This document shows positions 1-64,000 of a stretch of DNA of 64,000 nucleotides, in pieces; positions within the stretch are counted from its first letter, which is position 1; every line of letters begins with the position of its first letter. The DNA comes from Alkalibacillus almallahensis. GTDB lineage: Bacteria > Bacillota > Bacilli > Bacillales > Alkalibacillaceae. The notes beneath the pieces are model-generated. The model was not told the origin of the DNA, did no database searches, and saw only the letters and a program-made list of their open reading frames with translations. The translations under genes were made by a program, and so were the position numbers. The DNA lies in contig NZ_JAASRU010000007.1 in NCBI RefSeq assembly GCF_011761495.1, positions 62,001-126,000 of the forward strand. Direction: 5' to 3'.

Positions 1-77
1 CTGTTCTTGCATACAGTGACGTCTCCTTCATCTACCAAGGTTACTGATATATATAGTTTAACACTAACTCGCTTTTC

Positions 78-917
78 TTATATAGATTGAATAATTAATC
101 TTATGCCGATTATAATCATGATCATGCGTAATATCCATTCAATTGTTTGACCGTTCAATCGTTGATTCACAACAGCTCCTAAATAACCACCTAACCATGA
201 TCCTGGTATACTCATGAGTGTGTATAGCCACATGACATGCCCTGCAGATATATGAGCAACTGAAGATGTGAAACTTGAGAAAAAGATCATAAACATAGAC
301 GTTGGCGCTGCAATATGAGCTGGAAAACCAAATAATAAAATCATCGCCGGAACCATTAAGGAACCCCCACCAACGCCAAATAAACCAGACATCATCCCTA
401 CAAAAAAGGCAATAAAAATACCTAAAACAGCATTATAAGAATAAGTTGTGGCGTGACCTGATAATTCAAATGTACGAACCACTCGAAGTCGCCCATCTTT
501 CACTTTAGGTGGATGACTTTCCTTAATAAGCATCTTTTTTACAAAAAACATCGCTGTTACGAGAAGCATTAATAGTCCAAAATATAACTGAAATGTATCG
601 ACTGCTACAAATTGATTCACATAAACGCCTGTTAAAGCACCCGGGATACTGCCACTTAAAAATAACGAGCCACTAAACACATCAACACGTTGACGTTTTA
701 AAAAAGTTAATGTTGAAGAAAGACCCGTAAAAATCATCACAATTAACGACATCGCGACAACATTTTGTGGTGTTACCCAAGAAAAGGCATCAGAGAAGGT
801 AGCTAAAAATAATAATACAGGCACAAATATGACACCACCGCCTAAACCAGCGATACTGCCTACAAATGCACTTAACAAACCAATGATAAACATGATGGTT
901 AATACCATTATCATCAT
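78..917 (-). CDS. TauE/SafE family sulfite/anion exporter-like membrane protein
   Basis: A polytopic membrane protein of 279 residues that fits the TSUP (TauE/SafE, former DUF81) family, which moves sulfonates, sulfite or other small sulfur anions across the membrane. The N-terminal half has a membrane segment with the Gly-rich motif GSIAGLGGGVIFVP, and the second half repeats it as GMMSGLFGVGGGSLMVP near residue 180. This internal duplication is typical of the family. A basic cytoplasmic linker near residues 130-150 separates the halves. The exact start is uncertain because several ATG codons sit close together in the first ten residues. The substrate cannot be told from sequence. The gene is divergent from the next one and appears monocistronic. 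Confidence 0.85.
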   Translation of the reverse strand: MMIMVLTIMFIIGLLSAFVGSIAGLGGGVIFVPVLLFLATFSDAFSWVTPQNVVAMSLIVMIFTGLSSTLTFLKRQRVDVFSGSLFLSGSIPGALTGVYVNQFVAVDTFQLYFGLLMLLVTAMFFVKKMLIKESHPPKVKDGRLRVVRTFELSGHATTYSYNAVLGIFIAFFVGMMSGLFGVGGGSLMVPAMILLFGFPAHIAAPTSMFMIFFSSFTSSVAHISAGHVMWLYTLMSIPGSWLGGYLGAVVNQRLNGQTIEWILRMIMIIIGIRLIIQSI

Positions 918-1084
918 CCCATCTTAAAATTTCCACATACGGTTCTATCATAGCATAATTTTATAAGGATTGATGAGTACTATTGTTGTGAAACCCTTAT
1001 TTGTGCTCCTTTCTTATAAAGCCCCTTGCAAATGTCTAGAAGAATTGAAAGAATAGTGATAGACAACATATAGGAGTGGACGTT

Positions 1085-2104
1085 ATGAAGAAATTCGTTG
1101 GCAGTCGTGTGATTAAAACAGGACTAGCTATATTTATAACGGCGTTAATTTGTGATTATCTCGGCTGGCCCCCTGTTTTTGCAGTAATCACGGCAATCGT
1201 AACCATCGAGCCAACCGTATCTCAATCAATTAAAAAAGGTTTTGTCCGTTTTCCGGCATCTGCAGTGGGTTCTTTTTATGCGGTGTTATTTATCACCTTA
1301 TTCGGACATTCACCGTTAACATATGCTTTGGCTGCCGTTTTTACTATTGTAACAACATATCGCTTAAAATTATATTCAGGATTACTCGTTGCGACATTAA
1401 CATCTGTTGCCATGATCGATGTAATACACGCCAATGTCATTATGTCATTCTTTATCCGTTTAGGGACGACCACTATCGGGTTGGTTGTTTCAACACTAAT
1501 CAACTTATTTATATTACCACCCGACTACTCCAGTAATATTAAACAAAGGCTAAATAAAGTAGCTGAACAAACTGGAAGTGCTGTTGAACAGATTTTTCAT
1601 CGCTATTTAATCAATCATATTGATCAATATCACTGTCAGCTAACATTGGATGGTTTAACAGAAGAAGTACAAAATATCGAGTCATTAATTGAGTATCAAA
1701 AGGATGAAGCGAAATACCATCCCTTAACAACAGATGAACGAGATGAATTAAAACTGGTAGAACGACAACTGATTAGGATTAAGCTCATGATTTATCACAT
1801 GGATAATATATTGAATACACCCTTGACCCAGTTAGATTTACCAGAAGAAGAAAGTGATATGATCCTAGAATCGGTTCAAGAACTCGCTTATTCCATGAAA
1901 GAAAATACGTATTTTGACTTAGAAACTCACCGGAAAAAAGTGAAACAATTGATGGCCTTATATTGGAAAGATAGTGATGAGCTCAGTGAGCATAAGGAAG
2001 ATTATACAACAACCTTCCCTGCTGAAATCATCGCCTTGTATGAATTAGTATCAATTTTTTATTTAGTCGAAAATTATTATAGTCAAAAACCAAAATTGAA
2101 ATAG
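1085..2104 (+). CDS. Aromatic acid exporter family (FUSC-like) membrane protein
   Basis: A protein of about 339 residues with an N-terminal block of roughly six hydrophobic segments (residues about 10-145) followed by a long charged, helical cytoplasmic part. This is the layout of the ArAE_1/DUF939 group in Bacillaceae, related to aromatic carboxylate efflux proteins. The stretch PVFAVITAIVTIEPTVSQSIKKG matches the conserved first-repeat motif of these proteins. I chose the ATG preceded by AGGAG at a spacing of 8 rather than the GTG three codons earlier, which overlaps that site. The substrate is unknown. A strong hairpin follows the stop codon. Confidence 0.8.
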   Translation: MKKFVGSRVIKTGLAIFITALICDYLGWPPVFAVITAIVTIEPTVSQSIKKGFVRFPASAVGSFYAVLFITLFGHSPLTYALAAVFTIVTTYRLKLYSGLLVATLTSVAMIDVIHANVIMSFFIRLGTTTIGLVVSTLINLFILPPDYSSNIKQRLNKVAEQTGSAVEQIFHRYLINHIDQYHCQLTLDGLTEEVQNIESLIEYQKDEAKYHPLTTDERDELKLVERQLIRIKLMIYHMDNILNTPLTQLDLPEEESDMILESVQELAYSMKENTYFDLETHRKKVKQLMALYWKDSDELSEHKEDYTTTFPAEIIALYELVSIFYLVENYYSQKPKLK

Positions 2105-2135
2105 CTCTTTTATCTAATTGATTGAAATTGTTATG

Positions 2136-2187
2136 AACAAACGTCACCCCCTATGTCAGTTTATGATATAGGGGGTAATGTTTGTTT
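2136..2187. terminator. Long hairpin terminator between convergent genes
   Basis: Arms of about 19 bp (AACAAACGTCACCCCCTAT and its near-complement, two mismatches that can form G-U or wobble pairs) flank a 13-nt loop between two convergent genes. It ends in T-rich sequence on both sides and probably works in both directions. Confidence 0.7.
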
Positions 2188-2237
2188 GAATATTATTCTT
2201 CATAAATTATTGGATGATTCGAAGTGCTATGAACTGG

Positions 2238-2567
2238 TTATGCAGCTAATTTCTCACATTCATCTGCACATTTATGGCAAGCTTCAGCACATCTCTGGCA
2301 GTGATCATGCTTATGTTTAGCACATTCATCACCACATTCACGACAAATCTTCGCACATAGTCGAGCAATCTCATTCACAAATGGTGTATCGCGTGTCAAT
2401 GCTTGTTCAAAATAAGCACAAATGTCTGCACATTCACGGTCTAAGCGAATACATCTCGCCATATCTTGCACATGATCTTCCTGTAAACAGGATGTGAAAC
2501 AATGGTTACACGCTTCCATACACTCATGTAAAGCATCAATCACACTTGCATACTTCTCATGACTCAT
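2238..2567 (-). CDS. Four-helix-bundle copper-binding protein (DUF326)
   Basis: A small soluble protein of 109 residues, very rich in Cys and His, with repeated C-x-x-C or C-x3-C pairs (CMEACNHCFTSC, CADIC, CAKICRECGDEC, CQRCAEACHKCADEC). This matches the DUF326/YhjQ family, related to the copper storage proteins in which Cys residues line the inside of a four-helix bundle and bind Cu(I). No signal peptide is visible, so it should be cytosolic. The start was set at MSHEKYAS because AGGAGG lies 7 bases upstream; the longer frame lacks such a site. No copper regulator is adjacent, but a CopZ-like chaperone lies elsewhere in the window. Confidence 0.85.
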   Translation of the reverse strand: MSHEKYASVIDALHECMEACNHCFTSCLQEDHVQDMARCIRLDRECADICAYFEQALTRDTPFVNEIARLCAKICRECGDECAKHKHDHCQRCAEACHKCADECEKLAA

Positions 2568-2724
2568 CATAAAACCTCCTACAGATCTAGTTATCATGTA
2601 TATAACCCTATGTTTGGACATTTAAACAGGTTTTATGATTATTTATCCAATTAAACTTAATTAATCTCTATTTACTAAGAAGCATGATGACAAACGAACT
2701 CCTCCAGAAAATTACCTTTTCTGT

Positions 2725-3978
2725 TTAGAATCGAAAATCGCCATCCTTCATTAGCAAGTCTTCAGATCCGTCTTCTTTAGTGCCCACTACCTTCATATCT
2801 TCTGTACCAAATGTTACATTCACTAACAAAAGTGACGTGTTTAGTCCAGATGCTTTCAACTCTTCCTCAGATTGATTCATACCATTTTGAATAGTAGATG
2901 GGGATGCATTCCCAATACCAATATGACAGGACGTATTTTCATCAAATAAGGTATTGTAAAAAAGAGTATCTGTTTGAGCCAAAGGAGATTGATTAGAAAC
3001 CAAGGCAATTTCACCAAGATAATGTGAACCTTCATCTGTTTCGATGATCGTTTGTAACACTTCATGTCCCTTCTCGGCATAATAATCTGTAATCCGTCCA
3101 TCTTTAAAAATTAAATAAAAGTTATCTATAACATTTCCCTCATAGATAAGGGGCTTAGTACCAACTAATTTGCCATTCACCTTATTTTTATGAGGTGCAG
3201 TAAATATTTCTTCTGTAGGAATGTTCGGAAAGAAAGGTATTCCATTTTGATCCATGACATTTCCTCCGATATAAAGATGATTTTCAGGTAGACCAACTAA
3301 TAAATCAGTTCCAAGGCTATTGGTAAAATGCAGCGCTTCAAATTGATTCTCGTTTAGTTTTTTTATCCGAGACTCTAAGGCTCTATTGTGACTCATCCAA
3401 TCTTCCATGGGAGTTTCCCCATCTGCTCGAGACCCTATTAAAATTAACTTCCATAACGAACGGACAGCTTCTTCTTCACTTAGATTGGGAAACACTTTAC
3501 ATGCCCATTCAATGGACGGAACAGCTAGAAGACACCAACGTACCTCATGGGCTCTAATTTTCTCATAATGATGACTCAATTTAGTACGAGATGCTTTTTG
3601 GAAACGGCTTATCCTTTCTGGAGAAACATCCTTAAACGCACCTAACTTTTCAGAAATAATATGGATGTATGCAGCGCCTGCATCGTTCCATTCCTTATAT
3701 CGTGTTGCCTGCCAATCAGGAAATTGATCGATGGCGGAATCTGTTGCATTTAAATAGAATTCTTGGGTCGACTGTTCGTCTGTCCAATCGATTATTACCT
3801 TTGAAGCTTCTGCCTCATAAGCTACCGTTTGGATTAGGCGTGCAAACGTAGCATTTTGAATATCACTATGTATAATCAATAACTGATTTTCTTGTAGATT
3901 AACACCAGCACGAACACCAAGTTCTGCATACTTTTTTAACTGTGAATCATCTACAAATTCATATATTTCGTTATCCAT
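2725..3978 (-). CDS. ampS: M29 family aminopeptidase, metal ligands partly altered
   Basis: A protein of 417 residues, full length for M29 (AmpS/AmpT/PepS) cytosolic metallo-aminopeptidases, which remove N-terminal residues from peptides. Conserved blocks are clear: TDLLVGLP, IPTEEIFTAPHK, LGEIALV, LFDENTSCHIGIG and a C-terminal FGTEDM-MKDGDF region. The ligands PTEE, LGE and the His of CHIGIG are kept. The usual HVDFMIG block, which carries a His and an Asp ligand in characterised members as I recall, reads LVNVTFG here, so two ligands seem lost. It may have altered activity or a non-peptidase role. An AGGAG site precedes the ATG. Confidence 0.8.
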   Translation of the reverse strand: MDNEIYEFVDDSQLKKYAELGVRAGVNLQENQLLIIHSDIQNATFARLIQTVAYEAEASKVIIDWTDEQSTQEFYLNATDSAIDQFPDWQATRYKEWNDAGAAYIHIISEKLGAFKDVSPERISRFQKASRTKLSHHYEKIRAHEVRWCLLAVPSIEWACKVFPNLSEEEAVRSLWKLILIGSRADGETPMEDWMSHNRALESRIKKLNENQFEALHFTNSLGTDLLVGLPENHLYIGGNVMDQNGIPFFPNIPTEEIFTAPHKNKVNGKLVGTKPLIYEGNVIDNFYLIFKDGRITDYYAEKGHEVLQTIIETDEGSHYLGEIALVSNQSPLAQTDTLFYNTLFDENTSCHIGIGNASPSTIQNGMNQSEEELKASGLNTSLLLVNVTFGTEDMKVVGTKEDGSEDLLMKDGDFRF

Positions 3979-4143
3979 TCCACATCTCTCCTATGAACAA
4001 ATTGCATTATTTCACTACAAAACTCTATGCTTGATCATGCTATGATGAAAATACAAACAGCTCCTTAGTATTTCTTTAAGTGTTATAAAACTAGGATAAC
4101 AAATAAGGAGTTTGCGTGCTTTTTTGTCTCATCAAACCGCTAA

Positions 4144-4288
4144 GTTGGTGTCAGGTGAGGAGCGTAGGTGGTGACGCCTGCGGGAACAGCACGCGTCTCG
4201 AGACCCCGCAGGCTATGTTTTTCGGCCGAGGAGGCTCGAGCCGTGCCCGCGGCAAGCATCCACCGAAAGCGGATCGCCTGACGCCAAC
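4144..4288 (+). repeat. Dispersed GC-rich structured repeat, copy A
   Basis: A 145-bp element bounded by GTTGGTGTCAGG and CCTGACGCCAAC, which pair over 12 bp with one G-U. Inside are the sub-hairpins shared with the other copies: GCCTGCGGG/CCCCGCAGGC, a GTCTCGAGAC palindrome, GGCTCGAGCC and GGTGG/CCACC. The end sequence differs from the other four copies but is still self-complementary. Open frames through it are by-products of its GC content, not genes. It lies between the aminopeptidase promoter region and an integrase remnant. Confidence 0.85.
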
Positions 4289-4341
4289 GGCCGACAATAA
4301 ACCCTCACGCTGAATTGTGTATCTACCCCAACAAATATATT

Positions 4342-4584
4342 AGAGCCAATATATTAGAGCCTTTATTAGAAGCTGATGAAAAAGAAAAATACGTATCCGA
4401 AAGACTTGGTCACAAATCCGTGAAAGTCACATCAGATACGTATCTACACATCACTCAAAAAATTGAAGATGATGCTCTTGATTTATACTCAAATTACCTA
4501 ATCAGTGATTTTGGGGGCATCTTGGGGGCATACAGCCCAAAACATGAAAACAATGCCCCGAAAACACTGTCATATCAACCTTAA
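4342..4584 (+). pseudogene. C-terminal remnant of a phage-type tyrosine integrase
   Basis: Only the end of a tyrosine recombinase remains: ERLGHKSVKVTSDTYLHI is the classic block with the His (LGH) and catalytic Tyr (DTYLH), followed by IEDDALDLYSNYL. The N-terminal DNA-binding and most of the catalytic domain are missing, so it cannot be active. The reading frame runs into the final bases of sufB on the opposite strand. Phage and island integrases that use the 3' end of sufB as attachment site are known to me from staphylococci (the Sa1int group), so this may be what is left of an element integrated here. Confidence 0.75.
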
Positions 4585-5978
4585 CCGATTGAGCCTTCCA
4601 TTTCGAATTTAATCAAACGGTTCATCTCAACGGCATATTCCATTGGTAGTTCTTTCGTGAATGGCTCGATGAAGCCCATGACGATCATTTCTGTTGCTTC
4701 TTCTTCAGAAATACCGCGGCTCATCAAGTAGAATAACTGCTCTTCAGATACTTTTGATACTTTCGCTTCGTGCTCAAGAGAAATGTTCTCGTTTAGCACT
4801 TCGTTGTATGGGATCGTATCTGATGTTGATTCATTATCCATAATGAGCGTGTCACATTCGATATTCGAACGTGCACCTTCTGCTTTCTTACCGAAGTGAA
4901 CAATACCGCGATACGTTACTTTACCACCTTGTTTTGAAATCGACTTCGATACGATCGTCGATGACGTATTTGGTGCTAAGTGGTGCATTTTCGCACCCGC
5001 ATCTTGGTGCTGTCCTTTACCAGCAAGCGCGATTGATAATGTGTTACCACGTGCGCCTTCACCTTTTAGAAGGACAGAAGGATATTTCATCGTTAACTTA
5101 GAACCTAAGTTACCGTCTACCCATTCCATTGTCGCGTTCGCATCAGCAGAAGCACGTTTTGTAACTAAGTTATAAACGTTGTTCGCCCAGTTTTGGATTG
5201 TTGTATAACGGCAATACGCATCTTTCTTAACGAAGATTTCAACAATCGCACTGTGTAGTGAATTCGTTGTATAAACAGGAGCTGTACAACCTTCTACATA
5301 GTGAACTGATGCGCCTTCATCAACGATGATTAACGTACGCTCAAACTGACCCATATTCTCTGAGTTAATACGGAAGTACGCCTGTAGTGGCGTTTCAACT
5401 TTCGTATTCTTCGGTACATAAATGAATGAGCCACCAGACCATACAGCTGAGTTAAGGGCTGCGAATTTGTTATCAGACGGTGGAATCACTTTACCGAAGT
5501 ATTCACGGAATAACTCTTCATTTTCTTTAAGCGCTGTATCCGTATCTTTGAAAATAACACCCATATCTTCGAGTTCTTTTTCCATATTGTGATAAACAAC
5601 TTCAGATTCATACTGGGCGGATACACCAGCTAAATACTGCTGTTCTGCTTCAGGAATACCAAGACGATCAAACGTTTGTTTAATCTCTTCTGGTACTTCA
5701 TCCCATGAGCGCTCTGTTTGATCAGATGGTTTAACGTAATACGTGATTTCGTCAAAGTCTAATTCATTTAAGTCGCCGCCCCATTGAGGCATAGGCTTTT
5801 TATGAAATTGTTCGTAAGCTTTTAAGCGATACTCTAACATCCATTCCGGCTCTTCCTTTTGGCGTGAAATTTCACGCACAACGTTTTCTGTAAGGCCACG
5901 TTCTGTACGGAAAATTGAAACGTCCTTATCGTGAAATCCGTACTTATAATCACCAATTTCAGGTGCTTGTTTAGCCAT
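4581..5978 (-). CDS. sufB: Fe-S cluster scaffold protein SufB
   Basis: 465 residues, the normal length for Bacillus SufB, part of the SufBCD scaffold that builds and hands on [4Fe-4S] clusters in the cytosol. Typical blocks are present, for example [62 protein letters not shown] and the C-terminal [15 protein letters not shown]. The start is preceded by AAGGAGG. It is the last gene of sufC-sufD-sufS-sufU-sufB, 44 bases after sufU. No clear terminator follows the stop; instead the frame of an integrase remnant overlaps it by four bases, so the original downstream sequence was probably replaced. Confidence 0.97.
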
Positions 5979-6022
5979 ACTTTCACCCTCCTTTAAAGAT
6001 TTTGTAAAGACTTAAATCGCCC

Positions 6023-8992
<2,970 letters not shown>

Positions 8993-9011
8993 TCGTTACC
9001 CTCCTATCGTA

Positions 9012-9797
9012 TTACGCTTCTTGGCCAACTGTTTCGTCATCGATGCCTAGTTCTTCTTTAATCCAGTCGTAACCTTCAGATTCTAGACGGTGAGCTAGCT
9101 CTGGGCCACCTGATTTTACAATACGACCTTGCATCATAACGTGTACATGGTCTGGCGTAATGTAATCAAGTAGACGCTGGTAGTGAGTAATGATTAAGCA
9201 ACCAAAGTTTTCGCTACGCATTTCGTTGATTCCTTTTGAAACAACTTTAAGTGCGTCGATGTCTAGACCTGAGTCAATCTCATCTAAGATTGCAATCGCT
9301 GGTTGTAACATCATTAATTGTAAGATTTCGTTACGCTTCTTCTCACCACCTGAGAAGCCTTCGTTAAGGTAACGTTGTGCCATGTTTTTATCTATTTCTA
9401 ATGTATCTAACTTACTGTCCATTTCTTTAATGAACTGCATAAGTGGAATTTCATCGCCTTCTTCGCGCTGAGAATTAATTGAAGAACGCAAGAAGTCAGA
9501 TGTTGTGACACCACTGATTTCACTTGGGTATTGCATTGCTAAGAATAGACCAGCTTGTGCACGTTCGTCTACTTCCATTTCTAGTACGTCTTCACCATCT
9601 AAATAAATTTCACCTTTTGTGATTTCGTATTTAGGGTGTCCCATAACTGCACTTGCTAGTGTTGATTTACCTGTTCCGTTTGGTCCCATGACCGCGTGGA
9701 ATTCGCCGCCTTTAATAGTAAGGTTTACACCTTTTAAAATTTCTTCACCCTCAATTTCAACGTGAAGATCTTTGATTTCTAAAGTTGATCCTGCCAT
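9012..9797 (-). CDS. sufC: Fe-S assembly ATPase SufC
   Basis: 261 residues, ABC-type ATPase that drives the SufBCD scaffold. Walker A is GPNGTGKST, the signature is NEGFSGGEKKRNEILQ (the family variant of LSGGQ) and Walker B is AIAILDEIDSGLD. It is soluble and has no transporter partner. It is the first gene of the suf operon, behind a promoter with a TTGATA -35 box. A GGAGG site lies at proper distance before the ATG. Confidence 0.97.
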   Translation of the reverse strand: MAGSTLEIKDLHVEIEGEEILKGVNLTIKGGEFHAVMGPNGTGKSTLASAVMGHPKYEITKGEIYLDGEDVLEMEVDERAQAGLFLAMQYPSEISGVTTSDFLRSSINSQREEGDEIPLMQFIKEMDSKLDTLEIDKNMAQRYLNEGFSGGEKKRNEILQLMMLQPAIAILDEIDSGLDIDALKVVSKGINEMRSENFGCLIITHYQRLLDYITPDHVHVMMQGRIVKSGGPELAHRLESEGYDWIKEELGIDDETVGQEA

Positions 9798-9855
9798 TTG
9801 AATACCTCCAGTTCATTATTTCGAGTCTGGTCATTCTCAATTTATTCTCATTGTT

Positions 9856-9884
9856 AGTTTATAACATTTCTAAATTATTATCAA
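9856..9884 (-). promoter_or_regulatory. Candidate sigma-A promoter of the suf operon, with a Fur-like half site
   Basis: On the minus strand TTGATA and TAAACT are separated by 17 bases, about 60 bases upstream of sufC. The -35 region also forms TGATAAT followed by a degraded second half, resembling one half of a 7-1-7 Fur box. The promoter call is reasonable; iron control is only a suggestion. Confidence 0.5.
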
Positions 9885-9989
9885 CTCTCAGATATAGAAT
9901 AACCATATAAACACTCACTCTATCATTATAATAAAAAACACATACTTTTTAAACGTATAGCTATTGTGATAATTATCTTCTCAATTTCC

Positions 9990-10135
9990 GTTGTTGATAT
10001 TGTGATCCGCTATCGGTGGACGCTTTCCGCGGGCACGACTCGAGCCTCCTCGGCCAAAAGGCGTGGCCTGCGGGGTCTCGAGGCTCGTGCTATTCCCGCA
10101 GGAGTCGCCACCTTCGCTTCTCACAATTCAACAAC
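9990..10135 (-). repeat. Dispersed GC-rich structured repeat, copy B
   Basis: A 146-bp copy read on the minus strand, with ends GTTGTTGAATTGTGAG and the complementary TCACAATATCAACAAC. It carries the same ordered inner blocks as the other copies (CCTGCGGGAA, CTCGAGACCCCGCAGG, GGCCGAGGAGGCTCGAG, GCCCGCGGAAAGCGTCCACCG). It lies downstream of the small gene and its terminator and upstream of the suf promoter. Confidence 0.85.
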
Positions 10136-10182
10136 TAATTGCTTAATCAACTTAAAACTTGCGCTAATATTTAACTAAAAAC

Positions 10183-10216
10183 AAAAAACCCCACCTTCAA
10201 TTTATGTAAGGTGGGG
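10183..10216 (-). terminator. Rho-independent terminator after the small ORF
   Basis: Stem CCCCACCTT/AAGGTGGGG with a 10-nt loop, followed on the minus strand by TTTTTTG. It lies 48 bases after the stop of the small minus-strand ORF, which supports that ORF being a transcribed unit. Confidence 0.8.
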
Positions 10217-10264
10217 TGCACTAAAGGGTTATTTTGTTATTTCAATCTTACTTTAATTAATATT

Positions 10265-10417
10265 TTAGCGGTGAATCATGCGATCCACATCAGATATCAT
10301 TTTCTGTGATTGTTGATATTCTTGTTCGCGACGACGTTCCACAGCCAGTTGGTTTTCTAATTTACGGCTGTACTCTTCATAACCTATTCCGTGTGACTGT
10401 TGCATCGCTTTCTCCAT
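10265..10417 (-). CDS. Small acidic/basic helical protein of about 50 residues, unknown
   Basis: A short frame giving MEKAMQQSHGIGYEEYSRKL and then a charged, Gln- and Arg-rich tail ending in SDVDRMIHR. I do not recognise it. It looks coding because it is protein-like, has no low-complexity bias and is followed at the right distance by a strong terminator. The start is unclear: no ribosome site precedes the ATG used here, while AAAGGA lies upstream of an in-frame ATT codon at position 10450, which would give 61 residues, and there is a TTG at 10435. It sits between metQ and the suf operon. Confidence 0.45.
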   Translation of the reverse strand: MEKAMQQSHGIGYEEYSRKLENQLAVERRREQEYQQSQKMISDVDRMIHR

Positions 10418-10543
10418 ATCACTTGTGTAATTCAAATCACTCTGTAAAATGACTAAATCATCCTTTCAATTTGTTTACGTTATTAATCATAACACGCTCA
10501 CTTAGAAAGCAAAAACAGCATTTATCCTCAATATAATACGTAA

Positions 10544-10582
10544 ATAAGAGTGTGAACATATCTGTTATGTTCACACTCTTAT
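10544..10582 (-). terminator. Terminator of the metNPQ operon
   Basis: A perfect 17-bp stem (ATAAGAGTGTGAACATA and complement) with a 5-nt loop, about 60 bases past the metQ stop, with T-rich sequence on the 3' side of the minus strand. Confidence 0.75.
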
Positions 10583-10641
10583 CTTTTAATAAATCGTATT
10601 AATAGCTTATAAATAAAGCCAAATGCTCAAAATTTGCTTTT

Positions 10642-11481
10642 TTATTCACTTACAGGTACAACCGCACCATTGTATTCTTCTTCCATAAAGGATTGAATTT
10701 CATCAGAACGTAGCACTTCTACAAGTGTCTGTAACGCTTCAGAATTTTTATCTTCAGAACGGGCCGCAATGACGTTAACATACGGCGCGTCTGAGTCTTC
10801 AATGATTAACGAATCTTCAGTTGGATTCAGGCCACCTTCAATAGCATAATTCGTGTTAATTGCTACTAAAGCATCTTCTTCTCGCTTATAGTTTTCAACT
10901 AAGAAGCCTGCCTCAATGCTTGCATCAAAATTTAAATTCTTAGGATTTTCAACGACATCGTCGATTTCTGCTTTATCAGGGTCAACTTCTGGATCAATTT
11001 TAATTAAGTCATGTTCTTGTAATAATGAAAGAATTCGTCCATGGTCAGCAACTGAACGACTCATGATGACGTCAGTTCCTTCTTCTACATTGCTAATATC
11101 ATCAATATTTTTAGAATAAATTCCCATCGGCTCAATATGAATGCCGCCAAGATTTACGAAATCATAACCTGCTTGTTCTTTTTGATCCTCTAAATAAGGA
11201 ATGTGCTGAAAGTAGTTCGCGTCTAACGTGCCATCTGCTAACGCTTCGTTCGGCAATATATAATCTTGGAACGTTTCAATTGTTAATTCAATGCCTTTTT
11301 CTTCAAGAAGTGGTTTTGCTTCTTCTAACACTTCTGTGTGTGGCACTGGTGTAGCACCAACTGTTAATTCAACTGGTCCATCACTGTCACCACTTCCGCC
11401 ACCTTCAGCTTCACCTGTACCACAAGCTGCTAAAACGGCGACTAATAATAATGACGTTACGAATAAAATACCTTTTTTCAT
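10642..11481 (-). CDS. metQ: Methionine ABC transporter substrate-binding lipoprotein MetQ
   Basis: 279 residues, NlpA/MetQ family. A lipoprotein signal peptide is clear: MKKGILFVTSLLLVAVLAAC, with the lipobox Cys at residue 20 followed by a Gly/Glu-rich linker. The body has typical MetQ blocks (VGATPVPHTEVLE, LDANYFQHIPYLE, IEAGFLVENYKREEDALVAINTNYAI, PYVNVIAARSEDKN). It captures methionine outside the membrane for MetP and MetN. It is the last gene of the operon, 56 bases after metP, and is followed by a strong hairpin. The S-box leaders control the whole unit. Confidence 0.95.
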   Translation of the reverse strand: MKKGILFVTSLLLVAVLAACGTGEAEGGGSGDSDGPVELTVGATPVPHTEVLEEAKPLLEEKGIELTIETFQDYILPNEALADGTLDANYFQHIPYLEDQKEQAGYDFVNLGGIHIEPMGIYSKNIDDISNVEEGTDVIMSRSVADHGRILSLLQEHDLIKIDPEVDPDKAEIDDVVENPKNLNFDASIEAGFLVENYKREEDALVAINTNYAIEGGLNPTEDSLIIEDSDAPYVNVIAARSEDKNSEALQTLVEVLRSDEIQSFMEEEYNGAVVPVSE

Positions 11482-11537
11482 GATAAAACTCCCCTTTAAT
11501 TTTTATTTTATATCTTAACGAGTAGAACACTCATTAA

Positions 11538-12206
11538 TTAACGATGATCAATTCGTTTCGAGATCCAATCACCAAGAAATTGGAAAATGAAGACAATGAT
11601 AACTATAAAGATAGTAGACGCTAGCACGACGTCCGTATTACGTCGTTGGAATCCTTCCATGTAAGCAAGATCCCCTAAGCCTCCAGCGCCAATCACACCA
11701 GCCATGGCAGTATAACTGATTAACGCAATTGCTGTAACGGTGATGCCAGAAATAAGCGCTGGCATAGATTCTGGAAGCAACACTTTGAAAATAATCGTTC
11801 GTGTTTTAGCTCCCATTGCTTTGGCCGCTTCAATCACACCTTTATCAACTTCTTTTAATCCAATCTCAACAAGCCGTGCATAGAACGGTGCTGAACCAAC
11901 AATTAGTGCTGGTAATGCGGCATTCGGCCCACGAATCGTACCAATTAAAAAGTCGGTAAACGGAAATAACAGTAATATTAAAATGATAAACGGAATTGCA
12001 CGGGATACGTTCACGATGGTTGCGACAATTGAATTCAATGGTTTGTTTTCCCATAGATTCCCTTTATTCGTTAAATAAAGTAATAACCCTAGTAGGATTC
12101 CAAGAATAAAGGTGCCTAATACTGAAATAAATGTCATATATAAGGTCTCATAAGTAGCAACCCACATCTTATCCATTTCGACGTTTGGAAATATATTAGT
12201 CAACAT
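11538..12206 (-). CDS. metP: Methionine ABC transporter permease MetP (MetI)
   Basis: 222 residues with five or six membrane segments and the permease EAA loop EAAKAMGAKTRTIIFKVLLPESMP, which docks on the ATPase. The N-terminal YETLYMTFISVLGTFILGILLGL and the GAGGLGDLAY block are typical of MetI-type permeases. The start overlaps the end of metN by 11 bases. It imports D- and L-methionine together with MetN and MetQ. Confidence 0.95.
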   Translation of the reverse strand: MLTNIFPNVEMDKMWVATYETLYMTFISVLGTFILGILLGLLLYLTNKGNLWENKPLNSIVATIVNVSRAIPFIILILLLFPFTDFLIGTIRGPNAALPALIVGSAPFYARLVEIGLKEVDKGVIEAAKAMGAKTRTIIFKVLLPESMPALISGITVTAIALISYTAMAGVIGAGGLGDLAYMEGFQRRNTDVVLASTIFIVIIVFIFQFLGDWISKRIDHR

Positions 12207-13224
12207 AATCGATCACCTCAACTCCCACGCCAGTTGTCTCAACGTAATTCATCACGTCTTCAATCGTTTCTGGCTCGCCTTGAAATTCAACATAAAGCGT
12301 GCCATAAGCACCTTCTTGAGTCGGTGAGATCGACCCTTGTAAGATGTTAACGTTAATATCAAATTGCTTCGACACATCGCTGATTAATGCCCGTTTCGCA
12401 TTATGCCCAACAAAATGCAACTTCACTACTTTGGAACGATCATCTGATGTAATAAAGTCCTTTAACTCTTCTACTGATCCTTCTTGAGGATTTAATTGTT
12501 GAACAAACCGCTTCGTTGTTTTCGATTGCGGGTTCATAAAGACATCTAAAACATCACCTTGTTCAACTACATGTCCTTGCTCCATCACGGCTACACGATG
12601 AGAAATCTTTTGAATAACATGCATTTCATGCGTAATAAGAATAATTGTTAAATCGAGCTTTTCATTAATCGAAACGAGTAATTCTAAAATGTCATCCGTT
12701 GTCTCAGGATCGAGTGCTGATGTGGCTTCATCACATAATAATACTTTCGGGTCGTTCGCAAGTGACCTAGCAATCCCGACACGTTGTTTTTGACCACCAC
12801 TTAATTGAGAAGGATAAGAATTTTCACGTCCTTTAAGCCCCACTAATTCGATGAGTTCAAGCACTTTTTCTTCACGATCAGCCTTTGGAACACCTGCTAT
12901 TTCTAATGGAAATGCAATATTCTCATAAACTGTTCGTGACCATAGTAAGTTGAAATGTTGAAAAATCATTCCGATTTTCTGTCGTTCAAGACGTAATTGC
13001 GCCTTACTGAGATCCGTCATATCTTGTCCATTTAAAATAATTTCACCATCAGTCGGATCTTCGAGGCGATTGATTAATCGCACAAATGTACTTTTTCCTG
13101 CTCCGCTATAACCAATCACCCCGTAGATATCACCTTTTTCAATATCAATGGATACATCATCAACGGCTTGTACGGTTTGATCTTTTGTTTTAAAGGTTTT
13201 AGACAAATTATTGATCTTAATCAC
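12196..13224 (-). CDS. metN: Methionine ABC transporter ATPase MetN
   Basis: 342 residues. Walker A is GYSGAGKST, signature LSGGQKQRVGIARSLA, Walker B VLLCDEATSALD. The C-terminal 90 residues form the ACT-like NIL domain (KLHFVGHNAKRALISDV, VNILQGSI) that binds methionine and inhibits the transporter in this family. It is the first gene of metN-metP-metQ and is preceded by two tandem S-box leaders, so it should be expressed when S-adenosylmethionine is low. Confidence 0.96.
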   Translation of the reverse strand: MIKINNLSKTFKTKDQTVQAVDDVSIDIEKGDIYGVIGYSGAGKSTFVRLINRLEDPTDGEIILNGQDMTDLSKAQLRLERQKIGMIFQHFNLLWSRTVYENIAFPLEIAGVPKADREEKVLELIELVGLKGRENSYPSQLSGGQKQRVGIARSLANDPKVLLCDEATSALDPETTDDILELLVSINEKLDLTIILITHEMHVIQKISHRVAVMEQGHVVEQGDVLDVFMNPQSKTTKRFVQQLNPQEGSVEELKDFITSDDRSKVVKLHFVGHNAKRALISDVSKQFDINVNILQGSISPTQEGAYGTLYVEFQGEPETIEDVMNYVETTGVGVEVIDYVD

Positions 13225-13250
13225 AGTTATGACCTCCTTGCTGTCAAAAT

Positions 13251-13421
13251 AAAAAACCTTTCTACTCCAATAAGAGAACAGAAAGGTTTGACGAATTAAC
13301 CAATTGTTCTCTTATCTTTCAAAGCAAAATATAGCTTTGAAGGAATTAGCACCTATCATGCCTCATGCATGACGGTTGCTGGGTTTCGCAGGGCCTGTCC
13401 CTCCACCTCTCTTGATAAGAG
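13251..13421 (-). ncRNA. S-box (SAM-I) riboswitch, metN-proximal, with its terminator
   Basis: The minus strand has the S-box core: CTCTTATCAAGAGAGGTGGA, then GGGACAGGCCCTGCGAAACC, the CAGCAACC block, and a 3' P1 strand GATAAGAG. Downstream a terminator hairpin AAACCTTTCT/AGAAAGGTTT is followed by TTTTTT. The 3' strand of P1 (ATAAGAGAAC) can pair perfectly with GTTCTCTTAT in the terminator loop region, giving the antiterminator. This is the classic transcription-off switch when SAM is bound. Aptamer spans roughly 13309-13421, terminator 13251-13289. Confidence 0.96.
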
Positions 13422-13471
13422 ATTTTAATGCATTATTCTTTTTATACGTTAATCTGTTAATGTGTTAATCA

Positions 13472-13622
13472 CAAAAAAACTTTCTTGTAAGAACAAGAAA
13501 GAGGATTACTCAATCTTATCTTACAATGCTTTCACATTGCAGGAATTAGCACCAATCATGTACGCTACATGACGGTTGCCGGGCTTCACAGGGCCTATCC
13601 CTCCGCCTCTCTGGATAAGAAG
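13472..13622 (-). ncRNA. S-box (SAM-I) riboswitch, promoter-proximal, with its terminator
   Basis: A second complete S-box on the minus strand: CTTCTTATCCAGAGAGGCGG, GGGATAGGCCCTGTGAAGCC, CGGCAACC, GGTGCTAATTCC and a closing GATAAG strand, followed by a terminator CTTTCTTGT/ACAAGAAAG with a T-run. TTGTAAGA next to P1 can pair with TCTTACAA in the terminator, a shorter antiterminator than in the downstream copy. Aptamer roughly 13514-13622. Two full switches in series mean two independent chances to stop transcription. Confidence 0.95.
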
Positions 13623-13649
13623 TTTGTTATTCAACTTGCGATAAATTGT

Positions 13650-13678
13650 ATGTTAGCATAGGAATAGATAATCGTCAA
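13650..13678 (-). promoter_or_regulatory. Sigma-A promoter of the metNPQ leader
   Basis: TTGACG and TAACAT with 17-base spacing on the minus strand. The predicted transcription start lies about 20 bases before the first S-box aptamer, which fits a leader RNA carrying both switches. Confidence 0.65.
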
Positions 13679-13718
13679 ACACAACTTCAAAGAAAATTTC
13701 AATAAAAGGATGATAAAG

Positions 13719-14147
13719 ATGAAAGCACCAACATTTGAATTGCCTTATTTAGATAACCCTGATCAAACGTTTAACCTTAGTGATCTATTAGGTGAAAAAG
13801 TAATTGTTTTGACCTTTTGGGCATCATGGTGTCCAGACTGTGCACGTGACTTGCCGAAAAAAGAACAGTTTTATAAGACGATGCGGCATAATAATATTGA
13901 AATGATGACGATCAATGTATCTGGCCGCGAACGCGATATGTCTGAAGCGCATAAATTCCAAGAACAATTTTTAACTCAGCCAGTCCTACAGGATCGTGGT
14001 CGAGAAATTTACGATCTATATCAAGCTGATGGTGTTCCGACGACCATTGTAATTGATTTAGATGGAAATATTGTCGGTCACTTCGGCGATAAAGACGACT
14101 TTGTTGAAGTCATTAAAATCATTGGCGATTACTTCCCAGCTCAATAA
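13719..14147 (+). CDS. TlpA/ResA-like thiol-disulfide oxidoreductase
   Basis: 142 residues with a thioredoxin fold of the AhpC/TSA-TlpA type. The active site is WASWCPDC (two Cys spaced by Pro-Asp), and the cis-Pro loop is GVPTTIVID. There is no signal peptide or membrane anchor, unlike ResA, so it is probably cytosolic or peripheral. The second ATG was chosen because AAAGG directly touches the first ATG and is 9 bases from the second. It is a single-gene unit, with its promoter region shared with the divergent met leader and a strong terminator after it. Confidence 0.85.
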   Translation: MKAPTFELPYLDNPDQTFNLSDLLGEKVIVLTFWASWCPDCARDLPKKEQFYKTMRHNNIEMMTINVSGRERDMSEAHKFQEQFLTQPVLQDRGREIYDLYQADGVPTTIVIDLDGNIVGHFGDKDDFVEVIKIIGDYFPAQ

Positions 14148-14153
14148 ATCACT

Positions 14154-14190
14154 AAAAGCCCCGAACTTATCAGGTGAGTTCGGGGCTTTT
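14154..14190. terminator. Bidirectional terminator
   Basis: AAAAGCCCCGAACT and AGTTCGGGGCTTTT, a 14-bp stem with a short loop directly after the thioredoxin-like gene. T-runs exist on both strands, so it can also end leftward transcripts coming through the repeat region. Confidence 0.9.
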
Positions 14191-14245
14191 AACGTTTAAG
14201 CTTTTATAGTTTTATCTTAATTTGATGTTGAGTTATAATCTCTTA

Positions 14246-14493
14246 GTTGTTGAATTGTGAGTAGCGTTGGTGTCGACATTAGTCTTCTGGGTCGTCGATG
14301 TTATAGTGCGTGTCTCGAGATCCCGCTGTGATACAGTGATACAGCGAAAAAGGCGCATGATACAGCGCAATTGGCGCTCTATACAGCGAAATCTCTCCAT
14401 TATACAGCGAAAACATGCTTACATACAGCGAAATCATCGCTTGATACAGCGAAACTAAACTATACACTGATAGCGGATCACAATTTCAACAAC
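14246..14493 (+). repeat. Dispersed structured repeat, copy C, with central part replaced
   Basis: The ends GTTGTTGAATTGTGAG and GCGGATCACAATTTCAAC mark a fifth copy of the dispersed element, followed by the same GGACTTTATCAAAG flank seen at copies D and E. Between the ends most of the usual core is missing: a TGTCGACATTAG stretch (also in copy D) and GTGTCTCGAGATCCCGC remain, and then a 21-bp-period array fills the space. Confidence 0.8.
14333..14470 (+). repeat. 21-bp-period array of ATACAGCGAAA
   Basis: Six ACAGCG cores start at 14341, 14362, 14383, 14404, 14425 and 14446, exactly 21 bp apart, each usually preceded by AT and followed by AAA, with variable sequence between. Degenerate units (ATACAGTG, ATACACTG) lie at both edges. 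Because 21 is a multiple of three, all frames show a false seven-residue peptide repeat; no ribosome site supports translation. Confidence 0.85.
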
Positions 14494-14530
14494 GGACTTT
14501 ATCAAAGTTTATTGAATAACAATCACAGTT

Positions 14531-14863
14531 TTACGTTTGTTGCGTCTCTTCTTTAACTAAATAAGGTCCCATCTCTTTCAATAAATACGGTACAGAATTA
14601 AACGTATAAAGTCGCTCAACCGCTTGACCTTGTTTCACCACAAGCAAACAAGGCACACTCGTTATGTTAAACTCTTGCATAAATTCAGGTGCAAGCGTCG
14701 CATTTAATTCATAAAACTTCTCATCTTCTAATGTATCTTCAATATAATGCAACATCCGTTTAGCCACTTTACACGTGCCACAAAATGGACTATTCACAAA
14801 TAACAAATGATACTGCTTTTTATTAACGATAAACTGGGCCTGTTTGCCATTTACTTCTTGCAT
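14531..14863 (-). CDS. yusE: Thioredoxin-like protein, YusE type
   Basis: 110 residues, thioredoxin fold with active site FCGTCKVAKR and cis-Pro loop ITSVPCLLVV. Position before a Toprim protein, gcvH and a Spx-like protein matches the B. subtilis yusE-yusF-yusG-gcvH-yusI order. It follows the yusF-like gene by three bases and is read from AAAGGGG. The role of YusE is not known to me; a disulfide reductase function in the cytosol is a family inference. Confidence 0.85.
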   Translation of the reverse strand: MQEVNGKQAQFIVNKKQYHLLFVNSPFCGTCKVAKRMLHYIEDTLEDEKFYELNATLAPEFMQEFNITSVPCLLVVKQGQAVERLYTFNSVPYLLKEMGPYLVKEETQQT

Positions 14864-14866
14864 AAT

Positions 14867-15232
14867 TTATGACCCCTTTAAGTATTTTACCTTAACTTTA
14901 AAATTAGCTGCTTGTAAAATAGAGGCTACCACATGTTCCGGTGTATCTTCAACTTGGCGGTATTGAGTTTCAGTAAATAAATTCTCTGCATGAGATAACT
15001 CTTGATTCAACTGCTTCCGCAATTTCCGGCCAGGTTCATCTTCATCAGTAAAAATATAAACTTCTCGATCTAATAAATCATAGTTTTCAATCAGTTCATC
15101 TAAAGCATAGACACCAATCGTACCGAACGTACAAAGAATATCTTCTTCTTGCTCTAAGACACGGTTGAGTTTATAACGATCTTGTTTACCCTCTACAATA
15201 ATTAAACGAGATAATGGTTCCATCTTATTCAC
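14867..15232 (-). CDS. yusF: Toprim-domain protein, YusF type
   Basis: 121 residues. A compact Toprim domain is visible: LIIVEGKQDRYKL with the metal-binding Glu, and FTDEDEPGRKLRKQL with the Asp-x-Asp pair. These small Toprim proteins are related to the catalytic part of primases, RNase M5 and nucleases, but lack other domains. No function has been shown to my knowledge. It is the first gene of a two-gene unit with yusE, and a terminator separates it from gcvH. Confidence 0.85.
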   Translation of the reverse strand: MNKMEPLSRLIIVEGKQDRYKLNRVLEQEEDILCTFGTIGVYALDELIENYDLLDREVYIFTDEDEPGRKLRKQLNQELSHAENLFTETQYRQVEDTPEHVVASILQAANFKVKVKYLKGS

Positions 15233-15253
15233 CTAAATTTGATCTGAGTTAGA

Positions 15254-15285
15254 AAAGACTGATCTCGTGATGAAGATCAGTCTTT
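15254..15285 (-). terminator. Terminator after gcvH
   Basis: AAAGACTGATCT and AGATCAGTCTTT, a 12-bp stem with an 8-nt loop and TTTT on the minus strand, just past the gcvH stop. Confidence 0.85.
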
Positions 15286-15301
15286 AAAATGATTTATTTA
15301 A

Positions 15302-15685
15302 TTATTCATCATCTACCATTTGTTGATAAGCATCAGCATCCATTAGCTTGTCCAAGTCTGTTTTATCTGATACTTCAACAACAACCATCCAAGCTTGGTC
15401 ATGTGGTGATTCGTTGACTAGTTCTGGACTATCTTCTAGCTCTTCGTTTACTTCAACCACTTTACCAGAAACAGGTGCGTATAATTCTGAAACTGTTTTA
15501 ACTGATTCAACACTACCAAATGGTTGATCTAAAGTTAGTTCATCGCCTTCTTCTGGTAATTCAACAAACACAATATCGCCAAGCTCATCTTGGGCGAATT
15601 CTGTAATACCAATGCGTACACGGCCACCTTCATCTTTCACCCATTCGTGTTCTTCTGAATATAAATATTCTTTCGGTAAACTCAT
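15302..15685 (-). CDS. gcvH: Glycine cleavage system H protein
   Basis: 127 residues, normal for GcvH, which carries aminomethyl groups on a lipoyl-lysine and in Bacillus also serves as the entry point of lipoate relay. The lipoyl lysine is in [30 protein letters not shown] is the typical N-terminus. GGAGGG precedes the ATG. As in B. subtilis it is separate from gcvT and gcvP, which fits its role in lipoate assembly. Confidence 0.97.
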
Positions 15686-15755
15686 GCGATCCCCTCCAAA
15701 ATTTCAAAATCATAATTTTATCATACAATAAAGTTAACTATTATGCATTAACAAG

Positions 15756-16115
15756 TTATGAATTCCACGTTTCATCAAATGTATCTTCATTAAATCCGAC
15801 AGTTACATGCTCACCATCCGTCACAATTGGTCGTTTTATCAACATGCCATCTGACGCTAATAACTCGATTTGTTCGTCTTCAGACATGGATGGTAAACGT
15901 TCTTTCAAATTGAGCTCACGATATTTCTTACCTGACGTGTTGAAAAATTTCTTTGTTGGTAAGTCACTACGTTCAATAACCTGTTTTAATTCTGTTTGAT
16001 TTGGTGGATTGTCCACAATATGTACTGAATCGTACTCCAGGTTATGTTCATCTAACCATTTAAGTGCTTTTCGGCATGTCCCACATTTGGGATACTGATA
16101 GACCGTTAAACTCAT
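15756..16115 (-). CDS. yusI: ArsC/Spx-family protein, YusI type
   Basis: 119 residues with the N-terminal YQYPKCGTCRKALKWL, which has a CxxC motif like Spx and ArsC-like thiol proteins, and the conserved KKFFNTSGKKYREL and DGMLIKRPI blocks of this branch. Synteny with gcvH and fadE matches B. subtilis yusI. The start was moved to MSLTVYQ because AAGGAGGG is 9 bases upstream; the longer frame lacks a ribosome site. Arsenate reductase activity is unlikely to be its main role; the function is not established. Confidence 0.85.
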   Translation of the reverse strand: MSLTVYQYPKCGTCRKALKWLDEHNLEYDSVHIVDNPPNQTELKQVIERSDLPTKKFFNTSGKKYRELNLKERLPSMSEDEQIELLASDGMLIKRPIVTDGEHVTVGFNEDTFDETWNS

Positions 16116-16189
16116 GTGATTTCCCTCCTTTATCATTCTCATACATTTTAACATGAACAGTTATTAAAATTGATTATTTTGCATAAGTA

Positions 16190-16215
16190 ATCCGCATGGT
16201 CAGCACCATGCGGAT
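16190..16215 (-). terminator. Hairpin after fadE
   Basis: ATCCGCATGG and CCATGCGGAT form a 10-bp stem with a 6-nt loop between the end of fadE and the yusI-like gene. The T-run is weak (TACTTATG), so termination may be partial. Confidence 0.6.
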
Positions 16216-16232
16216 CAACTTGAACAAACTAA

Positions 16233-18011
16233 TTATACAACGTATTTCTCTTCTTCAACTAATTGTGAGGCAATTTCACGTTTCTTCGCAATCACATTTA
16301 CGTGTTCACGACGCGTTAATTTGCGTAACGCTGACAGCATCATACGGAGGTTATCGCCTTCTTCTACAGCAATTAATGTTTCTTTTGCGTGTGCTTCAAT
16401 GTCATTTAATGTTTCTTCGACAAATACTTGCGTGTATAGAAGTTTTTGACGAGCTTGGGCTTCACCATCTTTTTCAATTGCTTTTTCAGTACGTAGCACA
16501 GCAGACTCCATATTATAAATATCCGCTGCAATATCAGCAATATTAGACAGTAGCTCTTGCTCATTTTCTAGTTTATCTTGATATTTCTGAGCTGCAATTC
16601 CAGCAGCTAATAAACCAATCTTCTTCGCATTACCGACAAGATATTTCTCTTGAGCCAATGCTTCATCACCTGGCGTCTCAGGCATCATTGACATTAATTC
16701 ATTTTGTAAATTCGTTGCTTTTTCTAGTAATGGAAGTTCGCCTTTCATCGCTTTCTTCATGAACGTTCCTGGCACGATCATGCGGTTTATTTCATTTGTA
16801 CCTTCGAAAATACGATTGATACGTGAATCACGATAAATGCGTTCAACTTCATATTCTTGCATGAAGCCGTAACCACCGTGAATCTGTACCGCTTCATCGG
16901 CTGCGAAATCAAGTAGTTCAGTTGCCGTATATTTATTCATAGAACATTCGATCGCGTATTCTGCAATCCCTTTGGCAACTTCTGACCCGTCATTTAACTC
17001 TTCTTTTGATAACTGACCGAGCCGAGATTCGAATAAACCAACTGTACGGTAAACCGCACTTTCATTGGCATAAGTTTTCGTTGCGACACTCGCTAATTTT
17101 TCTTGAATTAGTGGGAAGCTTGAAATTGGCGTTTGGAATTGTTTACGTTCGTTCGCATAACTTGCTGCTAGTTCGAGTGCACGTTTCGCACTACCAACAC
17201 CACCAATTGCTAGCTTATAACGACCAACGTTTAAAATATTGAACGCAATCACATGACCGCGACCAATTTCGCCTAGAACATTTTCGACTGGTACTTCAGC
17301 ATCTTCTAATACTAATGTACGAGTTGAAGATGATTTGATCCCCATCTTCTTCTCTTCTGGGCCAGTTGAAACACCTGGGAAGTCACGTTCGATAATAAAG
17401 GCTGTGAAGTGTTCACCATCAATCTTTGCATAGACAACGAAAACGTCAGCAAAAGCTGAGTTCGTGATCCACTGCTTTTCACCATTCAATACATAGTGTG
17501 TACCCGCTTCATTTAATTTAGCTGTTGTTTTCGCGCCTAACGCATCAGAACCAGAACCAGGCTCAGTTAACGCATAAGCCGCAATTTTTTCACCTGTCGC
17601 TAATGATGGCAAATACTTTTGCTTTTGCTCATGATTACCGAAGAAAACGATTGGCAGTGAACCAATTCCAACGTGGGCACCATGAGTAATGGAGAAACCA
17701 CCAGCTAGTGACATTTTTTCTGTCACGAGTGATGACGTGATTTTATCAAGTTCTAACCCGCCATATTCTTCTGGGACATCAATGCCTAGTAAACCAAGTT
17801 CCCCTGCTTTTTCAAGTAGGTTAACAGACTTATCAAATTCATGATTTTCTAAGTCATCTAGTACTGGCCATACATCATTTTTAATATAATCTTCTGTCGT
17901 CTTCGCAATCATTTTGTGCTCATCAGTGAAATCTTCTGGTGTTAAGACGTCTTTCGGCTCAACATCTTCGACTAAAAATGATCCACCTTTAAATACCTTT
18001 TCTTCTATCAT
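16233..18011 (-). CDS. fadE: Acyl-CoA dehydrogenase FadE
   Basis: 592 residues, same size as B. subtilis FadE (about 594), which carries out the first, FAD-dependent oxidation of fatty acyl-CoA. The two family signatures are present: AYALTEPGSGSDALGAKT and QIHGGYGFMQEYEVERIYRDSRINRIFEGTNE in blocks; the catalytic base is in the region around YRDSRI. A C-terminal helical extension of about 170 residues distinguishes it from short-chain enzymes. It is the last gene of fadN-fadA-fadE, 24 bases after fadA. Confidence 0.95.
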   Translation of the reverse strand: MIEEKVFKGGSFLVEDVEPKDVLTPEDFTDEHKMIAKTTEDYIKNDVWPVLDDLENHEFDKSVNLLEKAGELGLLGIDVPEEYGGLELDKITSSLVTEKMSLAGGFSITHGAHVGIGSLPIVFFGNHEQKQKYLPSLATGEKIAAYALTEPGSGSDALGAKTTAKLNEAGTHYVLNGEKQWITNSAFADVFVVYAKIDGEHFTAFIIERDFPGVSTGPEEKKMGIKSSSTRTLVLEDAEVPVENVLGEIGRGHVIAFNILNVGRYKLAIGGVGSAKRALELAASYANERKQFQTPISSFPLIQEKLASVATKTYANESAVYRTVGLFESRLGQLSKEELNDGSEVAKGIAEYAIECSMNKYTATELLDFAADEAVQIHGGYGFMQEYEVERIYRDSRINRIFEGTNEINRMIVPGTFMKKAMKGELPLLEKATNLQNELMSMMPETPGDEALAQEKYLVGNAKKIGLLAAGIAAQKYQDKLENEQELLSNIADIAADIYNMESAVLRTEKAIEKDGEAQARQKLLYTQVFVEETLNDIEAHAKETLIAVEEGDNLRMMLSALRKLTRREHVNVIAKKREIASQLVEEEKYVV

Positions 18012-18035
18012 AATAAATCCTCCCCGATTTTAGAA

Positions 18036-19211
18036 TTATAGTAATTCAAATACACCAGCAGCACCCATGCCGCCACCAATACACATGGTACAGACGCCAT
18101 ATTTCACGTCACGGCGTTTCATTTCGTGAATAAGTGATAAGGTTAGTTTGGTACCCGTGCAACCAAGTGGGTGTCCAAGCGCAATTGCCCCACCATTCAC
18201 GTTCACGATGTCTTCATCTAAACCTAATTCACGGCAGACTTGAAGTGCTTGTGACGCAAAAGCTTCGTTTAATTCATACAAGCCAATATCATCCATCGTT
18301 AAACCAGCTAGTTCTACCGCTTTAGGAATTGCCTTAACAGGACCGACACCCATGACTTCTGGTTCAACACCTTCGACTGTAAACGAATGGAATTTCGCCA
18401 TTGGTTCTAAGCCTTCTTGTTCAGCTTTTTCCCGGTCCATGACAAGCACAGAAGCTGCACCATCACTCATTTGTGAGGCGTTACCTGCAGTCACAGATCC
18501 TTTAACATTAAAGGCTGGTTTTAAATTAGCTAAACTCTCGACACTCGTGTCTGGACGGACACCTTCGTCTTGTGAAACAGTAAAAGTACGTTCTTGGACT
18601 GTGTTATCCTCTCCAACTGAACGATCCACAACTTCAACAGGGACTATTTCGTCATCGAACTTACCTTCTTTAAGGGCTTGAGCAGCGCGTTCATGACTAC
18701 GTGCAGCAAAAGCGTCCTGATCTTCTCTTGTAACACCATAACGATTGGCCACCTCTTCAGCTGTATGCCCCATATTCATATAATATTCTGGTGCTTCGTC
18801 AACTAAAGTCGGGTTCGGGCGAATAACATTTCCACCCATTGGGATCATCGACATCGATTCAGCTCCACCAGCAACAATCGTATCGGCATAGCCAAGCATA
18901 ATGCGTTCAGCTGCGTATGCAATACTTTGTAGCCCTGACGAACAATAACGATTAATCGTAATACCAGGAACATCATGATCTAAACCTGCTAATCCAGCAA
19001 TTTGCCTTGCCATATTCATACCTTGTTCTGCTTCGGGCATGGCACATCCGATAATGACATCGTCAATTTTTCCATCGTAATTATTAGCTCGTTTTAAAGT
19101 TTCTTTAACTGTTGTTGCGGCTAAATCATCTGGGCGTGTATGCGCAAATGAGCCTTTATTTGCTTTTCCGACAGGTGTTCTTGCACCTGACACAATAACT
19201 GCTTCTCTCAC
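18036..19211 (-). CDS. fadA: Acetyl-CoA C-acyltransferase (thiolase) FadA
   Basis: 391 residues from a GTG start, matching the B. subtilis protein length. The GTG is preceded by GGAGG; the ATG further upstream is not. Thiolase signatures are clear: [18 protein letters not shown] with the nucleophilic Cys, [17 protein letters not shown] with the His, and [13 protein letters not shown] with the second Cys. It splits 3-ketoacyl-CoA into acetyl-CoA and a shortened acyl-CoA, the last step of each beta-oxidation round. It sits between fadN and fadE in the operon. Confidence 0.96.
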
Positions 19212-19244
19212 AATAGAACCTCCTCTTCGGTTGGATTTCCCCAC

Positions 19245-21629
19245 TTAGTTACGTAATGGTTTGCCATTTTGAAGCATATGCATCATACGCTCTTGTGTCT
19301 TTTGTTCACTGACTAAACTCAAGAATGCTTCACGTTCTAAATCAAGTAAATATTGCTCGCTTACTTTCGTTCCATATTTGATCTTGCCACCTGCTAAAAC
19401 GTGAGCTAGATGACTAGCAATTTTAATATCGTGATCTGATGCATAGCCACTTAACTGTAATTGCTTGGCGCCAAGCATCATCGTCGCATAGCCTGGCTCA
19501 CCCACAACTGGGATTTTCTCTTCTTTTGGCGGTTGATACCCAGCTTTATCAAGGGCTAGTACTTTATTCTTCGCATCATAGATTTGATGGTCGCCATTAA
19601 AGCTAATTGAATCAAAATCATCTAAAAAGCCATATTCAACTGCTTCAGCAGCTGATGTTGACGTTTTACCAGTTGCAATTTTTACAAAAACATCGTTCGC
19701 CACTTTTTGTAAATCTAAGTCAACACCTTCCGGAAAGCCACGTAACTGGTTTAAATAGAACTCTTTGTTACCACCGCCACCAGGAATTAAACCAACACCA
19801 GCTTCAACTAAGCCCATGTAAGTTTCTGGTGATGCTTGTTGACCTGCTGCTGGAAGGACGAGTTCAGTTCCTCCACCTAATGTCATACCAAATGGCGCAA
19901 CAACAACAGGTTTTTCATTGTATTTAATACGCTGCATCGCTTGTTGGAATTGCTTGATCACCATTTCGATTTCAAAGAAGTTAAACTCTTGTGCTTCCAT
20001 CAAGATCATGGCTAGGTTTGCGCCGACGCAGAAATTCTTACCTTGGTTACCAATCACGAGTCCACGGTAATTCTTATTCACTTCATCGAGTGAGTCATTA
20101 ATCATTTGAATAACGTCCATGCCAATTGAGTTATTCTGTGATGTGAATTCAAGTAAAGCGACATCATCACCTAAATCAATTAAACTAGCACCACTATTTT
20201 GTTTAATGACTCCTTTCGCTTGTTTATGAAGTTTCAAATCAATTTCTTTTTCGTTAACCGCTTTTTCGACGTATTCACCATTATGATAGAAATATAGCTT
20301 TCCGTTCTCTGTTTTATAGAATGACTCGAAACCTTGGTCGAGCATTGATTTAACCCAAGCTGGTACTGTAGATCCTTCTTCTTCCATGCGTTCGGTCGCT
20401 TTTTTAACACCAATCGCATCCCACATTTCAAACGGGCCGATTTCCCAACCGAAGCCCCACTTCATCGCATCATCGATCTGTGTAATATCGTCAGCAATAT
20501 CACCTAGAAGTTCAGCAGAATAGATTAAGGTCGGCTTTGTAATATTCCATACGAGGTCACCAGCTCGGTCACCTTTGGCAGATACAAGCGCTTTCAACTT
20601 ACGTTTTGGACCTTTTTCTTGTTTCGCTGCTCCGGATGCATCTGTCTTCAGTTTTTGTTGCTCTTGTTCATACTCTAATGTTTCAGGGTTTAATTCATAA
20701 ATCGTACTACCATTTTTGTCTTTATGTTTATAGAAGAAGCCTTTACCTGTCTTCGCTCCAAGCATGCCCTTCTCATTCATTTGTTTCATGAATTCTGGCA
20801 CTTCAAAGACTTTCTTTTCGTCACCTTCTACTTGATCGTACACGTTATTGGCAACATGAACGAACGTATCAAGTCCAACAACATCTAAAGTTCTAAATGT
20901 TGCACTTTTCGGTCGGCCAATCATTGGACCTGTGACTGAATCGACTTCCCCGATACTGTAGCCACCTCTAAGCATTTCTTGTACGGTCACAAGCAGACCA
21001 TAAGTACCAATGCGGTTGGCAATAAAGTTCGGTGTATCTTTCGCTTCAACGACACCTTTTCCAAGAACATCTTCACCAAAGCGCTTCATGAAAGCGAGAA
21101 CGTCTGGATCAGTTTCTTTGTTTGGAATCACTTCAAGTAACTTTAAGTAACGCGGTGGATTAAAGAAGTGCGTCCCTAAAAAGTGTTTTTTGAAGTCTTC
21201 AGAACGATCTTCAGCCATCGCATTAATCGAAATCCCTGACGTGTTCGAACTCACAATCGAACCTTCACGGCGATGTTCATCTACTTGAGCATAGACCTTT
21301 TGCTTAACCTCTAAATTCTCAACCACAACTTCAATGATCCAATCAACGTCTTTCAACTCTTGCATATGATCCTCAAAGTTACCGACTGAGATTAAATCAA
21401 GACTTTTTTGCGTAGTAATAGGTGATGGGTTTTGCTTACGTAGTTTCTTTTTGTTTTCGGCAGCAATCTTATTGCGTGCTTTCGGATTTTGTTTTTCCTC
21501 TTCTGATAAATCGTTTGGCACGATATCTAGCATTAACGTCGGAATACCTAAATTAGCTAAATGCGCCGCAATGCCAGCTCCCATAACGCCTGAACCTAAG
21601 ACTGCAGCACGTTTTATGCTTCCGTTCAT
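19245..21629 (-). CDS. fadN: Multifunctional enoyl-CoA hydratase/3-hydroxyacyl-CoA dehydrogenase FadN
   Basis: 794 residues. The N-terminal part is a 3-hydroxyacyl-CoA dehydrogenase with the NAD-binding GSGVMGAGIAAHLANLG and HFFNPPRYLKLLEVI; the C-terminal part is an enoyl-CoA hydratase/isomerase with FCVGANLAMIL and PFGMTLGGGTELVLPA. This order is that of FadN (YusL). The start MNGSIKRAA is used because GGGGG lies 8 bases before it; a longer frame reads through the operator. It heads fadN-fadA-fadE, and a FadR-type operator overlaps its upstream region. Confidence 0.95.
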   Translation of the reverse strand: MNGSIKRAAVLGSGVMGAGIAAHLANLGIPTLMLDIVPNDLSEEEKQNPKARNKIAAENKKKLRKQNPSPITTQKSLDLISVGNFEDHMQELKDVDWIIEVVVENLEVKQKVYAQVDEHRREGSIVSSNTSGISINAMAEDRSEDFKKHFLGTHFFNPPRYLKLLEVIPNKETDPDVLAFMKRFGEDVLGKGVVEAKDTPNFIANRIGTYGLLVTVQEMLRGGYSIGEVDSVTGPMIGRPKSATFRTLDVVGLDTFVHVANNVYDQVEGDEKKVFEVPEFMKQMNEKGMLGAKTGKGFFYKHKDKNGSTIYELNPETLEYEQEQQKLKTDASGAAKQEKGPKRKLKALVSAKGDRAGDLVWNITKPTLIYSAELLGDIADDITQIDDAMKWGFGWEIGPFEMWDAIGVKKATERMEEEGSTVPAWVKSMLDQGFESFYKTENGKLYFYHNGEYVEKAVNEKEIDLKLHKQAKGVIKQNSGASLIDLGDDVALLEFTSQNNSIGMDVIQMINDSLDEVNKNYRGLVIGNQGKNFCVGANLAMILMEAQEFNFFEIEMVIKQFQQAMQRIKYNEKPVVVAPFGMTLGGGTELVLPAAGQQASPETYMGLVEAGVGLIPGGGGNKEFYLNQLRGFPEGVDLDLQKVANDVFVKIATGKTSTSAAEAVEYGFLDDFDSISFNGDHQIYDAKNKVLALDKAGYQPPKEEKIPVVGEPGYATMMLGAKQLQLSGYASDHDIKIASHLAHVLAGGKIKYGTKVSEQYLLDLEREAFLSLVSEQKTQERMMHMLQNGKPLRN

Positions 21630-21658
21630 GAATGCTCCCCCTATCCGTTTTATGTTTT

Positions 21659-21676
21659 TGAATGAATACTCATTCA
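21659..21676 (-). promoter_or_regulatory. FadR-type operator of the fadNAE operon
   Basis: The palindrome TGAATGAATACTCATTCA matches the Bacillus FadR (YsiA) operator as I remember it (TGAATGAnTAnTCATTCA). It lies 30 bases upstream of the fadN start, where bound FadR would block transcription until long-chain acyl-CoA is present. Confidence 0.9.
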
Positions 21677-21691
21677 TTTTAACCTAAAATT

Positions 21692-21714
21692 TTTTGGATA
21701 GTGCCTATCCAAAA
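21692..21714. promoter_or_regulatory. Inverted repeat TTTTGGATAG-TGC-CTATCCAAAA upstream of fadN
   Basis: A perfect 10-bp inverted repeat with a 3-base centre just upstream of the FadR operator, in the position where the promoter should be. It has no T-run suggestive of a terminator. It could be a second operator or a hairpin; the protein that would bind it is unknown. Confidence 0.5.
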
Positions 21715-21785
21715 TTTAACCTATTTATACTATAAATTATTTTCAGACATTTCGCAAACATTATTTTGTAAAAATAACCAAAGTA

Positions 21786-21820
21786 AACCCGGCATTTCAA
21801 GTTGATGAACATGCCGGGCT
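21786..21820 (-). terminator. Terminator after fadM
   Basis: CCCGGCAT and ATGCCGGG with a 15-nt loop, followed by TTTACTT on the minus strand. It separates fadM from fadN, so fadM has its own transcript. Confidence 0.75.
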
Positions 21821-21828
21821 TAGGATGA

Positions 21829-22746
21829 TTATTTTTTAAATAATCCTTTAAGAACAAACACTACATTCGCCGGTCTTTCAGCTAAACGACGCATGTTATA
21901 ACCGAACCAATCACGACCATACGGAACATAGACTCGAACATTATAACCTTCCTTAACTAGTTCCTCTCGTAATTCTGCACGCATGCCATATAACATTTGA
22001 AATTCGAATTGATCACGTGGAATATTATGCTCATCCGTATACTGTTTCGTAAACTCGATAATCGCATCATCATGTGAGCCAATCGCTGTGAAATGACCAT
22101 GATCCAAGTGCATAGCGATTACTTTCTTCAAGTTTTCATCAACATCCGTTTTATTCGGATAAGCGACTTCTTCAGATTCTTTATAAGCACCTTTAACAAA
22201 GCGGATGTTCGGATTATAAGGATCTAAACGCTCAACGTCACTTACCGTACGATATAAATAGGACTGTAAGACTGTTCCGACTAAATCATATTCACGTTTA
22301 AGTGTTTCAAAAATCGTTAACGTCTGCTCACAACGCGAATAATCTTCCATATCAATGGTGACGAGTACTTGATGTTTCTCGCCAGCATCTAGAATGCGAC
22401 GCATATTATGTAGGACGAGTTTTTCTGAAATATCAAGTCCCATCGACGTCATTTTAACTGAGACTTGTGAATCTAAATTCAATTTATCAATGACTTTAAT
22501 CGTTTTAATCGTTTCACGAGTACGTTCATCTGCTTCACTTTCATCTGTTACATATTCACCCAGGTGATCAAGCGTAACAGCCATGCCTTTATTATTTAAG
22601 GTACGAATATTTTCAGCTGCATGAGCTAGATCTGGACCAGCAACGAAGCGACTCGCACCAAATTTAAAACCGTATTTCATAGCTAATGATTTTAATAGTT
22701 GATTATTTGATAGAAACAAGAAAAATTGACGCATTACTTTTTCCAT
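21829..22746 (-). CDS. fadM: Proline dehydrogenase-like protein FadM
   Basis: 305 residues, proline dehydrogenase (PRODH) beta/alpha barrel fold that oxidises proline to pyrroline-5-carboxylate using FAD. Family blocks are present: VTLDHLGEYV, VSVKMTSMGLDIS, VTIDMEDYSRCEQTL, RFVKGAYKES and YGRDWFGYNMRRLAERPANV. It is located next to fadN as in B. subtilis, where the gene is called fadM or yusM. The start chosen has GGGGG 8 bases upstream. A cre-like site overlaps the leader. Confidence 0.9.
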   Translation of the reverse strand: MEKVMRQFFLFLSNNQLLKSLAMKYGFKFGASRFVAGPDLAHAAENIRTLNNKGMAVTLDHLGEYVTDESEADERTRETIKTIKVIDKLNLDSQVSVKMTSMGLDISEKLVLHNMRRILDAGEKHQVLVTIDMEDYSRCEQTLTIFETLKREYDLVGTVLQSYLYRTVSDVERLDPYNPNIRFVKGAYKESEEVAYPNKTDVDENLKKVIAMHLDHGHFTAIGSHDDAIIEFTKQYTDEHNIPRDQFEFQMLYGMRAELREELVKEGYNVRVYVPYGRDWFGYNMRRLAERPANVVFVLKGLFKK

Positions 22747-22776
22747 GACGTTTTCCCCCAGTGTGTCCAACATGAT

Positions 22777-22792
22777 TGTGAAACCGTTTACT
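22777..22792 (-). promoter_or_regulatory. Candidate cre (CcpA site) in the fadM leader
   Basis: AGTAAACGGTTTCAC on the minus strand fits the catabolite-responsive element pattern (TGnAAnCGnTnnCA) at all core positions but one. It is 31 bases before the start codon. This suggests that proline oxidation is repressed by preferred sugars. Confidence 0.55.
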
Positions 22793-22875
22793 ATTTTATC
22801 ATTTTTCAGTCAAAATTTTAATTATTTCTTTTGAAATTTCAAAATTTCCTCTATTTATTAGATTAGTTCTTCAAG

Positions 22876-23433
22876 TTATTTAATTAGGATTTCAATTTCA
22901 TCTTCGTGTTCTTTTAATAACGCATCAATTGTTTGTTGTATATCGTGATTCATTTCTTCAGCTTCTTCTTCTGTTTCAGGCTGCTTTTCACCAAAACGTT
23001 CTTTAAAAAATTCATTTTGATAGGCACTTCTTTTAGCACTTCTCTCAATATATTCCTTATGATACTCTTTTGGCTTCATATCAAACCTCTCAGCCTGAGC
23101 CTTTGCAAATTCTCTAATCTCATTTGCTTCATCAGTATCAACATTTTCAGGAGGATACTGACCAAAGAATTCAATTGAGCCTTCGACTTCATCTGATACA
23201 TCGATTCCCATTTCCTTAGCTTCTTGAATAACAACAGTTTCCCTAACCATTGATTCAACAACTTCAGGTAAATCTTCATCTTCCAACTCAAAGAAAAAGC
23301 GAATGTCTCCAACTGTTATTTCTTCTCCCCTTACAATAGCGGCTACTTCGTCATTGTCATATGTGGCTGAGTCTGAACATCCCACTATAAAACTTAAGCT
23401 TATCAAAATAATACTGCTAACTAACTTGTTCAT
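22876..23433 (-). CDS. SurA N-terminal-like lipoprotein without a PPIase domain
   Basis: 185 residues. The signal peptide ends in SLSFIVGC, a lipobox with Cys at residue 19, so it should be anchored on the outer side of the membrane. VAAIVRGEEITVGDIRFFFE resembles the N-terminal chaperone segment of SurA/PrsA foldases, and the rest is an acidic, helical region. The parvulin-type isomerase domain is absent. It may be a degenerate or stand-alone chaperone-like lipoprotein. It is a single gene next to a degraded insertion sequence. Function unknown. Confidence 0.7.
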   Translation of the reverse strand: MNKLVSSIILISLSFIVGCSDSATYDNDEVAAIVRGEEITVGDIRFFFELEDEDLPEVVESMVRETVVIQEAKEMGIDVSDEVEGSIEFFGQYPPENVDTDEANEIREFAKAQAERFDMKPKEYHKEYIERSAKRSAYQNEFFKERFGEKQPETEEEAEEMNHDIQQTIDALLKEHEDEIEILIK

Positions 23434-23619
23434 TGGTTCACCCCTGATTCTGTATAAGTACCAACTTTGTGATACATGGCTTCTTCAATAATCCTGCCCA
23501 GATAGTTAAATAAGGTTATAACTTAGTGCAGTAAATTCAGGTAAACTAATTGTATCATAGGTTCCTTTATTTGGAATTGAATTACTTAAATTGATCAAGT
23601 CGTCCATTGTAAATTCGTT

Positions 23620-23745
23620 TCATAGATGTTTAATGTTTTCTAAGTTTTGGGTGCACGCTAAATAATGATCCAAATACTTCGTCGCCACGCTATTCAAACG
23701 TTGCTTCCAACCTTTTAGCCGTCATTGGTATTTATTAACGGCATG
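23620..23745 (-). pseudogene. C-terminal remnant of an IS1595-like transposase
   Basis: The minus strand encodes LKGWKQRLNSVATKYLDHYL and then LENIKHL before a stop, with another stop just upstream of this piece. The pattern LKGW-x-R-[FL]-x-VATKYL-x-YL is typical of the C-terminal end of IS1595-family transposases. Only about 40 residues survive, with no inverted repeats. The same frame continues across the stop into protein-like but unrecognised codons down to about 23520. Confidence 0.5.
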
Positions 23746-23776
23746 AAAAAACCTCGGCAGTCGCCGAGGTTTTAGT
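23746..23776 (-). terminator. Terminator after the CopZ-like gene
   Basis: AAAACCTCGGC and GCCGAGGTTTT, 11-bp stem with a 4-nt loop and a T-run on the minus strand just downstream of the copZ-like stop. Confidence 0.9.
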
Positions 23777-23784
23777 TAATTTAT

Positions 23785-24003
23785 TTAGTTAAGAACATCA
23801 TAACCTTGTTCTTCAATGGCTTCTTCCATTTCTTCTTTACCTACTGTATCTTCATCGTATGTGACATCAACATTACCAGTATCTAAATTGACCTCAACAG
23901 AAACAATTCCGTCTAGCTCTTTCAATGCTCCTTGGACAGCTTGTTTACAATGGCCACAAGACATGCCTTGGACTTTCAATGTCATTTCCATTCGTTCATT
24001 CAT
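23785..24003 (-). CDS. copZ: Heavy-metal-associated (CopZ-like) metallochaperone
   Basis: 72 residues, a single HMA domain with MTLKVQGMSCGHCKQAV; the CxxC pair binds Cu(I). The rest has the ferredoxin-like fold pattern (VSVEVNLDTGNVDVTYD). It resembles CopZ, which delivers copper to the exporter CopA and the repressor CsoR, but neither gene is in the window, so copper handling is inferred from the family. The start MNERMEMTL has AAGGAA at a spacing of about 6. The gene is behind a DUF302 gene with 71 bases between, and the two may be cotranscribed. Confidence 0.85.
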   Translation of the reverse strand: MNERMEMTLKVQGMSCGHCKQAVQGALKELDGIVSVEVNLDTGNVDVTYDEDTVGKEEMEEAIEEQGYDVLN

Positions 24004-24074
24004 TCCTTCCTTAATAGCTTTGCTCCTATTATTACGCATACGTATAGAATTTTCAAATAAAAAATATTAAAAAT

Positions 24075-24464
24075 TTAGACGGCTTCATCAATAGCTTTAA
24101 TCATCGTTTCCTCGATGTCAGATGCAAAATCCTGAACATCTTTTGAATCAATGTGACTCATTAATGCCGTTGGTCTTGGCATACCTATTCTGGTCTCGTT
24201 ATGACTTTCATAAACAACAACCTTACATGGTAAGAAATAACTAACTTTTTCTTCCATACTTAGTACATCTCTAGCGGCTTTAGGATTACATACTTCTAAA
24301 ATTCTAAATGTTTGATCAAAATCATCAAACCCTTTATTATGCAACGTTTCCTTCACATCAAAATCCCATAACACACCAAATTGAACATTTTTGAGCGAAG
24401 CTGTAAGATCATCGATTGCTTGTTCAATCGTTTTATTTGTCGTCACTGTATAATCAAACATCAT
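24075..24464 (-). CDS. DUF302 family protein
   Basis: 129 residues. The conserved DUF302 pattern is visible: FGVLWDFDVKETLHNKGF, VCNPKAARDVLSMEEKVSYFLPCKVVVYE, and IGMPRPTALM. Structures in this family show a small dimeric alpha/beta fold; no activity has been proven to my knowledge. The Cys residues in CNP and LPC are retained. The start was set at MMFDYTV, which has GGAGGGG 4-7 bases upstream. It lies next to a CopZ-like gene and is divergent from the zinc operon, so a metal or thiol connection is plausible but unproven. Confidence 0.85.
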   Translation of the reverse strand: MMFDYTVTTNKTIEQAIDDLTASLKNVQFGVLWDFDVKETLHNKGFDDFDQTFRILEVCNPKAARDVLSMEEKVSYFLPCKVVVYESHNETRIGMPRPTALMSHIDSKDVQDFASDIEETMIKAIDEAV

Positions 24465-24531
24465 AAACCCCTCCATGTATAAGTATTCCATTCATAACAT
24501 ACCCAAAAATGATAATGAACAAACACAACAG

Positions 24532-24554
24532 TAAATCGTAATCATTCTTATTTA
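24532..24554 (+). promoter_or_regulatory. Second, weaker Zur box
   Basis: TAAATCGTAATCATTCTTATTTA has a perfect left half of the Zur consensus (TAAATCGTAATnATTACGATTTA) and a degraded right half. It lies directly upstream of the perfect site. Confidence 0.7.
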
Positions 24555-24555
24555 C

Positions 24556-24578
24556 AAATCGTAATCATTACGATAAAA
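24556..24578 (+). promoter_or_regulatory. Zur box of the zinc uptake operon
   Basis: AAATCGTAATCATTACGATA fits the Zur consensus over the whole palindrome. It is 37 bases before znuA, where zinc-loaded Zur would block transcription. Confidence 0.92.
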
Positions 24579-24615
24579 TCTTATTTGGCTTATTAAAACG
24601 AAGGAGATAAAACAA

Positions 24616-25635
24616 ATGAGACGTTCATTAATTGCATTTATTTTAATTATAACAATTTTGCTTGTAGCTTGTGGGGAAGAAACGGAACAAGCTAATGAAA
24701 AAAACTCCAACCAAAACAATATTGACGATTCAGAAATGACTGGAACCGTCGTCACGTCTATTTATCCGTTAGAGTATATAGTCTCTGAAATTGCTGGTGA
24801 TACGATTACCGTCGAAACCGTCATCCCACCAGGTGCTGATGCCCATACGTATGAACCATCAACCAAGGACATGATTGACATGTCTAATCACGATGCATTT
24901 TTCTACGTAGGGAACGGCTTAGAAGTTTTTGCGGATACACTAGCTAGTACCGTTAAAGGCGAGGGTGTTGAAACCTACTCATTAGCCAATCAAGCTGATA
25001 ATCTATTTGCCGATAACGCTTCAGATGATCAGGCTGAACAGAACCATGAAGATAACCACGGTGATGATGACAACCATCATCATGAAGATGGACACGATCA
25101 TGAAAACGGTGAACTTGATTTGCATTTTTGGTTAGATCCAGCTCGAATGACACAAGCTGGTGATCTAATTCTTGCACAACTTAAAGATATGTACCCAGAC
25201 CATGCTGAAACATTTGAGACGAACTTTGAATCATTTTCAAAAAAAATGAAAGAACTGGATCAATCGTTTCAATCAACTCTTAGTAATCAATCTGTCGATA
25301 TTCTTGTAGCTCACGAAGCCTTTGGTTACTGGGAGCGAGAATATGGCATTGAACAGCATGGCATTCGCGGACTCTCATCATCTCAAGATCCTTCGCAAAA
25401 AGAATTACAAGAGCTTTTTGGAACACTTGAAGAACGCAATCTCAACCACGTTATTTTAGAGAAAAATCGTAATGACAGTTTAGCACGAACAATAGCTGAT
25501 GAATTTGATTTAACAGTTTATGAATTACACAGTCTAGAAACAATTACAGAAGACAATATCGAACAGGGCGCTGATTACGTCGATATTATGGAGAACAACT
25601 TAGAAGTCTTAAAGGATACGATTAATCAGGATTAA
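24616..25635 (+). CDS. znuA: Zinc ABC transporter substrate-binding lipoprotein ZnuA/AdcA
   Basis: 339 residues. Signal peptide MRRSLIAFILIITILLVAC with lipobox Cys at 19. The body is a cluster A-I metal-binding protein: GADAHTYEPSTKDM with the first His ligand, a His/Asp-rich flexible loop (HEDNHGDDDNHHHEDGHDHE) around residues 145-170, DLHFWLDPARM with the second His, and AHEAFGYWEREYGI with the third. It binds zinc outside the cell and passes it to ZnuB. Zur boxes lie upstream and GAAGGAG before the ATG. Confidence 0.95.
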   Translation: MRRSLIAFILIITILLVACGEETEQANEKNSNQNNIDDSEMTGTVVTSIYPLEYIVSEIAGDTITVETVIPPGADAHTYEPSTKDMIDMSNHDAFFYVGNGLEVFADTLASTVKGEGVETYSLANQADNLFADNASDDQAEQNHEDNHGDDDNHHHEDGHDHENGELDLHFWLDPARMTQAGDLILAQLKDMYPDHAETFETNFESFSKKMKELDQSFQSTLSNQSVDILVAHEAFGYWEREYGIEQHGIRGLSSSQDPSQKELQELFGTLEERNLNHVILEKNRNDSLARTIADEFDLTVYELHSLETITEDNIEQGADYVDIMENNLEVLKDTINQD

Positions 25636-25659
25636 CTGAGCACGTGAGGAGGATTCAAT

Positions 25660-26412
25660 ATGTCACATTTAATTGAAGTAAATAACGTCACTCATCGCTA
25701 TGACCATCATAAAGTGTTGGATGATGTTAGTTTCACGATTACCGAAGGCGACTTTGTGGGGTTAGTAGGCCCTAACGGTTCAGGTAAAACGACAATCATT
25801 AAATTGATGCTCGGCTTAGAAAAAGTACAAAAAGGGTCGATTACAGCTTTCGATAAACCAATCGAAAAGTTTCATAATAAAGGTCATATTAGCTTCGTCT
25901 CACAGAAAGCAAACTCATTCAGTCGTGACTTTCCAGCTACAGCAAAAGAAGTTGTGAGCATGGGGTTAACGACTAAAGCTAGTATTTGGCGACCGACAAC
26001 AAAGAAATATGAGTATTTAATTTTCGAAGCACTCGACCGTGTCAATATGTTGGAATACGCTAATCACAATATTGGTGATTTATCAGGCGGTCAACAGCAA
26101 CGAATTTTTATCGCGAGAGCTATTGTGAATAATCCAAAACTATTAATCTTAGACGAGCCGACAGTTGGTGTTGACACTGAAAATGTTGAGCAATTTTATC
26201 AGCTCTTATCACAATTAAACGAGCAACTAGGCATCACATTAATCCTTGTGTCTCACGATATTGGCACAATCACCACTCATGTCAATGACTTACTATGTTT
26301 AAATAAATCTGTTCATTATCATGGTAACCCAAATGATTTCGAAGGTATGTCTGATGAACAACGCTCGAAAATCTATGGCCATGCGATGAACACGATCACA
26401 CATCACCATTAA
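25660..26412 (+). CDS. znuC: Zinc ABC transporter ATPase ZnuC
   Basis: 250 residues. Walker A GPNGSGKTT, signature DLSGGQQQRIFIARAI, Walker B LLILDEPTVGVD. The C-terminus ends with several His residues (HAMNTITHHH), as is common in zinc ATPases. It follows znuA by 24 bases with a GAGGAGG site. It energises import through ZnuB. Confidence 0.95.
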   Translation: MSHLIEVNNVTHRYDHHKVLDDVSFTITEGDFVGLVGPNGSGKTTIIKLMLGLEKVQKGSITAFDKPIEKFHNKGHISFVSQKANSFSRDFPATAKEVVSMGLTTKASIWRPTTKKYEYLIFEALDRVNMLEYANHNIGDLSGGQQQRIFIARAIVNNPKLLILDEPTVGVDTENVEQFYQLLSQLNEQLGITLILVSHDIGTITTHVNDLLCLNKSVHYHGNPNDFEGMSDEQRSKIYGHAMNTITHHH

Positions 26413-26429
26413 CGTTAGGAGGGGCATTC

Positions 26430-27275
26430 TTGCTTGACGCTTTACTCAACTTTGAAATTTTACGCAACACCTTTTATACAGGCTTAATCGTGGGACTACT
26501 TGCCCCTTTATTAGGGACTTTCATTGTCGTGCGTCGATTATCACTTATATCAGACGGTTTATCTCACGTTACACTTGCTGGTATTTCATTTGGTTTACTG
26601 ATGCAAAAGAAATACACCTTACTCATGTTTACGCCATTCCATACAGGGATCTTCTTTTCAGTACTTGGCGCAATCGTGATTGAAAATCTTCGTCATGTTT
26701 ATAAGTCCTTTCAAGAGATTGCTATTCCCATCACATTATCTGTTGGGGTTGGACTGAGCGTTGTATTTATTGCTATGGCTGATGGAATTAACACCGATAT
26801 TTACGCTTATCTATTCGGTTCAGTGGCAGCTGTCAGTCAATCTGATTTGTATGTTGTTTTATTTACAGCAATTTTTGTCTTGATTGTCATTACATTATTA
26901 TACAAAGAGTTATTTGCTCTATCATTTGACGAAGAATTCGCGACTGTTTCGGGTATTCATGCCAAAATCATTCATTACTTGTTTATCATCATGACCGCAC
27001 TCGTGATTGCAGCTTCAATTCGAATCGTTGGTGTATTACTGGTTTCAGCACTTATGACTCTACCTGTTGCAACAGCTATGCGACTAGCAAAAAGCTTTAA
27101 ACAAACACTTATTTTTAGTATTATTTATGGTGAAGTTGCCGTTATTATCGGATTAATTACGGGTTATTATTTTGAAATTCCTCCGGGTGGTACGATCGTG
27201 ATCACAGCAGCGATTCTACTCGGCTTAACATTACTCATTAAAAAATGGTATTTAGCTTACATCTATAGAGGGTGA
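26430..27275 (+). CDS. znuB: Zinc ABC transporter permease ZnuB
   Basis: 281 residues with eight or nine membrane segments, ABC-3 permease family. FIVVRRLSLISDGLSHVTLAGI is the conserved N-terminal block and GVLLVSALMTLPVATAM the later one. The start is a TTG with AGGAGGGG at a spacing of about 5. Its end overlaps an upstream in-frame GTG of zur, so the genes are coupled. Confidence 0.94.
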   Translation: MLDALLNFEILRNTFYTGLIVGLLAPLLGTFIVVRRLSLISDGLSHVTLAGISFGLLMQKKYTLLMFTPFHTGIFFSVLGAIVIENLRHVYKSFQEIAIPITLSVGVGLSVVFIAMADGINTDIYAYLFGSVAAVSQSDLYVVLFTAIFVLIVITLLYKELFALSFDEEFATVSGIHAKIIHYLFIIMTALVIAASIRIVGVLLVSALMTLPVATAMRLAKSFKQTLIFSIIYGEVAVIIGLITGYYFEIPPGGTIVITAAILLGLTLLIKKWYLAYIYRG

Positions 27276-27280
27276 GAGGC

Positions 27281-27691
27281 ATGCGACTAAATGAAGCGTT
27301 AGAAACATTAAAAAATGAAGGTTATAAATACACGAAAAAACGAGAAGATATTCTATCGTTCTTCACTGAAGAAGATGGTTATCGTACCGCAAGTGATCTA
27401 TTAAATTATATGGCCGATAAATACGATGGTCTTAGCTATGATACAGTCTATCGTAACCTTCACTTATTTCGTGATTTAGACATACTAGAATCGACAGACT
27501 TAAACGGAGAAAAACATTTTCGTTTATCATGCGGCCATGATGAGCACCACCATCATTTCATCTGTCATTCATGTGGTAAAACTAAAACAATAAAAGCTTG
27601 TCCGATGAATTATATTCAGCAAGATTTTCCGGGTTACACGATCGAAAATCATAAGTTCGAAATATACGGAAAATGCCCAGCATGCCAATAA
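27281..27691 (+). CDS. zur: Zinc uptake regulator Zur (Fur family)
   Basis: 136 residues. The N-terminal winged helix is followed by the dimerisation domain with metal sites: SCGHDEHHHHFICHSCGKT and GKCPACQ, where the two CxxC pairs bind structural zinc, and HHHH contributes to the regulatory site. Being the last gene of znuACB-zur, it is probably autoregulated through the Zur boxes. PerR or Fur assignment is less likely given the operon. The ATG has AGAGG upstream and was preferred over the earlier GTG. Confidence 0.93.
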   Translation: MRLNEALETLKNEGYKYTKKREDILSFFTEEDGYRTASDLLNYMADKYDGLSYDTVYRNLHLFRDLDILESTDLNGEKHFRLSCGHDEHHHHFICHSCGKTKTIKACPMNYIQQDFPGYTIENHKFEIYGKCPACQ

Positions 27692-27732
27692 AAAAGATCG
27701 AATTGAGTCTAACAACCTCAATTCGATCTTTT
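27691..27732. terminator. Bidirectional terminator between zur and the FtsW-like gene
   Basis: AAAAGATCGAATTGAG and CTCAATTCGATCTTTT, a stem of about 16 bp with a 9-nt loop between convergent genes. Confidence 0.92.
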
Positions 27733-27737
27733 TATTT

Positions 27738-28877
27738 TTATTCTACACGTCGATTAATATGGCCTTTAATCGCTATATTCATTAAAATACCGAGTAATCC
27801 AAACGTAATGAGTAATGACGAACCGCCATAACTTATAAGAGGCAATGTAATACCTGTGATCGGCATCAACCCAGATACAGCTGCAAGATTAATCATCGCC
27901 TGTGTAATAATCTGGAATGTAATACCAAACGCTAATAACCTACCAAATTGGTCCGGAGCCCGTTTAGCTACCAATATACCACGGAACATCAAGAATATGT
28001 ACAAGCCAATGACAAGTAACACACCGACCATCCCTAATTCTTCAGCAATAACAGACATAATAAAGTCTGTATGAGCTTCTGGCAAGAAACCAGCCTTTTG
28101 CACACTGTTTGCAAGCCCTTCTCCTGTCAGTCCCCCGTTCGCTATTGCAATTAAGGAATGAATTAACTGATAACCCTCACCAGACGGATCTGCAAATGGA
28201 TCCAAGAAAGACGTAAATCGATCTGTTCTATATTCAGATGAAAAAATCAACCCAATCATACTGCCAAGCGCAATAATTCCTAGACCGAATAAATGAATAA
28301 GTCGTATCCCTGCAAATAATAATATCATTCCGCATGCCATTATAATCGATGCCGCTGTACCTAAGTCAGGTTGCATTAAGATAAATACAAACACTAGACC
28401 TAACACTATAAGGGGTGGCAAAACACCTTGTCCAAAGTGATTAAGTTTATTTTGTTTATTGGTATAAACTTTGGCAAAGTAAATGATCATCGTTACTTTT
28501 GCTAGTTCCGATGGTTGAAATAAAATCGGACCAAAGTTCAACCAACGTGTCGCAAAATTTCGTTCAACTCCTATTCCTGGAATTAATACGAGTAACAATA
28601 ATATGAGCGTCACGATGATCATTGGTTTAACTAAGCGACCAAGATTGCGATAAGAAAATAAGCTAGCTATAACAAAGACACCTATGCCGATGATCAACCA
28701 CATTAATTGGCGATCAAAATAATGTGATGAATCGTTAATATCAGGATTCATCCCTGCATAAATAAAACTAGCACTATAGACCATCACAATTCCGATTACA
28801 GCTAAGCTGATAACAGTCGCAAATAGCGGGTAATCAAAATGTTTTAAATGTTGTCTCAACTGCTTCAATACGAACAC
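27738..28877 (-). CDS. ftsW: FtsW/RodA/SpoVE family peptidoglycan polymerase
   Basis: 379 residues with ten hydrophobic segments, SEDS family glycosyltransferase that joins lipid II into glycan strands with a partner penicillin-binding protein. Conserved blocks include GVERNFATRWLNFGPILFQPSELAK, QPDLGTAAS, GLGEG-like GLTGEGLANS, LPEAHTDFIMSVIAEELG with the catalytic Asp region, and ITGITLPLISYGGSSLL. The last block favours FtsW/SpoVE over RodA. Which of these it is cannot be settled without comparison, and it stands alone rather than in a division cluster. Confidence 0.8.
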   Translation of the reverse strand: MFVLKQLRQHLKHFDYPLFATVISLAVIGIVMVYSASFIYAGMNPDINDSSHYFDRQLMWLIIGIGVFVIASLFSYRNLGRLVKPMIIVTLILLLLVLIPGIGVERNFATRWLNFGPILFQPSELAKVTMIIYFAKVYTNKQNKLNHFGQGVLPPLIVLGLVFVFILMQPDLGTAASIIMACGMILLFAGIRLIHLFGLGIIALGSMIGLIFSSEYRTDRFTSFLDPFADPSGEGYQLIHSLIAIANGGLTGEGLANSVQKAGFLPEAHTDFIMSVIAEELGMVGVLLVIGLYIFLMFRGILVAKRAPDQFGRLLAFGITFQIITQAMINLAAVSGLMPITGITLPLISYGGSSLLITFGLLGILMNIAIKGHINRRVE

Positions 28878-28953
28878 GCTCCTATATCTACCATCATAAC
28901 GGATAACTTACTTCTATGGATAGTAGATTTTAGGACTATTTTGAGATAAATTT

Positions 28954-28980
28954 AAAACCCGCTGATTTTCAGCGGGTTTT
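28954..28980. terminator. Bidirectional terminator
   Basis: AAAACCCGCTGA and TCAGCGGGTTTT with a 3-nt loop. It points leftward for the ABC-F gene, although repeat copy D now separates it from that gene by 340 bases, which suggests the repeat was inserted between gene and terminator. Confidence 0.9.
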
Positions 28981-29034
28981 ATAACCTGGGTTCTACTAAA
29001 GATTAGAATTGAGTTTCAAATGATTTAACACAAA

Positions 29035-29311
29035 GTTGTTGAATTGTGAGAAGCGATGGTGGCGACTCCTGGTCGACTAAAAGCGGTCACGTCCTGTGAC
29101 CAACGTCGACATTAGGCCGTCCAGGCCGTCACGGGAATAGCATGAGTCTCGAGACCCCCAGAGGGCCACAGGATGTGGGTCACTTCAGCGTTCGGACAGG
29201 ACGTCCGGTACTTAGCCGAAGTTCATTTAGTTGCCGAGGAGGCTCGAGCCATGCCCGCGGAAAGCGTCCACCGATAGCGGATCACAATATCAACAACGAA
29301 CTTCATCAAAG
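29035..29311 (+). repeat. Dispersed structured repeat, copy D, with two internal insertions
   Basis: Ends GTTGTTGAATTGTGAG and GCGGATCACAATATCAACAAC plus the GAACTTCATCAAAG flank. The core is interrupted twice: after GGCGACTCCTG by about 60 bp, and after CTCGAGACCCCCAG by about 70 bp. The insertions are chains of small hairpins, for example GGTCACGTCCTGTGACC, CCACAGGATGTGG and CGGACAGGACGTCCG, which share a CAGGA/TCCTG loop. The region is 300 bases without a gene; open frames in it are not credible. Confidence 0.85.
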
Positions 29312-29318
29312 GCTAAGT

Positions 29319-30929
29319 CTAAGATAAAGTTGGTGTTTCGATTTTCTTCACGTCATCTAGATATTCTTCATAACTCATTTCACGGTCAATGACACCTTCA
29401 TCTGTAATTTCAATAATGCGGTTGGCGATTGTTTGAATAAACTGGTGGTCATGTGATGTGAACATAATTGAGCCTTTAAAATTAATTAGGCCTTCGTTTA
29501 ATGATTGAATCGATTCTAAATCTAAGTGGTTCGTCGGATTATCTAATAATAATACGTTCGCTTCACTTAACATCATCCGCGAAAGCATAGCACGAACTTT
29601 TTCACCACCCGAAAGCACATTCGCTTTCTTAAATACTTCATCACCAGAGAATAACATTCGACCTAAGAAGCTACGTAAGAATTTTTCGCTTTCGTCTTGA
29701 GGTGAGTAATCACGTAACCACTCGATTAACGTTTTATTATTCCCTTCGAAAAACGCAGAATTGTCTTTCGGGAAGTACGATTGAGAAGTGGTCACACCCC
29801 ACTTGAATGAACCCTCATCTGGCTCTAATTCACCCATTAAAATTTGAATTAATGTTGTTTTAGCTAAATCGTCACCGAGTAAAACAACTTTGTCATCTTT
29901 ATTCATACGGAATGTAACGTTATTTAATACCTTTTCACCATTAACCGTTTTAGACAAGTTATTCACTTCTAAAAGATCATTACCAATTTCGCGATCTGGT
30001 TTAAACGCAATGTAAGGGTAGCGCCTGGATGATGGTTTAATATCATCAAGCGTGATTTGATCGAGCAACTTCTTACGAGATGTTGCCTGACGTGACTTAG
30101 ACGCGTTGGCACTAAATCGAGCAATAAACTCTTTCAGCTCTTTAACTTTTTCTTCTTTTTTCTTATTCTCTTCTTGCGCCATTTTTTGTGCTAATTGGCT
30201 TGATTCATACCAGAAATCATAGTTACCGACGTATAATGTGATTTTCTCAAAATCTAAATCCGCAATATGCGTACAAACATTATTTAAGAAGTTACGGTCG
30301 TGGGAAACGACAATAACGGTATTCTCAAAGTTAATTAAAAACTCTTCTAACCAACGAATCGCTTGAATATCAAGTCCGTTTGTTGGCTCATCAAGTAAAA
30401 GAACATCTGGATTACCGAATAATGCTTGCGCTAATAAGACTTTTACTTTTTCACTTTCTGGTAAGTCTTTCATCTGTTTATGGTAATATTCTTCTTTAAC
30501 ACCTAAACCAGATAATAAGGATGCGGCGTCACCTTCAGCTTCCCAACCATTCAATTCTGCAAATTCACCTTCAAGTTCTGCTGCACGCATACCGTCTTCT
30601 TCAGTGAATTCACCTTTTGCATAAATGGCGTTTTTTTCTTGCATGACATTATATAATTGTTCATGTCCCATCATGACAACTTGTAATACATTCTCTTCTT
30701 CGTAAGCAAAGTGATCCTGTTTAAGCATGGCAATACGTTCATCTTTGCCAATCGAAACTTGACCTTCTTGTTGTTCAATTTCTCCGGACAATATTTTAAG
30801 AAATGTTGATTTACCAGCGCCATTCGCACCGATTAATCCGTAACAATTTCCTTTAGTAAATTTTATAGAAACATCTTCAAACAGTTTACGATCAGAAAAT
30901 CGTAACCCGACATTTGTAACTTGTAACAT
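29319..30929 (-). CDS. ykpA: ABC-F family ATPase (YkpA/YbiT type)
   Basis: 536 residues, two ABC domains joined by a linker and no membrane part. This ABC-F class acts on ribosomes, not in transport. First domain: Walker A GANGAGKST, Walker B VLLLDEPTNGLD, with a degenerate signature PESEKVKVLLAQ. Second domain: GDDLAKTT as a modified Walker A, signature LSGGEKVRAML, Walker B VLLLDNPTNHLD. In the second site the catalytic Glu is Asn and the P-loop lacks the usual GxxxxGK. So the second ATP site looks impaired. It is a single gene. Confidence 0.88.
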   Translation of the reverse strand: MLQVTNVGLRFSDRKLFEDVSIKFTKGNCYGLIGANGAGKSTFLKILSGEIEQQEGQVSIGKDERIAMLKQDHFAYEEENVLQVVMMGHEQLYNVMQEKNAIYAKGEFTEEDGMRAAELEGEFAELNGWEAEGDAASLLSGLGVKEEYYHKQMKDLPESEKVKVLLAQALFGNPDVLLLDEPTNGLDIQAIRWLEEFLINFENTVIVVSHDRNFLNNVCTHIADLDFEKITLYVGNYDFWYESSQLAQKMAQEENKKKEEKVKELKEFIARFSANASKSRQATSRKKLLDQITLDDIKPSSRRYPYIAFKPDREIGNDLLEVNNLSKTVNGEKVLNNVTFRMNKDDKVVLLGDDLAKTTLIQILMGELEPDEGSFKWGVTTSQSYFPKDNSAFFEGNNKTLIEWLRDYSPQDESEKFLRSFLGRMLFSGDEVFKKANVLSGGEKVRAMLSRMMLSEANVLLLDNPTNHLDLESIQSLNEGLINFKGSIMFTSHDHQFIQTIANRIIEITDEGVIDREMSYEEYLDDVKKIETPTLS

Positions 30930-31018
30930 GACTTTTCCTCCACTTCATAGTTTACCACATTTAGTATAACACGGATGAAATTCATTGCCGAATAATTTCT
31001 TTAATATAGACAAATAAA

Positions 31019-31044
31019 ACCCTCCAGCAATTATACTGAAGGGT
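31019..31044 (-). terminator. Terminator after the alpha/beta hydrolase gene
   Basis: ACCCTTCAG and CTGGAGGGT pair with an 8-nt loop, followed by TTTTATTTG on the minus strand. Confidence 0.85.
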
Positions 31045-31049
31045 AGATG

Positions 31050-31874
31050 TTAAGCAATCGTTATATTTTCGTTGTATTTTTCATCTGTATTCTTTGCTCC
31101 ATCATCCGTATGCTTTTCGATAAATGAAATTGTATAATCATTGAATTGATTTGCTTGGTCAATATTACAAACATGACCGGAGTCATCAATGATTTGTAAT
31201 GACGCATTAGGATCACGGTCAGCAGCAAATTGTGCTCCTTTCAAGAATACATGATCTTCATCACCCATCAAATACAATTTAGGTATCTGTTTCGGCATGG
31301 ATAAAAATCGCTTATATAAACTTTTTGAAACCGTCAGTAGTTCTGTCCACCGAACAAATTCCCGTTGCCCCAGTTTTGAGGCTTCATTCACAAATGTCGT
31401 ACGTGAATCTTTGTGGTTCTTTTTTGGCATTAAAATACGTGCAAAAAACTTATATAACAACATATAAGGCACAAATGAACGTACTTTATATGCAATTTTG
31501 AATAGCATATCCGTCCAAAACTTCCATTTTACAACCGCGCCACCCATCGTCATCGATGCGACACGATCTGGCATTTTATGGCCAATTTCTGTCATGACCA
31601 TCGACCCTAATGAAATCCCGATGAAATGGGCTTTGCGTAAACTCAGATGATCTAATACTTCTAAAACTTTATCTGCTATATTGCGTGTCGTATATTTGGC
31701 ATCTAATGGTTTGCTTTTTCCATGTCCAGGAAAGTTTATAAATAAACAATTAAAGTTTTTCTTAAATTGCTTAGCTTGTTTATAAAAAATCGTGTGATTT
31801 CCACCAACACCATGTAAAAATACAACCCATTCCTGGCTCGAATCGTGCTGATATATTTTATAATCTAATAACAT
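31050..31874 (-). CDS. Alpha/beta hydrolase
   Basis: 274 residues. The fold is clear: HGVGGNHTIF oxyanion loop, FPGHGKSKP, the nucleophile elbow GISLGS (Ser), GDEDHVF with the acid, and DSGHVCNID with the catalytic His. Substrate cannot be inferred. A basic region between residues 130 and 180 (RILMPKKNHKDSR) forms the cap. The start MLLDYKI has GGGGAGG upstream; a longer frame does not. It stands alone. Confidence 0.85.
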   Translation of the reverse strand: MLLDYKIYQHDSSQEWVVFLHGVGGNHTIFYKQAKQFKKNFNCLFINFPGHGKSKPLDAKYTTRNIADKVLEVLDHLSLRKAHFIGISLGSMVMTEIGHKMPDRVASMTMGGAVVKWKFWTDMLFKIAYKVRSFVPYMLLYKFFARILMPKKNHKDSRTTFVNEASKLGQREFVRWTELLTVSKSLYKRFLSMPKQIPKLYLMGDEDHVFLKGAQFAADRDPNASLQIIDDSGHVCNIDQANQFNDYTISFIEKHTDDGAKNTDEKYNENITIA

Positions 31875-32187
31875 GAAGTGCCTCCCCAACAACCTAAACA
31901 TACATTATTCTTATTATAATTTATCACATATTCACTCAACTGTCATGCAAAGCCGTATTGGCAATTATGTGACAACCTTCTATATCTTTCCTAGTTTAGC
32001 GGTTATCTATTTTAATTTTTTGAAAAAATTCACCTTTTATGATTATGAAGTAGTATTTACGGGTAGAGATGAAATGAATCGGATTTTGTCACAAAATCGT
32101 AATTTTTTTAAGGAGGGATTAAGTCTCTTACTTATTAATGATGATCTCAAAGCAACACATTAACAAATTTATGAGAGGAGAATGAAC
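31875..32187. other. Intergenic stretch between divergent genes, no gene seen
   Basis: AT-rich spacer of about 310 bases. A 96-codon open frame crosses it, but its start overlaps the hydrolase ribosome site and its peptide has no recognisable domain. It probably holds the promoters of both neighbours; I could not fix -35/-10 boxes with confidence. Confidence 0.4.
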
Positions 32188-33417
32188 ATGTCAGACTTAA
32201 ATCAATCTATGCAGAGTATGATGAATGACTTGATCCAAGCTTTACCTAATGTCATCGGAGCACTTTTATTATTACTTCTTGCTTGGATCGTCGCTAGCAT
32301 TTCCAAAGCTATTATTCAGAAATTACTCGTAAAAGCGAAAGTTGGTTCAGCATTAGAGAAAACACCAATCGCTGAATCCAAAGAATCAGCAGATCACACT
32401 TTACGTTCAGTTGGTAAGATTGTTTACTATTTAGTATTCATTCTGTTTATACCAGCCATTCTTAATGCCTTAAATATGGATGGTGTATCAGAGCCAATCA
32501 CGAATATGATGGACAAGATTCTTGGGTTTATCCCGAACTTATTAGCAGCAGGAATCATATTAATTGTTGGTTATTTTGTCGCTAAATTAGTTAAAGAGAT
32601 CGTTCTCAAGTTTTTACAAAGTCTAAAAGTTGATGATTGGTTTAACAAAGTGAATCCGAACAAAGACGACCAATCTTTAGAAGAAAATCAAGACAGCTTA
32701 GCAAATGTTTTAGCGAATATTTTATTCATCGTTATTCTAATTCCTATTATTACTGTGGCACTTGAAGCACTAGAAATCTCTTCTGTGTCAGACCCTATTG
32801 TGATGGTGTTAGATCAAGTACTAGCATTAGTACCAAATATCTTAGTTGCGATTATCTTATTGATTGCAGGTTATTACATTGCATCACTCGTTAGTTCATT
32901 ACTAACCAATCTGTTAAATGGTACAGGGATTAACAATATCTACAGTTCATTTGGCATTGATGAAGCTAATAAACCTAATGTAGATCTTGCTAAAATTATT
33001 GGTACGACCGTTAAAGTACTAATTATTCTATTCTTCACAGTCGAGGCGTTTAATGTCCTCCAATTAGAAGTGTTAAATAAAATTGGTTCGGCGATCATTA
33101 CGTACCTACCGTTCCTAATTAGCGCTCTAGCTATTCTGGGAATAGGCTTATTCGTAGCCAACCTACTAGCTAATCTTATGATGAAATATTCAAATAGCAA
33201 GCTATCTGCAACACTCGTTAAATATACGGTGATTGTGTTTGCAGTCTTCATGACACTGGATCAATTACAATTTGCTCCTAGCATTGTGAACCTAGCCTTC
33301 ATGCTTATTCTTGGTTCACTAGCTGTTGCGTTCGCCATTTCATTTGGTATTGGCGGCCGTGATTTTGCCAAGAAACAACTTGAGAAGTTAGATGAGAAAA
33401 TGAATAATAAAGAGTAA
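32188..33417 (+). CDS. Mechanosensitive-channel-like membrane protein with repeated TM-helix motifs
   Basis: 409 residues with a repeated pattern of membrane helix pairs: ALPNVIGALLLLLLAWIVA, IPNLLAAGIILIVGYFVAKLVKE, VPNILVAIILLIAGYYIASLV and LPFLISALAILGIGLFVANLL. This is the conserved TM helix repeat (PF05552, CmpX-like) found in MscS-related proteins. It lacks the MscS beta domain at the C-terminus. It probably responds to membrane tension or osmotic change, an inference that suits a salt-adapted bacterium. The second ATG is used because GAGAGGAG is 7 bases upstream. Confidence 0.8.
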   Translation: MSDLNQSMQSMMNDLIQALPNVIGALLLLLLAWIVASISKAIIQKLLVKAKVGSALEKTPIAESKESADHTLRSVGKIVYYLVFILFIPAILNALNMDGVSEPITNMMDKILGFIPNLLAAGIILIVGYFVAKLVKEIVLKFLQSLKVDDWFNKVNPNKDDQSLEENQDSLANVLANILFIVILIPIITVALEALEISSVSDPIVMVLDQVLALVPNILVAIILLIAGYYIASLVSSLLTNLLNGTGINNIYSSFGIDEANKPNVDLAKIIGTTVKVLIILFFTVEAFNVLQLEVLNKIGSAIITYLPFLISALAILGIGLFVANLLANLMMKYSNSKLSATLVKYTVIVFAVFMTLDQLQFAPSIVNLAFMLILGSLAVAFAISFGIGGRDFAKKQLEKLDEKMNNKE

Positions 33418-33430
33418 TACGTTAAATGAT

Positions 33431-33463
33431 AACCAGGACTAGGTAGACCTAGTCCTGGTTTTA
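33431..33463 (+). terminator. Terminator after the channel-like gene
   Basis: AACCAGGACTAGG and CCTAGTCCTGGTT, a 13-bp stem followed by TTTATTTT. Confidence 0.92.
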
Positions 33464-33514
33464 TTTTGTGATTTCAAGTTATTTCATAAATCGGTGAACT
33501 AATCAAATAAATAA

Positions 33515-33558
33515 GCGGGGAAATGAAATAAGTTTAAAGACTTATTTCATTTCTCCGC
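33515..33558. repeat. 18-bp inverted repeat between two transcripts
   Basis: GCGGGGAAATGAAATAAG and CTTATTTCATTTCTCCGC pair over 18 bp with one G-U and an 8-nt loop. No T-run follows on either strand, so it is not a standard terminator. It lies just downstream of the tmRNA terminator. Confidence 0.6.
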
Positions 33559-33564
33559 AAAATA

Positions 33565-33599
33565 TAAAAAAATCGTTTGATGAAAAGTCATCAAACGAT
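33565..33599 (-). terminator. Terminator of the tmRNA gene
   Basis: ATCGTTTGATGA and TCATCAAACGAT with a 4-nt loop, followed by a run of seven T on the minus strand, about 20 bases beyond the 3' end of the mature RNA. Confidence 0.92.
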
Positions 33600-33616
33600 C
33601 CTTAACCATATGCATA

Positions 33617-33973
33617 TGGAGATGGCGGGACTCGAACCCGCGTCCAGAGATATCGCCACTCAGGCTTCTACGAGTGTATTCGATTTATTGTCATTCGCCG
33701 ATTCTTCAGCCAACCGACAGGCTTCCGAATGGCTAGTCTGATTAATCTCTTCTAAAGACCTCAGACGGTGGCCTTTAGCGTAGCCCGCTTCATTTTGAGA
33801 CCCTTCAATCTACCACACGGGCGATGGCAGGAAGGATCCTGCAGCCTGCTTTACGCAGCTACAGCGAAATCGTTTTGTTTGCCAGTTATTATTAACTGAA
33901 TGACGTTTAACGAGTCGTCACCTCGACTCGCTACCTGAGCTCGATCTATCCCTGTCGAATCCAAAACATCCCC
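33617..33973 (-). ncRNA. ssrA: tmRNA (transfer-messenger RNA)
   Basis: About 357 nt. The 5' end GGGGATG pairs with CATCTCC at the 3' end to make the acceptor stem. TGGATTCGACAGGGAT and GGTTCGAGTCCCGCC (T arm) are standard. The tag reading frame starts at GGC (33881-33883) and encodes GKQNDFAVAA followed by TAA. The 3' end continues CATCTCCATATG, so CCA is not encoded and must be added. It rescues stalled ribosomes with SmpB, whose gene is just upstream. Confidence 0.98.
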
Positions 33974-34058
33974 GATTAAAGATGTTTGGCTATTAACCGA
34001 ACGTTACAAACTTATTATAACATGAGGGTAGCCATTTGAAAAACGGTAAGCTTTTCCA

Positions 34059-34517
34059 CTAATAGTCTTTCAACGCACGCTCGACATCACGTTTCATATC
34101 CTTTTGTTTCAAGTCTTCACGTTTATCATATTTCTTCTTACCACGGCCGACACCAATCAATAATTTAGCGACACCATTTTTGATATACATTTTCAGCGGC
34201 ACGATCGAATAACCCTTTTGTTGGGTTTCGCCTGACAATTTATTGATTTCTTTACGGTGCAATAACAATTTACGAGCACGTGTTGGCTCATGATTAAATT
34301 GATTCCCCTGTTCATACTCCGATATATGCAAATTATGAACGTATAATTCACCTCGCGACACTCGAGCAAATGAATCTTTTAAATTCACTCTCCCCGCACG
34401 AATCGCTTTAATTTCCGTTCCTCTTAGCACAATTCCTGCTTCAAACGTTTCTTCAATATGAAAATCATGTCTTGCTTTACGATTTGTAGCAATGGCATTT
34501 GAATCTTTTTGCGGCAT
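34059..34517 (-). CDS. smpB: SsrA-binding protein SmpB
   Basis: 152 residues. It binds tmRNA and brings it to stalled ribosomes. Conserved blocks: [51 protein letters not shown] and the basic C-terminal tail [17 protein letters not shown]. The start MPQKDSN has GAGGAGGG upstream. It is directly upstream of ssrA on the same strand. Confidence 0.97.
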
Positions 34518-34720
34518 ATTTACCCTCCTCACTGCAAAAGCTATTTTACCAAAAAGAAGCGTCCATTTAAACTGTCTTCTCCTTAGATTGACGGTTTCTT
34601 ATAATTCGTCATGATCATTCAAAAATTTTTTCGTTATTTTTAATGCATTGTAATAGACAATTGTTTTTATGTTGTGGCATTCTAACTAATTAGGGAAACG
34701 AAAGATATGGAGGTTTTGTT

Positions 34721-35590
34721 ATGATCGACACAATGCAAATACGACAATTAACTATAGATGATGAATCCCTTGTTGCCAACATGCAAACAGGTATTGAAGA
34801 TGACTATGTGGTTCGGGTATTCGAGCGTTTAGTAACTCACGATAACCAACGACTATATGGCCTTTTTTCTGAAGGAGAACTCGCTTCGATCGCTGGTTAC
34901 ACAGTCTATCAAGGTCAGTATGGCATGTTAGGGCGTTTAAGAAGTGATCAACGCTTTTTAGGCAATGGTCATGCAACGAGCATTATTCAATATGTAATTA
35001 ACGAGTTAGAGCAATTAGACCCTATCAAATGGATTGGGGCTAACACACAATTAAATAATTTCGCTGCTAAACGTGTCTTAGAGAAATTAAAATTACCTCA
35101 ACTTGAGATGTTATATCCTGCTGTTTTGACACAACCTGAACAAATGCCGGAAGCTACTGGCGATACTTGGAAGGAACTCACGACACTAGAAGAAAAACGT
35201 CGTTGGATTGATCCGATCAAACAAGATGACTCGGTAATCTTTCCGTTAGAATCTTATTATCCATTTCCAGCTAGTCCAGCTTTATTAACAGATGATTTAC
35301 TTGAAAGTTGGACGTTTTTCGAAAATGATGCACAAGATCGTTTCATTATTGTTAAACATGATCAAAAGAAAAATCAATATGCACATGTCGTCTATTTATG
35401 GGATGACTTATTTGAACAACCTGGATTGATGAAAACATTATATGAAACGTTAAGTAAGTTTAAGCAACAATATGGAGATGATCTTAACCTCCGTTTTGAT
35501 ATTCCAGAATCAACTCGACAGTTAATCCCAAATGACGAAGCATTTACTTTCCAAGATCCTTGGATTCTACACGGTTATTGGAAAAAATAA
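34721..35590 (+). CDS. GNAT-like N-acetyltransferase
   Basis: 289 residues. The first 130 residues have the GNAT pattern, with GRLRSDQRFLGNGHATSIIQYVINEL as the acetyl-CoA-binding loop; the second half is a longer domain with no clear match. Substrate unknown. The gene stands on the plus strand between smpB and rnr, which are adjacent and cooriented in B. subtilis, so it seems to be an insertion in this lineage. It has its own GGAGG site and ends in a shared terminator. Confidence 0.75.
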   Translation: MIDTMQIRQLTIDDESLVANMQTGIEDDYVVRVFERLVTHDNQRLYGLFSEGELASIAGYTVYQGQYGMLGRLRSDQRFLGNGHATSIIQYVINELEQLDPIKWIGANTQLNNFAAKRVLEKLKLPQLEMLYPAVLTQPEQMPEATGDTWKELTTLEEKRRWIDPIKQDDSVIFPLESYYPFPASPALLTDDLLESWTFFENDAQDRFIIVKHDQKKNQYAHVVYLWDDLFEQPGLMKTLYETLSKFKQQYGDDLNLRFDIPESTRQLIPNDEAFTFQDPWILHGYWKK

Positions 35591-35616
35591 GAGGCTGCGA
35601 TTCGCAGCCTCTTATT
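35587..35616. terminator. Bidirectional terminator between the GNAT gene and rnr
   Basis: AATAAGAGGCTGCG and CGCAGCCTCTTATT, a strong stem with a tiny loop directly between convergent stop codons. Confidence 0.92.
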
Positions 35617-37776
35617 TTATGCCTTTTTCTTTTTCTTCGGTTTTTTCATTCCGACGATTTCAAAATCGACAACACGTTCTTCGATATTTGTACCTATTAC
35701 TCGGACTTTTAATTCATCACCAATCCGGAATATATTACCTGTTCGTTCACCAATCATCACTTGATGCTGTTGGTCGAAGTTGTAATAATCATCTGTTAGG
35801 TGACTAACATGGACAAGTCCTTCAATCGTATTCGGAAGTTCTACGAATAAACCAAAGTTCGTGACTGAATTAACGATACCATCATACTCTTCACCGATTT
35901 TATCGGACATGAACTCAGCTTTCTTGAGATCATCTACTTCACGTTCGGCATCAACTGCACGGCGCTCCATATCTGATGTATGACGCGCAACAGCCGGAAG
36001 TTCTTCCTTCCATTTAGCCGTTGTATCAGCACTTAAGTCATCTTGGATTAAATAAGTGCGAATTAAACGGTGGACGATTAAATCTGGATAACGTCGAATT
36101 GGCGACGTAAAGTGCGTATAATAAGAAGTAGCCAGTCCAAAGTGACCGACACTTTCAGCCGCATATTTCGCCTGTTGCATCGAACGTAACATTAATTTCG
36201 AAACGACGAGATCTTCTTTACTACCTGATACTTGATCCATAACTTGTTGTAAAGCTTTAGGATGAATATCATCAGCCGTTCCTTTCACTTGATAGCCTAA
36301 ATTGGTGACAAACTCAAAGAAATGGCGTAGTTTCTCTGAATCAGGATCTTCGTGAATACGGTGGATAAATGGCACGTCCATCCAATGGAAATGTTCCGCA
36401 ACCGTTTCGTTCGCCACAAGCATGAATTCCTCAATCATGCGTTCAGCTACACCACGTTCACGTAATACAACATCAGTTGGATGGCCTTCTTCATCAACTT
36501 CAATCTCCGCTTCTTTAAAATCAAAATCAATCGCGCCACGGTCCATACGCTTATGTCTTAAGGTTTGCGCAAGAGATGCCATTGTCTCGAACATCGGCAC
36601 AAGTGTTTCGTATTCTTTCCGCGTAGCCTCATTACCTGCTAAAATATCATTTACATCTGTATAAGTCATACGAGCTGCAGTCTTAATCACAGCAGGGAAA
36701 ATCTCATGTTGGACGACTTTGCCCGCATCATCAATTTCCATTTCGCAGCTTAATGTTAAGCGATCAACTTGAGGATTTAATGAACAGATTCCATTTGATA
36801 AGCGATGCGGAATCATTGGAATCACACGGTCTGTTAAATAAGCACTCGTACTGCGTTCATATGCTTCTTTATCAATTGGTGATCCTTCTTTCACATAATG
36901 AGTAACATCAGCAATGTAAACACCTAATAAAAAGTTACCATTATTTAATTGCTCAATCCGCACAGCGTCGTCTAAATCCTTCGCATCGGCACCATCAATC
37001 GTCACAATCTGCTTGTCCCGTAAGTCACGACGTCCCTTAAGATCATCATCTGCTATCGTATCGGGTACATTATTCGCTTGATCAAGTGTTTCTTGATCAA
37101 ATTCTGCTTTAATTCCATGCTTGTGAATGATAGCTAGGATATCAATACCAGGATCATTTTTATGACCTAAAATTTGTGTAATTTCACCTTCAGCACTCTT
37201 AGTCTCTTTAGGATACTCTTTGATTTTTACAATGACTTTATGGCCATCAACTGCGCCATTTTCATTGCCTTCCTTTATAAAAATATCACCCGGAATTCGT
37301 TTATCATCAGCAATCACAAAGCCGAATCGTCCGTTATCTTGATAAGTACCGACAATATTTTGGTCGCTTCGTTCAACAATTCGAATCACGGTACCTTCTG
37401 GTCGGTTACCATTTGCGGAGTCATTTTCGATTCTAACTAGAACCGTGTCACCGTTCATCGCCGAATTTAAATCAGACTGATGAATATAAACATCTGACTG
37501 TTCTTCACGATCTGGGATTAGAAAGGCAAATCCTTTCGAGTGCATTTGGATGCGTCCACGAATTAAATTCATTTTCTCAGGTAAACCATAACGATCTTTA
37601 CGGTTTCTAATTAACATGCCTTCTTCTTCTAGTTCATTTAATGCTTTCACCAATGTTTTCAATTCTTCGCTGTCTTCTAATTCTAATTCGTCTTGTACCT
37701 CTTCAACACTTAATGGTCGTGTTGCCTCTTCTTGAAAAAAGGTATTTAATCTTGGTTTCATTTCTGCTAATTCCAT
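35617..37776 (-). CDS. rnr: Ribonuclease R
   Basis: 719 residues, RNB-family 3'-5' exoribonuclease that also degrades structured RNA and takes part in tmRNA-linked decay. Order: N-terminal winged helix, two cold-shock domains ([18 protein letters not shown]), the RNB catalytic domain with [18 protein letters not shown] (metal Asp residues) and an S1 domain ([18 protein letters not shown]). The basic tail is very short (KKPKKKKKA) compared with longer Bacillus relatives. Start at MELAEMK, preceded by AGAGGTGA. Confidence 0.95.
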
Positions 37777-37800
37777 ATTGTTCACCTCTGCATTCATTTT

Positions 37801-38547
37801 TTATTTTGACCAATCTAGTTGCTCTAAGTAATGGTGAATATCTTCGTGGACTTGTTCTTTATAATCACTTAAAGTAATAACATGTGGTGCACCTTCATAC
37901 CATTTAATATCTTTTTGATCGCAAGAAACATTATCATAAATATGCTGTGCACTATCTTGGTTAATCATTTCATCACTACCGGCTTGTAATACAAACGTAG
38001 GCGTATAAATCGTATCTAGGTCTTGCTCAACAGAATTTATTAATTGACTTAATGTTTCAAACGTTTCAGTAGACTGTTCCATCAGTTCGTCTACTTCTTG
38101 TTCAATCGTTTCTTTGTCTTTCTGTTCAAGCTGTTTATATTCTTTGGCTTTGAATCGATAGCCAGCAGATAGTTCGTCCTTATTATCAAAAAATATCGGC
38201 GTACATATCGGAATAACACCTTTAATCGGTTTATTCATTGCTAGTTTGAGTGATAGAACTCCACCTAGTGATAAACCAGCAACAGCTATTTCTTCATAGC
38301 CTAATTCTTTCAAATGATCATAAGCTGCTTCTACATCTTCCCACCAGTCTGCGGCTGTTGTTTTAGCTAGCTCTTCAGGTGGCTTACCATGACCACGGTA
38401 AATGGGTGCATGAGTTGTATAGCCTTGCTTTTCTAAATAACGGCCTAACATCCGGACATCTGCCGAATGGCCTGTAAATCCATGTAGAAGTAGAACGGCG
38501 CGTGGGCCTGCTTCGAATGTAAATGGTTTAGGTTCTTTGATTTTCAT
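37801..38547 (-). CDS. yvaK: Carboxylesterase, YvaK type
   Basis: 248 residues, compact alpha/beta hydrolase related to the Geobacillus Est30 carboxylesterase. Motifs: LLLHGFTGHSADV, AGLSLGGVLSLKL (nucleophile Ser), AGSDEMIN (Asp) and APHVITLSDYKEQVHEDI (His). It lies between secG and rnr as in B. subtilis. Physiological substrate is unknown; short-chain esters are hydrolysed by relatives. Confidence 0.9.
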   Translation of the reverse strand: MKIKEPKPFTFEAGPRAVLLLHGFTGHSADVRMLGRYLEKQGYTTHAPIYRGHGKPPEELAKTTAADWWEDVEAAYDHLKELGYEEIAVAGLSLGGVLSLKLAMNKPIKGVIPICTPIFFDNKDELSAGYRFKAKEYKQLEQKDKETIEQEVDELMEQSTETFETLSQLINSVEQDLDTIYTPTFVLQAGSDEMINQDSAQHIYDNVSCDQKDIKWYEGAPHVITLSDYKEQVHEDIHHYLEQLDWSK

Positions 38548-38626
38548 GTCGGTCTCCCTTTCTAATCTACTAATTGATACATTTCCCTAATTATGCCACT
38601 TTTAATCATCTTATTTGATTAAAAAA

Positions 38627-38654
38627 GAACAGCAAGTTTGATAACTTGCTGTTC
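38627..38654 (-). terminator. Terminator after secG
   Basis: GAACAGCAAGTT and AACTTGCTGTTC with a 4-nt loop and TTTTTT on the minus strand side, between secG and yvaK. It would separate or attenuate the two. Confidence 0.88.
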
Positions 38655-38670
38655 CCATGAGCGGTATTAT

Positions 38671-38904
38671 TTATTGCACGATATAACCTAATAGGAATGT
38701 AACCACCATAAACGACACACCTAAAACGACCGTTAAACGGTGCAGAATCCCTTCCATACCTCGTGCTTTTTGTTTACCAAATAATTGTTCAGCGCCACCA
38801 GAAATCGCGCCAGATAAACCAGCACTTTTTCCTTGTTGTAAGAGAACAACGGTAATTAACGCAATCGTATTAATAAATAATAATGTCGCTAAAACTCCAT
38901 ACAT
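38671..38904 (-). CDS. secG: Protein translocase subunit SecG
   Basis: 77 residues with two membrane helices. The conserved loop [29 protein letters not shown] is visible in parts. SecG assists SecYE in export. The start MYGVLATLL has GAGGAGG 8 bases upstream. Gene order with yvaK, rnr and smpB is that of B. subtilis. Confidence 0.95.
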
Positions 38905-38983
38905 TGCATTGACCTCCTCATGCTTACGCACAAATCCATAAGTTTACTTTAGCACAAACAAGACGACCAATGCAAGATAGTTT

Positions 38984-40243
38984 TTAGGCATTGGAATTAA
39001 GCGATGGTTTGTCATCTTCTTCTTCATCTAAATCGGGTTCCGTTTCATTAATGTACAAGGCACAAGCTGCATCACCCGTAATATTAACAGCCGTACGTGC
39101 CATATCAAGTAGACGGTCAACACCGAGAATGAGCCCAATCGCTTCAACAGGCAAGCCAACTTGGTCTAATACCATCGCGAGCATAATCAAACCAACACCT
39201 GGAACACCCGCTGTACCAATCGATGCTAAGACCGCGATCAAGACAACTGTTAACATTTCCGTTAAGCTTAAGCTCTGTGCATAAACTTGAGCTATAAAGA
39301 CCGTTGCGACACCTTGCATAATCGCTGTACCATCCATATTAATTGTCGCACCAACTGGTTGCACAAACCCACTTACCGATTCTCGCACACCTAAACGCTT
39401 CTGTGCGGTTGTCATGGATACTGGTAGTGTCGCACTACTACTTGCTGTACCAAACGCAACACTAATCGCTTGGGCAAAGTTTTTTATGAACCAAACTGGA
39501 CTTTTCTTCGCCATAAATTTAATGACAGAGCCGTACGTGATGACTGCATGAATCAGTAAGGCAGCTAGGACAACTAAGAAGTAAGCGAACATTGATTGAA
39601 TAGCTTCTAATCCAACACCACCTACAGCTGAAGCAATAAGAGCAAACGCACCCAATGGCGCCATATACATAATGATTTTGATTAAATACATCACAAGATC
39701 AAAGGCTTGTTCAAATAAATGATAGATCTTATCCGTTTTCTTACTTAAGACAGCTAAAGCAAATCCGATAAAAATAGAGAAAAAGATTATTTGCAACATT
39801 TCGCCACTTGCCATGGCATCGATCGGATTCGTCGGAACAATATTGACTAATGTCTCGACAACAGAAGGTGTCTCCTCTGCTTGATATTCTTCTTCAATTT
39901 CAACTGAATCAAGTAACCCTGGTGTTCCCGGTTTAACTAACAATGCTAGCGACATCGCAATGGTTAATGCAACAGTTGTTGAAAGAAGGAAAAACCCGAT
40001 CGTTTTTCCACCAATGCGCCCTAACTTTTTCGGATCACCTAGACCTGCTGTACCAAGTACAATTGAAACAAATACAATAGGCACAACCATCATTTGAATC
40101 AAACGTAAGAAAATATCGCCAATTGGGGATAAAACATATTGATCAACTGGACCAAATAAGTCAGGTAGAAAGAAGTTCATACCTAAACCAACAGCAATAC
40201 CTAGAATTAGTGCAATGATGATTTGCTTCGTTAAATTCTGCAA
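38984..40243 (-). CDS. Dicarboxylate/amino acid:cation symporter (DAACS, GltP type)
   Basis: 419 residues, glutamate transporter-like fold. Landmarks: SSSATLPVSM (substrate hairpin HP1), NMDGTAIMQG (the NMDGT sodium motif) and GVGLIMLAMVL followed by VDRLLDMARTAVNITGDAACAL. It takes up glutamate, aspartate or C4-dicarboxylates with sodium or protons. It starts with TTG behind GAAGGAGG. A cre-like site in its leader suggests repression by sugars. It lies between secG and eno, next to a large short-repeat array. Confidence 0.9.
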   Translation of the reverse strand: MQNLTKQIIIALILGIAVGLGMNFFLPDLFGPVDQYVLSPIGDIFLRLIQMMVVPIVFVSIVLGTAGLGDPKKLGRIGGKTIGFFLLSTTVALTIAMSLALLVKPGTPGLLDSVEIEEEYQAEETPSVVETLVNIVPTNPIDAMASGEMLQIIFFSIFIGFALAVLSKKTDKIYHLFEQAFDLVMYLIKIIMYMAPLGAFALIASAVGGVGLEAIQSMFAYFLVVLAALLIHAVITYGSVIKFMAKKSPVWFIKNFAQAISVAFGTASSSATLPVSMTTAQKRLGVRESVSGFVQPVGATINMDGTAIMQGVATVFIAQVYAQSLSLTEMLTVVLIAVLASIGTAGVPGVGLIMLAMVLDQVGLPVEAIGLILGVDRLLDMARTAVNITGDAACALYINETEPDLDEEEDDKPSLNSNA

Positions 40244-40274
40244 CGTAAATCCTCCTTCATATTCTTAGATGTTC

Positions 40275-40289
40275 ATGCAAACGCTTACT
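40275..40289 (-). promoter_or_regulatory. Candidate cre upstream of the symporter
   Basis: AGTAAGCGTTTGCAT on the minus strand fits the CcpA site pattern with one mismatch. It is about 30 bases upstream of the start codon. Confidence 0.55.
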
Positions 40290-40452
40290 AAAAATATAAA
40301 ACTATTATAATTTTTAAGTCGTGCTATAAATTATAGTAAAAATAATGTTAATTGCAATTGTTTTTTTATGTCAGATTTAATATGGGCAATGAGTCATACA
40401 AATTTTGTTAAATCTACCTCTGAAATCGAATGATGAACAGTTGATGTCAATC

Positions 40453-40801
40453 TATCGGCGGTTTAGTTGATATATCAGCGCCATTGCGGTTATGAGCGCC
40501 GATATATTTTGCATATCAGCGACTTTTAGATTATTTCGGCGCCTCGCGATTTTTATCAGCGCCATTCTGAAAATATCGGCGACTTACCAATTTTATCAGC
40601 GACTTTACTAGATTGATCGGCGATCATGAGATGAGCAGCTTTTTTCCATGTAGGTCGCTGATATTTTTGTCATATCAGCGACTTATGAAATATATCAGCG
40701 GCATCCTGATTATTTCAGCGCCCTACCGAATATATCGGCGCCTCAAAACATATATCAGCGAGATTCCAATTATATCGGCGACTTCACCAAATTTATCAGC
40801 G
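40453..40801 (+). repeat. 20-bp-period array of ATATCRGCGAC
   Basis: Fifteen direct copies of a core [AT]ATC[AG]GCG and two inverted ones (ATATCGGCGC ending near 40496, ATATCAGCGAC at 40656-40664 on the other strand). Cores end at 40521, 40541, 40561, 40581, 40601 and again at 40680, 40700, 40720, 40740, 40760, 40780, 40801, so the spacing is 20 bp almost without error. Spacers differ. This 640-base interval between the symporter and eno holds no credible gene apart from this array and a terminator. Confidence 0.9.
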
Positions 40802-40832
40802 ACTCCAACATATATATAAGCTACCTCTCCTA

Positions 40833-40870
40833 AATAAAAAACACCCAAGGCGGTTAGCACGCCTTGGGTG
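40833..40870 (-). terminator. Terminator of the glycolytic operon
   Basis: CACCCAAGGCG and CGCCTTGGGTG with a 7-nt loop, followed by TTTTTATTT on the minus strand, 12 bases after the eno stop. Confidence 0.92.
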
Positions 40871-40881
40871 AACCTACTCGC

Positions 40882-42171
<1,290 letters not shown>

Positions 42172-42194
42172 TCACTCCTTGATTTATTTTTTAG

Positions 42195-42356
42195 CTTTGT
42201 TAAAGTCCGTTGTTGAAATTGTGATCCGCTTTCGGTGGACGCTTTCCGTGGGGCACGGCTCAAGCCTCCTCGGCCCAAGTGCGTGGCCTTGCGGGGTCTT
42301 GAGACGCGTGCTGTTCCCACTGGAGTCGCCACCTTCGCTTCTCACAATTCAACAAC
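42195..42356 (-). repeat. Dispersed structured repeat, copy E, inside the glycolytic operon
   Basis: Minus-strand copy with ends GTTGTTGAATTGTGAG and TCACAATTTCAACAAC and flank GGACTTTAACAAAG. All inner blocks are present with point changes, some in pairing positions. It lies between gpmI and eno, so it would be transcribed as part of the operon mRNA. Confidence 0.85.
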
Positions 42357-42401
42357 TCAATGCTACATCATTTGAAAAACAACACTAAACATTAACAGAG
42401 T

Positions 42402-44694
<2,293 letters not shown>

Positions 44695-45894
44695 TTATTT
44701 CACCTCTTCGTCTAGTTCGTTAAGGGCAGCTACACCTGGAAGAACCTTACCTTCCATGAATTCAAGAGATGCACCGCCACCTGTTGAAATGTGATCCATT
44801 TGATCTGCATAATTAAACTTCTCAACAGCTGAGGCTGAATCGCCACCACCAATTACGGTATAGCCTTCAGTTTCTGATAAAGCTTTAGCGACACTTTTCG
44901 TACCATTAGCAAATGCCTCATATTCAAAGACACCCATTGGACCATTCCAAATGACCAATTTAGAATCACGGATGATTTGTGAGAAGTTCTCTACTGTTTC
45001 TGAACCAATATCAAGGCCTTCCCAATCACTAGGAATTTCATCAATTGGTACCACTTTTGTATTCGCTTCTTCAGAAAAATCATCTGCTACTGTGACGTCT
45101 ACTGGAAGATGTAAAGATACACCTTTATCTTTCGCTTTTTGGATAAATTGTTTCGCTAAATCAATATTTTCTTCATCTAATAATGATTGCCCAATCTCAT
45201 GACCTAGCGATTTAATAAACGTGTAGGATAAGCCGCCACCAATTAATAGGTGATCCACTCGATCGATTAAGTGATCAATCACACCAATTTTATCTTTAAC
45301 TTTCGCACCACCGATGATTGCTGTGAATGGACGTTCAGGGTTGTCTAACGCTTTACCTAGTACTTCGATTTCTTTTTCTAATAAGAAACCTGAAACAGCT
45401 GGTAAATGGTGAGCAATCCCTTCTGTTGAAGCGTGAGCACGGTGAGCTGCACCAAATGCATCATTTACATATAAATCTGCTAATGACGCGAATTGTTTCG
45501 CTAATGCTTCATCGTTCTTCTTCTCACCTTTTTCAAAACGAACATTCTCTAAAAGCATAACGTCACCTTCTTCAAGTTCACCGACTGCCTTAGAAACATC
45601 TTCACTATAGACATCATCCGTTTTAAAAACAGGTTGTTCTAAATAATTACTTAAATGTTGTGCAATAGGATCGAGTCGAAGCTCTTCTACCACTTCACCA
45701 TCTGGACGACCTAAATGGCTTGCTAGAATGACTTTCGCTCCGTTTTGTATTAAGTACATAATCGTTGGTAGAGCTGCTTGAATTCGGGTATCATCGGAAA
45801 TTTCACCTTTTGACATAGGAACATTAAAATCGACACGACAAAAGACGCTTTTTCCTTGTAATTCAACATCACGTAAATTCATTTTTCGTTTCAC
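44695..45894 (-). CDS. pgk: Phosphoglycerate kinase
   Basis: 399 residues from the GTG chosen here; the family is usually 394-397. Blocks: [53 protein letters not shown] and the nucleotide loop [12 protein letters not shown]. The GTG has GGAGGT 7 bases upstream. An in-frame ATG 12 codons earlier (45930) has an even better AAGGAGG site, but that site is locked in a hairpin, so a longer form of 411 residues is possible. Confidence 0.95.
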
Positions 45895-45918
45895 TTGAAT
45901 ACCTCCAAGGCTAAATTT

Positions 45919-45945
45919 AAGGAGGGACATATCTAGTCCCTCCTT
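45919..45945 (-). promoter_or_regulatory. Hairpin covering a second ribosome site of pgk
   Basis: On the minus strand AAGGAGGGAC and GTCCCTCCTT form a perfect 10-bp stem around TAGATAT. The stem holds an ideal Shine-Dalgarno site and the in-frame ATG of a longer pgk. T-rich sequence after it is weak, so a translational or mRNA-processing role is more likely than termination. Confidence 0.6.
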
Positions 45946-45995
45946 CTATTTTAGAACAAGTCTTGTGATAAAGAAACACTTACTCGCTGTGTTAT

Positions 45996-48052
<2,057 letters not shown>

Positions 48053-48110
48053 AAAGACATCACCTTCTTATCACCTTGTCTTATAACTCTACTTACTCAG
48101 TTATGGTGGT

Positions 48111-48149
48111 GGACATCGATTGACCTTTGGTGAGTCAAAAAATGTCCCG
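48111..48149 (-). promoter_or_regulatory. CggR operator
   Basis: On the minus strand CGGGAC-N6-TGAC is followed six bases later by AAGGTC-N6-TGTC, the two-repeat layout of the B. subtilis CggR operator, with the second repeat degenerate. It sits between promoter and cggR, where bound CggR blocks elongation. Confidence 0.75.
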
Positions 48150-48176
48150 CTTACAGCAAAAAAATAATCTACTATT

Positions 48177-48205
48177 AGAATAGCAGAACCCCTTACTGAT
48201 TTCAA
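48177..48205 (-). promoter_or_regulatory. Sigma-A promoter of the cggR operon
   Basis: TTGAAA and TATTCT with 17-base spacing on the minus strand, about 28 bases upstream of the operator. It overlaps the last codons of the glutaredoxin-like gene. Confidence 0.6.
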
Positions 48206-48208
48206 ATA

Positions 48209-48466
48209 TTAAGTAAGGTGTTCTTGCAAAAATTGTTCTAATGTAGCGAATGAAATTGAATCGGCTGATAATTCGCGTGATCCTATGCGTACAACTGGAA
48301 TCAACAAAAAGTAATCCTCAAGTAATCGCTCATCTTGATAAATATTTTGCTCAACAATTGAAAAATGATAATCCATCTGCAAAATTTGCAACAATTGTTT
48401 CACGTCTTCACATAATTTACAGTTTTGTTTCGTATAAAAATAGACTATTGCGCTGTCACGGGCCAT
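48209..48466 (-). CDS. Glutaredoxin-like protein
   Basis: 85 residues, glutaredoxin fold (DUF836-like). Active site YTKQNCKLCEDVKQLL has the CxxC pair and LIPVVRIGS the cis-Pro loop. The start MARDSA has AAGGAG upstream. Such a small glutaredoxin gene often precedes cggR in Bacillaceae. Probably a cytosolic thiol reductase; no specific partner is known. Confidence 0.8.
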   Translation of the reverse strand: MARDSAIVYFYTKQNCKLCEDVKQLLQILQMDYHFSIVEQNIYQDERLLEDYFLLIPVVRIGSRELSADSISFATLEQFLQEHLT

Positions 48467-48620
48467 TTGGTGAACACTCCTTATCCGTTTCAGATGACGG
48501 TCATAAATAAACGACCTTTTATAAATTAGTGGGTCCATTCCGATCCTTGATTAAAGTCGAATCGCTATCAAAGCTCCTAACCACTAACATTCCCATATCC
48601 TATAATAATTCAAACATTAA

Positions 48621-48660
48621 AAATCCGAAAGTATCCTGTTTCAAGGATACTTTCGGATTA
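48621..48660 (-). terminator. Terminator after the AGCS symporter gene
   Basis: AATCCGAAAGTATCCT and AGGATACTTTCGGATT, 16-bp perfect stem with a 6-nt loop and TTTTT on the minus strand. Confidence 0.93.
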
Positions 48661-48667
48661 AACAATT

Positions 48668-50089
48668 TTAAGAATCCTGGTGCTTATCTTGCTCGCCCCA
48701 CCACTCAACATTTTTCAGGCCATGCTTACTAGCTTGAAACTCTGGATCATAGCCATCTTTACGTTGTTGGATATAATCACCTAAAACGCGGAAAGCAATG
48801 CGACTGAGTAATAGTATAGCAATTAAGTTGACTGTTGCCATCATCGCCATAAATAAGTCAGCCATATTCCAAACAATATCAATGGAAGCTAGCGAACCGA
48901 ACATAACCATAAATAGCACGACAAAGCGATAAACGTTACGCCATAATTTACTATGTTTTAAGAAATCAATATTTGATTCACCATAATAATAGTTACCAAT
49001 TAATGAACTGAACGCGAATAAGAAGATCGTCACAGCTAAGAAAATAACAGCCCAATCCCCAATTTGCGCACTTAAAGCAGTCTGGGTTAACTGAATGCCG
49101 TCTTCTGTATGACTCGCAAAGTCACTGTATAACAAAATCACAAACGCCGTCAGTGAACAAACCACAATTGTATCAAAAAAGACAGCTAATGACTGCACGA
49201 GACCTTGCTTCGCTGGGTGACTAACGCCTGCTGTCGCAGCAGCGTTTGGCGCACTACCCATACCTGCTTCGTTTGAGAATAAACCACGTCTAATTCCTTG
49301 CATCAATGCAGCGCCAGCACCGCCACCAACAGCCTGTTCTAAGCCAAATGCATGTGACACAATCATCATGAAAATACGAGGTACTTCAGACAAGTTCATA
49401 AACACAACGACCAGTGAGACTAAGACATAAATGACCGCCATAATCGGCACAATGGTTCCTGAGACAACCGCAATTCGCTTAATACCACCGAAAATAATAA
49501 TACCGGCTAAAACAACGAGTACAATTCCCGTCACAATTGGATCAATATCAAATGCTTTCTCAACAGCACCTGAAATCGTATTCGCTTGTACCGCATTAAA
49601 TACTAATCCGAATGTAATTGTAATTAATACTGCGAATAATACAGCCATCCAACGTTGGCCGAGTGCTTTTTCAATATAATAGGCTGGACCACCGCGAAAC
49701 CCATTTTCATCGGGCACTTTATACACTTGCGCAAGCGTACTTTCGATAAACGCCGTCGCCATGCCAATTAGCGCAATCATCCACATCCAAAAGACAGCAC
49801 CTGGACCACCTATCGCAACGGCTAAAGCGACACCAGCTAAGTTACCTGTCCCGACACGTGATGCAATACTAATACTAAACGCTTGAAAGGCATTTGTTCC
49901 GCGCTTACCACTTTGTTCAACCGCTTCTTCGCGAATAACCTTGAACATTTCCGGAAACAATCGGAACTGAACAAAGCGACTGTATAATGTAAAGAATAGT
50001 CCTGCAAAAATTAATAAATAAACTAATAAATAATCCCAAAATATTTGGTTACCAATCCCAATTAATGTACTAAGAAAATCCATTTTCAC
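48668..50089 (-). CDS. Sodium:alanine/glycine symporter (AGCS family)
   Basis: 473 residues with about ten membrane segments. Family blocks are clear: ASRVGTGNLAGVALAVAIGGPGAVFWMW, GGPAYYIEKALGQRW, RRGLFSNEAGMGSAPNAAA and DTIVVCSLTAFVILL. It imports alanine or glycine with sodium (AlsT-type; some relatives take glutamine). A sodium-coupled carrier fits a saline habitat. It is a single gene with its own terminator. Confidence 0.92.
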   Translation of the reverse strand: MKMDFLSTLIGIGNQIFWDYLLVYLLIFAGLFFTLYSRFVQFRLFPEMFKVIREEAVEQSGKRGTNAFQAFSISIASRVGTGNLAGVALAVAIGGPGAVFWMWMIALIGMATAFIESTLAQVYKVPDENGFRGGPAYYIEKALGQRWMAVLFAVLITITFGLVFNAVQANTISGAVEKAFDIDPIVTGIVLVVLAGIIIFGGIKRIAVVSGTIVPIMAVIYVLVSLVVVFMNLSEVPRIFMMIVSHAFGLEQAVGGGAGAALMQGIRRGLFSNEAGMGSAPNAAATAGVSHPAKQGLVQSLAVFFDTIVVCSLTAFVILLYSDFASHTEDGIQLTQTALSAQIGDWAVIFLAVTIFLFAFSSLIGNYYYGESNIDFLKHSKLWRNVYRFVVLFMVMFGSLASIDIVWNMADLFMAMMATVNLIAILLLSRIAFRVLGDYIQQRKDGYDPEFQASKHGLKNVEWWGEQDKHQDS

Positions 50090-50200
50090 CTCTCCTTTCT
50101 AAATAGTTGTCATCATTTTATCAATTTTTTAGCGACAAATGAATTGTTTTTTTGTGTTTTTAACGCATAGAATCTCAAAATTTTTACTAGTCAACGTGCA

Positions 50201-50225
50201 AAAAAACTCGGCCTTTGCCGAGTTT
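50201..50225 (-). terminator. Terminator after nadR
   Basis: AAACTCGGC and GCCGAGTTT with a 4-nt loop and a T-run on the minus strand, just after the nadR stop. Confidence 0.9.
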
Positions 50226-50233
50226 CGAATCAA

Positions 50234-50773
50234 TCATACGTCTTTCACTAACAAACCACGCTCATTTAATGCTTGCTCTGCTTCATTGAGAAGTGTCTCA
50301 TCGTCTGCTGCGATTGTATGCAGATGAACTCCGCCTGTTAATTCCGACAATAAAGCCGCTTCTGATGACTGAATTTGTTCGATAAATCGCCTGACATCGA
50401 CTCGATTGGAAATATGTAAAACTGCTTTAAATTCTCCGTAAATTGGATGGTCGACAATGACATCTTTCACGTACACTCCGTGGTCGACTAAAATCGTCAG
50501 TTCTTCTTCGGTTTGATCGCGATTGTGACGACACGCAATCGTTCGTTCAAACCGATGAGTTTCCGCTTGATCTCGCATGTAAACATAACCTTGGCTCGTG
50601 GACATAATCGGCTCATTTTGCGCTTTTAACAACGCAACATCGCCAACAATTACTTGCCGACTAACCTGATACGTTTCAGATAGCTCTTTACCCGTTTGCG
50701 GTTCATTTTCTTCTTTTAACTTATTTAAAATATGTTGCCTTCGCTCATCGCTCGACAATCGTTGGTTGGCCAT
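50234..50773 (-). CDS. nadR: NAD biosynthesis repressor NadR (NiaR/YrxA)
   Basis: 179 residues. N-terminal winged helix (SDERRQHILNKLKEE, TGKELSETYQVSRQVIVGDVALL) and a C-terminal 3H domain with its spaced His residues (DHGVYVKDVIVDHPIYGEF, GGVHLHTI) that bind nicotinic acid. It represses the divergent nad genes when niacin is available. It follows nadS by 6 bases. A matching palindrome lies in the divergent promoter region. Confidence 0.94.
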   Translation of the reverse strand: MANQRLSSDERRQHILNKLKEENEPQTGKELSETYQVSRQVIVGDVALLKAQNEPIMSTSQGYVYMRDQAETHRFERTIACRHNRDQTEEELTILVDHGVYVKDVIVDHPIYGEFKAVLHISNRVDVRRFIEQIQSSEAALLSELTGGVHLHTIAADDETLLNEAEQALNERGLLVKDV

Positions 50774-50779
50774 CGGAAT

Positions 50780-51904
50780 TCACCTCATTAAAACATTCGT
50801 TTCGATTAATGTATTTATGCATGCAGCTAGCTGTTTTACCTCATCATAAGTTGTATAACGACCAAATGAAATGCGGAAGAATTGCCTTGCTGTTTCATCA
50901 TCCATCTGCAAGGCGTTCATTGCATTCGCTGATTGTTGATAGCGCACATCACACGCACTACCTGTTGAGATCGCAATATTATGTCGATTACATTCTAACA
51001 TAACATACTGCCCTTCCATACGTTCGATCGCCATCCCGATGATCGAAGGTAATTGAATCGATTTTTCTCCTTCGAAAAATTTTATCGCACTTGGTTCAAT
51101 AAGCGATTCTTTGAACAATGTCCTTAAGTGAGATTGATAGTGGCGTTCTTCTTCGATTCGTTCAACCGCTTCCTCACAAGCAGATGTCATGGCAACCACA
51201 CTTGGAACATCTACCGTGTTTCCTTTCAACCATTTTTGTGCCATGCTTGCCGGATCATATTTCGGATGTTCTTTTAAATAAATAAAGCCTGCACCTTTAG
51301 GGCCGTAAATTTTATGACTGGAAACAGCCAAACTATCAACATAATCTGAGATCTTTGATAAGTCTACTTTTCCAAAACTCTGTACAGCATCAACATGTAA
51401 TAATGCCTGATAGTCAGCACACAGTTTACTAATTTGTTCAATAGGCTGAAGCGTGCCTATTTCGCCATTACTATGTTGCACACAAACAATCGCTGTCTTT
51501 TCACTTAACACCTCATTCAAATGGTCTAAATCAATTACACCATTTGAATTAAATGGGACCACACTCACTTGATACCCTTCTTGTCTAAACGTCTCTTCCA
51601 TTTGACGAAGCGAATTATGTTCACCAGCTGATAAAATGACATGATCTCCAACTGCTTGCTGCTTCAAATGCTCTAAAGCTAACCAATTTCCCATCGAACC
51701 GCCACTAGTAAAATAAATTTGATCTGATTCAGCCCCAACAAATTGACCTAATTGCTTTTTGCAAACTTGGACAACCTGTTCAGCTTCACTTCCCAAATCA
51801 TGCATACTATTCGCATTGCCAAAATATTGACGTGCTGATTTCACATAAGCATTCAGTGCCGTATCGCTCATCGGTGTTGTTGCAGCATAATCTAAATAAA
51901 TCAC
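50780..51904 (-). CDS. nadS: Cysteine desulfurase of NAD biosynthesis (NifS/NadS)
   Basis: 374 residues, group I PLP-dependent cysteine desulfurase. Blocks: YLDYAATTPM, HVDAVQSFGKVDL, SSHKIYGPKGAGFIYL (PLP Lys) and STGSACDVRYQQ with the persulfide Cys. In B. subtilis the equivalent NifS loads the [4Fe-4S] cluster of NadA. It begins with GTG behind a GGGGG site and is divergent from nadC-nadA with nadR behind it. Confidence 0.93.
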   Translation of the reverse strand: MIYLDYAATTPMSDTALNAYVKSARQYFGNANSMHDLGSEAEQVVQVCKKQLGQFVGAESDQIYFTSGGSMGNWLALEHLKQQAVGDHVILSAGEHNSLRQMEETFRQEGYQVSVVPFNSNGVIDLDHLNEVLSEKTAIVCVQHSNGEIGTLQPIEQISKLCADYQALLHVDAVQSFGKVDLSKISDYVDSLAVSSHKIYGPKGAGFIYLKEHPKYDPASMAQKWLKGNTVDVPSVVAMTSACEEAVERIEEERHYQSHLRTLFKESLIEPSAIKFFEGEKSIQLPSIIGMAIERMEGQYVMLECNRHNIAISTGSACDVRYQQSANAMNALQMDDETARQFFRISFGRYTTYDEVKQLAACINTLIETNVLMR

Positions 51905-51960
51905 TCAACATCCCCCTTTTTCAAAACATCACCTTGCTATTCATTTAATAATATGTAAAT

Positions 51961-51980
51961 ATAGGTGTCAAGACACATGT
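51961..51980. promoter_or_regulatory. NadR (NiaR) operator between nadS and nadC
   Basis: ATAGGTGTCAAGACACATGT contains GTGTC-AA-GACAC, close to known NiaR boxes as I recall. It lies in the 107-base divergent intergenic region, so it could control both operons. Confidence 0.75.
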
Positions 51981-52011
51981 AAACGCAAAGTGATAAAGGG
52001 GTTGGGGAATA

Positions 52012-52860
52012 TTGAACAAATTGAAGTTAAAGCAAATGCTGACTGATTTCTTTAATGAAGACATCGGGGATTATGACGTGACAACTGATCACTTATTTAA
52101 TGAACATGACCGAAGCGAACTTATGATCACAGCGAAAGAATCAGGTATTTTTTGCGGTGAATCTATTATTTATGAGGGCTATACTTTACTAGATGACACC
52201 ATGCATATTGAATTATTAGTACGTGACGGAGAAAATATTACGCCAGGCGATGCCATTGCTTACATAACGGGACCCATCAACACATTATTAAAAGGTGAAC
52301 GGGTTATTTTAAACATGATTCAACGTTTATCAGGTATTGCGACTACAACGGCACAGGCTGTCGAAAATTTAAATGATCACCATATTCGTATTTCCGATAC
52401 GCGGAAAACAACACCTGGACTAAGAATGCTAGAAAAATATGCTGTTCGTGTAGGAGGCGGAGTCAATCACAGGCTACGCCTGGATGACGCAGTTTTAATT
52501 AAAGATAATCATATCGCCTTCTTCGGATCGATTCAAAAAGCGATTCATCAAATTCGAAGGCAAATCGGCCATATGATTAAAATCGAGGTCGAAATCGACG
52601 ACAAAGAGCAATTACTAAAAGCCATTGAAGCAGACGTCGACGTGATTATGATAGATAATACTGACATAACGACTATAACCGACTGGGTAAAACTGATCCC
52701 TGACTCCATAACCATTGAATTATCTGGTGGAATCACACCAGAAGATTTATCACAATACCGCGGATTACCGATTGATATTATTTCAATGGGGTACTTAACC
52801 CATCATATCCAAGCGCTAGACCTAAGCGCTACTCATCAGCCGATTAAGGAGCGTGTATAA
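52012..52860 (+). CDS. nadC: Nicotinate-nucleotide pyrophosphorylase (quinolinate phosphoribosyltransferase)
   Basis: 282 residues. Converts quinolinate and PRPP into nicotinate mononucleotide. Blocks: DVTTDHLF near the start, [45 protein letters not shown] in parts, LIKDNHIAF, and [12 protein letters not shown]. The start is TTG behind GGGG; no ATG fits. It is followed by nadA after two bases. Confidence 0.95.
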
Positions 52861-52862
52861 CG

Positions 52863-53963
52863 ATGTCATTGTTACAACAAATAGAACAATCCGTATCACA
52901 AATTCCTGAACACTATAAAGAATTGGATCATGACCGTCTAAATCAGATTATTCAACAAGCAAAGGATGAATTAGGTGACGAGTTGTTTATACCTGGGCAC
53001 CACTATCAGAAAGATGAAGTGATTGCCTTTGCTGATGCTCGTGGTGACTCACTTGAATTAGCCCGGAAATCCGCTCATACATCAGCAAAACATATCGTCT
53101 TTTGCGGGGTCCATTTCATGGCAGAAACGGCCGATATTTTATCAGATGAGGATCAGCACGTTTATTTACCAGACTTACGTGCAGGTTGTTCGATGGCCGA
53201 CATGGCTGACATCAACCAAACAGAACGAGCATGGGAACAATTAACTAATCAACTTGGAGATACAATTTTGCCGATGACTTATGTAAATTCTACAGCTGCA
53301 ATCAAAGCCTTTGTCGGTAAATATGGTGGCGCAACGACAACGTCATCTAATTGCGAGCAGATGATGACGTGGGCCTTTAGTCAAAAGGAACGGATTTTAT
53401 TTTTACCCGACCAACATCTCGGTCGGAACACAGCTTATGATCTTGGCATACCTTTGGAACAAATGGCCGTATGGGATCCCATCTTGGAAACGTTAATCTA
53501 TGACGGGGATCTCGAGGATATTAAAGTCATTTTGTGGAAAGGACATTGTTCTGTACACGAAAACTTTACCGTTCATAATGTCGAGGCAGTCCGTGAACAG
53601 GATCCAAATATGAACATCATTGTCCACCCTGAATGTAAACGGGAAGTTGTCGAACTTTCAGATGATGCTGGTTCGACACGGCATATTATCCAAACAATTG
53701 AAGAAGCGCCACCAGGAAGTGAATGGGCAATCGGAACCGAAATGAATCTCGTGAAGCGACTTATTAAAGAAAATCCTGATAAGCACATCATATCGTTGAA
53801 TCCTCACATGTGTCCTTGTTTAACGATGAATCGCATTGACCTGCCTCATCTCGCTTGGTGTTTGGATTCCTTAAGACAAGGCGAACCTATGAATCAGATC
53901 ACAGTTGATCAAGCGACAAGCGATCAAGCAACAGCTGCATTAGAGCGGATGTTAAATCGATAA
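52863..53963 (+). CDS. nadA: Quinolinate synthase NadA
   Basis: 366 residues, Bacillus-type NadA. Three Cys for the [4Fe-4S] cluster are in [21 protein letters not shown] and NPHMCPC, the same spacing as in B. subtilis. It condenses iminoaspartate with dihydroxyacetone phosphate to quinolinate. The usual partner nadB is not between nadC and the neighbours. A strong terminator follows. Confidence 0.96.
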
Positions 53964-53969
53964 CACTAA

Positions 53970-54008
53970 AAAAGGTTCAAATACGAGTTCACCGTATTTG
54001 AACCTTTT
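53970..54008. terminator. Bidirectional terminator between nadA and the cysteine hydrolase gene
   Basis: AAAAGGTTCAAATACG and CGTATTTGAACCTTTT, 16-bp stem between convergent genes. Confidence 0.93.
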
Positions 54009-54013
54009 ATTAA

Positions 54014-54556
54014 TCATGCTTCGTGAATTTTGCCATCAAATTTTGAGATGTCACATGATGTGAGCCTGTGAATAATATGCAGAGCTGCTTCATTGTATAC
54101 TTGTTCTTCTGAAGCAATCGCATTTTCAGGTACCCACATCGAATAGCCTTCGATATAAGCATCTTTAGCGGTAAATAAAACGCACATATCACCCGCAATA
54201 CCTGTCATAATGAGATGATCAATTCCTAAGTCTTGCAACATCAAATTTAATTGCGTGCCGTAAAAGCCAGAATGCTTGGGCTTATAAATGAAATAATCAT
54301 CTTCAGTTGGACTTAATCGATCAATCCAGCCTTTTCCCATACCATCTGAACAATAGTCGACTAATTCGTCATAGGATTTCTTCCACATGCCAAAATTGTC
54401 ATTCACATATATAACGGGTATCCCTTCTTGTTTGGCTAACTGTTTTAACTCAACAATCGGTTCAACGATGTCTACCGTATTAGCGTATAAATTTTCCGCA
54501 CCGACAAAATCCATTCGATTAATCATGTCGATAATAAGTAACGCTTGATTGGCCAT
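54014..54556 (-). CDS. Isochorismatase-like cysteine hydrolase
   Basis: 180 residues. Catalytic triad of the family: Asp10 (LLIIDM), Lys92 (YKPKHSGFYGT) and Cys125 (GIAGDMCVLF), with the cis-peptide loop before Cys. The nearby NAD genes suggest nicotinamidase, but the zinc-binding Asp-x-His pattern of PncA is not seen (VNDNFGMW instead). So nicotinamide may not be the substrate. Its ATG overlaps the nadE stop by one base (TAATG), so it is coupled to NAD synthetase. Confidence 0.8.
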   Translation of the reverse strand: MANQALLIIDMINRMDFVGAENLYANTVDIVEPIVELKQLAKQEGIPVIYVNDNFGMWKKSYDELVDYCSDGMGKGWIDRLSPTEDDYFIYKPKHSGFYGTQLNLMLQDLGIDHLIMTGIAGDMCVLFTAKDAYIEGYSMWVPENAIASEEQVYNEAALHIIHRLTSCDISKFDGKIHEA

Positions 54557-55305
54557 TAAACATCACCTTTTTGATACGGCTTAGGGCCAGGTGGTACTTC
54601 ACGTTTATGAGCTGAACGTTTATGCAAGGATTCAATAATATCAGCTGATTTTTCCGGAATCTTTTCACCTTGCAGAAACGCATCGATGTGGTCATAAGAT
54701 ACGCCCATTTCTTGCTCATCCGTCTGGCCTTCCCACAAACCAGCACTCGGTTGTTTATCTAGAATCGCATCGGACACACCGAGATATTCGGACATTTCAT
54801 AAACTTCTTTCTTCGTTAAATTACGAAGAGGCTCCATATCTGCTGCTCCGTCACCATATTTCGTGAAGTAGCCTGTATAGGTTTCGGCCATATTACCTGT
54901 ACCAACCACTAAATATTTAAAATTCTGAGCTAAAGCATATAGCGTACCCATACGAATACGTGCCTGTAAATTTGCTTTCACCAACTGTTCCTGTTCATAA
55001 TTCCACTGCTCTTGTAATTGAGCTTGAATCGTTTTAATTTGTGTTTGATACGTTTCGGTTAATTCTATTCCATAATACGGCATATCTAATGTATGAACTA
55101 AAGCCAGTGCATCAGTTTGATCAGTAACCGTTTGATTAATTGGCATGATGACGCCTAGTGAGCGTCCTGGAAAGCCACGCTGCATCAATGCTGCAGCCAA
55201 AGCTGAATCAATGCCACCACTCACACCAACAATAACTCCATCAGCACCGGCATCATCCACATAATCTTGCATCCAGTTGACGATATAATCAATCCGCTCT
55301 TCCAT
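54556..55305 (-). CDS. nadE: NAD synthetase, ammonia-dependent
   Basis: 249 residues, adenine-nucleotide alpha-hydrolase fold. ATP loop VGVSGGIDSALAAALM, GTGNMAETYTGYFTKYGDGAADMEPL and NLTKKEVYEMSEYLG are typical. No glutaminase domain is present, so free ammonia is the nitrogen donor. It is shorter than B. subtilis NadE (about 272). It heads a two-gene operon with the cysteine hydrolase. Confidence 0.93.
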   Translation of the reverse strand: MEERIDYIVNWMQDYVDDAGADGVIVGVSGGIDSALAAALMQRGFPGRSLGVIMPINQTVTDQTDALALVHTLDMPYYGIELTETYQTQIKTIQAQLQEQWNYEQEQLVKANLQARIRMGTLYALAQNFKYLVVGTGNMAETYTGYFTKYGDGAADMEPLRNLTKKEVYEMSEYLGVSDAILDKQPSAGLWEGQTDEQEMGVSYDHIDAFLQGEKIPEKSADIIESLHKRSAHKREVPPGPKPYQKGDV

Positions 55306-55370
55306 CGAAACCCTCCTTGAACTTCTAGTTGTAATATACCTTTAATGCGAATTCTCAAACATCCAACAAA

Positions 55371-55403
55371 TAAAAATACCACCAACTCAATTTAGTTAGT
55401 GGT
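55371..55403 (-). terminator. Terminator of the two-component operon
   Basis: ACCACTAACT and AGTTGGTGGT with a 6-nt loop, followed by ATTTTTA on the minus strand, about 70 bases after the response regulator stop. Confidence 0.82.
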
Positions 55404-55471
55404 TATGATAAAGAATTTAAAATTGGCAGTTTATCTTACCAATAGACTTTATAAGATTTTTTATTGCTAAT

Positions 55472-56608
55472 TTAATTCTTTTCACTTAGTTGATTCACCC
55501 AGTTATTGTACCAACTAGTAATTTTCACGCTTGGTACAATATCTAACTCATCTTTCAAAATGGTCACAAGTTTGCAATAATAATTTTCTACTTGTTGGCT
55601 ATCTCCAGTGAATGCAAAAGTTCTCATCAATTCATAATAACCTTCTTCTTCTAAAGGATACCTTTGTTGAATATCCAATGCATGTTCTACTGCTTTATCC
55701 ATATAATTTTGAGCACGATACCATTCAATCATTTTGGTTTTGTTAATAATCCATAAAAACTTAAATCTAAGTTGTTCATCATATGTCCATAAATAATCAT
55801 AGCCTTCAAAGTAATCACCTTTTAAATAACTCATAATCAATTCATAATCATTTATCGTTTGTTCTGTTAACGGATGTTCTTCATTCATGAAATCCTCACA
55901 TATATCCACATCAACTTTGACATTATAAAGCATAACCTTATAGCCAGTCCCCAAACTTTGAACTTCAATGTTTCCTGCAAATCGTCTTAAAGTCTTACGA
56001 ACTTGATAAATTGTCGCATATAGTTGTGTTAAAGCTTTATCCATTTCGAATTCTGGCCAAAGAAGCTCAATTAACTCATCTTTACTGACTGTTCTTTGGC
56101 GGTTATGGATTAAGTAATAAAACAATTGCTGCGCCTTAGATGTTCTCCACTTAATAGAAACATAAAAATCATTTTCATAAATAGCTGGTTCTTTAAACAA
56201 CTGGATAAACAGATGCGATTTTTGATCCTTATGTTGATTATCAGTTAATTGGAAATGCTTGATTAACCGATCTGTTGTATCTTTCAGTCGACTCAAAGTG
56301 AAAGGTTTTAATAGATAATCTAAAGCATTTAAATCAAATGCTTTTATTGCATAACGATCATAGGCTGTTACGAAAACAATTTCTAAACGAGAATCTTTCT
56401 CTAATAGTTGTTCTGCCACCTCAATACCATTGAAACCAGGCATTTCTATGTCTAAAAACACTACTTCAACTTGATTTGTTTCTACCCATTGAATTGCCTC
56501 GTCAGGATTCTTAAACTGACTCACAACACAATAAGCCTCAAGACGTGATAACTGTTTGTTTAAATAATCCAATGCTAAAGGTTCGTCGTCAATAAGAACT
56601 GTTCTCAT
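55472..56608 (-). CDS. Response regulator with SARP-like DNA-binding/BTAD output
   Basis: 378 residues. Receiver domain at residues 1-118 with phospho-acceptor Asp53 (VVFLDIEMPG), acidic pair Asp7-Asp8 and Lys in LLKPF. It is followed by an OmpR-type winged helix around residues 140-225 (VSKDELIELLWPE) and a bacterial transcriptional activator domain to the end (HALDIQQRYPLEEEGYYELMRTFAF). This domain order is rare in classic systems. The start MRTVLID has GGAGGTGA upstream and lies within the end of the kinase gene (20-base overlap), so the two are one unit. Confidence 0.85.
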   Translation of the reverse strand: MRTVLIDDEPLALDYLNKQLSRLEAYCVVSQFKNPDEAIQWVETNQVEVVFLDIEMPGFNGIEVAEQLLEKDSRLEIVFVTAYDRYAIKAFDLNALDYLLKPFTLSRLKDTTDRLIKHFQLTDNQHKDQKSHLFIQLFKEPAIYENDFYVSIKWRTSKAQQLFYYLIHNRQRTVSKDELIELLWPEFEMDKALTQLYATIYQVRKTLRRFAGNIEVQSLGTGYKVMLYNVKVDVDICEDFMNEEHPLTEQTINDYELIMSYLKGDYFEGYDYLWTYDEQLRFKFLWIINKTKMIEWYRAQNYMDKAVEHALDIQQRYPLEEEGYYELMRTFAFTGDSQQVENYYCKLVTILKDELDIVPSVKITSWYNNWVNQLSEKN

Positions 56609-59600
56609 ATAAGTCACCTCCATGAACATTGTCTGTATGCTTAGGAATATTAAAAGCAATGATTGTCCCAACCCCAACTCGACTTCTAATAACTAAGCCA
56701 GAAGAGGAATGTTTCTTCAGTCTCCAATTTGTATTAATCACGCCTATTCCATGACTTGAATGGTGATCAATACTCTTAATAGATTGGACTGTTTCATCAG
56801 CCATTCCAACGCCATTATCTTTAATAATTATTCGCAAATAATCCTTTCTTCTAAAAGCTTTGATTTCAATTTTTCCACCTTCTACTTGTTTTAAAATACC
56901 GTGTTTAATAGCATTCTCCACAATTGGTTGGATTGTTAGCCTCGGGATATAAAATGATTCAGTATCCTCAACATCCCAACTAACTTGCAGCTTATCCCCA
57001 AATCGAAGTTGTTCAATATATAAGAAAGAGTTAACTATGGACAATTCCTCACTAACAGGAATCGAATGATCAAATGAGTCAAAATTAAATTTATTTCTTA
57101 GTAAATGACTGAACTCTTCAATCAGTTGATTCATCTTTCTAACATCAATATTACTTAACGCGTTAATTGTGTTTAATGTGTTGAAGATAAAATGCGGTTG
57201 AATTTGAGCTTGTAACCATTTAGATTCCGTTTCTAATTGTTTCTGGATAGATCGATTAATATTAATTAAATTACGCACTCTTAATTGTAATTCTTTAGCA
57301 TTGACAGGCTTAGTTATATAATCATTGGCACCAACCTTTAATCCAGTAACAATATCACTTGTATCTTGTCTAGCAGTTAATAATAGAATTGGTAATTCTG
57401 AGCTACTATATCGTTTGCGAATCTTATCGGTTAAATCAAATCCTGAAACCCTTGGCATCATGATATCAATGATCAATAAATCCCATTGTTTTAAATCTAA
57501 ATTTCTTAATAATTCTAGACCATCAGTCGTAGACGTAATCTCATAATTCTCATCTACTAGAATCGATTCAATTACATTTAAATTAGTAACATCATCATCA
57601 ACTACTAAGACCCTAGGATGGTTCGCACTAGTATTTTCAAACTTACTTTCACCGATAAATGTGGATCTATTGTTAACATTGCTTGTTACTAATGATGTAT
57701 TAGAATCATGTACAGGGTTGCTATCACTTACTTGTAATGTGAACGTTGTAACTGTCCCTTTACTAGGTGCAGATTCTACAAAAATTTGTTCACCATGTAA
57801 CTCAACTAACTGTTTACTAATACTTAAACCTAGTCCTATTCCTTCTGATTCAGCAGCTTTTTGCTCACCTTGTTCATAAGGAATAAAAACGTAGTTTAAC
57901 GTATCGTTATCCATGCCGTCACCTGAATCGGCAACTGTTACAGATATTTTATCTTGGGTTCGTTTCGCACTTACAACAATGTCACCTTCACATGTAAATT
58001 TAACAGCATTATGAATAAGATTGTACAAAATTTGAATCACTCGTTTTTCATCTGCATAAATCGGTGGCAATTGATCCGAGACATCATTTATTAAACGAAC
58101 TTTACGATCATCAAGCTTAAAATAAAACAGATCTAGAACTCCCGAAATAATAGACTGCAAATAAAAGGAATCGAATTGGATTTTGGGTTCTGTAATCTTA
58201 AGATTTGCCATTTCAAATAAATCATCTAACAATAACGATAACCTATTACTTGATAAAACAACAGTTTCTAACTCCTTAGTACTCTTTTCATCCAACATGT
58301 GCTCATTTCTTTTCAAAGTCGTCTGAGTTAAATTGATAATATTATGCAATGGGTCTCGTAATTCATGAGATGTTTTAGCAAGGAAATCATCCTTCTCTTC
58401 AGCAACTCTTGTCAATTTGACCGCCTGATCTTTAGAATGTCGGTAAATTGACATGTACTTCCCTAACCACATGATTGAAAAACAACCAATCGTTACAACT
58501 AAATCAATAGGATAATAGGTAATATTAATCCCTTGTTCAATCCAAATCCCCCACCATATATAGCTATGTAATAACGATAATAATGCCAGTAATAACCATA
58601 ATGATTCTCTACTCTTGTTATTAGTTTGTCTATAAATAATAGCAATTGCTCCAATAAGACCAAATATAAGCAAAGATGAGAAGACATCTTGCAAATAAAT
58701 CGCCTGATCAACTGATATTACTAACAATACAACAGTCACTGATGAAAACACTGAACATATTACCCATCGAGGAATAAAGTTAAATTTAACAGTATCATTT
58801 TTAATGATCATCCAAAGTGAAAATAAAATAACTAATGTTGCTAAATGAGCAAGTTTAATATTCCAATCATATTCAAGCTGAAACCAATAAGCTAATAATT
58901 TTTCATGACTTCCTAAAGAATGTGTTACAATAGCTCCTAATAATAACAATGAGATATGGATAAAGTTCCAATTACGATCGTTTATAATAAATAACCCAAT
59001 TGCATAGATAGCATGTATTATAAAAGCAACCATTACAATTATTTGCATTGAATAACTAAATAGATTGTCCGTTCTGATGATTGAAGACTCTCCAAAAGTA
59101 ACAGACCTTGCTAAACCACCTTCACTCTGTTCTACAAAATTTGCGACTTGTAATGTAATATCTATTACTCCTGCATCATTAGGGGCGACAGAAACAGTGT
59201 AAGGTAAGTTTTTAGCAGTGAATTGACTCTGATTAGATGAAACATCCCCTGATTTAGCAACCTGTTCACCGTTTACGTATAACTCTGAGGCGGTTCTTGC
59301 ACTAGGTACTTTTATACTATAAGTTTCTTGCGAGTTTTCGTTTACCAAAACTTTTAAATGATACGTACCATAATTATAGGAAGAAGAAGTATCATCAGAC
59401 CAATCATGAGGCACAGTAGTATATTGACTTTCATCACTTACTTGTGAGCCAACTGTGAACAATTGATTAGGTGAAAACAACCATTTACCACCTAGTTCAA
59501 TTGTGCCTTCATAAATAGAGTCGGAGTCTCTTAAATCAATCACACCATTTTGTATTTCCGGGCGCTCTATATTGTGATCAAATAGCATTACCCAAGCAAA

Positions 59601-59681
59601 ACGACACACTGATAGAATTGATACAAATAGGACAATATATAAAATTAATTTTTTGTGGTTCAATTGATTAGCTTTGCCCAT
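56589..59681 (-). CDS. Hybrid sensor kinase with two kinase modules and an internal receiver
   Basis: 1030 residues. Order: membrane helix at 10-33; an extracellular jelly-roll-like sensor at about 50-200 (YGTYHLKVLV, SELYVNGEQVAKSG); a seven-helix membrane block at about 208-412 (7TMR-DISM type); HisKA with H439 (TSHELRDPLHNI); HATPase to about 650 (HNAVKF, DSGDGMD, GIGLGLSI); receiver at 689-810 with D739 (IIDIMMP) and K791; then a LytS-like second kinase with H830 (QIQPHFIFNTLNTI) and an ATPase domain (PIVENAIKHG, IKDNGVGM). It should sense an external ligand, perhaps a sugar or polymer. It overlaps the response regulator gene. Confidence 0.88.
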   Translation of the reverse strand: MGKANQLNHKKLILYIVLFVSILSVCRFAWVMLFDHNIERPEIQNGVIDLRDSDSIYEGTIELGGKWLFSPNQLFTVGSQVSDESQYTTVPHDWSDDTSSSYNYGTYHLKVLVNENSQETYSIKVPSARTASELYVNGEQVAKSGDVSSNQSQFTAKNLPYTVSVAPNDAGVIDITLQVANFVEQSEGGLARSVTFGESSIIRTDNLFSYSMQIIVMVAFIIHAIYAIGLFIINDRNWNFIHISLLLLGAIVTHSLGSHEKLLAYWFQLEYDWNIKLAHLATLVILFSLWMIIKNDTVKFNFIPRWVICSVFSSVTVVLLVISVDQAIYLQDVFSSLLIFGLIGAIAIIYRQTNNKSRESLWLLLALLSLLHSYIWWGIWIEQGINITYYPIDLVVTIGCFSIMWLGKYMSIYRHSKDQAVKLTRVAEEKDDFLAKTSHELRDPLHNIINLTQTTLKRNEHMLDEKSTKELETVVLSSNRLSLLLDDLFEMANLKITEPKIQFDSFYLQSIISGVLDLFYFKLDDRKVRLINDVSDQLPPIYADEKRVIQILYNLIHNAVKFTCEGDIVVSAKRTQDKISVTVADSGDGMDNDTLNYVFIPYEQGEQKAAESEGIGLGLSISKQLVELHGEQIFVESAPSKGTVTTFTLQVSDSNPVHDSNTSLVTSNVNNRSTFIGESKFENTSANHPRVLVVDDDVTNLNVIESILVDENYEITSTTDGLELLRNLDLKQWDLLIIDIMMPRVSGFDLTDKIRKRYSSSELPILLLTARQDTSDIVTGLKVGANDYITKPVNAKELQLRVRNLININRSIQKQLETESKWLQAQIQPHFIFNTLNTINALSNIDVRKMNQLIEEFSHLLRNKFNFDSFDHSIPVSEELSIVNSFLYIEQLRFGDKLQVSWDVEDTESFYIPRLTIQPIVENAIKHGILKQVEGGKIEIKAFRRKDYLRIIIKDNGVGMADETVQSIKSIDHHSSHGIGVINTNWRLKKHSSSGLVIRSRVGVGTIIAFNIPKHTDNVHGGDLYENSSY

Positions 59682-59823
59682 ATTACTGAAACCCCTAGAA
59701 GATCATTTAACAAAATTATACCATTAATAACAAATCATTTCTGAATAAATCCTTAATATTTATTCATGTATACATCCAGTTTTCTAAGTCTTTTATAACA
59801 TCTCAACCTTATTCACTAAAGAT

Positions 59824-59865
59824 ACCGCCAGTAATGAAAGTAGGGCTCAATTCATTACTGGCGGT
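59824..59865 (-). terminator. Terminator after the sortase gene
   Basis: ACCGCCAGTAATGAA and TTCATTACTGGCGGT, perfect 15-bp stem with a 12-nt loop; the T-run is short (ATCTTT). Confidence 0.75.
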
Positions 59866-59891
59866 TAATTAAATCTTTTCAAATTTTTTAA

Positions 59892-60533
59892 TCATTCAAC
59901 TACCTTTTGGAATTCACCATAAACAATAATACGATCTGAGCCATCGTCACTGTAACAGCTGACAAGTGTCAATCTTTCCTCACCTTCTACATCATCAATG
60001 ACATCAGTTCGATGGGGCTCAACAACTTCACTGTCAACCATTTCATAGACATACTGCCGCTTCCCGTCTGAAAGAATCATGGCATCTCCTTCTTCAATAT
60101 CACGAATTGGAGCAAAAAGTAACGAACGGTTTGTATTATTGTGTCCGGCTAAAGCGTAGTTGCCTTTCCCCATTTGTTGATCAGGTTTCATAGTCCCTGC
60201 TCCAACGTTTAAACTCTTATTCGTCGTTCCGTATAAAATCGGCAACTCCATTGAAACAGATGGAACTGAAATAGAGCCCAAGACATTCTCTTTTTTAATG
60301 TCAATATCATTGATTTCAGATGAGTCCAGCGAATCTATCGCATCAAAATCAAATTGAGGGTCACGGCTAACTGTCGTGTTAGCCGTAATGGTCTCATGCG
60401 ATACATTCAATGCTTCATCATACTCTTTATCCAATAAATATGGTTTGATTATATAATCTAGCATTGGTTGATAACTTACCAATACAATCCCTAAGACGAT
60501 CATCGTAATAGCTATCGTTTTCTTCAACGACAT
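59892..60533 (-). CDS. Sortase
   Basis: 213 residues with an N-terminal membrane anchor (ITMIVLGIVLVSY). Catalytic residues are His131 (ALAGHNNTN), Cys193 (LTLVSCYS) and Arg201 (SDRIIVYGEF). It cleaves LPXTG-type signals and links proteins to the wall. The length and TLVSC motif point to a class A/D/E-like enzyme; I cannot assign the class. Its ATG overlaps the stop of the LPQTG surface protein gene (TGATG), so this is very likely the dedicated sortase for it. Confidence 0.92.
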   Translation of the reverse strand: MSLKKTIAITMIVLGIVLVSYQPMLDYIIKPYLLDKEYDEALNVSHETITANTTVSRDPQFDFDAIDSLDSSEINDIDIKKENVLGSISVPSVSMELPILYGTTNKSLNVGAGTMKPDQQMGKGNYALAGHNNTNRSLLFAPIRDIEEGDAMILSDGKRQYVYEMVDSEVVEPHRTDVIDDVEGEERLTLVSCYSDDGSDRIIVYGEFQKVVE

Positions 60534-63500
60534 CAACCCTTATCTTCTGTCATCTTATTTCGGCGTAATAACCATACACCGCCAATTAATAAAAATCCAC
60601 CGAATACAACAAACTTCCAATCAAATACGCTACCAGTTTGTGGTAATGCTTCGTCATTATCATTGGACGTGTTTTGATTATTACTTCCTTCAGTATTTGA
60701 GCTTTCATCATTTGAAGAACCTTGATCTTGGTCGCCTTCTTGATCCCCAGACGAAGGTATGCTTTCTTCGTAGGTGTTGATGATATGATACTCTTCAACT
60801 TCTGTAGAATAGCCATCTACTGACTTTTCTTTTACCGTGTATTCAAAGCGTTTTCCTTCTTGGTCAAATTCAGGTAAATCTTTAAAAGTATATTCCCAAT
60901 CATCTGATGCAGTTAACGTCGCTTCTCTAAATAGCTCCCCATTCTGATAAAGCGAAACTAAAATGGAGTTTGGTCGGACAGATTCTGCATCTTGCTCCCA
61001 TGATTTAGTAACATCAATAGATGTAACACCTACACGTCGATTGGTAATATCGAACTGATCATACATAGGATGATAACCTTCTATTGCTTTTTCTTCAATA
61101 GAGTAATCATATAGTTTTCCTTCATCATTGTATTTTTCTAATTCATCAAAGGAATATTGCCAATTAGAGTCGGCAGTCACTTCTTGAGTTTTAATCTGTT
61201 CGCCATTTTGTAACAGATGAATTTTGATTGCATCAGGACGATTGTTAGCATTACCATCTAACCATGTTTTCTGCCCTTCTACTGACGTCTTCCCTACACG
61301 AGTATTTGTAATATCATACCCTTCGATATTTGTTTCATATCCTTCAACCGGTTCTTCTTCAACCGTATAATCGTGAGGAATCCCATCTTCATTGTAAGCC
61401 TCTATCTCATCAAATTGATAGGTCCACCCATTTTCACTTGTCACAGTTTGTTGATCTACTTGTTCACCATTTTTGAGTAAACTGACGGTAATACTATCTG
61501 GGCGCTCAGCTGATTGGTCATCTTTCCAAGTCTTGGTTCCAGAAACCTCTGTTGTACCAGTTCTCAGATTTGTAATATCAAAACCATCAATAGATGATTG
61601 ATAACCTTCAACTTCACTTTCTGATACTGTGTATTTGTACTCTTCACCATCAGAATTAAATTGAGGCACATCAGTAAATTCATAAACCCAGTCATCTGAT
61701 GCTTTAACAGTACCTTCCCTAAAGGATTCACCATTTTGTAATAGTTGAACTTGGATAGAATCTGGTCGACTAGATGAGTCCTGATCGAGCCATGTCTTCG
61801 TGACATCTATATTAATATCTTCTGAACGAACATTTGTGATGTCATAACTGTCCTCATCATAAATTGGTTCATAACCAGTTACAGCTTCTTCTTCAACAGT
61901 GTATTCATAAGGTTGACCATCTGAATCATAAGCATCTAAACCTTTAAATTGATATTGCCAATCCATGTCAGATGTCACAGGTTTACTTTTTATCTTCTCA
62001 CCATTTTGTAGCAAATTAACTGTAATAGTTTCTGGCCTCTTAGATGCATCACCATCAAGCCATGTTTTTGTTCCTTCAACAGATGTTGTTCCGGTTCGTG
62101 TATTCGTGATATCAAAACCATTCACATTAGAATCATATCCTTCAACATCATGTTCTTCTATTGAATATTCAATAGCTTGTCCTTCTGAATCGTAAGCTGG
62201 TAAATCTGCAACTTCTTTAGTCCAATTGTCCTCAGCAGTTATCTCAATTTCTTTATAGGAATTGCCGTTTTTCAATAAATCCACCTGAATTGCAGACGGA
62301 CGATCTTCTGAATTCGGATCTTTCCATCCTTTATTGATGACAATTGACCTTTGTTCAGATCGCGTATTTGTAATATCGAAAGTACCTTCTTCAACTTTTG
62401 ATTGATAACCTGAAACTTCTTGCTCACTTACTTCATAATTATAAGGTTTACCATTTTCATCAAATCGATCTAGATTTTCAAACTGATATTCCCAATTATT
62501 ATCAGCAGTGACTTTTATCGTTTCCTCAACTGTTCCATTTTGTAAGAGATTAATCGAAATCGACTCAGGTCGGTCTGCTTTGTCATCATCCTTCCATGAC
62601 TTAGAACCTTCAACGGAAGTTGTACCAACTCGTACATTTTCAACAGTAAACTGCTGATTTTCATCCTCATTAATACCTTTTAACTCATAGCCTTCACTAG
62701 TAGAAACTTCTTTTATTTCATAGTTATATTTCTTTCCACTTAGATCATAAGCATCGAGGCCATCAAACGTATAACTCCAGTCATCTGCGGAGGTCAGTTG
62801 AGCCTCATCGATCGAATTACCATTTTGATAAAGTTCTACTTTGATTTGATTTGGTCGATTTTGAGATCCTTCTTCATCCAACCATTCTTTATCAACTGTG
62901 ACGGATGTTTCGCTCACATTCGTTATGGTAAATCCATTTATATGATCTCCAGTGATGTTTTGCTGGTTATAACCATCGACAGCTTCTTCTTCGACATAAA
63001 ACTGATATTCTTTGCCTTGTTCATTAAATCGTTCTATACCGTTGAATGTATATTCCCAATTATCACTTTTAGTCGTTGTTACTTCTTCAATTGGTTCTTC
63101 TTTACCTTCACGGAACAAGCTAACAGAAATTTCGTTCGGACGAGAATCAGTAGATTCTTGATCATTCCACTTCTTCGAAACATTTATATCTGTAGTACCT
63201 GTTCGAGTGTTGGTGAATGTAACTATACCACCATCTTCGGATTTAGTTGATTGATAACCTTCAACAGCTTGTTCTTCTACTTCATAAGTGTACTTGGCAC
63301 CCTCATCATCATAGACTTCTAATTGATCGAAGGTCGTTTCCCAATCGTCCTCCGAAGTTAACGTTTCTGTCTTAAATGGCTCATCTCCATCATTTCGATA
63401 TAATTCAACCGTTACTTCATCCGGACGGTCATTGGTTACATCTTGTTGATCATTCCACTCTTTCTCAACGTTAATTGATGTCTGTTCAGATCGTGTATTT

Positions 63501-64000
63501 GTTAAGTCATAGCCATCTACAGTTGTTTCATAACCATCTACAGTATCTTCAGAAATCGTATAATCATAAGCTACGCCACGATCATCAAACTTAGGTAAGT
63601 TTTCAAATTGATAGGACCAATCATCACCTGATACTGTTTGTTGATCAAGTTTTTCACCATTTTGATTGAGAATAACTTCAATTTCCTCAGGTCGATCAGC
63701 TGTTTCAGGTGTATCTACCCATGTTTTGCTTCCTTCAATCGTTAAAGAACCTTCTCGAGTATTAATAAGATCGTATCCATCAATCTCTTTTTCATAACCT
63801 TCCACATCAACTTCATCAATTTGGTATTGATAACGTTCTCCTTGGTTATTATAAGCTGGTAAGTCTGTAAACTCATAATACCAATTATCACCCGCTGAGA
63901 CGGTCTTTTCTTTTAAGAAATCAGAATCATTCTTTCGTGTCAACTGTACTGTAATAGATTCAGGACGCTCTTCTGAATTGCCATCTTGCCAAGTTTTTGT
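60533..64000 (-). CDS. Cna-B repeat LPXTG surface protein (5' end outside window)
   Basis: At least 1155 residues are visible; the frame is open to the right edge, so the N-terminus with signal peptide is not seen. Twelve Cna-B-type beta-sandwich repeats of about 87-90 residues (the first cut) each carry a pattern such as KTWLDG...RP-x-x-I-x-V-x-LLQNG...DW-x-Y-x-F...YDYTVEE...VEGY...YDITNTR. Stalk domains like these can form Lys-Asn isopeptide bonds. After an Asp/Asn/Ser-rich spacer come LPQTG, a membrane helix and RRNKMTEDKG. It should be a wall-anchored, rod-like adhesin. A sortase gene overlaps the 3' end. Confidence 0.93.
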   Translation of the reverse strand, partial: TKTWQDGNSEERPESITVQLTRKNDSDFLKEKTVSAGDNWYYEFTDLPAYNNQGERYQYQIDEVDVEGYEKEIDGYDLINTREGSLTIEGSKTWVDTPETADRPEEIEVILNQNGEKLDQQTVSGDDWSYQFENLPKFDDRGVAYDYTISEDTVDGYETTVDGYDLTNTRSEQTSINVEKEWNDQQDVTNDRPDEVTVELYRNDGDEPFKTETLTSEDDWETTFDQLEVYDDEGAKYTYEVEEQAVEGYQSTKSEDGGIVTFTNTRTGTTDINVSKKWNDQESTDSRPNEISVSLFREGKEEPIEEVTTTKSDNWEYTFNGIERFNEQGKEYQFYVEEEAVDGYNQQNITGDHINGFTITNVSETSVTVDKEWLDEEGSQNRPNQIKVELYQNGNSIDEAQLTSADDWSYTFDGLDAYDLSGKKYNYEIKEVSTSEGYELKGINEDENQQFTVENVRVGTTSVEGSKSWKDDDKADRPESISINLLQNGTVEETIKVTADNNWEYQFENLDRFDENGKPYNYEVSEQEVSGYQSKVEEGTFDITNTRSEQRSIVINKGWKDPNSEDRPSAIQVDLLKNGNSYKEIEITAEDNWTKEVADLPAYDSEGQAIEYSIEEHDVEGYDSNVNGFDITNTRTGTTSVEGTKTWLDGDASKRPETITVNLLQNGEKIKSKPVTSDMDWQYQFKGLDAYDSDGQPYEYTVEEEAVTGYEPIYDEDSYDITNVRSEDINIDVTKTWLDQDSSSRPDSIQVQLLQNGESFREGTVKASDDWVYEFTDVPQFNSDGEEYKYTVSESEVEGYQSSIDGFDITNLRTGTTEVSGTKTWKDDQSAERPDSITVSLLKNGEQVDQQTVTSENGWTYQFDEIEAYNEDGIPHDYTVEEEPVEGYETNIEGYDITNTRVGKTSVEGQKTWLDGNANNRPDAIKIHLLQNGEQIKTQEVTADSNWQYSFDELEKYNDEGKLYDYSIEEKAIEGYHPMYDQFDITNRRVGVTSIDVTKSWEQDAESVRPNSILVSLYQNGELFREATLTASDDWEYTFKDLPEFDQEGKRFEYTVKEKSVDGYSTEVEEYHIINTYEESIPSSGDQEGDQDQGSSNDESSNTEGSNNQNTSNDNDEALPQTGSVFDWKFVVFGGFLLIGGVWLLRRNKMTEDKG

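Follow-up and report, generated by a model that had tools for sequence, protein, structure and literature searches.

A hairpin repeat carried by unrelated insertion sequences of Bacilli: a possible transposase-leader and antisense-RNA module

The repeat represented by copies A to E in the window (the whole 64-kb stretch of DNA analysed here) may be, with about even confidence, a transposase-leader hairpin and antisense-RNA module common to unrelated insertion sequences. The anatomy of this module is well supported: a core of ~85 nt caps dozens of distinct paired stems in Bacillaceae, Planococcaceae and Staphylococcus, each closing stem being characteristic of a genus and a carrier, with both arms matching. 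Since the stem sequence follows the carrier transposon, the contrast between copy A and copies B-E is a difference between two transposons with a common module, and it would be too simple to treat A and B as copies of one repeat.

Copy A lies where the first-pass annotation had placed it, and between its arms GTTGGTGTCAGG and CCTGACGCCAAC there are 12 bp of pairing, one of them G-U, as had been claimed. The terminal stem is longer than noted there, reaching 15 bp with a second G-U included (closing arms GTTGGTGTCAGGTGA and TCGCCTGACGCCAAC). Folding, proposed earlier as a check, gave an RNA minimum free energy of -80.6 kcal/mol (z -6.3, 0 of 200 shuffles equally good) and the shape of a long rod, the core-sense strand folding better than its complement (-80.6 vs -69.5). 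A search for intrinsic terminators at copy A returned no terminator-like match, which rules out that reading of the core. The features of copy A and its surroundings are as follows.

4144..4288, plus strand: copy A, core hairpin and A-type terminal stem with arms at 4144-4158 and 4274-4288
4035..4349, no strand assigned: probable ISL3-family fossil leader enclosing copy A, in a block 93% identical to the A copy of congener G005
4326..4347, minus strand: ISL3-type terminal inverted repeat GGCTCTAATATATTTGTTGGGG, exact, of the end type of the intact ISL3 element L110
4038..4046, plus strand: extended -10-like TGCTATGAT, reading towards copy A, consensus match only

After the terminal repeat GGCTCTAATATATTTGTTGGGG comes a further, incomplete copy; the doubled, partial inverted repeat occupies 4334-4361 (end approximate). 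The end type of GGCTCTAATATATTTGTTGGGG is that of L110, an intact ISL3 element of congener G008 from which the core is absent. In congeners, the A-type repeat sits between an ISL3 end and degraded ISL3 transposase frames, ~90-106 nt from the start of the transposase gene and on the opposite strand. Such degraded genes persist in congeners; the transposase expected for copy A, on the minus strand to its left, is gone, and no match to PF01610 or NF033550 was found in the genome of copy A. Because no ISL3 transposase is left in this genome, copy A is read from its sequence context as the fossil leader of an ISL3-family insertion sequence, and not as an insertion sequence proper. The motif TGCTATGAT is a weak candidate for the relic of an antisense promoter. 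Directly adjoining the leader fossil, positions 4363-4580 hold the remnant of a phage-type integrase C-terminus.

Copies B-E are small non-autonomous IS1595-type transposons (MITEs), whose features are given below.

9989..10136, minus strand: copy B, with decayed outer ends around core and B-type stem
14191..14530 (approximate), plus strand: copy C with flanks, B-type stem, no insert at the orthologous site of G005
14246-14260 (5' arm) and 14478-14493 (3' arm), plus strand: copy C stem, enclosing a 21-nt tandem array
28980..29320 (approximate), plus strand: copy D with flanks, B-type stem, no insert at the orthologous site of G005
29035-29049 and 29282-29297, plus strand: copy D stem, with two Bacillaceae-1 modules inside
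42193..42402, minus strand: copy E, a complete IS1595-type MITE with ends AGCTTTGTTAAAG and CATTAACAGAGTC and a flanking TATTTTTT duplication
42342-42356 and 42209-42224, minus strand: copy E stem arms

The repeat ends given by the first-pass annotation are not the ends of these elements: conserved flanks with transposon inverted repeats lie further out, which for the B type read GGCTCTGTTAAAGTTTAGTGTTGAT on one side and GGACTTTAACAGAGCC on the other. A B-type end stands 64 nt upstream of an IS1595 transposase in locus L313 and downstream of one in L312 (family called by NCBIfam NF033547 and Pfam PF12762). Target duplications of 8 bp (TATGTTTT, TAATAAGT, TTTATATT, AATTGTAA) have matching empty sites in the relatives G005 or G000, and at the orthologous sites in congener G005 copies C and D of the window are both missing. 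It is from the IS1595-adjacent ends, the 8-bp duplications and the empty sites that B-E are called IS1595-type MITEs, the mobile unit of the B type being an element with IS1595-type ends that measures ~217 bp when uninterrupted. No single IS1595 element with both B-type ends was found among the loci examined, and the core was absent from the IS1595 elements seen. B-type ends are present in 99 of 199 genomes of the order, while a reversed control pattern gave 0 among the genomes listed. ISL3 as the carrier of the B type was ruled out by the same ends adjoining IS1595 transposases, and a REP/REPIN element was dropped on finding DDE-type ends and duplications. Copies B-E thus resemble IS1595-family MITEs in their ends, 8-bp duplications and lack of a gene, but differ from them by a conserved RNA-like core that is also carried by other transposon families.

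Elements with these ends also occur without the core, as at positions 1500-1605 of L295, where only the terminal stem region lies between IS1595-type ends, and in L109 and L080, where elements of 46-50 bp consist of the ends alone. Other modules are nested within the repeat. At 14337-14454, the 21-nt tandem array around GATACAGCGAAA stands in place of the copy C core, with the outer stem still paired. At 29061-29231, copy D holds two Bacillaceae-1 RNAs (RF01690), both above threshold and one on each strand, which are nested guests of the copy D element and not the element itself. Modules with a ACGTCCTGT loop like those of copy D are found at the same insertion points in other genomes (L099, L104, L106, L126), and further cargo modules at fixed points of the rod in L085, L090, L100, L107, L182 and L186, for example TAAAGAAGACACTGCG...GGGTAAAAGCG after CCCGCGG and GATGCGCCTGCGTC...CCCTGGC at the apex.

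The stem of copy A had been described as wholly different from that of B-E, which is an overstatement, 10 of the 15 bases of the 5' arm being identical. The sequence GTTGTTGAATTGTGA attributed to B-E is exact in all four copies (14246 and 29035, plus strand; 10121 and 42342, minus strand), but their 3' arms are not its exact complement and read TCACAAT[A/T]TCAACAAC, with one base extra. The RNAalifold consensus on the MAFFT alignment was poor because the bulge was misaligned, and pairs were therefore counted in a hand-set register. In this register, which was picked from a small number of bulge and offset settings and leans slightly towards pairing, A and B-E differ by five double compensatory pairs (5, 8, 9, 10 and 11) and two half changes (pairs 6 and 13). 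The inner hairpins, also said to be shared by all copies, are common to A, B and E, but not to copies C and D of the window: the array replaces most of the core in C, and the two RF01690 modules are inserted within the interior of D.

Beyond the window, its 2.7-Mb genome has at least 40 matching copies, and five congeners have 13-43 matches per genome. With carrier families (IS1595, ISL3 and IS1182) assigned by Pfam and NCBIfam, the tabulated A stems go with ISL3 ends only and the B stems with IS1595-type ends only. A third, C-type stem, GGAATCAAAACGC, is flanked by IS1182-like ends (L261, L318), as are the C-type stems of the table that have a recognisable carrier. Further paired stems are exemplified by GGCAGAATGC/GCATTCTGCC, GACTAATTAC/GTAATTAGTC, GCCAACATAC/GTATGTTGGC and GTTGATT/AATCAAC. 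In many Bacillales stem classes an arm finds its complement in its own copy and rarely in another, a stem score of at least 10 being reached with the own arm by 59% of copies, with crossed arms by 2.8% and with shuffled arms by 0.9%. Greedy clustering yields 43 stem classes, a count that varies with the threshold and in which some stems are weak. In a scan of named genomes, the core was present in Oceanobacillus, Virgibacillus, Sporosarcina, Planococcus, Lysinibacillus and other Bacillaceae and Planococcaceae. Plasmids with the core comprise one Bacillaceae record and many from Staphylococcus. Phage and viral collections are essentially devoid of it (no match in one search, one contig in another), which rules out a phage element. 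Rfam holds no family for the core at gathering threshold, and no earlier description of the repeat was found in the literature searched, the coverage of which was incomplete.

The closest known relative of the core is the orphan Staphylococcus aureus sRNA tsr24 (RF02577), with the same core sequence, rod fold and strand. Its model matches locus L319 with 213 bits at 1756-1981 on the minus strand, overlapping position 1971, where the IS1272 transposase begins on the plus strand, and staphylococcal IS1272 leaders score 213 and 102 bits, above the gathering score of 50 bits. A query made from the tsr24 consensus core likewise finds Staphylococcus plasmids and the annotated IS1272 of phage records; in that of phiPV83 the element starts at 22891, with the core on the minus strand (22989-23064) and a plus-strand transposase starting at 23170. 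As the model overlaps the transposase start on the opposite strand, tsr24 is antisense to the point where translation of the IS1272 transposase begins, the core forming its principal fold. This placement in the leader is like that in the ISL3 relatives of copy A. The Bacillales copies differ from tsr24 in stems, carriers, flanks and scores, which stay below 50 bits: copy A reaches 15.2 bits, and the best copies in the genome of the window, of C type, 37.7 bits. Weaker tsr24 matches, sub-threshold but located on the core and on the same strand, were obtained in distant genera and, within the order, in 34 of the 150 genomes scanned; a match over the cut-off was found in 0/150.

A similar geometry is found wherever the core accompanies a transposase gene. 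In such elements the terminal inverted repeat comes first, then the core, then the gene, whose start codon is ~90-200 nt downstream of the core; in the leaders of IS1272 and of the ISL3 elements of the genus the core is antisense to the transposase. In 3 of 29 sampled IS1182 elements with intact genes it is again in the leader and antisense, never sense and never in the tail. The core was found in none of 28 sampled ISL3 elements (0/28), a result which, with 3/29 for IS1182, rules out a universal leader hairpin of these two families. Several core-bearing leaders have a second hairpin next to the core that conceals the ribosome-binding site, and ISL3 leaders, with or without the core, place this site inside a hairpin of -28 to -31 kcal/mol. 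Most core-bearing elements also match an extended -10 on the antisense strand, opposite codons close to where the transposase begins. An antisense extended -10 similar to TGNTATAAT is seen over the first transposase codons of 19 of 54 core-less elements (L322-L381), vs 1 of 57 control windows. These matches may reflect either selection for a promoter or a conserved protein or coding motif.

Considering this arrangement, the proposed leader module would consist of the ~85-nt conserved core over a terminal stem in which pairing is required and sequence is free. Read-through transcripts would fold into hairpins that hide the start site and block translation of the transposase, while an antisense RNA, initiated close to the start codon of the transposase and built around the folded core, would cover the translation start. 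The net effect would be a leader device that limits transposase expression. A stable antisense body needs pairing, for which any sequence will do, and this would account for the pattern of closing stems. Copy A would be the relic of such an ISL3 leader, and the MITEs B-E would have retained the hairpin together with their IS1595-type ends. By inference, the RNA would be made in the genus of the window and would control transposition.

Insertion sequences with leader hairpins or antisense RNAs are already familiar, examples of the antisense RNAs being RNA-OUT of IS10 and art200 of IS200. Both of these, as well as RNAs of S. aureus N315, resemble the proposal in combining an antisense RNA over the transposase translation start with a leader hairpin; the module would differ from them in that one core appears to serve unrelated transposase families. 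For S. aureus N315, antisense RNAs at the transposase 5'-UTR have been reported, with a proposed block of initiation (PMC2873960). As far as the literature was searched, one core spread Bacilli-wide over three transposase families is new, and so are the correspondence of stem and carrier and the finding that tsr24 lies over the start of the IS1272 transposase. More tentatively, and with less than even confidence, one structured RNA module might have moved across Bacilli between three or more unrelated DDE transposon families, as an exchangeable leader or antisense regulator with a conserved core, a carrier-specific stem and nested modules such as Bacillaceae-1 at fixed points. If so, transposase-control RNAs would form a family in which tsr24 is the first expressed member. 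The proposal brings together, in a testable picture, this orphan sRNA, a repeat that is widespread but unannotated in Bacillales, and leaders from several insertion sequence families, and the repeat offers a natural experiment in RNA structure evolution, with one core, dozens of closing stems and sequence-free pairing.

An unlikely alternative is that the hairpin acts as DNA in transposition, as a cruciform or single strand recognised or stabilised by the machinery, its RNA being irrelevant. Gene-less and recently mobile MITEs do keep the hairpin, copy A also folds well under DNA parameters (z -3.9), and IS1272 is reported to target stem-loops, which are replaced by the element (PMC5678879). 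Nonetheless, the coreless 46-50 bp elements with the same ends (L109, L080) indicate that the hairpin is dispensable for dispersal in some cases. The DDE transposases of the IS1595, ISL3 and IS1182 families are moreover expected to need the element ends only. Mismatches in the deduplicated stems also speak against a DNA role, G-U outnumbering A-C on one strand by 23:8 (p = 0.011), a modest excess, absent when the family is counted by itself (5:3), the count over all consensus pairs of the family alignment (70:54) being uninformative. This excess favours an RNA of the core-sense strand.

Less likely still is that core and stem form an independent hitch-hiker with its own mechanism of insertion into transposons and other hairpins. 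The association of the same core with three transposase families, the 136 copies outside the genus whose carrier was not recognised, and the nesting of other hairpin modules within the core element would all suit it. On the contrary, the unit that moves at the polymorphic sites is defined by IS1595-type ends and not by the core, and a constant leader position with antisense orientation in independent insertion sequences is unexpected of random insertion.

Compensatory change between two repeat copies can mirror a change of carrier, and covariation therefore needs judging on a tree. This was done on 84 family copies, with a tree built from the core alone and a substitution-preserving null. Most differences between A and B fall within one clade of this tree, so that the A/B contrast, taken by the first-pass annotation as a sign of selection on a folded structure, is itself insufficient; it is the wider sampling on which the structural conclusion rests. 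Across the copies, 20 branch events from one Watson-Crick pair to another occur at 8 of the 15 pairs. Covariation at the terminal stem is significant at pair 8 (E = 0.004) and pair 11 (E = 0.03; E values over 15 pairs), with several lineages contributing, while pairs 5, 9 and 10 are not significant alone (E over 15 pairs 0.5-1.1). The aligned copies thus support selection on a folded structure. An explanation without selection, in which template switching (quasi-palindrome correction) keeps the palindrome arms alike and young copies are amplified, is as improbable as the hitch-hiker: pairs 8-11 do change jointly between A and B, as one event would produce, and many copies are young and near the family consensus, but single-pair compensatory changes occur in separate lineages (GTTTG/CAAAC in L051, TATGG/CCATA in G001, TGCGA/TCGCA in L016) and the G-U excess over A-C is not predicted by template switching.

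Relative to genes, chromosomal copies in the named genomes have no preferred orientation (32 same/same vs 28 opposite/opposite), which rules out a cis mRNA element of fixed orientation. They are enriched between convergent genes (28 of 96, vs 65 of 395 background gaps), the pattern expected of tolerated insertions. Since copies point both ways, they give no indication of a host function. Elsewhere in the window, a tandem pair of SAM riboswitches lies on the minus strand at 13309-13621, and diverged direct repeats with a spacing of ~264 nt extend over 60776-63805, probably as repeated domains of one long protein.
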